This document shows, one piece after another, positions 1 to 20,815 of a stretch of DNA of 20,815 nt (its first letter is position 1; every line of letters begins with the position of its first letter). Under the pieces are notes generated by a model that saw nothing but the letters and a program-made list of their open reading frames with translations, did no database searches and was not told the DNA's origin. Both the position numbers and the translations under genes were made by a program. Origin of the DNA: a virus; IMG/VR virus record IMGVR_UViG_3300034190_000408, positions 1 through 20,815 of that record. One strand, written 5' to 3'.

Positions 1-479
1 TTTAACCATATGAATGTAGACTGTACTGTTTTAATTTTAGGATAATGTTTAAAGACTTGTAATGCAAACAACTGTAACTGTGTAAAGTCGGGTCTTCGCT
101 TACCTGTCTTCCAATCCATAACGATTGCCTTATCATCAATGATAATTAACACATCGAGTATGCTGCGTAACCATGCGTCTTTCTCCCACCAACCTGTTGG
201 TGTAAGGTTTTCGTTGAGGCACAGCTGTTGCTCTGCGAGTAAAGTTCCACCCATACTCTCTATACTTTTACATAAAGGTTCATACTTTTCTGTACCATCA
301 GATAGTGGTTTACTATCTACTAGTCGGTGTTCCAAGCTAGCGTGTACTCTTTCACCATATTTTGTAGCATCACTACCTGTGTCCTGTACTTCTTTCATTA
401 CACGTTGGTGATAGTAACGCTTTGGGCAGTTCTCATACATCTTAATAGATGAATAAGAGTGTGATAATTTTATATCCAT
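1..479 (-). CDS. RecB/Cas4-like PD-(D/E)XK exonuclease, 3' end outside window
   Basis: The reading frame starts with ATG at 479 and runs off the left edge, so the C-terminus is missing. About 159 codons are visible. The N-terminus reads MDIKLSHSYSSIKMYENCPKR, followed by YYHQR and then KYGERVHASLEHRL; this matches the opening of RecB-family nucleases (S-x-S-x(2)-x-C-P-x(2)-Y and G-x(2)-V-H-x(2)-L-E). The core catalytic motifs follow: an Asp in RSILDVL and the D-W-K-T-G-K motif at roughly residue 140. These are the metal-binding Asp and the D..xK pair of the PD-(D/E)XK fold. In phages such enzymes process DNA ends during replication or recombination, or degrade host DNA. A GGGTGAG ribosome site lies just upstream and the start is one base after the stop of the preceding gene, so translation is probably coupled. 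A Cas4-type C-terminal iron-sulfur cluster cannot be judged because that part is absent. Confidence 0.85.
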   Translation of the reverse strand, partial: MDIKLSHSYSSIKMYENCPKRYYHQRVMKEVQDTGSDATKYGERVHASLEHRLVDSKPLSDGTEKYEPLCKSIESMGGTLLAEQQLCLNENLTPTGWWEKDAWLRSILDVLIIIDDKAIVMDWKTGKRRPDFTQLQLFALQVFKHYPKIKTVQSTFIWL

Positions 480-480
480 A

Positions 481-693
481 TTACTCACCCGATGCACGAC
501 GTAATATGTCATGCTTCAACGTCTCAATAAAACCTACTAATCCAACAGTATCATCTATCTTTGTAGAGAATCTAACGTACCTACCTTTTACCTTGACAAG
601 TATTACCAAGTCTCCTAGGTCAGCATCGTTAGTAGATGAAACAGTTTCAGTAAGTTCTTTAATTACCTTTAAGGTACTTTCTTTCTTACTCAT
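481..693 (-). CDS. small hypothetical protein, 70 residues
   Basis: This short gene starts inside the last codons of the DNA polymerase gene (4-base ATGA overlap) and ends one base before the exonuclease start. Such tight packing strongly supports it being translated. A GGAGAAG ribosome site lies 5 to 10 bases before the ATG. The product is mixed-charge with no membrane segment: a polar N-terminal helix (residues 1-22), then a beta-rich stretch around LGDLVILVKVKGRYVRF, then a short C-terminal helix. I do not recognise the family. Position between polymerase and exonuclease suggests an accessory role in DNA replication, but that is inference only. Confidence 0.8.
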   Translation of the reverse strand: MSKKESTLKVIKELTETVSSTNDADLGDLVILVKVKGRYVRFSTKIDDTVGLVGFIETLKHDILRRASGE

Positions 694-2564
694 TTTGCTT
701 CTCCATAGTTTTTGCCTACACCGACTTCACAATCAACTGGCAGTGTAGGTGCCCAGCTGGGGGGTTTAGACATCTTCCTGACAATAAGTTCCTGTGCGTT
801 TGCCAACTCATCGTCCGGGACGGATATGATAATCTCATCATGAACTTGAAAAGCCACATGATAATGTCTACCAATAGATGCCATCTGTTCAGTGATTACA
901 ATACGAGCAAGTGCTTGTACTATATTCTCTGTAACTTTACCGCCATATATTTTAGTCCAGTCTATACTATCCTGCTCACCTGTCATAACTCTTTTAGTTA
1001 CAAGTTTACGAAAGGTTCTTGCATTGTTAATATAAACGTACCCATCTTCTCCTCTGCATAATGCAGGGTAAAGAACTTTTAATTTGTTAGGAAGTATAAT
1101 ACCTTCGCCATCATAGTGTGCAATATCACATAGACTACCACTACGACCTGCTACCATTTCAGTAAGTGCATGATTACATCTGTTCCAAAATGAAGTTATC
1201 TTATGGTTCTTATTCCTATATAAGTTTACAATTCTTTGTGCTTCATTCTCATCTATATCTACAGATATACCACCCATACCAAGAGCAAGAGTATTTCTAA
1301 ACTTCACATGACCCATGCCATAACCCAAACCTAGGATGCAAGTCTTACCAACAAACCTTGCGACCTTGTCCTCTTTGGTCACTCTCTTATTATATACCTC
1401 ACTAGCGAACTCACTATAAACATCACGACCCTCACGAAAGGCTTGAAGTAAATCATCTTGTCCTGCAACATACGCAACCATACGCGCTTCAATTTGTGAC
1501 AAGTCACATGCAAGTAATGATTCTCCAAGGGGCGCTGTGATAGCTTTACGAATAGCACCACTACGGGGTAGGTTCTGTAAGTTAAGTTTATCACCACCAC
1601 TAAACCTGCCTGTATGCGCTCCATAATAATTAAGCATGATAGGTAGGCGACCACGTTTTGATACCTTTATAAGGTTCTCAGTCCGCGTCTCCTCTATTGT
1701 CGATTTTGTGCCGAGCCGAGCCGCGACCAAATTCTGCACCCTAGCGTCGGGGTGTTCTAATAAATTAGTGAACTCTTTATCTGTCTTTGCAAAAGCAAAA
1801 GACTCTTTGCCTGTCCTCAGACTTATCTTAGTCGGTGGTTCTACGCCCACAGTCTTTAGTAACTTAGCAAAGATTTGATTAGACATCAGTGCTTTCTTGA
1901 CTTTCTCCTGACTCAAACCCTTCAACGCTAAATCATCAATAAGTTTCTGTTTGTTTGCCTTGACTTGCACGAGATGATCCGCCAATGAATCGCCATCAAG
2001 TACGATAGTCGGCTCAGTATACATACGCATGGTTTGGTCAATCACCAATAACTCTGTCGGTGGAAACTTTTTAGCTAACACTTTGAACAGTTGATAAGTA
2101 AGGTCAACATCATTGACACAATAGCTTGCATACCTATCTAGTTCTTCGGGTGTGAAGTCCTGTCGACGTTTACCTAATGCCTGTACAACCTCATCACCTT
2201 TCTTACCTAAGTTATAATGTCTAACTAAATTCTTAAGTGAACCCCCCACAGTTGCATTATGATATGGTCTTGCCATAGATAAAGTATCGAACCAAAGTTT
2301 AGGCTTGATACCATAGTGCCATGACAATATCGCTCCATCGAATACAGTATTGTGAGCAAGTATCGCCTTGTTAGAATAGTCCAACGAGTTTAGAAACTTG
2401 CCCACATCATTACCACTATACCAATCAGTAGGGTGGTTATTAACTTTGACACCGACACCAATGACTTCAAACCTATCATCACGAATGTATGCCTCTGTTG
2501 TCATCTTCGACAAAGAATATTCTCTGTCATAATAAGTCTCAAAATCTATGGTTACGATGTCCAT
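690..2564 (-). CDS. polA: family A DNA polymerase with 3'-5' exonuclease (PolA/T7 gp5-like)
   Basis: This is the replicative DNA polymerase. The N-terminal DEDD exonuclease is intact: motif I IDFET (D7, E9), motif II AHNTVFDG (D76), motif III YCVND (Y148 and D152). The polymerase domain follows, with motif A ACDLSQIEAR (D354), motif B RFVGKTCILGLGYG (R403, K407, Y415) and motif C QVHDE (H575, D576, E577). The 5'-3' exonuclease domain of bacterial Pol I is absent, and at 624 residues it is somewhat shorter than T7 gp5, as in many marine phages. The residue aligning with E. coli Phe762 in motif B (K-x3-F) is leucine here (L411). The start is set by GGGAG a few bases upstream and by a one-base TAATG overlap with the preceding gene. 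No DnaJ-like insertion is seen. Assignment is secure from motifs; only the lifestyle meaning of Leu411 is open. Confidence 0.97.
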   Translation of the reverse strand: MDIVTIDFETYYDREYSLSKMTTEAYIRDDRFEVIGVGVKVNNHPTDWYSGNDVGKFLNSLDYSNKAILAHNTVFDGAILSWHYGIKPKLWFDTLSMARPYHNATVGGSLKNLVRHYNLGKKGDEVVQALGKRRQDFTPEELDRYASYCVNDVDLTYQLFKVLAKKFPPTELLVIDQTMRMYTEPTIVLDGDSLADHLVQVKANKQKLIDDLALKGLSQEKVKKALMSNQIFAKLLKTVGVEPPTKISLRTGKESFAFAKTDKEFTNLLEHPDARVQNLVAARLGTKSTIEETRTENLIKVSKRGRLPIMLNYYGAHTGRFSGGDKLNLQNLPRSGAIRKAITAPLGESLLACDLSQIEARMVAYVAGQDDLLQAFREGRDVYSEFASEVYNKRVTKEDKVARFVGKTCILGLGYGMGHVKFRNTLALGMGGISVDIDENEAQRIVNLYRNKNHKITSFWNRCNHALTEMVAGRSGSLCDIAHYDGEGIILPNKLKVLYPALCRGEDGYVYINNARTFRKLVTKRVMTGEQDSIDWTKIYGGKVTENIVQALARIVITEQMASIGRHYHVAFQVHDEIIISVPDDELANAQELIVRKMSKPPSWAPTLPVDCEVGVGKNYGEAK

Positions 2565-2866
2565 TACTTCTCCCTTGTCTTATTTATATTAGGAACCTGC
2601 TCACCTGCTAAGGCTCCATAGCCACAAGTATCCACATAGTTATCCACATTGTGTGGATTCTCTGTAGTCCTAGCCACCTTATACAGCACCATCATCATGG
2701 GTACTTCATGTGGGAATATATCCACACCTAAGTATGTACTCCATAAATCAGACACCATCTTAAAGTTATTACTAGCATCACCATGTTCTACTTCTCTATC
2801 AGTAGATGTTAGCTTGTCAGCTTTTTTAAGTATGTTGTTCCGATTGTATTTAGACTTCTTTGACAT
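2564..2866 (-). CDS. DUF6378-like phage protein
   Basis: The protein has a basic N-terminus (MSKKSKYNRNN) followed by a helical domain with STDREVEHGD, a tryptophan-containing helix (VSDLWSTYLG) and the ending VDNYVDTCGYGALAGEQ. This pattern of TxDRExxHG...D..W...VDn..D..GY.al is the one I associate with the small phage family DUF6378, whose function is unknown. The longer frame from 2878 adds MEKQ, but GGAGA inside those codons is ideally placed as the ribosome site for the ATG at 2866, so I use 2866. The gene overlaps the end of the Ntn-hydrolase gene and shares one base with the polymerase start. DnaA-box-like words lie in its distal half. Family assignment is from memory of the pattern; the gene itself is well supported. 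Confidence 0.75.
   Translation of the reverse strand: MSKKSKYNRNNILKKADKLTSTDREVEHGDASNNFKMVSDLWSTYLGVDIFPHEVPMMMVLYKVARTTENPHNVDNYVDTCGYGALAGEQVPNINKTREK
2627..2726. other. cluster of DnaA-box-like 9-mers within a coding sequence
   Basis: A perfect TTATCCACA lies at 2640-2648. Near-copies flank it: GTATCCACA (2628-2636), TGTGTGGAT in the opposite orientation (2650-2658) and ATATCCACA (2718-2726). TTATCCACA is the classic bacterial DnaA box. Three of the four lie within 31 bases, just upstream of the polymerase gene. They fall in codons for a conserved-looking VDN/VDT segment, so they may be coincidental. No AT-rich unwinding element is obvious beside them. Reported as sequence words, not as an established origin. 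Confidence 0.3.
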
Positions 2867-3317
2867 CTGTTTCTCCATTTAAGTTATATATACCCACACC
2901 TTTTCCACAATGTAGACTGTATACATTGCAAGCATCTACAGCTTCAGCGGCAGTAGCACCCATAGCTAATGCCCCATAAGCAAAGTCTTTACCATGACCA
3001 AAGGCGTGAAGATTGTGTCCGTAGTGTACTGGATGAGCAATGCCATCGTACAACCACAAACCTGTATCCCTGTGAATTACAATCAGCTGTGAGCTTTTCT
3101 TTGTAAGTTCAGGGAATGATTCAGGTAAGGCACCTTCTCTGTACCACTCTCTAAGTTTGATTACATCATCAAGTAATCCCACTCCCGATACAATACATAT
3201 CTTACCTGTCTTTTTATCTGATACATACCAAGCTTTATCTGATTCCCATTTAGCAGAACCATCATTAGCTTGTCTGTCAGTAGCTAAACTTAATCCATCC
3301 CATACTAATACTGTCAT
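2850..3317 (-). CDS. proteasome-like Ntn-hydrolase phage protein
   Basis: The start at 3317 gives a product beginning MTVLVWDGLSLATDRQ. It has a GAGG ribosome site 8 bases upstream and begins one base after the upstream stop. Longer in-frame starts lie inside the neighbouring gene and would hide the key feature. That feature is threonine at position 2, exposed when the initiator Met is removed, as in Ntn-hydrolases of the proteasome beta/HslV type. The rest fits: xWDGxxLATD strand pair, a VSGVG turn, and the C-terminal AFGHGKDFAYGALAMGA-type helix followed by AVDACNVYSLHCGKGV. Length, 155 residues, suits the small phage version. Known family members are self-activating amidohydrolases or proteases; the substrate in phages is unknown. 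It sits among replication genes and not virion genes, which argues against a prohead protease role. Catalytic activity is inferred. Confidence 0.75.
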   Translation of the reverse strand: MTVLVWDGLSLATDRQANDGSAKWESDKAWYVSDKKTGKICIVSGVGLLDDVIKLREWYREGALPESFPELTKKSSQLIVIHRDTGLWLYDGIAHPVHYGHNLHAFGHGKDFAYGALAMGATAAEAVDACNVYSLHCGKGVGIYNLNGETDVKEV

Positions 3318-3318
3318 G

Positions 3319-4254
3319 TTAAGATACCTCAAGTTTGTAACCACCATAGCGATGCTTATCAGCAGTACGTTCATCATGTCCTTCTGATTGAAACACTTTG
3401 AATCGTCTACGCAATGGGATACTTAAGTCAGCAAATATCCTATCTACTGTTCTGATTAATTCATCTACTGTTGGTACTTCTGTTTGTCTGCCCCATCCTC
3501 TGTTGCTCATAGCCGATTCTATAAAACCTTTGAGAAGATGTTTAGGAAAGTCCAATGTAGTCATGCTTTCTTGTAGACAATCTAGCCATTCTTCTGATGA
3601 CCAATCGGGTTGTCTTGCATGATAATGGTTTTGTGTTTGTTCTCGTTCCTTGATAACTTCTAAAGCGATAGCATCAAGTGCATGAACTTTGGCTCTAGCT
3701 TTCAAACCTTTCTTGTAAGCAGTAAGCATTTGCCTCCACTCTTTCCGCTTTGCAGGTATCTCAATGAACTTATCGTCAGGCTTCTGGTTAAGACACTCAC
3801 CTGTCAACAAGTTGAACTGTATGCCACAGAAGTATGAAGGCCCACTGTTCATAACAGAATTAAACGTACTGTATGATGATTGACTATCACTACCCTTAGT
3901 TTCCTCATGTATTTGAGCATCAAGGTTCTTAGTATGACGAATACGATACAAACCTTTACGATGTCTGTTGATTACAAATGGAAACCATCTATAGAAAGAT
4001 GATACATAAGATTGAGACATACCAATGATGTGACTTTCTTTAGCCACAAACGTGATGATGTTGTCAGGTGTTATGTCAGCCAATGGTTCAGTACCATAGC
4101 CTTGACACACAATACGAATTGCATCACCCTTCTTAAACATTCTCCAGTTTTGATTGACAGGTTTACCTTTATCAGGCCACCTTGCTGTGTTGAATGATGT
4201 CAACATTTCTTCGTAGGTATTAAGAGACCTATCACTCTGCCACCATGTGTACAT
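3319..4254 (-). CDS. hypothetical protein, 311 residues, unrecognised
   Basis: A well-formed gene with an AAGGAG site 7 bases before the ATG, starting 9 bases past the preceding stop and ending one base before the next start. The product is soluble, with many Arg, Lys, Trp and Tyr residues. A basic aromatic segment, SFYRWFPFVINRHRKGLYRI, lies around residues 85-105. Tryptophan pairs (MYTWWQ at the N-terminus, SSEEWL near 220) and a C-terminal basic stretch (LRRRFKV, then RYGGYKLEV) follow. No nucleotide-binding, nuclease or membrane motif is evident. The basic aromatic surface could bind nucleic acid, but this is only suggestive. The same stretch of the operon contains two further unknown genes leading to the VWA/AAA module, so a joint function is possible. 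Confidence 0.85.
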   Translation of the reverse strand: MYTWWQSDRSLNTYEEMLTSFNTARWPDKGKPVNQNWRMFKKGDAIRIVCQGYGTEPLADITPDNIITFVAKESHIIGMSQSYVSSFYRWFPFVINRHRKGLYRIRHTKNLDAQIHEETKGSDSQSSYSTFNSVMNSGPSYFCGIQFNLLTGECLNQKPDDKFIEIPAKRKEWRQMLTAYKKGLKARAKVHALDAIALEVIKEREQTQNHYHARQPDWSSEEWLDCLQESMTTLDFPKHLLKGFIESAMSNRGWGRQTEVPTVDELIRTVDRIFADLSIPLRRRFKVFQSEGHDERTADKHRYGGYKLEVS

Positions 4255-4263
4255 GATTACTCC

Positions 4264-4941
4264 TTACTTGGTTAGTTTATTAAATGTTACAGCCGCAGTC
4301 ATACCATCTAGGTCTGCCCCTATGTCTGCTACTTCGGCTTTCTTCTTCTCAACAATCTTCTTGTGACGTTCCTTTGCTTCATCAGGTATTAAATCCCACA
4401 GTGCAGGCCATGCTTTCAATGCAGGTGCCAACGTGCTGTAGGTGTTGATGATTGCCTTAACACCTTCAAGAAACTTCTCTTGTTTAGATTCTTGTTCAAA
4501 GATTTTACGATTGTATTCTTTGAACTCAGGCTTTAACCAATCCCATCTTGTGTCATTGAAGTCACAAGTACCTGTACTGTACCCATTGTTAAAACCTGTA
4601 ACTTCTTTACTAAAGTTTCTAGGCCATGGTTGTGCTGTACTAAACTCAAGTCTTACACCATCACATTTGTATGCTTTGGTGTTGTACTCAGCAGTTTGAA
4701 ACACATCTTCGGGTTCATTGTGAAACCCACAGAATGTTATAGTTTCTTCCTTGTCCATTGCATAATCAGGTAATGCTTTGAACTTTGCTATGATTTCAGC
4801 AGGAAAGAAACATTGGTACATCTTATCTGCCCAATGTGCAGGTACATCTTTCTTAGCTTTTTCTATGTTTGCTTTGAACATAGCTTTAGCATTGCCTTGT
4901 ATAGTATCTTTTAATTGTTCACTAAATCTTACAGTTGCCAT
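4264..4941 (-). CDS. hypothetical phage protein, 225 residues (possibly Nmad5-like)
   Basis: The start is fixed by AAAGGAG about 8 bases upstream. The N-terminal third is helical (FSEQLKDTIQGNAKAMFKAN), followed by YQCFFPAEIIAKFKALPDYAM, a Cys/Trp-containing middle and a charged helical C-terminus (EAKERHKKIVEKKKAEVAD). A helical start leading to 'Y..FP......ALP' vaguely recalls phage proteins placed in the nucleotide-modification-associated family Nmad5. I hold that at low confidence because no catalytic residues can be named. There is no signal peptide or membrane segment. Its start codon lies inside the end of the upstream 63-residue gene (20-base overlap), so the two are likely translated together. 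Confidence 0.85.
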   Translation of the reverse strand: MATVRFSEQLKDTIQGNAKAMFKANIEKAKKDVPAHWADKMYQCFFPAEIIAKFKALPDYAMDKEETITFCGFHNEPEDVFQTAEYNTKAYKCDGVRLEFSTAQPWPRNFSKEVTGFNNGYSTGTCDFNDTRWDWLKPEFKEYNRKIFEQESKQEKFLEGVKAIINTYSTLAPALKAWPALWDLIPDEAKERHKKIVEKKKAEVADIGADLDGMTAAVTFNKLTK

Positions 4942-5113
4942 CTTGGTCTCCTTTGTTCCATTGATTAACTAAGTCACGAACATGCTGTTCAGCCATTGTT
5001 CCTAACTCTTTACCTATCTTGGTAAATGCTTGTTCGTTGGTCATGCCCCAGTCATCAAGGCAAGTGACCAACATAGTCTCTGCCTCAATCATTAGTTTTT
5101 TAACTTCACCCAT
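4922..5113 (-). CDS. small helical hypothetical protein, 63 residues
   Basis: The gene overlaps the VWA gene by 8 bases and the next gene by 20 bases. It has a perfect GGAGG 7 bases before its ATG, so it is very probably real. The product is one or two amphipathic helices: GEVKKLMIEAETMLVTCLDD, then MTNEQAFTKIGKELGTMAEQ, then VRDLVNQW. It is acidic overall with no metal or nucleotide motif. A size and helical character like this suits a small partner or adaptor of a neighbouring protein. Function unknown. Confidence 0.8.
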   Translation of the reverse strand: MGEVKKLMIEAETMLVTCLDDWGMTNEQAFTKIGKELGTMAEQHVRDLVNQWNKGDQDGNCKI

Positions 5114-6233
5114 TATTATCCTCCATCATTACAACTTCACCGAATGGTGCCTTGTCATCATGCGTTGACACCCATAGAACTGGGTAGTCAGGTGCATCAC
5201 CAAAGTCATCACAGCAAAGGTCAGTTAAAAATATACATGCTACAGGTTCAATGCCATGCTCAGTCATGTACTTGAATACAGGACTAAACGCAGTACCACC
5301 TCCACCATGTGGTTTCACAATAGGTTCATCATCTTGTCCGAACTCATCATAATGTGATACTTCGGAATCAAAATAAATCACATGAACCTTGGTTGGTTTT
5401 TGGTCTTGCCATACTGTAGTAATCTCACTAGCAAACTGATTGATTTCATCTTGACCAATCGAGCCTGAACAATCGACAGCAAAGGCAATCTCTCCTAGTG
5501 ATTCACCTGATACACTAGGTAAGTACAATCCTTGTGATAAGAATCGTCTGTTTGGTCTAGCCCATGAGCGTTGGTCAGACCGACACTTGACAACAAATCT
5601 CTGTAAGACATCCCTCCAGTCCACTTTGGGTTTAAGGATCTCATCAACTAGACGTTCAAGTCCTGCACTCATCTTGCCCATCATCTTTGCAGACTGAGCC
5701 GCTTGTGCAACTTTGACTTTCCACTCGGCTTGTTGTTGTGATACTTCAGCAGGTGAACCTTGCCCATCTTCACAACTGTCAAGTGGTTGACCTTGACCAC
5801 CATTACCTTGCCCATCTTCAGGTGTGTCAGGTAGAAGGTTGAAGATACCATCACTGGTACCTCCACCTTGCTTGTATATATTGTCATCAAGCAAACCTTG
5901 TGCAGGCATCTTACCGATACCCTCATCTGTCAACAGCTTGTTGATTACATAGTCAGCCGCTTGATTCCATTTGTAAGCATCACGCTCACCCCTACGGAAA
6001 TTGTGTTCCAACATAGGGTGCATACATTCGTGAGCAACAAGGAACTTAAGTTCCTCATCACTCAACCCATTGCAAAACTCCTCATTGAATAGGACACGTT
6101 TACCATTGGTTGCCGCAGTAGGTACTGAGTTATCAATACTCATTGGCATATTGAGAGCAACACTACCAATGAATGGATGCTCAAGAATCAATGCTGTCTT
6201 AGCTTTACTGATTCGTTTAGTTACATCTTGCAT
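5106..6233 (-). CDS. DUF2201-like metallopeptidase plus VWA-domain protein (CobT-like partner of AAA+ ATPase)
   Basis: Two domains are visible. Residues about 1-130 form a zincin-like domain with VAHECMH (H68, E69, H72), followed by a WNQAADYVIN helix as in DUF2201-type proteins. Residues 135-165 are a low-complexity Gly/Gln/Asp/Glu linker. Residues about 245-375 form a von Willebrand A-type domain with an intact metal-binding site: AVDCSGS (D254, S256, S258), GGGGTAF (T314) and FLTDL (D338). Such proteins work with a MoxR/CobS-like ATPase, here encoded two genes upstream, in chelatase or chaperone-like remodelling complexes. GGGAGG precedes the ATG, and the gene shares one base with the DUF3150 gene stop. 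Protease activity is possible from HExxH but unproven. The client in a phage is unknown. Confidence 0.9.
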   Translation of the reverse strand: MQDVTKRISKAKTALILEHPFIGSVALNMPMSIDNSVPTAATNGKRVLFNEEFCNGLSDEELKFLVAHECMHPMLEHNFRRGERDAYKWNQAADYVINKLLTDEGIGKMPAQGLLDDNIYKQGGGTSDGIFNLLPDTPEDGQGNGGQGQPLDSCEDGQGSPAEVSQQQAEWKVKVAQAAQSAKMMGKMSAGLERLVDEILKPKVDWRDVLQRFVVKCRSDQRSWARPNRRFLSQGLYLPSVSGESLGEIAFAVDCSGSIGQDEINQFASEITTVWQDQKPTKVHVIYFDSEVSHYDEFGQDDEPIVKPHGGGGTAFSPVFKYMTEHGIEPVACIFLTDLCCDDFGDAPDYPVLWVSTHDDKAPFGEVVMMEDNNG

Positions 6234-7084
6234 TAGTTACCTCCCATAAATGCACCCATCTTGTTCATAATGTCCTTAGCTTCAGCCGCTTTCACACGTC
6301 TCAAGTCAGGGTCATTACGCAAACTGTCAGGGTGGTTGTTGACTAATGACTGTTCAACTTGTTGGCGCATAGCTTCCAAGTCAGGGTCATCAGCAAAGTT
6401 AAGTCTTGATAGAACCGAACAAACTTCCTTGGTGTTATCAACGAGAGTATCTCGGAAGATAGCTTTAGGGTCTGCAAGTTTCTCAGCAATATGTTTGACC
6501 TTGTCATACAATCGTTGCCAAGCTTCTTTCATTGCTTGTTCAGCCGCATCTTGTACCCTCGTCTCAACATCAGATTGGATACGACTTAGTTCCTCATCTG
6601 AAATCTGAACACGAAAGTCATTAGATGGTACAGGGAATACAGCCAAGTCCATGTTGAACCTACGCTGTATATCGTGAAGCATAGGGTAGTCATTAGCATT
6701 GTAAAGATTACCAAGGAATCGTTGTGCATCCTGTTTAAGTCTTGGATACTCATCCCAAAATGTATTCACAAGTTGTTGCCATTCAGCTTTCTCATTCCTA
6801 AACTCAGTCATAAAGTTTAGATAGTTTGCAGATGGTAACAACATCGTACCCTCAATACCCCATGGTAGGGTATTGGCATAATACTTGGCACGAATAGCTG
6901 TAGTTTTCTTGTGAACATTATCTAGATAATCATTCATTGGTAACAACGATTTGTTGTATCTACCTGCACCAATCGTAGTATTGTTATGCTGTGCTACCTG
7001 TTCAGTAGCACGTTTGTCATACTTACGAGCAGTCCACTGTGATACATTGAGTTGCACCAGTAGTGCTTTGTCACTTAGTTTCAT
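6233..7084 (-). CDS. DUF3150-like protein, middle member of AAA/DUF3150/VWA trio
   Basis: The product is 283 residues and mostly helical. A predicted coiled-coil or helical bundle spans roughly residues 160-215 (ISDEELSRIQSDVETRVQDA through LYDKVKHIAEKLADP). It has a conserved-looking YYANTLPWGIEGTMLLPS stretch near residue 70 and a charged C-terminus ending in DIMNKMGAFMGGN. Position between a MoxR-type ATPase and a DUF2201/VWA protein is the characteristic place of DUF3150 proteins, and the W-x-ARKYDK-type beginning and helical body fit. AGGAGGT lies 5 to 6 bases before the ATG. The role in the complex is unknown; a scaffold or adaptor that links ATPase and VWA protein is a reasonable inference. 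Confidence 0.8.
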   Translation of the reverse strand: MKLSDKALLVQLNVSQWTARKYDKRATEQVAQHNNTTIGAGRYNKSLLPMNDYLDNVHKKTTAIRAKYYANTLPWGIEGTMLLPSANYLNFMTEFRNEKAEWQQLVNTFWDEYPRLKQDAQRFLGNLYNANDYPMLHDIQRRFNMDLAVFPVPSNDFRVQISDEELSRIQSDVETRVQDAAEQAMKEAWQRLYDKVKHIAEKLADPKAIFRDTLVDNTKEVCSVLSRLNFADDPDLEAMRQQVEQSLVNNHPDSLRNDPDLRRVKAAEAKDIMNKMGAFMGGN

Positions 7085-7093
7085 ACTTACCTC

Positions 7094-8089
7094 CTAGAAT
7101 AGTACGTCTTGATGGTTAACAGCCCACTTTGTAAACGCTTGCGTTGAAGCAAGGTCTGGATTCTTACGACTTGCATACGATACTGATAGAACTGAAAACT
7201 CAGGTGGCATACGCTCAGCATATGTCACAACACGTTCGAAGTTGTTCTCAGTTGCTCGTTCTGCAATAGCACCAGACAGTGCATACAACGTAGCAGGGTC
7301 ATCAGGAACCTCGGCTGTAGTAGGATTCATGATGATGTTGTCAGGATTTGGTAGCTTACGATATATCTTAACGAAACCTACAAACTCTGCTGCTGCACCT
7401 TCACCGACAGCACCCTTGAATGTTTCATACTCTGCTTCAGCAGGTACAATACCAAGTGCATCGGATACACCCTCAACCCATGAACGTGGTGTAGGGTTTT
7501 GGTCACGCTGTGCATCGAAGTCATGCAGTAAGTTAGGTCTGAATCGAATGAACGAGATAACCTCAGACTTGACACCATGGTCGATTGCCCAACTACACCA
7601 GTCATCAAGGTGAGTCTCAAGTTCATATACAGTTTCACGATTACGCAAGTGAGATAACACTCTGTTAGCACCTGCCCTGTCAGACTGTCTGTTACCTGTC
7701 GAGACAACCATCCAACCTTTCTTGAGTGGTTTACCATGTAGGTTTCTAGCTTGACAGATGTTAGCTAAGACTTTCTGTAAGTCTGCATTAGCTTGGTTCC
7801 TGTCATCGAAACATAAGATACCAGTGTCAGGTATGTCTGTCCTGTCATCTGATGGAAACCAATCAGGTAACTTGTAATGTAACATGTCATCACCATTGGG
7901 ATACATGATACCGAAGTCCTCTACTAGCATTGTAGGCATATGTTTCTCAATGAAACCTACGTCTAGTTCTTTAGCAACTTCTTCACAGATGGTTGTCTTA
8001 CCTCCTCCCGGAGATCCTTCAATCGCCGCTGTACGTTGAGTAGGGAACAGGGATTTAATAGTTGATTTTAGTAATGTAGCTCGCATCAT
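7094..8089 (-). CDS. MoxR/CobS-like AAA+ ATPase
   Basis: This AAA+ ATPase has a Walker A motif GSPGGGKTT (residues 25-33) and a Walker B motif ILCFDD (D95, D96; the second acid is Asp where Glu is usual). A sensor-1 like STGN (N133), an arginine-finger region RVLSHLRNR (143-151) and a sensor-2 like NPTPRSW (R202) follow. The region after Walker A, VEDFGIMYPNGDD, resembles the helix-2 insert area of MoxR/CobS proteins. The ATPase is expected to form a ring and act on the VWA protein encoded two genes downstream. Two ATGs lie in tandem; GGAGG is spaced better for the second (8086), so the protein may lack the first Met. The start overlaps the upstream stop by ATGA. Confidence 0.93.
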   Translation of the reverse strand: MMRATLLKSTIKSLFPTQRTAAIEGSPGGGKTTICEEVAKELDVGFIEKHMPTMLVEDFGIMYPNGDDMLHYKLPDWFPSDDRTDIPDTGILCFDDRNQANADLQKVLANICQARNLHGKPLKKGWMVVSTGNRQSDRAGANRVLSHLRNRETVYELETHLDDWCSWAIDHGVKSEVISFIRFRPNLLHDFDAQRDQNPTPRSWVEGVSDALGIVPAEAEYETFKGAVGEGAAAEFVGFVKIYRKLPNPDNIIMNPTTAEVPDDPATLYALSGAIAERATENNFERVVTYAERMPPEFSVLSVSYASRKNPDLASTQAFTKWAVNHQDVLF

Positions 8090-8265
8090 TTACCTCCTTT
8101 GTATTTACGATGGTCAGGGCCATAGGTAACAACTTGTTTACCTACCCTACTAGCTTTGGCAATCATCTTGTCGTGGAAGGTTAATGGATTGCCGTCATCA
8201 TCCTTCACTATTGCTCCACCTTTCGAATGCTTAAGCATGAAAAGTTTCAGTGCAGTTTTTGTCAT
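8086..8265 (-). CDS. small basic hypothetical protein, 59 residues
   Basis: The likely start is the ATG at 8265, which overlaps the stop of the upstream 58-residue gene (ATGA) and has GGAG 10 bases away. A longer in-frame start at 8322 lies in the coding sequence of that neighbour and has no support. The product is basic (MTKTALKLFMLKHSKGGAIV, then FHDKMIAKASRVGKQ) and ends in DHRKYKGGK, with an acidic turn DDDGNP between. No membrane segment or known motif is visible. It precedes the AAA+ gene with a 4-base overlap, so it is co-translated with it. Function unknown. Confidence 0.75.
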   Translation of the reverse strand: MTKTALKLFMLKHSKGGAIVKDDDGNPLTFHDKMIAKASRVGKQVVTYGPDHRKYKGGK

Positions 8266-8438
8266 GGTATTAATACTCCAATGAACTCGGTTGGTGTTAT
8301 ACAAGAGTTGTAAGCAGTCCAATACTGTTCATCCCATGACTCACAACCGAGCATGAAATTGATTAGGGTGAACATTATTAACAGAGTGAATACAACGATT
8401 AAGATGGTAGCACCAATGTACTGTAAACTTTTGTACAT
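8262..8438 (-). CDS. small single-pass membrane protein, 58 residues
   Basis: Reading the minus strand from the ATG at 8438 gives MYKSLQYIGATILIVVFTLL and a continuing hydrophobic run to about residue 30 (one transmembrane helix). Then comes a Cys/Trp/Tyr-rich tail (CESWDEQYWTAYNSC, two cysteines at about 32 and 46) and a hydrophobic end FIGVLIP. A second in-frame ATG directly upstream (8441) is closer to AGGA; 8438 has better spacing. The stop overlaps the next start by ATGA, and the start region overlaps the stop of the preceding tiny gene. Coupled overlaps on both sides support translation. A MLGC at the end of the hydrophobic run only loosely resembles a lipobox. A spanin-, holin- or host-membrane role cannot be decided. 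Confidence 0.65.
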   Translation of the reverse strand: MYKSLQYIGATILIVVFTLLIMFTLINFMLGCESWDEQYWTAYNSCITPTEFIGVLIP

Positions 8439-8533
8439 CATAGTCCTACCGATTGTGCAAAGCTATACAGTAAGTAATATATAAACCCACCGATACCTCC
8501 TGCAACAATTCCATATATTATCCAAGATTTCAT
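8438..8533 (-). CDS. micro membrane protein, 31 residues
   Basis: A 31-codon frame with a strong GGAGGT ribosome site 8 bases before its ATG. Its start overlaps the zinc-ribbon gene stop by ATGA, and its own stop overlaps the start of the 58-residue membrane protein gene. The product is MKSWIIYGIVAGGIGGFIYY followed by LLYSFAQSVGL. It is almost entirely one transmembrane helix with a glycine-rich GGIGG core, typical of small oligomerising membrane peptides. It could act in lysis or membrane modification or support its neighbour. Nothing identifies a specific family. Confidence 0.65.
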   Translation of the reverse strand: MKSWIIYGIVAGGIGGFIYYLLYSFAQSVGL

Positions 8534-8730
8534 TTTACTAAACCTCCTTTCGTATTGAAACCAATCAAGTCCTTACGATTGGTCACTAACATGTAGTTAG
8601 ATTTGTGCATTGGTAGTACAGTATGCACTACCTTTTGAGCTTCCTTGTCACCACAAATCATGCAAGTAGTGTATCCTAAACTTACACGTTTGTCATGTAT
8701 ATCTGCATCACACATTACACATTGAGACAT
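8530..8730 (-). CDS. small zinc-ribbon protein, 66 residues
   Basis: The start at 8730 has GGAGGT 4 bases upstream; the longer frame from 8787 runs across a terminator hairpin and is rejected. Two CxxC pairs, CVMC (C4, C7) and CMIC (C23, C26), about 15 residues apart form a four-cysteine zinc-binding site. The second half contains VVHTVLPMHKSNYMLVTNRK and ends FNTKGGLVK. The zinc ribbon suggests nucleic-acid or protein binding. Small proteins with CxxC pairs and an HKSNY-like tail seem familiar from marine phages, but I know no function. It heads a chain of four overlapping micro-genes leading to the AAA+ gene. Confidence 0.75.
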   Translation of the reverse strand: MSQCVMCDADIHDKRVSLGYTTCMICGDKEAQKVVHTVLPMHKSNYMLVTNRKDLIGFNTKGGLVK

Positions 8731-8761
8731 ATAAACCTCCATAAATTGATTAATGAAACAC

Positions 8762-8794
8762 GAAAAGGGAGAGCAGTAATACACCACTCTCCCT
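8762..8794 (-). terminator. terminator-like hairpin after the 96-residue gene
   Basis: On the minus strand AGGGAGAG (8794-8787) pairs with CTCTCCCT (8773-8766) across a 13-base loop. It is followed by a short run of T (TTTTCG in total). It sits 8 bases after the stop of the 96-residue gene. The long loop and short T run suggest partial termination, letting some transcription continue into the downstream operon, for which I see no separate promoter. Confidence 0.65.
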
Positions 8795-8802
8795 GATTAT
8801 GA

Positions 8803-9093
8803 TTAAGCAAGTTTCTCAACCTTGCTCTTAGTGCCAGTTGTAGATGTTGGTAAGAATGCTACATAAGGAGCACCCCAACGATTCACTAGTAACATTGCTT
8901 TCAAGTCACCAGTATTAGATTCAGGTATGAAGAAGTTTACTTCAGCCTTCAACTTTGTACCAAGCTCTGTCATTGTCTTTGAAAGCTCATCAACTGATTC
9001 AGCATTGAACTGCCCCTCAGGATCTGCCTTTACAACAATGTTATTCTTAGTGTTCTTAAAGATTGATACATTACCTTCGTATATTTTAGCCAT
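8803..9093 (-). CDS. early small protein, paralogue A, 96 residues
   Basis: This gene and the one at 9984-10277 encode related proteins. Shared features are the start (M-x-x-I-x-EGNVS, then NTK), a central EL..x..EL helix, a C-terminal LL.x.R.G.P....LP core and the final KSKVxKLA. The fold appears to be a short beta sheet (EGNVSIF, NIVVKAD), a helix (ESVDELSKTMTELG) and a beta hairpin (AMLLVNRW, APYVAFLP). The start has GGAGGT and the leader AACTGGAGGTC, also used by the paralogue. The gene has terminator-like structures on both sides, so it is likely expressed at a level of its own. Function unknown; single-stranded DNA binding or host takeover are open guesses without motif support. Confidence 0.85.
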   Translation of the reverse strand: MAKIYEGNVSIFKNTKNNIVVKADPEGQFNAESVDELSKTMTELGTKLKAEVNFFIPESNTGDLKAMLLVNRWGAPYVAFLPTSTTGTKSKVEKLA

Positions 9094-9155
9094 ATTGACC
9101 TCCAGTTAAGTTAAGTTAAATACCCCTTGATGAATTGTATTAAAACAATCCCCGA

Positions 9156-9185
9156 GAGGCTTCGCCAGTTTGGGCGACGAGCCTC
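9156..9185. other. GC-rich hairpin in the leader of paralogue A
   Basis: GAGGCTTCGCC (9156-9166) can pair with GGCGA (9173-9177) and AGCCTC (9180-9185), with a 6-base loop and a 2-base CG bulge. The hairpin lies about 65 bases upstream of the start of the 96-residue gene, inside its probable leader. It has no T run on either side, so it is not a standard terminator. It could stabilise the transcript or act as a protein-binding site. Confidence 0.5.
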
Positions 9186-9337
9186 GATTTGTCAAGTTTG
9201 GCCCCGTACACAGAGAAAGCGTCAAGTTTAAACTACTAATTATCTACTGGTGGGTGGCACTATCTGTGTGTATGTTGTGGTTTATATAGGGTTAGTAGAT
9301 AGGTGTAATCGTTTGTTTGTAAGGGGTTGAGAGGAAG

Positions 9338-9574
9338 TATCTAAAGTATCTAAGTTTTAGAAAGTAATCTTTAACTACGCAAATTTCCTTATATTACACT
9401 AGATTTAGATTTGGAGAGTGATGTATGTAAATTTAATAGATAATTTAGATAGTTTAGATAGTATTCTCCTGCGTATATGGTGTAAACCCGCGTTAACAAA
9501 GGACATTTGGTTATTCTGTTGTAAACTTTCGCTATCTAAAACTCAACATGTTGTGTCAAGTATGCTTTTAGATA
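9338..9574. repeat. iteron-like cluster of TTTAGATA octamers
   Basis: Exact copies lie at 9444-9451 and 9453-9460 (plus), 9567-9574 (plus), and as TATCTAAA at 9338-9345 and 9533-9540 (minus orientation). Close variants are TATCTAAG at 9347-9354 and TTTAGATT at 9404-9411. Two pairs are head-to-tail 9-base repeats: AGTATCTAA twice at 9336-9353, and TTTAGATAG twice at 9444-9461. Such short clustered repeats in an intergenic region are typical of initiator- or regulator-binding sites. Low complexity of AT-rich DNA could add some chance copies. Confidence 0.55.
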
Positions 9575-9582
9575 CTAGATAG
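9421..9582 (+). CDS. possible 53-residue protein in the central region
   Basis: An ATG preceded by TTGGAGAGTG opens a 53-codon frame ending at TAG. The product starts MYVNLIDNLDSLDSILLRIW and continues with TKDIWLFCCKLSLSKTQHVV before ending SSMLLDTR. The LDSLDS section is encoded by the tandem TTTAGATAG repeats. The segment around LSLSKTQHVVSSML has a weak helix-turn-helix look (a small residue turn followed by S/T-K-T and a hydrophobic helix). If real it would be the only plus-strand gene left of the terminase, possibly a short regulator. Evidence against: isolation, short length, and overlap with DNA repeats that could have their own function. Confidence 0.35.
   Translation: MYVNLIDNLDSLDSILLRIWCKPALTKDIWLFCCKLSLSKTQHVVSSMLLDTR
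9458..9486 (-). promoter_or_regulatory. candidate minus-strand sigma-70 promoter
   Basis: On the minus strand TTTACA (9486-9481) is followed after 17 bases by TACTAT (9463-9458). These match 5 of 6 and 4 of 6 consensus positions. It would drive paralogue A and perhaps, by read-through, the replication operon. It lies between TTTAGATA copies, so a protein bound there could control it. The leader would be about 360 bases long, which is unusual and lowers confidence. Confidence 0.35.
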
Positions 9583-9709
9583 TTGTATAACTTTACACCA
9601 AATGAGCCACAACCTGTAAACTAAAGGTTTAACTTGACGTTTAATCTAAGATAATGTCGTGCCGAAACCCCCCGACGTATGGGATATATATTATTAAAAA
9701 ATAAAAGAC

Positions 9710-9741
9710 AAAAAAAAGAGAGAGCCTTGGTAGACTCCCTC
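9710..9741 (-). terminator. Rho-independent terminator of the 60-residue gene transcript
   Basis: On the minus strand GAGGGAG (9741-9735) pairs with CTCTCTC (9724-9718), with one G-T wobble and a 10-base loop, followed directly by eight T residues (9717-9710). It begins 8 bases after the stop of the 60-residue gene. This is the clearest terminator of the left arm. It implies that the two genes at 9750-10277 form a separate transcript. Confidence 0.8.
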
Positions 9742-9749
9742 CGTTCTTC

Positions 9750-9932
9750 TTACTGTGGTTTCCTAGCTGGGTTGTATGAGACTGTTACATTGTCTGCTTC
9801 GATCTCTGTGTCATGCTTCAGCTTGAATGCTAGGTTCTTGGCGTCAGCTTCCTTGTAGTACCATCTTGAGAAAAGGTTTCCGTATTCAATCCAATCTACT
9901 CGGTACTCTCTTTTACAATCTTTCATTGACAT
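9750..9932 (-). CDS. small hypothetical protein, 60 residues
   Basis: The ATG at 9932 has GGAG 6 bases upstream within the leader word AACTGGAG that is also used by the two paralogues. The product is charged and aromatic (KREYRVDWIEYGNLFSRWYY), followed by a Lys-rich helix (EADAKNLAFKLKHD) and a short beta strand (ADNVTVSYNP). It is soluble without metal motifs. A hairpin precedes it and a strong terminator follows it, so it is the last gene of a two-gene early transcript. Function unknown. Confidence 0.75.
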   Translation of the reverse strand: MSMKDCKREYRVDWIEYGNLFSRWYYKEADAKNLAFKLKHDTEIEADNVTVSYNPARKPQ

Positions 9933-9952
9933 AATTGTCTCCAGTTTGTTGT

Positions 9953-9974
9953 GAGGGGAGATTGCTCTCCCCTC
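9953..9974 (-). other. perfect 9-base-pair intercistronic hairpin
   Basis: GAGGGGAGA (9953-9961) and TCTCCCCTC (9966-9974) form a perfect stem with a 4-base TTGC loop, between the 97-residue and 60-residue genes. No T run follows on the minus strand. It may therefore be a transcript-stabilising or processing hairpin protecting the upstream message, or an attenuator. Confidence 0.6.
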
Positions 9975-9983
9975 GGGGTTAAG

Positions 9984-10277
9984 TTAGGCTAGCTTTGTCA
10001 CTTTTGACTTGGCTTGACCCTCGGCCTTTGGTGGCAAGATAGTAATTCTAGGATTACCGTATCTGTCCGCCATTAGTAGAACATCAGTTCCACCGTCGGC
10101 CTTGAAGAAACTCCACTTATGTAGTGGCATTTTCTTCGCCTTACTAAGTTCCTGAGCCTTAGCGTACAGTTCCTTAGCGTTAGTTGAATTCCAAGCGCCG
10201 TTTAGGTCGCGCTTCAGGGCAATCTCACCCTTGGTGTTAGCAACTAGGCTAACATTACCTTCAAAGATTCTACTCAT
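9984..10277 (-). CDS. early small protein, paralogue B, 97 residues
   Basis: This is the first gene of the left arm and a clear relative of the 96-residue protein at 8803-9093. It shares EGNVS near the N-terminus, NTK, and LMADRYGNP aligning with LLVNRWGAP. The final KSKVTKLA matches KSKVEKLA. Its start uses the same AACTGGAGGTC leader. The middle is basic (KAQELSKAKKMPLHKWSFFK), unlike the more acidic paralogue A, so the pair may have diverged in partner. It is driven by a good minus-strand promoter about 70 bases upstream, so it is likely among the earliest and strongest expressed genes. Function unknown. Confidence 0.85.
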   Translation of the reverse strand: MSRIFEGNVSLVANTKGEIALKRDLNGAWNSTNAKELYAKAQELSKAKKMPLHKWSFFKADGGTDVLLMADRYGNPRITILPPKAEGQAKSKVTKLA

Positions 10278-10294
10278 GTAGACCTCCAGTTGTT

Positions 10295-10339
10295 AGTCAG
10301 TATTCCCGCTGACTGTTCGGGTATCAACGTTTTGTTGAT
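10295..10339 (-). other. two small hairpins in the leader of paralogue B
   Basis: ATCAAC (10323-10328) and GTTGAT (10334-10339) form a 6-base stem with a 5-base loop, just downstream of the minus-strand -10 box. AGTCAG (10295-10300) and CTGACT (10309-10314) form a second 6-base stem with an 8-base loop. Both lie in the transcript leader before the GGAGGT site. The first overlaps the expected transcription start, so it could also be an operator. Confidence 0.4.
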
Positions 10340-10340
10340 G

Positions 10341-10430
10341 ATTTAACTATGGATTAAATTTACACGTTTGTCAAGTATGCCCTATTTATGCCACTTATAC
10401 GCGCCTTATATTTTGACTATTGGATTAAAT
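10341..10430. repeat. direct repeat TTTRACTAT-(T)GGATTAAAT
   Basis: TTTAACTATGGATTAAAT (10342-10359) recurs about 70 bases on as TTTGACTATTGGATTAAAT (10412-10430), differing by one substitution and one inserted T. The first copy covers the -10 box of the leftward promoter. The arrangement suggests paired binding sites of a regulator between the divergent transcripts. Confidence 0.5.
10346..10374 (-). promoter_or_regulatory. minus-strand sigma-70 promoter for the early genes
   Basis: On the minus strand TTGACA (10374-10369) is a perfect -35, followed after 17 bases by CATAGT (10351-10346), 4 of 6 in the -10. It is preceded by GCATAC, giving the CTTGAC word favoured in alphaproteobacterial promoters. 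The same 12-base word, as TGTCAAGTATGC on the plus strand, recurs at 9554-9565. It points leftward at the 97-residue gene, with a leader of about 60 to 70 bases. Confidence 0.65.
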
Positions 10431-10434
10431 GGCA

Positions 10435-10471
10435 GGGGGGTACATGGACACGCAACCGACCCCTCCCCCCC
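10435..10471. other. G6 / C7 tract upstream of terminase
   Basis: GGGGGG (10435-10440) and CCCC-T-CCCCCCC (10460-10471) flank a 19-base segment in otherwise AT-rich intergenic DNA, about 100 bases before the terminase small subunit. They can form a strong stem. There is no T run on either side. Possible roles are a packaging recognition or cleavage site, or a barrier between divergent transcripts; neither is shown. Confidence 0.4.
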
Positions 10472-10531
10472 ATATAAGTAAACCTCACATAACAAGACCC
10501 AAAAAATCCAAGTGTAAAGTTTCACAAATTG

Positions 10532-10559
10532 TTGACAGCGGAGTAATTTTAGGCATAAT
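10532..10559 (+). promoter_or_regulatory. strong plus-strand sigma-70 promoter for the terminase genes
   Basis: A perfect TTGACA (10532-10537) is followed after 16 bases by CATAAT (10554-10559), 5 of 6. Transcription would begin near 10566, only about 3 bases before the ATG of the terminase gene, so the message would be nearly leaderless. An imperfect palindrome GTGTAAAGTTTCAC (10512-10525) lies just upstream of the -35 and may be an operator. Confidence 0.7.
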
Positions 10560-10568
10560 GTTTTAGTT

Positions 10569-11045
10569 ATGGACACTATACCTTTGAAACATACAAAGTG
10601 GTCTGACCGTTTCGCCTTCGATACAGCGCTTATGCTAGAAGGCAGCGGAGAGACTTTAGACGAAGTAAAAGATCGGCATAAGATTACTGCCGAGGATATA
10701 CTTGTGTTTAATAAAGATCCTATATTTCTTAAGAAGGTAACTTCTTATAGAGATGAGATTAAAGAGAAAGGCATGACTTTCAAATTGAAAGCTCGTGCTC
10801 AAGCAGAAGAACTACTAACAACCTCTTGGAGTTTAATCCACAGTCCAGATACTTCGGCTGCGGTTAAAGCTGACCTTATTAAATCCACAGTTAAGTGGGG
10901 TGGGCTTGAACCTAAGGGCGACATTACAACGGAGGGTGCAGGTGGAGGAGTTAAAATTACAATCAATCTCGGAGGACAAGAACATCCAGCAACTGTTATC
11001 GACGCTGAAGCAGTTGAAGACACAACAGCGATTGGAAGTTCTTAA
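10569..11045 (+). CDS. terminase small subunit-like protein
   Basis: At 158 residues, helical and charged, this protein fits a small terminase subunit, the DNA-recognition component of the packaging motor. The N-terminal region contains SDRFAFDTALMLEGSGETLD and then VKDRHKITAEDILVF, resembling the helix-turn-helix DNA-binding start of such proteins. A central helical oligomerisation region (KARAQAEELLTTSWSLIHSP, then AAVKADLIKSTVKWGG) and a Gly/acid-rich tail follow. The gene stands two small genes before the large subunit, the normal order. No ribosome site precedes the ATG and a promoter lies immediately upstream, so leaderless initiation is likely. Assignment rests on position and architecture more than on sequence signature. 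Confidence 0.75.
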   Translation: MDTIPLKHTKWSDRFAFDTALMLEGSGETLDEVKDRHKITAEDILVFNKDPIFLKKVTSYRDEIKEKGMTFKLKARAQAEELLTTSWSLIHSPDTSAAVKADLIKSTVKWGGLEPKGDITTEGAGGGVKITINLGGQEHPATVIDAEAVEDTTAIGSS

Positions 11046-11223
11046 AAATTTCACAGATTCATATGAAGGGAGTAGGTCAACATCATTTGACACTATCTCA
11101 GACTATGATAATTTCACTTACAAATTAGTAAAATTAGGTATATCTTATAAAACTAAAATTCTGAAAAGAAAGAATATACCAACGCAGTATATAGTTATAC
11201 TGTTAGAAAAGGAGGAAGCATGA
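11032..11223 (+). CDS. small hypothetical protein without ATG start, about 63 residues
   Basis: An open frame ends at 11223, overlapping the next gene start by ATGA, and covers the space between the small-subunit stop and that start. It has no in-frame ATG. I choose TTG at 11032, which gives MEVLKNFTDSYEGSRSTSFD and continues with YKLVKLGISYKTKILKRKN to LLEKEEA. GTG at 10900 would also work but lies deep in the terminase gene. No good ribosome site is seen for either, so the start is uncertain and translation may be coupled to the gene it overlaps. The C-terminal half is basic and beta-like. Function unknown. Confidence 0.5.
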   Translation: MEVLKNFTDSYEGSRSTSFDTISDYDNFTYKLVKLGISYKTKILKRKNIPTQYIVILLEKEEA

Positions 11224-11330
11224 TTATATTTGGTCATACGCCTCGAGAGTGGACGAGACGAGTAAGGTATCATAAGAAACCTATCATTGCTTGTGTTGTT
11301 AGTTTCATTCTTGGCGCGGTTATTTTCTAA
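11220..11330 (+). CDS. micro membrane protein, 36 residues
   Basis: An ATG with an excellent AAAAGGAGG site 4 bases away opens a 36-codon frame. Its stop shares one base with the terminase large subunit start (TAATG). The product has a basic N-terminus (MIIFGHTPREWTRRVRYHKK) and one C-terminal transmembrane helix (IIACVVSFILGAVIF). By the positive-inside rule, the N-terminus would be cytoplasmic. The overlaps on both sides argue strongly for translation. A holin-like or membrane-anchoring role is possible; its place between the terminase subunits is unusual for a lysis gene. Confidence 0.7.
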   Translation: MIIFGHTPREWTRRVRYHKKPIIACVVSFILGAVIF

Positions 11331-12709
11331 TGGATATTGATTACACCCCTTCAAAAACATGTAAGGAGTTTATGGCATCTGATTCAAAGATGCGTGTACT
11401 CATGGGGCCTGTTGGTTCGGGTAAATCCGTAGCAAGTTGTTTTGAAGTAATACGTCGAGCGTCACAACAGAAAGTTAATAAACAAGGAATAAGAAAATCA
11501 CGAGTAGCTATTGTTCGTGAGACTGCACGTCAGTTGCAGGATACAACAATTAAAACTTTTTTAGATTGGTTTCCACCGGGAGTGTGTGGAAACTTTATGC
11601 GTACTACCAAAACTTTTTTCTTTAAAGTAGGTGATGTTGAATGTGAAGTTATGTTTCGTGCACTTGATGATGCTGACGATGTAGCAAACTTGAACTCACT
11701 TGAATTAACATTCGCTTGGTTTAATGAGTGTAGAGATATTCACCCTGACATCGTTGATGCAATGTCAAAACGTATTGGTCGTTTTCCTTCTTCTAAAGAT
11801 GGTGGGCCATCATGGTTTGGTATGTGGGGTGACACTAACCCTCCGACTATGGATACTTGGTGGTATTATCAAATGGAAGGACTTGATTCCAAAGATGGTG
11901 TAAGTCCTAACGACAACGGGTGGGATGTATTTAAACAACCATCAGGTCGTAGTCCATTAGCAGAGAACATAGAAAATTTACCTGACGGTTATTATGATAC
12001 TCAAGGTAGGTCAGATGAATACGTTCGAGTTTATGTAGATGGAGAATACGGGTTAAGTTCTGCGGGACAACCTGTGTATAAGTATTTTAGACCAGACTAT
12101 CATATAGCGGGACAAACCCTACGTCCGATTATAAATGGTGTACGCCCAATCGTAATTGGTATGGATTTAGGCTTGACACCAGCGGCAGTAATAGGGCAAC
12201 AAGATCCTCGCGGGCGAACGTTGATCCTTGACGAAGCCGTATCATTTGATATGGGCATTCAGCGTTTCGTCCGCACCATACTCAAACCACTAATCTTTGA
12301 ACGGTTTACCGGAGCACCTGTTATGGTTATCTGTGATCCAGCAGGTATACAACGTGCTCAAACTGATGAACGATCAGCAGTAGATATTATTAAAGCAGAA
12401 GGTCTGCGTGTTATGCCAGCTAAAACAAATAGTGTGTCAGCACGTTTGTCTTCAGTTGATGATTACTTGATGCGTCAGGTAGACGGCGATGCAGCTTTTT
12501 TACTTGATCCAAAATGTACACAGCTTAAAGCAGCCATGATGGGAGGATACAGATTCCACAAAAAGAACGGGAACATAGAAAAGAATAAACATTCACACGT
12601 TGCAGAAGCTTTACAATATTTAATGCTTCATATTAATCACGCGAGTGATGCGGCATATACTTTGCAGAAAAGAGAAGTTAGAAGGGTTGCGTCAGCGGGT
12701 TGGACTTGA
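11330..12709 (+). CDS. terminase large subunit
   Basis: This is the ATPase and nuclease of DNA packaging. The ATPase domain has a Walker A motif GPVGSGKS (residues 26-33), Walker B LTFAWFNE (N132, E133) and the coupling motif GDTN (167-170). The C-terminal RNase H-like nuclease has GMDLG (D279), VICDPAG (D336) and HSHVAEALQYL, where the third acid is Glu426 and not the commoner Asp. At 459 residues it is a normal length. It starts one base inside the stop of the micro membrane gene and is followed by a strong terminator. The high conservation of motifs makes the call secure. Headful or cohesive-end type cannot be read from the sequence. Confidence 0.95.
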   Translation: MDIDYTPSKTCKEFMASDSKMRVLMGPVGSGKSVASCFEVIRRASQQKVNKQGIRKSRVAIVRETARQLQDTTIKTFLDWFPPGVCGNFMRTTKTFFFKVGDVECEVMFRALDDADDVANLNSLELTFAWFNECRDIHPDIVDAMSKRIGRFPSSKDGGPSWFGMWGDTNPPTMDTWWYYQMEGLDSKDGVSPNDNGWDVFKQPSGRSPLAENIENLPDGYYDTQGRSDEYVRVYVDGEYGLSSAGQPVYKYFRPDYHIAGQTLRPIINGVRPIVIGMDLGLTPAAVIGQQDPRGRTLILDEAVSFDMGIQRFVRTILKPLIFERFTGAPVMVICDPAGIQRAQTDERSAVDIIKAEGLRVMPAKTNSVSARLSSVDDYLMRQVDGDAAFLLDPKCTQLKAAMMGGYRFHKKNGNIEKNKHSHVAEALQYLMLHINHASDAAYTLQKREVRRVASAGWT

Positions 12710-12753
12710 TATAATCAGTTCGTCACTTGACGTTTCATTCATGTTACTCCTTT

Positions 12754-12791
12754 AACCCTCTGCTGGTTTGCCCCTTGCAGAGGGTTATTTT
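12754..12791 (+). terminator. Rho-independent terminator after terminase large subunit
   Basis: A perfect 10-base stem, AACCCTCTGC (12754-12763) with GCAGAGGGTT (12777-12786), has a 13-base loop and is followed by ATTTTTA. It ends the terminase transcript about 45 bases past the stop codon, just before a new promoter. Confidence 0.85.
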
Positions 12792-12796
12792 TATGT

Positions 12797-12824
12797 TAGA
12801 CAAACACAAACTTGTGTGTATACT
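12797..12824 (+). promoter_or_regulatory. plus-strand promoter of the virion gene operon
   Basis: TAGACA (12797-12802, 5 of 6) and TATACT (12819-12824, 5 of 6) are separated by 16 bases. The spacer contains a near-perfect palindrome, ACACAA-AC-TTGTGT (12804-12817), ideally placed for a repressor or activator. The leader to the first ATG would be about 25 bases. Its position right after a terminator supports a role as start of the portal/capsid operon. Confidence 0.6.
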
Positions 12825-12856
12825 ATGATGTAATATATACTTATTGGAGGTTGTTT

Positions 12857-13105
12857 ATGACTGAAAGAGAGATGAAGCTGCGAGAACAGTATTTTGATGG
12901 GCCTGCTTCTGACAGTATGAGCCTTATGCAGTTTTTCCTGTCTAAAGGTTTTGACCCTAGAAAAGAAGCAAAGAAAAATTCTGGTGGTGGAACAGTGCCA
13001 AAATATAAAGATGGCGGTCTAGTACCAAAACAATTTAAAGGTTTTGCTAAGTTGCCAGAGTCTGTCCAAAAAAAGATAGACCCAAAATTAGCAAAGAAAG
13101 TTTAG
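12857..13105 (+). CDS. small YKDGG-motif protein, 82 residues
   Basis: The start at 12857 has GGAGGT 5 bases upstream; an in-frame ATG at 12812 lies in the promoter and is rejected. The N-terminal part is helical and charged (MTEREMKLREQYFDG), with a middle SLMQFFLSKGFDPRKEAKK. Then comes the motif KYKDGGLVPK and a C-terminal FAKLPESVQKKIDPKLAKKV. The YKDGG motif is shared with the next gene. Similar Tyr-x-Asp-Gly-Gly motifs occur in small proteins of marine phage virion operons, where their function is not established. It is first in the portal operon, which suggests a virion or assembly role. Confidence 0.8.
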   Translation: MTEREMKLREQYFDGPASDSMSLMQFFLSKGFDPRKEAKKNSGGGTVPKYKDGGLVPKQFKGFAKLPESVQKKIDPKLAKKV

Positions 13106-13115
13106 GAGGTTGTTT

Positions 13116-13283
13116 ATGAAGTGTGGACAAGGTAAACCTTACAAGATAATAAAGACAAAAGTTCGAAGCTATAAAGATGGCGGTGTAGTTTACACTGACA
13201 AGAATGAGCCTGAAGATGTAGTTAAGATGAAAGATCTAGAAATCTTGGAGAAAAAGAATAAAAACAAAGATAAAGAATATTAG
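13116..13283 (+). CDS. small YKDGG-motif protein, 55 residues
   Basis: The gene follows the previous one by 10 bases and repeats its exact 15-base leader GGAGGTTGTTTATGA. The product starts MKCGQGKPYKIIKTKVRSYK, then DGGVVYTDKNEPEDVVKMKD and a Lys/Glu/Asn-rich helical tail. The YKDGG motif is encoded by a 15-base word identical to that in the previous gene (TATAAAGATGGCGGT). Apart from the motif the two proteins differ, so they share a cassette and not an obvious full-length ancestor. Function unknown. Confidence 0.75.
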   Translation: MKCGQGKPYKIIKTKVRSYKDGGVVYTDKNEPEDVVKMKDLEILEKKNKNKDKEY

Positions 13284-13298
13284 AGGTATAATACGGTA

Positions 13299-15338
13299 AT
13301 GCTACAAGTAATCGATAATGCGACTCTTGTTAAGCAAGAGAAAGAGTTACGAGATAAAGCGCTCGCTGATCGTCAAGCGGATAGCGTTGTACTTGGTATT
13401 ACATCTCATCTACGAACATGTTGGGACGCAGCTAAGCGTTCTAAGAAACCACTTGAAACAATTATGCTCAAAGCATTACGTCAACGTAATGGTGAGTATG
13501 AAGCAGATAAATTACAACAGATTCATCAGCAAGGCGGTTCTGACATCTATATGATGATAACAGAAGTTAAGTGTCGTGCTGCTGAGAGTTGGTTGCGTGA
13601 TATTCTTCTTGACCAAGGAACTCCCCCTTGGGATTTGCAGCCAACACCTATTCCAGATTTGTCTCCTGACCAAACTGCAGAACTACAAAATGTGTTTGCA
13701 GCAGAGGTTGTGAAGATGATTGAGCAACATAAGCAAGCTCCGACTCCTGATGAGATTGCTGAAATGAAAGAAATGCTAACACAAGATTACAGATTTAAAC
13801 TTCTGCAAGATGCAGATAACCGTGCAAAGAAAATGAAAATAAAAATTTCAGATCAGTTTGCACAAGGTGGTTGGGGAGAATCATTTAACGATTTTATAAC
13901 AGACATGGTTACTTACCCATGTGCTTTCTTGAAAGGCCCTGTTGTTCGTAGGCAGCGTAAGTTAGGTTACACAAAAGATGAAATGGGTAGAACTACTGTA
14001 GAAGCTATTGAAGTTATTGCTCCAGAGTTTGAAAGAGTTGATCCTTTTAAAATATATCCAGAACCCGGTATTACTAATATACGGGATGGATATTTATTTG
14101 AACACCACCCACTAAGTCGTACTGAACTTGCAGACATGATTGGAGTTCCCGGTTATGATGAAGATGCAATTAGAAAAGTTTTAGAAATTGGTAATGGTCA
14201 ATCATGGATCAACGAAGATGTTGAACTAATGAAAGACGAAGAAGAACGTAAGTTCCATACCGAGTCTAGACCTACCGACATTTATGACGCTCTAGAGTTC
14301 TGGGGTAAAGTCAGTGGTAAGATGCTTGTCGAATGGGGAATGGACGAAGAAGAAATTGAAGACGAAGCTCGTGAATATGATGCGAATGTTTGGATTGTAG
14401 GTAACTATGTTATCAAAGCAGTTCTTAACTATGATCCCCTTGGTGAAAAACCTTACGCCAAAACATCCTTTATTAAGTCTCCGGGGGCGTTTTGGGGTAA
14501 GGGGATTCCCGAAATCATAGAAGACATACAAGGTGTATGTAACGCATCAGCTCGTGCACTAATTAATAACATGGGTATTTCATCAGGCCCTCAAGTTGAA
14601 GTAAACCTTGAGCGTATTCCACCTAATGAAGATATTACACAATTACATCCTTGGAAAATATGGCAGGTAACTAATGACCCGTTTGGTTCTAGTTCTCCTG
14701 CAGTCCGATTTACACAACCAGATGATAACGCTAATACGTTAATGGCTGTATATGATAAGTTTAGTAAATTAGCTGACGACCATTCAGGCATCCCCTCTTA
14801 TGTTTATGGTGACTTGAATGTGTCAGGGGCAGGACGTACAGCATCGGGGTTATCAATGTTAATGGGGTCAGCTGGTAAGGGGATACGTCAAGTAGTAATG
14901 CACATTGATAATGATGTAATCAAACCAGTTGTTCATCGACAGTTTGTTTATAACATGCGATATGATGAAGACGAAAGTATTAAAGGCGATGTTGATATTA
15001 TGCCTAGAGGAGCAGTTAACTTAGCTGTTAAAGAAACTGTTAACATGCGTCGAATAGAATTTCTTAATGCAACAGCCAACGAAATGGATATGCAGATTGT
15101 TGGTAAGGAAGGCCGTGCCGCGATTCTTCGCGAGATTGCCAAAGGGTTGCAAATGCCTGTGGATGATATTGTTCCATCTCGGGAAAAGTCCAGTCATGAT
15201 GAGAAGATGAATGCTGAGATGATGAAAGCTCAGCAGCAAGCAGAAATGCAAGCACAAGCTGCTCAACCTGACGGTTCTCCCAAAGGTGGAATGGAAGCAA
15301 ACACAGTTGGTAACGGTGGCGCTGGGAGGTCTAGATGA
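13299..15338 (+). CDS. portal protein (P22-like head-tail connector)
   Basis: This 679-residue protein is the portal, the dodecameric ring through which DNA enters the capsid. Position directly after terminase and before scaffold and coat genes, and the length close to P22 gp1, support the call. Visible features include the N-terminal helices, a stem/wing region with AAESWLRDILLDQGTPPWDL and DFITDMVTYPCAFLKGPVV, then ERVDPFKIYPEPG, a central FIKSPGAFWGKGIPEIIED (typical of portal proteins) and GIPSYVYGD followed by SGAGRTASG. The tail from about 640 is Gln/Ala/Met-rich and disordered-looking. GAGGT lies about 12 bases from the ATG, a rather long spacing. The stop overlaps the next start by ATGA. 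Confidence 0.92.
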   Translation: MLQVIDNATLVKQEKELRDKALADRQADSVVLGITSHLRTCWDAAKRSKKPLETIMLKALRQRNGEYEADKLQQIHQQGGSDIYMMITEVKCRAAESWLRDILLDQGTPPWDLQPTPIPDLSPDQTAELQNVFAAEVVKMIEQHKQAPTPDEIAEMKEMLTQDYRFKLLQDADNRAKKMKIKISDQFAQGGWGESFNDFITDMVTYPCAFLKGPVVRRQRKLGYTKDEMGRTTVEAIEVIAPEFERVDPFKIYPEPGITNIRDGYLFEHHPLSRTELADMIGVPGYDEDAIRKVLEIGNGQSWINEDVELMKDEEERKFHTESRPTDIYDALEFWGKVSGKMLVEWGMDEEEIEDEAREYDANVWIVGNYVIKAVLNYDPLGEKPYAKTSFIKSPGAFWGKGIPEIIEDIQGVCNASARALINNMGISSGPQVEVNLERIPPNEDITQLHPWKIWQVTNDPFGSSSPAVRFTQPDDNANTLMAVYDKFSKLADDHSGIPSYVYGDLNVSGAGRTASGLSMLMGSAGKGIRQVVMHIDNDVIKPVVHRQFVYNMRYDEDESIKGDVDIMPRGAVNLAVKETVNMRRIEFLNATANEMDMQIVGKEGRAAILREIAKGLQMPVDDIVPSREKSSHDEKMNAEMMKAQQQAEMQAQAAQPDGSPKGGMEANTVGNGGAGRSR

Positions 15339-15550
15339 AACGGCCTAGTCCAGAAGTTATCAAGGCGTTAGCTAACACTGTACGTCAATACCCAGAAGTC
15401 CTAGAGTGGCTAGAGGGATGGAGTACAGAGGAGTTATCGCGGCTACCAAACGCTACACAAAATACGGCACTTGCACAGGGGCGGTGTCAAATTTTGATAG
15501 AGCTAAGTAAGCTCATAAAAGAGTCCCCTGAAACGGCGGCAAAGTCATGA
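15335..15550 (+). CDS. small hypothetical protein after portal, 71 residues
   Basis: The ATG overlaps the portal stop by 4 bases and has GGGAGG 5 bases upstream. The product is a compact helical protein (SPEVIKALANTVRQYPEVLE, then WLEGWSTEELSRLP, then ALAQGRCQILIELSKLIKES) without membrane or metal features. Similar short helical genes between portal and scaffold occur in other podovirus-type phages. A role as assembly cofactor is inferred from position only. Confidence 0.8.
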   Translation: MKRPSPEVIKALANTVRQYPEVLEWLEGWSTEELSRLPNATQNTALAQGRCQILIELSKLIKESPETAAKS

Positions 15551-15590
15551 AGACAGCTGCTTTTAATTACGCACACCGATAGGAGCGATT

Positions 15591-16598
15591 ATGGGAATAC
15601 CAAAGCAAGTTCAGAAACAGTCTGAGGAAGTACAAGAGTTGTATAAAGAGTTAAACAGCGAAACAGAAACAGCACAGGTTGAAAAAACCGAGGCTACTGA
15701 AGTACCTGTTGAGCAGCCTATAGAACAAACTTCCAACAGTGTAGAAGATCAGGCACCGAAGTCTGAGACACAAGAGCAAGTGGAATCAGACGCTCAACCA
15801 AAAGAGTCTTGGGAACAAAAGTACAAGACGCTACAAGGGATGTATAACGCCGATGTTCCGCGCCTAAACGCAAAGAACAGAGAAGTTAGCGCCCGTGTTT
15901 CACAACTGGAACAGTTGCTTAGCACTATGCAACAATCAACCAAACCTGAAGAACCAGTATCTACAGATCCTTTGATCACAGATGCTGATATGAAAGAGTA
16001 TGGTGATTCGATTGATGTTATGAGACGAGCAGCTCGTGAAGAAGTTAATACCGCGAATGGGCGGATTGCACAGTTGGAGAAAACAATTCAACAGCTACAA
16101 GGATTTGTGCCACAAGTACAACAAGTACAAGCACAACAACAAGCTAGCAGTGAACAAGCGTTTTGGTCTGGACTTTCCAATGAAGTACCTAATTGGCAGG
16201 ACATTAATGACAATGCAGACTTTCAGTCTTGGTTGTTATCTATTGACCCGCTTACAGGGATTTCACGCCAAACATATCTAGAAGACGCACAAAAGAATCT
16301 AGATACAAGACGTGTGGCGAGTTTCTTTGCGGCTTGGGAAAAGGAATTTGGAACACCCGAAACTGCTCGTGAGAACCGATCAAATTCTAACTCACAACTT
16401 GAGAAACAAGTTGCACCGGGACGAGGACGTTCTGGTAAACCTGCATCTCAAGAATCTAAGAATTATTCTCCTGCAGACATCCAAAAGTTTTTTGAAGATG
16501 TTCGTAAGGGAAAATTTAAAGGTCGTGAAGAAGAACGGGGTCGGATGGAAAGGGACATTTTCTCTGCACAGAGAGAAGGTCGAATCGTAACTGCTTAA
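15591..16598 (+). CDS. scaffolding protein
   Basis: The protein of 335 residues lies between portal and coat, the usual place of the scaffold. It is very rich in Glu, Gln, Lys and Ser. The N-terminal 75 residues are acidic and disordered-looking (repeated TE/VE/QE). A coiled-coil follows from about residue 80 (LNAKNREVSARVSQLEQLLS) and again near 150-185 (NGRIAQLEKTIQQLQGFVPQ, then a VQQVQAQQQ run). A folded-looking region around 195-245 and a basic C-terminus (FFEDVRKGKFKGREEER) complete it. Scaffold C-termini often bind coat protein through such basic helices. The start has AGGAGCG 6 bases upstream. Confidence 0.85.
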   Translation: MGIPKQVQKQSEEVQELYKELNSETETAQVEKTEATEVPVEQPIEQTSNSVEDQAPKSETQEQVESDAQPKESWEQKYKTLQGMYNADVPRLNAKNREVSARVSQLEQLLSTMQQSTKPEEPVSTDPLITDADMKEYGDSIDVMRRAAREEVNTANGRIAQLEKTIQQLQGFVPQVQQVQAQQQASSEQAFWSGLSNEVPNWQDINDNADFQSWLLSIDPLTGISRQTYLEDAQKNLDTRRVASFFAAWEKEFGTPETARENRSNSNSQLEKQVAPGRGRSGKPASQESKNYSPADIQKFFEDVRKGKFKGREEERGRMERDIFSAQREGRIVTA

Positions 16599-16614
16599 TT
16601 AAAAGGAGGTCATA

Positions 16615-17526
16615 ATGGCTAAATTTGCAGTATCTCCGGGCCGCCCGGACTATAGCGGCAATTTCATTCCAGAAATCTGGAGTGGAAAGCTGATTGAGAA
16701 TTTCTACGACGCTACAGTGTTGTCAGCAATCTCAAACACGGATTATGAAGGTGAAATCCGACAGATGGGTGATACGGTTAATATCCGTACTACACCAGAA
16801 ATCACCATCAAAACGTATGTCAAGGGACAATCCCTTGCAGTCGAAAACCCTGATAAGGCTAAACTACAACTAGTTATCGACAAAGGCGAATACTTCGCTT
16901 GTGTTGAAGACGACGTTGATCAAGTTCAGTCTGACATCGCATTGATGGATCAATGGTCTAAAGACGCTTCAGAGCGAATGAAGATTAAGATCGATCAAAG
17001 GGTTCTAACTGACATGTTGACTGATGTTAGTGCACTTAACAAAGGACAAACAGCAGGAGCAATCTCTGGTAACATCGATCTAGGTGTAGCAGGTACTCCA
17101 GAAGCGCTTACTAAGTCTAATGTTATTGACTTGCTAATCAACATGGGGACGGTACTTGATGAAGCTAACTCACCTGAACAGGATAGATTTGTAATCATTC
17201 CTGCAAAGATGGCTGGTCTAATCAAGCAATCTGATCTGAAAGACGCATCAATTACTGGTGATGGTTCTTCTCCTTTGAGAAATGGCCGTCTTGGTATGAT
17301 TGATCGTTTCACTGTTTATGTTTCTCACAACCTAAAGAAAACTGCAGGTGGTGAATTTAGCGTAATCGGTGGTCACAAAATGGGCTTTACGTTTGCATCT
17401 CAGATGACAAACATGGAGACTATTAGATCAGAAACTACCTTTGGTAATATAATCCGTGGTTTACAAGTGTATGGCTATAAAGTTACTAAGCCAGAAGCTT
17501 TGGCAACCGCAGTCGTAACGCTTTAA
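16615..17526 (+). CDS. major capsid protein (P22-type/HK97 fold)
   Basis: This is the main shell protein, 303 residues, following the scaffold by 16 bases with a perfect AAAAGGAGGT site, as expected for a highly expressed gene. The N-terminal region SGNFIPEIWSGKLIENFYDA followed by a VLSAISNTDYEGEIRQMGDTV strand is typical of phage capsid proteins related to P22 coat (N-arm, then E-loop and P-domain). Later segments are RFVIIPAKMAGLIKQSD, LGMIDRFTVYVSHNL and FGNIIRGLQVYGYKV, the last a common C-terminal motif of this group. No maturation-protease site or fusion is evident. Codon use appears more GC-containing and regular than that of flanking small genes, consistent with high expression. Confidence 0.93.
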   Translation: MAKFAVSPGRPDYSGNFIPEIWSGKLIENFYDATVLSAISNTDYEGEIRQMGDTVNIRTTPEITIKTYVKGQSLAVENPDKAKLQLVIDKGEYFACVEDDVDQVQSDIALMDQWSKDASERMKIKIDQRVLTDMLTDVSALNKGQTAGAISGNIDLGVAGTPEALTKSNVIDLLINMGTVLDEANSPEQDRFVIIPAKMAGLIKQSDLKDASITGDGSSPLRNGRLGMIDRFTVYVSHNLKKTAGGEFSVIGGHKMGFTFASQMTNMETIRSETTFGNIIRGLQVYGYKVTKPEALATAVVTL

Positions 17527-17538
17527 GGAGGGTGAAAT

Positions 17539-17994
17539 ATGGCTACATATAATGATGGAAAAGGTTACAATATGGGTACAGCTGCCGCGCACGTTGCTGC
17601 AGGCATCAATAAAGTATCTTCTGTAACTGTAGAGCTAAACTTCGCTACTATCACTACCGAAAGAGCAGCAGCTGGTCTGACTGCTTTGGGGGCAGCTGAT
17701 GTTCTTGAAGTTATCCGAATCCCAGCAAAAACTTTGGTCACTAACGTGGCTCTAGAAGTTACTACTGCTGAGGGCGGAACACTAACAATCGATGTTGGTG
17801 ACGGCGATAATCCAGATGGTTATCTGGATGGTGTTAATGGTAATGCTACAGCAGCTTACCTTACTGTCGCTGGAACTGACGCCTTTGAAGCTGGTAAGTA
17901 TTACACAGCTGCTGATACAATCGACGTTACTACTGTTAACGCCGCAGACACAGCAGTTATGAAACTTACAGCTGTAATGGTAGACTGTTCATAA
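17539..17994 (+). CDS. capsid decoration-like / structural protein, 151 residues
   Basis: Located 12 bases after the capsid gene with a strong AAGGAGGG site. The product is Ala/Thr/Gly/Val-rich and beta-like, lacks cysteine except the penultimate residue, and contains short beta segments such as VTNVALEVTTAEGGTLTIDV and a turn GDGDNPDGYLDG. An Ala-rich helix AAAHVAAGINK lies near the N-terminus. This composition and position fit a head decoration or accessory shell protein. A terminator-like hairpin directly follows, which would keep capsid and decoration messages abundant. The call is by context and composition; I know no diagnostic motif. Confidence 0.7.
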   Translation: MATYNDGKGYNMGTAAAHVAAGINKVSSVTVELNFATITTERAAAGLTALGAADVLEVIRIPAKTLVTNVALEVTTAEGGTLTIDVGDGDNPDGYLDGVNGNATAAYLTVAGTDAFEAGKYYTAADTIDVTTVNAADTAVMKLTAVMVDCS

Positions 17995-18002
17995 TATTGA
18001 TT

Positions 18003-18026
18003 GGGGGGCTTAGGCCCCCCTCTCTA
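18003..18026 (+). terminator. terminator-like hairpin after capsid/decoration genes
   Basis: GGGGGGC (18003-18009) and GCCCCCC (18014-18020) form a perfect 7-base GC stem with a TTAG loop, followed by TCTCTAT. The T-rich tail is imperfect, so partial termination is likely, reducing expression of the downstream genes relative to the capsid. Confidence 0.7.
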
Positions 18027-18038
18027 TAGGAGTTTTGT

Positions 18039-18287
18039 ATGGCAAAACAAATTGATAAATCGAAGATGGCTTGTAATAAGCCTAAACGTCAAGTTCAAGG
18101 CGGTAAAAAGTTTGTTGTTAAAGCATGCCAAAACGGAAAAGAAAAAGTAATTCGGTTTGGAGATGCTAATATGACAATCAAAAAAGACCAGCCGGGAAGA
18201 CGTAAAAATTTTCGTGCTAGACATGGTTGTGACAGCAGACCTCCATCTAAGATGACGGCTCGTTATTGGTCGTGTAAGAAGTGGTAA
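18039..18287 (+). CDS. small basic Cys/Arg-rich protein (DUF5754-like pattern), 82 residues
   Basis: The protein is strongly basic. Its pattern is KKFVVKAC-x-NGKEKVIRFGD, then a hydrophilic part with KKDQPGRRKNFRARHGCD and the ending ARYWSCKKW. A 'KK(F/Y)-V-KA ... (I/V)-x-FGD ... RR-x-F-x-ARH' pattern recalls DUF5754, a small family I remember from large eukaryotic viruses, and related short proteins of marine phages. Three to four cysteines (C12, C30, C64, C79) may bind metal. A CGD or HGC-D context suggests a compact zinc-binding fold. The start has AGGAG 7 bases upstream. Its position among virion genes suggests a minor structural protein. Family link is from memory. Confidence 0.7.
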   Translation: MAKQIDKSKMACNKPKRQVQGGKKFVVKACQNGKEKVIRFGDANMTIKKDQPGRRKNFRARHGCDSRPPSKMTARYWSCKKW

Positions 18288-18293
18288 TTTATT

Positions 18294-18479
18294 ATGGCAG
18301 CACCTAAAGCAAAATCAAAAAAAGATGCTTGTTACTATAAAGTAAAAGCTCGTTATGATGTTTGGCCGTCAGCGTATGCTAGCGGAGCTTTAGCTAAATG
18401 TCGAAAAGTTGGAGCTGCTAATTGGGGAAATTCTAAAAAGAAGAATACAAGTTCCTCAAAAAGTGGTAAAAGAGGTTAG
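18294..18479 (+). CDS. small basic protein with PSAYASGALAKCRKVG motif, 61 residues
   Basis: The gene follows the previous one by 6 bases and lacks a strong ribosome site, so translation may be coupled. The N-terminus is Lys/Ala-rich, then the conserved-looking core DACYYKVKARYDVWPSAYAS followed by GALAKCRKVGAANWG, and a Ser/Lys-rich tail. The 'V(W)PSAYASG-x-(L/I)-x-KCRK-x-G' core is one I have seen in both marine phage and large-virus small proteins. Two cysteines may bind metal or form a bond. It is the second of three adjacent basic proteins, possibly minor virion or DNA-associated proteins. Confidence 0.7.
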   Translation: MAAPKAKSKKDACYYKVKARYDVWPSAYASGALAKCRKVGAANWGNSKKKNTSSSKSGKRG

Positions 18480-18480
18480 C

Positions 18481-18723
18481 ATGTCAGTAAGAAAAACTGA
18501 AGAAGGAGCAAAGTTACAACGTTGGTTTAAAGAAAAATGGGTTGATGTAAAAACAGGTAAACCTTGTGGTAGACAACAAGGAGAAAAACGTGATTACCCT
18601 TATTGCCGCCCGTCTAAGAGAGTATCAAAAGATACACCCAAAACCGCGTCTGAACTTACAGCTTCTGAAAAACGTTCTCGTACTGCTGCAAAGAAAAGTT
18701 CTAAGAAAGTAAAACGAGTATAG
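18481..18723 (+). CDS. small basic protein with GKPCGR/YPYCRP motif (DUF5872-like), 80 residues
   Basis: The start at 18481 is one base after the preceding stop and has GAGG 5 bases upstream; an in-frame ATG at 18409 lies inside the neighbour and is rejected. The core reads W-x-KEKWVDVKTGKPCGRQ, then GEKRDYPYCRPSKRVSKDTP, with a C-terminal Lys/Arg/Ser-rich tail (AAKKSSKKVKRV). The 'WVD...GKPCGR...YP-x-CRP' pattern resembles DUF5872 of large eukaryotic viruses as I remember it. Two cysteines in a conserved context suggest a small metal- or nucleic-acid-binding fold. Third of three consecutive basic proteins. Confidence 0.72.
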   Translation: MSVRKTEEGAKLQRWFKEKWVDVKTGKPCGRQQGEKRDYPYCRPSKRVSKDTPKTASELTASEKRSRTAAKKSSKKVKRV

Positions 18724-18732
18724 GAGGATATA

Positions 18733-19044
18733 ATGATTAGATGGCTTAGAAATACAAAAGACGGTGAGATTTATGAGTGGGATGAAATTCTTGCTGAAAA
18801 TCCACTAACAGAAGAAGTTACTGAGGAACAAGCGTTTCCAGAAAAATTTCTAGATAAGAAAAAGAAAAGTCGTAAAGCTAAAGTAAATTTGGAAACTGAA
18901 ATTCCTGAAGTAGGTGATGATACTCCAGAAGAATTAGCTGAAGAAGCAACAAGAGGTTTAGAGCGAGCTAGGAATGACAAAGGTCATTATGTAAAAGACG
19001 ATCCTACTACGCCTCAAAACGAAGCATGGGTTAAGAAAAAATGA
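18733..19044 (+). CDS. acidic hypothetical protein, 103 residues
   Basis: AGGAGG precedes the ATG by 6 bases. The N-terminus MIRWLRNTKDGEIYEWDEIL looks folded (short beta hairpin). A mixed-charge middle (DKKKKSRKAK, then acidic EIPEVGDDTPEELAEEATRG) and a charged tail (RNDKGHYVKDDPTTPQNEAW) look disordered. The 'W.....G.I..WD..LA.NP...' start is common in short phage virion-operon proteins of unknown function. The gene overlaps the following adaptor gene by ATGA. It follows three basic proteins, so electrostatic partnering is possible but unproven. Confidence 0.75.
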   Translation: MIRWLRNTKDGEIYEWDEILAENPLTEEVTEEQAFPEKFLDKKKKSRKAKVNLETEIPEVGDDTPEELAEEATRGLERARNDKGHYVKDDPTTPQNEAWVKKK

Positions 19045-19685
19045 TACTAAATGATGTTGTCACAGAAGTAAGAAGGATAGTACAAGATACTAATACCCCT
19101 CAAAGGTATTCTGATACTGTACTTGTAGGGTTTGCTAACCAAGCACTTAAACGTATTGCTGTGTTGCGTCCTGATCTTTTTGCTTTTATTGGCGACATTA
19201 CTACTACTGCAGGTGCAGTAATACAATCTATGCCTTCTGATTCTATTCGTTTGATTGATATATACAATGTCAAAGGTGGCAGCGGTATTACAGAAACAAA
19301 TAGAGAGTCATTAAATCAAGCTTATCCTTCTTGGATGAATGATACAGCAGGGCCTGCTGTTAATTTTATGCGTCATGTAAGGAATGCTAATAAATTTTTT
19401 ATATATCCAAAAGCTCCTGCTGATCAAATTCTTGTAGGAGAATATGCACAAACACCTCCAACATATGATGGGTCAACTACAGTAGCTCTTTTACCTGATG
19501 CTTATTTTCCTGTCGTGGTTGATGCTACAGTGTTTATTACTGAGTCTGTTGATAATGAGCATGTTAATTCTAAACGTGCACAAATATTCCAACAGTCATT
19601 TACACAGTCTCTTGGTGTAGCCGCTCAAAGTAGAGAAGTAACAGATACTGAAAGAGGCGGGTTAGATGAGGAGGATGTAACATAA
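19041..19685 (+). CDS. head-tail adaptor protein (DUF6682/P22 gp4-like position)
   Basis: The 214-residue protein begins with VVTEVRRIVQDTNTPQRYSD and then a helical GFANQALKRIAVLRPDLF, a common start in phage adaptor proteins that bind below the portal. The middle is beta-rich with ESLNQAYPSWMND and FFIYPKAPADQILVGEYAQT, where 'F.i.P.p' strands are typical. It ends with a helix including DATVFITESVDNEHVNSKRA and an acidic tail. The position after capsid genes matches the tail-accessory gene of P22-like phages. No ribosome site is strong; it is coupled by ATGA to the upstream gene. I recall the family DUF6682 for such proteins; that name is less certain than the adaptor role. Confidence 0.78.
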   Translation: MILNDVVTEVRRIVQDTNTPQRYSDTVLVGFANQALKRIAVLRPDLFAFIGDITTTAGAVIQSMPSDSIRLIDIYNVKGGSGITETNRESLNQAYPSWMNDTAGPAVNFMRHVRNANKFFIYPKAPADQILVGEYAQTPPTYDGSTTVALLPDAYFPVVVDATVFITESVDNEHVNSKRAQIFQQSFTQSLGVAAQSREVTDTERGGLDEEDVT

Positions 19686-20338
19686 TGGCTGACAGAACTT
19701 TTTTAGATATAGTAAATAGATTATCTCCTAGCGTACCGGGTTGCCCTACGCCAGTAGTAGAACAATACGTTCGTGATGCAGCAATCGAGGCTTGTGAAAA
19801 AACATTAGCTTATCGGTACGAACAACCTAAAATAAGGTTAGTTCCCGGTGGTCATGATTATGCTTACGACACACCTAATGAGACTGAAGTACATGCAGTG
19901 TTAACTGCTACAGTTAATGAAAGCAGGTTAACTCCTGTAACATTAGAACAATTATTTGATATGTATCCTAAGTGGCCAAACCAATCTACTGATGAACAGG
20001 CAGAACCTAGGTTCTTAACACAGTTAGATCCTGACCATTTTTCTTTAGCACCAGTTCCGGATAATTCCGTGACATATGATGTTAGAATGATATTGTGTCT
20101 TAAACCATTAAGAACATCTACTAAAATGGATAAAACAGTTCTTGATGAATTAGAAAATGTAATTATGCACGGAGCACTCCAACACCTATTAGTTTTACCT
20201 GATAGATCATGGAGTGATAGAGAGCTAGCTACTTATCATGCTAAGCAGTTTGTTATGAAAACTGCAGAACGTAGAGCTAGAACTAATCTCGGTGCTTCAA
20301 AAGCATCTATGCGTGTACAGATGCAAAAGTTTGGGTGA
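19685..20338 (+). CDS. head-tail connector / tail tube-type protein, 217 residues
   Basis: It shares one base with the stop of the previous gene, with GAGGAGG 10 bases upstream. The N-terminus TFLDIVNRLSPSVPGCPTPV and helix VEQYVRDAAIEACEKTLAYR suit an adaptor-like fold. The middle contains HDYAYDTPNETEVHAVLTAT and LDPDHFSLAPVPDNS followed by a YDVRMILCLKPLR strand. The C-terminal helices LENVIMHGALQHLLVLPDR and YHAKQFVMKTAERRARTN are typical of podovirus-like connector proteins. The two adjacent adaptor-size proteins probably form successive rings under the portal. Exact ring (stopper, hub or tube) cannot be decided. Confidence 0.72.
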   Translation: MADRTFLDIVNRLSPSVPGCPTPVVEQYVRDAAIEACEKTLAYRYEQPKIRLVPGGHDYAYDTPNETEVHAVLTATVNESRLTPVTLEQLFDMYPKWPNQSTDEQAEPRFLTQLDPDHFSLAPVPDNSVTYDVRMILCLKPLRTSTKMDKTVLDELENVIMHGALQHLLVLPDRSWSDRELATYHAKQFVMKTAERRARTNLGASKASMRVQMQKFG

Positions 20339-20346
20339 GGTAAATT

Positions 20347-20679
20347 ATGGCTGATACAATAAAATTAGTAAAGGGAGATGAATTACCACAAATCACACTT
20401 ACACTTACTGATGACGTAGCTAATGCTGCTTTAGATTTATCTGCTGCTTCTACTGTTGTAACAATTAAGTTTAGGTTAAGAGGTGGTACTACAACTCTAT
20501 CTACAATTTCTACTACTAAACTTACTACTGGTGCTGACGGTAAAGTATATTTTAATTTCGCTGGTGGTGTACTTGATGTAGACCCCGGAGAATATGAAGG
20601 TGAAATTAATATCGATTTTAATGGTAGTTCTCAAACAGTTTACGACACATTAAATTTTAGAGTACGGGATAATTTCTAA
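20347..20679 (+). CDS. BppU N-terminal domain-like structural protein, 110 residues
   Basis: GAGGT lies 6 bases before the ATG. The product starts MADTIKLVKGDELPQITLTL, an entry seen in baseplate/upper-protein N-terminal domains. A beta-sandwich pattern follows: TIKFRLRGGTTTLSTIST, then GKVYFNFAGGVLDVDPGEYE, then EINIDFNGSSQTVYDTLNFR and the ending VRDNF. 'xxxG(D)xxPxxxxxLxD ... l(dl)s(ga)atvxfxlr ... dpG.Y.gei.v.f..G...t.' is the typical BppU_N-like layout. It probably forms or anchors part of the tail tip or a fibre. Confidence 0.7.
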   Translation: MADTIKLVKGDELPQITLTLTDDVANAALDLSAASTVVTIKFRLRGGTTTLSTISTTKLTTGADGKVYFNFAGGVLDVDPGEYEGEINIDFNGSSQTVYDTLNFRVRDNF

Positions 20680-20815
20680 TGGCTAACGTTAGTGTATCTA
20701 ACATTACACTATCAGCTATTGTTTCAGTAACAGTTAGCATAGCTAGTTATAGTGCTTCTGCTTCTTACACTGATGTTGTTTATTCTACTGACGGCGCTTC
20801 GGTGTCATACAACTA
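20679..20815 (+). CDS. start of a Ser/Thr/Val-rich structural protein, cut by window edge
   Basis: The ATG shares one base with the preceding stop (TAATG) and the frame stays open to the right edge, about 45 codons. The visible part reads MANVSVSNITLSAIVSVTVS and continues with SYSASASYTDVVYSTDGASV. It is rich in Ser, Val, Thr, Ala and Tyr, alternates hydrophobic and polar residues as in beta strands, and has no charge-rich or catalytic motif. This would suit a fibre, tail or adhesin-like protein. No ribosome site is obvious, so coupling to the upstream gene is likely. Confidence 0.6.
   Translation, partial: MANVSVSNITLSAIVSVTVSIASYSASASYTDVVYSTDGASVSYN

Follow-up and report, generated by a model that had tools for sequence, protein, structure and literature searches.

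In the origins of phage lambda and of iteron plasmids, tandem initiator sites adjoin easily melted DNA. The alpha protein of satellite P4, a primase-helicase, recognizes short 8-bp iterons (ori/crr) via its C-terminal part. The origins of iteron plasmids have been reviewed (PMC4980987). A study of the SaPI/PICI origins used with Pri-Rep, in which iterons lie beside an AT-rich region, also refers to the P4 alpha protein and its ori (PMC6092414). In PolA/DUF927 viruses of Aquificae, the proposed origin lies in an intergenic region with repeats, where the skew switches (PMC7689252). The DUF927 family comprises predicted helicases of mobile elements, one of which was reported to be a genuine helicase, and a C-terminal winged-helix domain was suggested to act in origin recognition in another primase family (PMC5862659).

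We analyzed a window comprising positions 1-20,815 of IMGVR_UViG_3300034190_000408, a record of an uncultured marine phage, and found in it a conserved repeat element that is probably, judging from sequence comparison, the iteron-type replication origin of this phage family. The leftward left arm of the window encodes a family-A DNA polymerase, a MoxR ATPase, and further genes, and the right arm encodes the terminase, portal, and major head protein. Even the closest annotated isolates are remote (polymerase ≤39% and terminase ≤44% identical); uncultured relatives are numerous in IMG/VR, and the near-complete ones used here measure 49-58 kb. The element occupies a non-coding gap (9094-9749) flanked by two leftward genes, 8803-9093 and 9750-9932. 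The first-pass annotation had placed the repeats between the divergent arms, but both neighbors point leftward and the arms part at 10278-10568, to the right of the gap. Comparison of the gap DNA with known phages gave a single short chance match, to a Mycoplasma phage. Elsewhere in the left arm, the gene at 5106-6233(-), which follows the MoxR ATPase and a weakly DUF3150-like protein, carries the PHROG 1314 label HNH endonuclease; by eye it has a VWA-like DCSGSIG and an HExxH-like HECMH, and the label may be wrong. For the gene at 4264-4941(-), the nucleotide-modification-associated domain Nmad5 gave a weak match that falls short of the curated cut-off (E 4e-5).

The repeat cluster reported by the first-pass annotation is real: five exact TTTAGATA octamers, three forward and two reverse, lie within 9338-9574 (Table 1). 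The rest of the window holds two more, at 6816 and 19702, giving seven where 1.3 were expected. In 200 dinucleotide shuffles of the window, no octamer occurred more than four times per 240 bases, and four copies were reached in only 2 of the 200; 2000 shuffles of the gap contained at most two TTTAGATA each. The cluster is above chance both with TTTAGATA preset and with any octamer allowed. The span originally assigned to it, 9330-9590, is only part of a larger element of about 9241-9720, because the core unit is the hexamer TAGATA, found across 9241-9648 as ten TAGATA and three TAGATT sites. A reported 9-base inverted repeat (9478-9486/9592-9600) is exact in the window, but its halves belong to two separate conserved boxes, and the alignment, inspected by eye, showed that their pairing is not maintained in every relative. 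The palindrome described at 9544-9553 is likewise exact.

Table 1. Coordinates of the element, its parts, and adjoining features in the window
Feature	Position	Strand	Remarks
96-residue protein gene	8803..9093	-	Lies downstream of the element; its own terminator-like site follows at 8794-8766
Whole conserved cis element (iteron array, second repeat family, single-copy motif, AT-rich tract)	9241..9720		Aligned across 46 unique relatives; in relatives examined, no TAGATW cluster upstream of terS is denser
Second repeat family TGT[AC]AA[GC]T	9190(+), 9520(+), 9554(+), 9590(-), 9615(+)		Span 9190..9622; overlaps -35-like TTGACA/TTTACA
Outer TAGATA site	9241..9246	-	
Outer TAGATA site	9296..9301	+	
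Tandem TAGATA pair, 9-bp period	9337..9354	-	Pair kept in most relatives
Exact TTTAGATA octamers	9338-9345(-), 9444-9451(+), 9453-9460(+), 9533-9540(-), 9567-9574(+)		
One-mismatch TTTAGATA copies	9347(-), 9356(+), 9404(+), 9424(-)		
Two TAGATT variant sites	9400..9411	+	Found only in the window's close relatives
Tandem TAGATA triplet, 9-bp period	9437..9461	+	Inside the least stable 40-bp stretch, 9424-9463
Single TTTAGATA	9533..9540	-	78 bp from the triplet
Palindrome CAACATGTTG	9544..9553		Longer form ACACAACATGTTGTGT in some relatives
TAGATA pair, 7 bp apart	9569..9581	+	
Single-copy conserved motif AACCCCCCGACGTATGG	9666..9682	+	
AT-rich tract	9684..9723		Ranks third in instability among the window's 40-bp stretches; extends into the terminator stem
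Rho-independent-type terminator of the 9750-9932 gene	9717..9742	-	Shields the element from leftward transcription

Among 46 distinct gaps of relatives, the octamers, where present, recur at matching distances, the usual offsets from the start of the 96-aa gene being 244(-), 350(+), 359(+), 439(-), and 473(+), and the remainder of each relative's locus is almost without the octamer. The common order upstream of terS is a reverse pair in a 9-bp step, two to three forward sites in a 9-bp step, a lone reverse site, and two more forward sites. In most of 75 distinct elements (scored as TAGATA/T), the reverse pair is separated by 99 bp from the forward pair or triplet, which lies 78 bp from the single reverse site, followed after 36 bp by the forward end pair, whose members are 7-9 bp apart across the distinct elements. 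In loci with a terS 63-100% identical to that of the window, the densest TAGATA/T cluster lies about 1.2-2.2 kb upstream of terS. The order and the 9-bp steps are kept down to a terS identity of ~70%, and the exact distances in most relatives above ~75%; at ~70-73% the distances are shifted (e.g. 119-133 bp versus 99), and two loci at 59% have three sites only. In six near-complete genomes, the element is the TAGATA-densest 500 bp, and the repeat is enriched solely here. On these comparisons, the element is conserved throughout one family of uncultured marine phages. In the G002 record (53,165 bases), a terminal repeat of 99 bp falls within the element, consistent with a genome that is circular or permuted.

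Beside the array lies a motif, AACCCCCCGANNNATGG. A search of 18 records with its 19-base form, three mismatches allowed, found it in 16, each time as a single copy and in one orientation. L176, one of the two records without a match, has the variant GGCCCCCGACGTATGG at the same place. An exact scan of viral contigs for the motif led to 75 newly fetched loci, 48 of them family-like by shared proteins; 47 of these are credible, with the motif in the same context, and one, L291, is weakly similar with its context unmatched. The other 27 matches share no context and look like chance. The motif is absent from the isolates KPP25, RHph_TM3_14A, Rollin, and Hodr. The distant relatives L277, L282, L292, L192, and L176 retain it, some as a variant. 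Their gap repeats differ, being AACTTAACA-type in L292, GGTGTAAAG in L176, and TAGATAAA in L192; because distant relatives carry other gap repeats, the second repeat family may drift in concert too. The enrichment of TGT[AC]AA[GC]T in the element is about ten-fold in six genomes, with scattered copies elsewhere as well. The element gave no Rfam match to a structured RNA, and its segments, the terminator apart, fold no differently from shuffles.

The first-pass annotation had also proposed GC skew as a check on an origin. In six genomes, the cumulative minimum does fall 0-1.4 kb from the element; the coding strand switches at this point too, so the minimum is not independent support. The maximum lies 16-18 kb to the left and ~36 kb the other way. 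Because gene direction switches there and the maximum is not opposite the element, the skew neither supports nor refutes an origin.

The near-complete relatives encode two candidate initiators. About 14 kb from the element (e.g. in G001), a 96-aa helix-turn-helix (HTH) gene stands directly before the gene for a 951-aa helicase-primase, which contains a DUF927 helicase domain (E 4.9e-31) and, at its N terminus, primase-like motifs recognized by eye, the Pfam match being weak. Both genes are present in the near-complete genomes checked and missing solely from shorter contigs; the window itself ends before this region. Compared with solved structures, the HTH protein showed weak similarity to Cro/C1 proteins (E 0.05-0.08). 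The HTH gene of G011 (G011:C1:11335-11613) has one in-frame TAG, which could be a sequencing error, a broken gene, or stop read-through. Two paralogous proteins of 96/97 aa, 36% identical, flank the element at 8803-9093(-) and 9984-10277(-); each is kept in many relatives and is without known fold or family. They had been put forward earlier as binders of the repeats, but G012 (locus L190) has the element without a detectable paralogue. As DNA binders they were also set aside on a single fold model, which was weak (pLDDT 69) and gave no PDB matches.

The phages differ in the last base of the iteron, which is predominantly A in one set and predominantly T in another. We read the class of each element directly from its sequence, taking elements with at least five sites after removal of identical terminases and "mostly" as at least 3:1. 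This gave 59 mostly TAGATA, 37 mostly TAGATT, and 3 mixed elements, a 59:37 ratio that is not a natural frequency, because many TAGATT members came from a TAGATT pattern scan, and that rests on classes defined after the data were seen. A scan with TAGATTATTTAGATTA matched mostly unrelated AT-rich DNA and ~20 loci of the family. Most sites of one element switch together, and this concerted switching therefore implies a sequence-specific binder acting in trans.

We compared the classes with gene trees. The TAGATT group around L076, L071, and L266 falls within the TAGATA group in the terL tree, whereas in the helicase-primase tree the TAGATA genomes form one clade with support of 100/100. The terL data reject a TAGATA clade (p-AU 1.2e-4); the MoxR tree (p 0.15) and the terS tree (p 0.23) do not. 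In the HTH stretch TTSNMAELL, Asn is found in 16/16 TAGATA genomes and Asp/Glu in 9/9 TAGATT genomes, and this residue is placed at the start of the second helix by the weak alignment to Cro/C1 proteins. G007, a TAGATT genome, has Asp/Glu at this position though its HTH is otherwise closer to the TAGATA type; G056, with TAGATC/TAGATT sites, retains Asn. In the helicase-primase, the classes are separated at 13 of 969 columns, and eight of the 13 fall in the C-terminal part, between 706 and 849 (open-frame numbering); this part of G056 and G019 sides with the TAGATT type. No class-separating columns were found in terL, MoxR, or terS. The A/T switch occurred independently 2-3 times, which leaves the independent-pairs test without power, and because the switches are so few we attach no significance to the coupling. 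An iteron binder encoded by the replication module is likely, because the class agrees with the helicase-primase tree and with residues of the HTH protein and the helicase-primase, and not with the terL tree. These comparisons are read most simply if the element forms part of the replication module, although linkage within the left arm could account for the match with the helicase-primase tree. Enrichment, kept arrangement, and class agreement with two replication-module proteins together support the earlier suggestion of an initiator or regulator binding array.

As in iteron origins, a short repeat is clustered at one place in the genome, its spacing is regular and tandem (9-bp steps, with order and distances kept), and easily melted DNA is adjacent: of all 40-mers in the window, those starting at 9424 and 9684 rank first and third in instability, and both lie in the element. 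Tandem sites beside easily melted DNA are shared with lambda ori and iteron plasmids; the step of 9 bp and the mixed orientations differ from their ~18-22 bp direct repeats. The clustering of class-linked residues in the C-terminal part recalls P4 alpha, but the helicase family here is DUF927 and the P4 iteron sequence is different. With the SaPI/PICI origins, the locus has in common short iterons by an AT-rich region and a primase and initiator/helicase, here putative, encoded by the replicon itself. In those origins, which directly follow rep on its 3' side, the AT-rich region has an iteron set on either side (PMC6092414), whereas here the array is ~14 kb from the helicase-primase gene (G001) and is accompanied by a single-copy C-rich motif. 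The PolA/DUF927 viruses likewise combine a family-A polymerase and a DUF927 helicase with a repeat-bearing intergenic region of ~1 kb near a switch in gene direction and GC skew; their repeats were described as stem-loop forming, in contrast to ordered iterons in a kept arrangement, and both origins are putative.

By analogy with such systems, we infer protein binding, melting, and priming at the element, and we also infer the choice of binder among the two candidates. An initiator from the replication module would bind the TAGATA iterons in tandem 9-bp steps and in both orientations. The complex would open weak DNA, either at 9424-9463 or in the AT-rich tract at 9684-9723 beside the single-copy motif. 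The primase-helicase, in which a primase of archaeo-eukaryotic type is joined to a DUF927 helicase, would then load, prime, and hand over to the phage family-A DNA polymerase. A more speculative possibility, to which we give limited credence, is that AACCCCCCGANNNATGG serves the primase-DUF927 helicase as a dedicated site of priming (or nicking) and works together with an iteron array whose recognized base switched more than once with the initiator; the origin would then consist of two parts, a frozen priming site and a drifting initiator code.

The position of the candidate initiator genes, ~14 kb off and non-adjacent, counts against an origin, and a Cro/C1-like HTH suits a repressor equally. 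The main rival is a transcriptional control region, in which the HTH protein would use TAGATA as operators and control leftward early transcription from the -35-like TTGACA/TTTACA sequences in the gap. We regard this as possible but rather unlikely. Besides its weak Cro/C1 resemblance, the HTH protein has a residue that covaries with iteron class; -35-like repeats are enriched in the gap, which lies upstream of a leftward gene, and a weak leftward promoter-like site (9486-9458) overlaps the TAGATA triplet. However, the gene that would be served, 8803-9093, directly meets its own terminator-like site and has no detectable homologue in G012, which retains the element. Promoter-like sites in 8700-10700 are not above chance (6 versus 4.4 expected; the search covered the sigma-70 consensus alone), and a conserved arrangement of ~250 bp with a single-copy motif exceeds what a promoter needs.

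The closeness of the element to terS, with a pac site 0.9-1.6 kb upstream of that gene, would suit recognition by the small terminase, as would its scattered positions in near-complete contigs, which are those expected of circularly permuted headful genomes or circular assemblies. Such a site is nevertheless very improbable: the iteron class is at odds with the terL tree (p-AU 1.2e-4), though the terS tree fits either view (p 0.23), no terS column matches the class, and pac sites are usually found within or at terS. Several site classes around one single-copy motif also bear a general resemblance to other nucleoprotein sites, such as a partition centromere or a recombination site; the part of the genes scanned against families included no ParA/ParB or integrase, and we consider this reading improbable.

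A replication origin thus remains the reading that we prefer. The element would provide a defined, testable origin candidate for uncultured marine phages with genomes of ~54 kb, with two named proteins predicted as initiator, and its natural paired variants, TAGATA with Asn and TAGATT with Asp, may make the co-change of initiator and origin readable.
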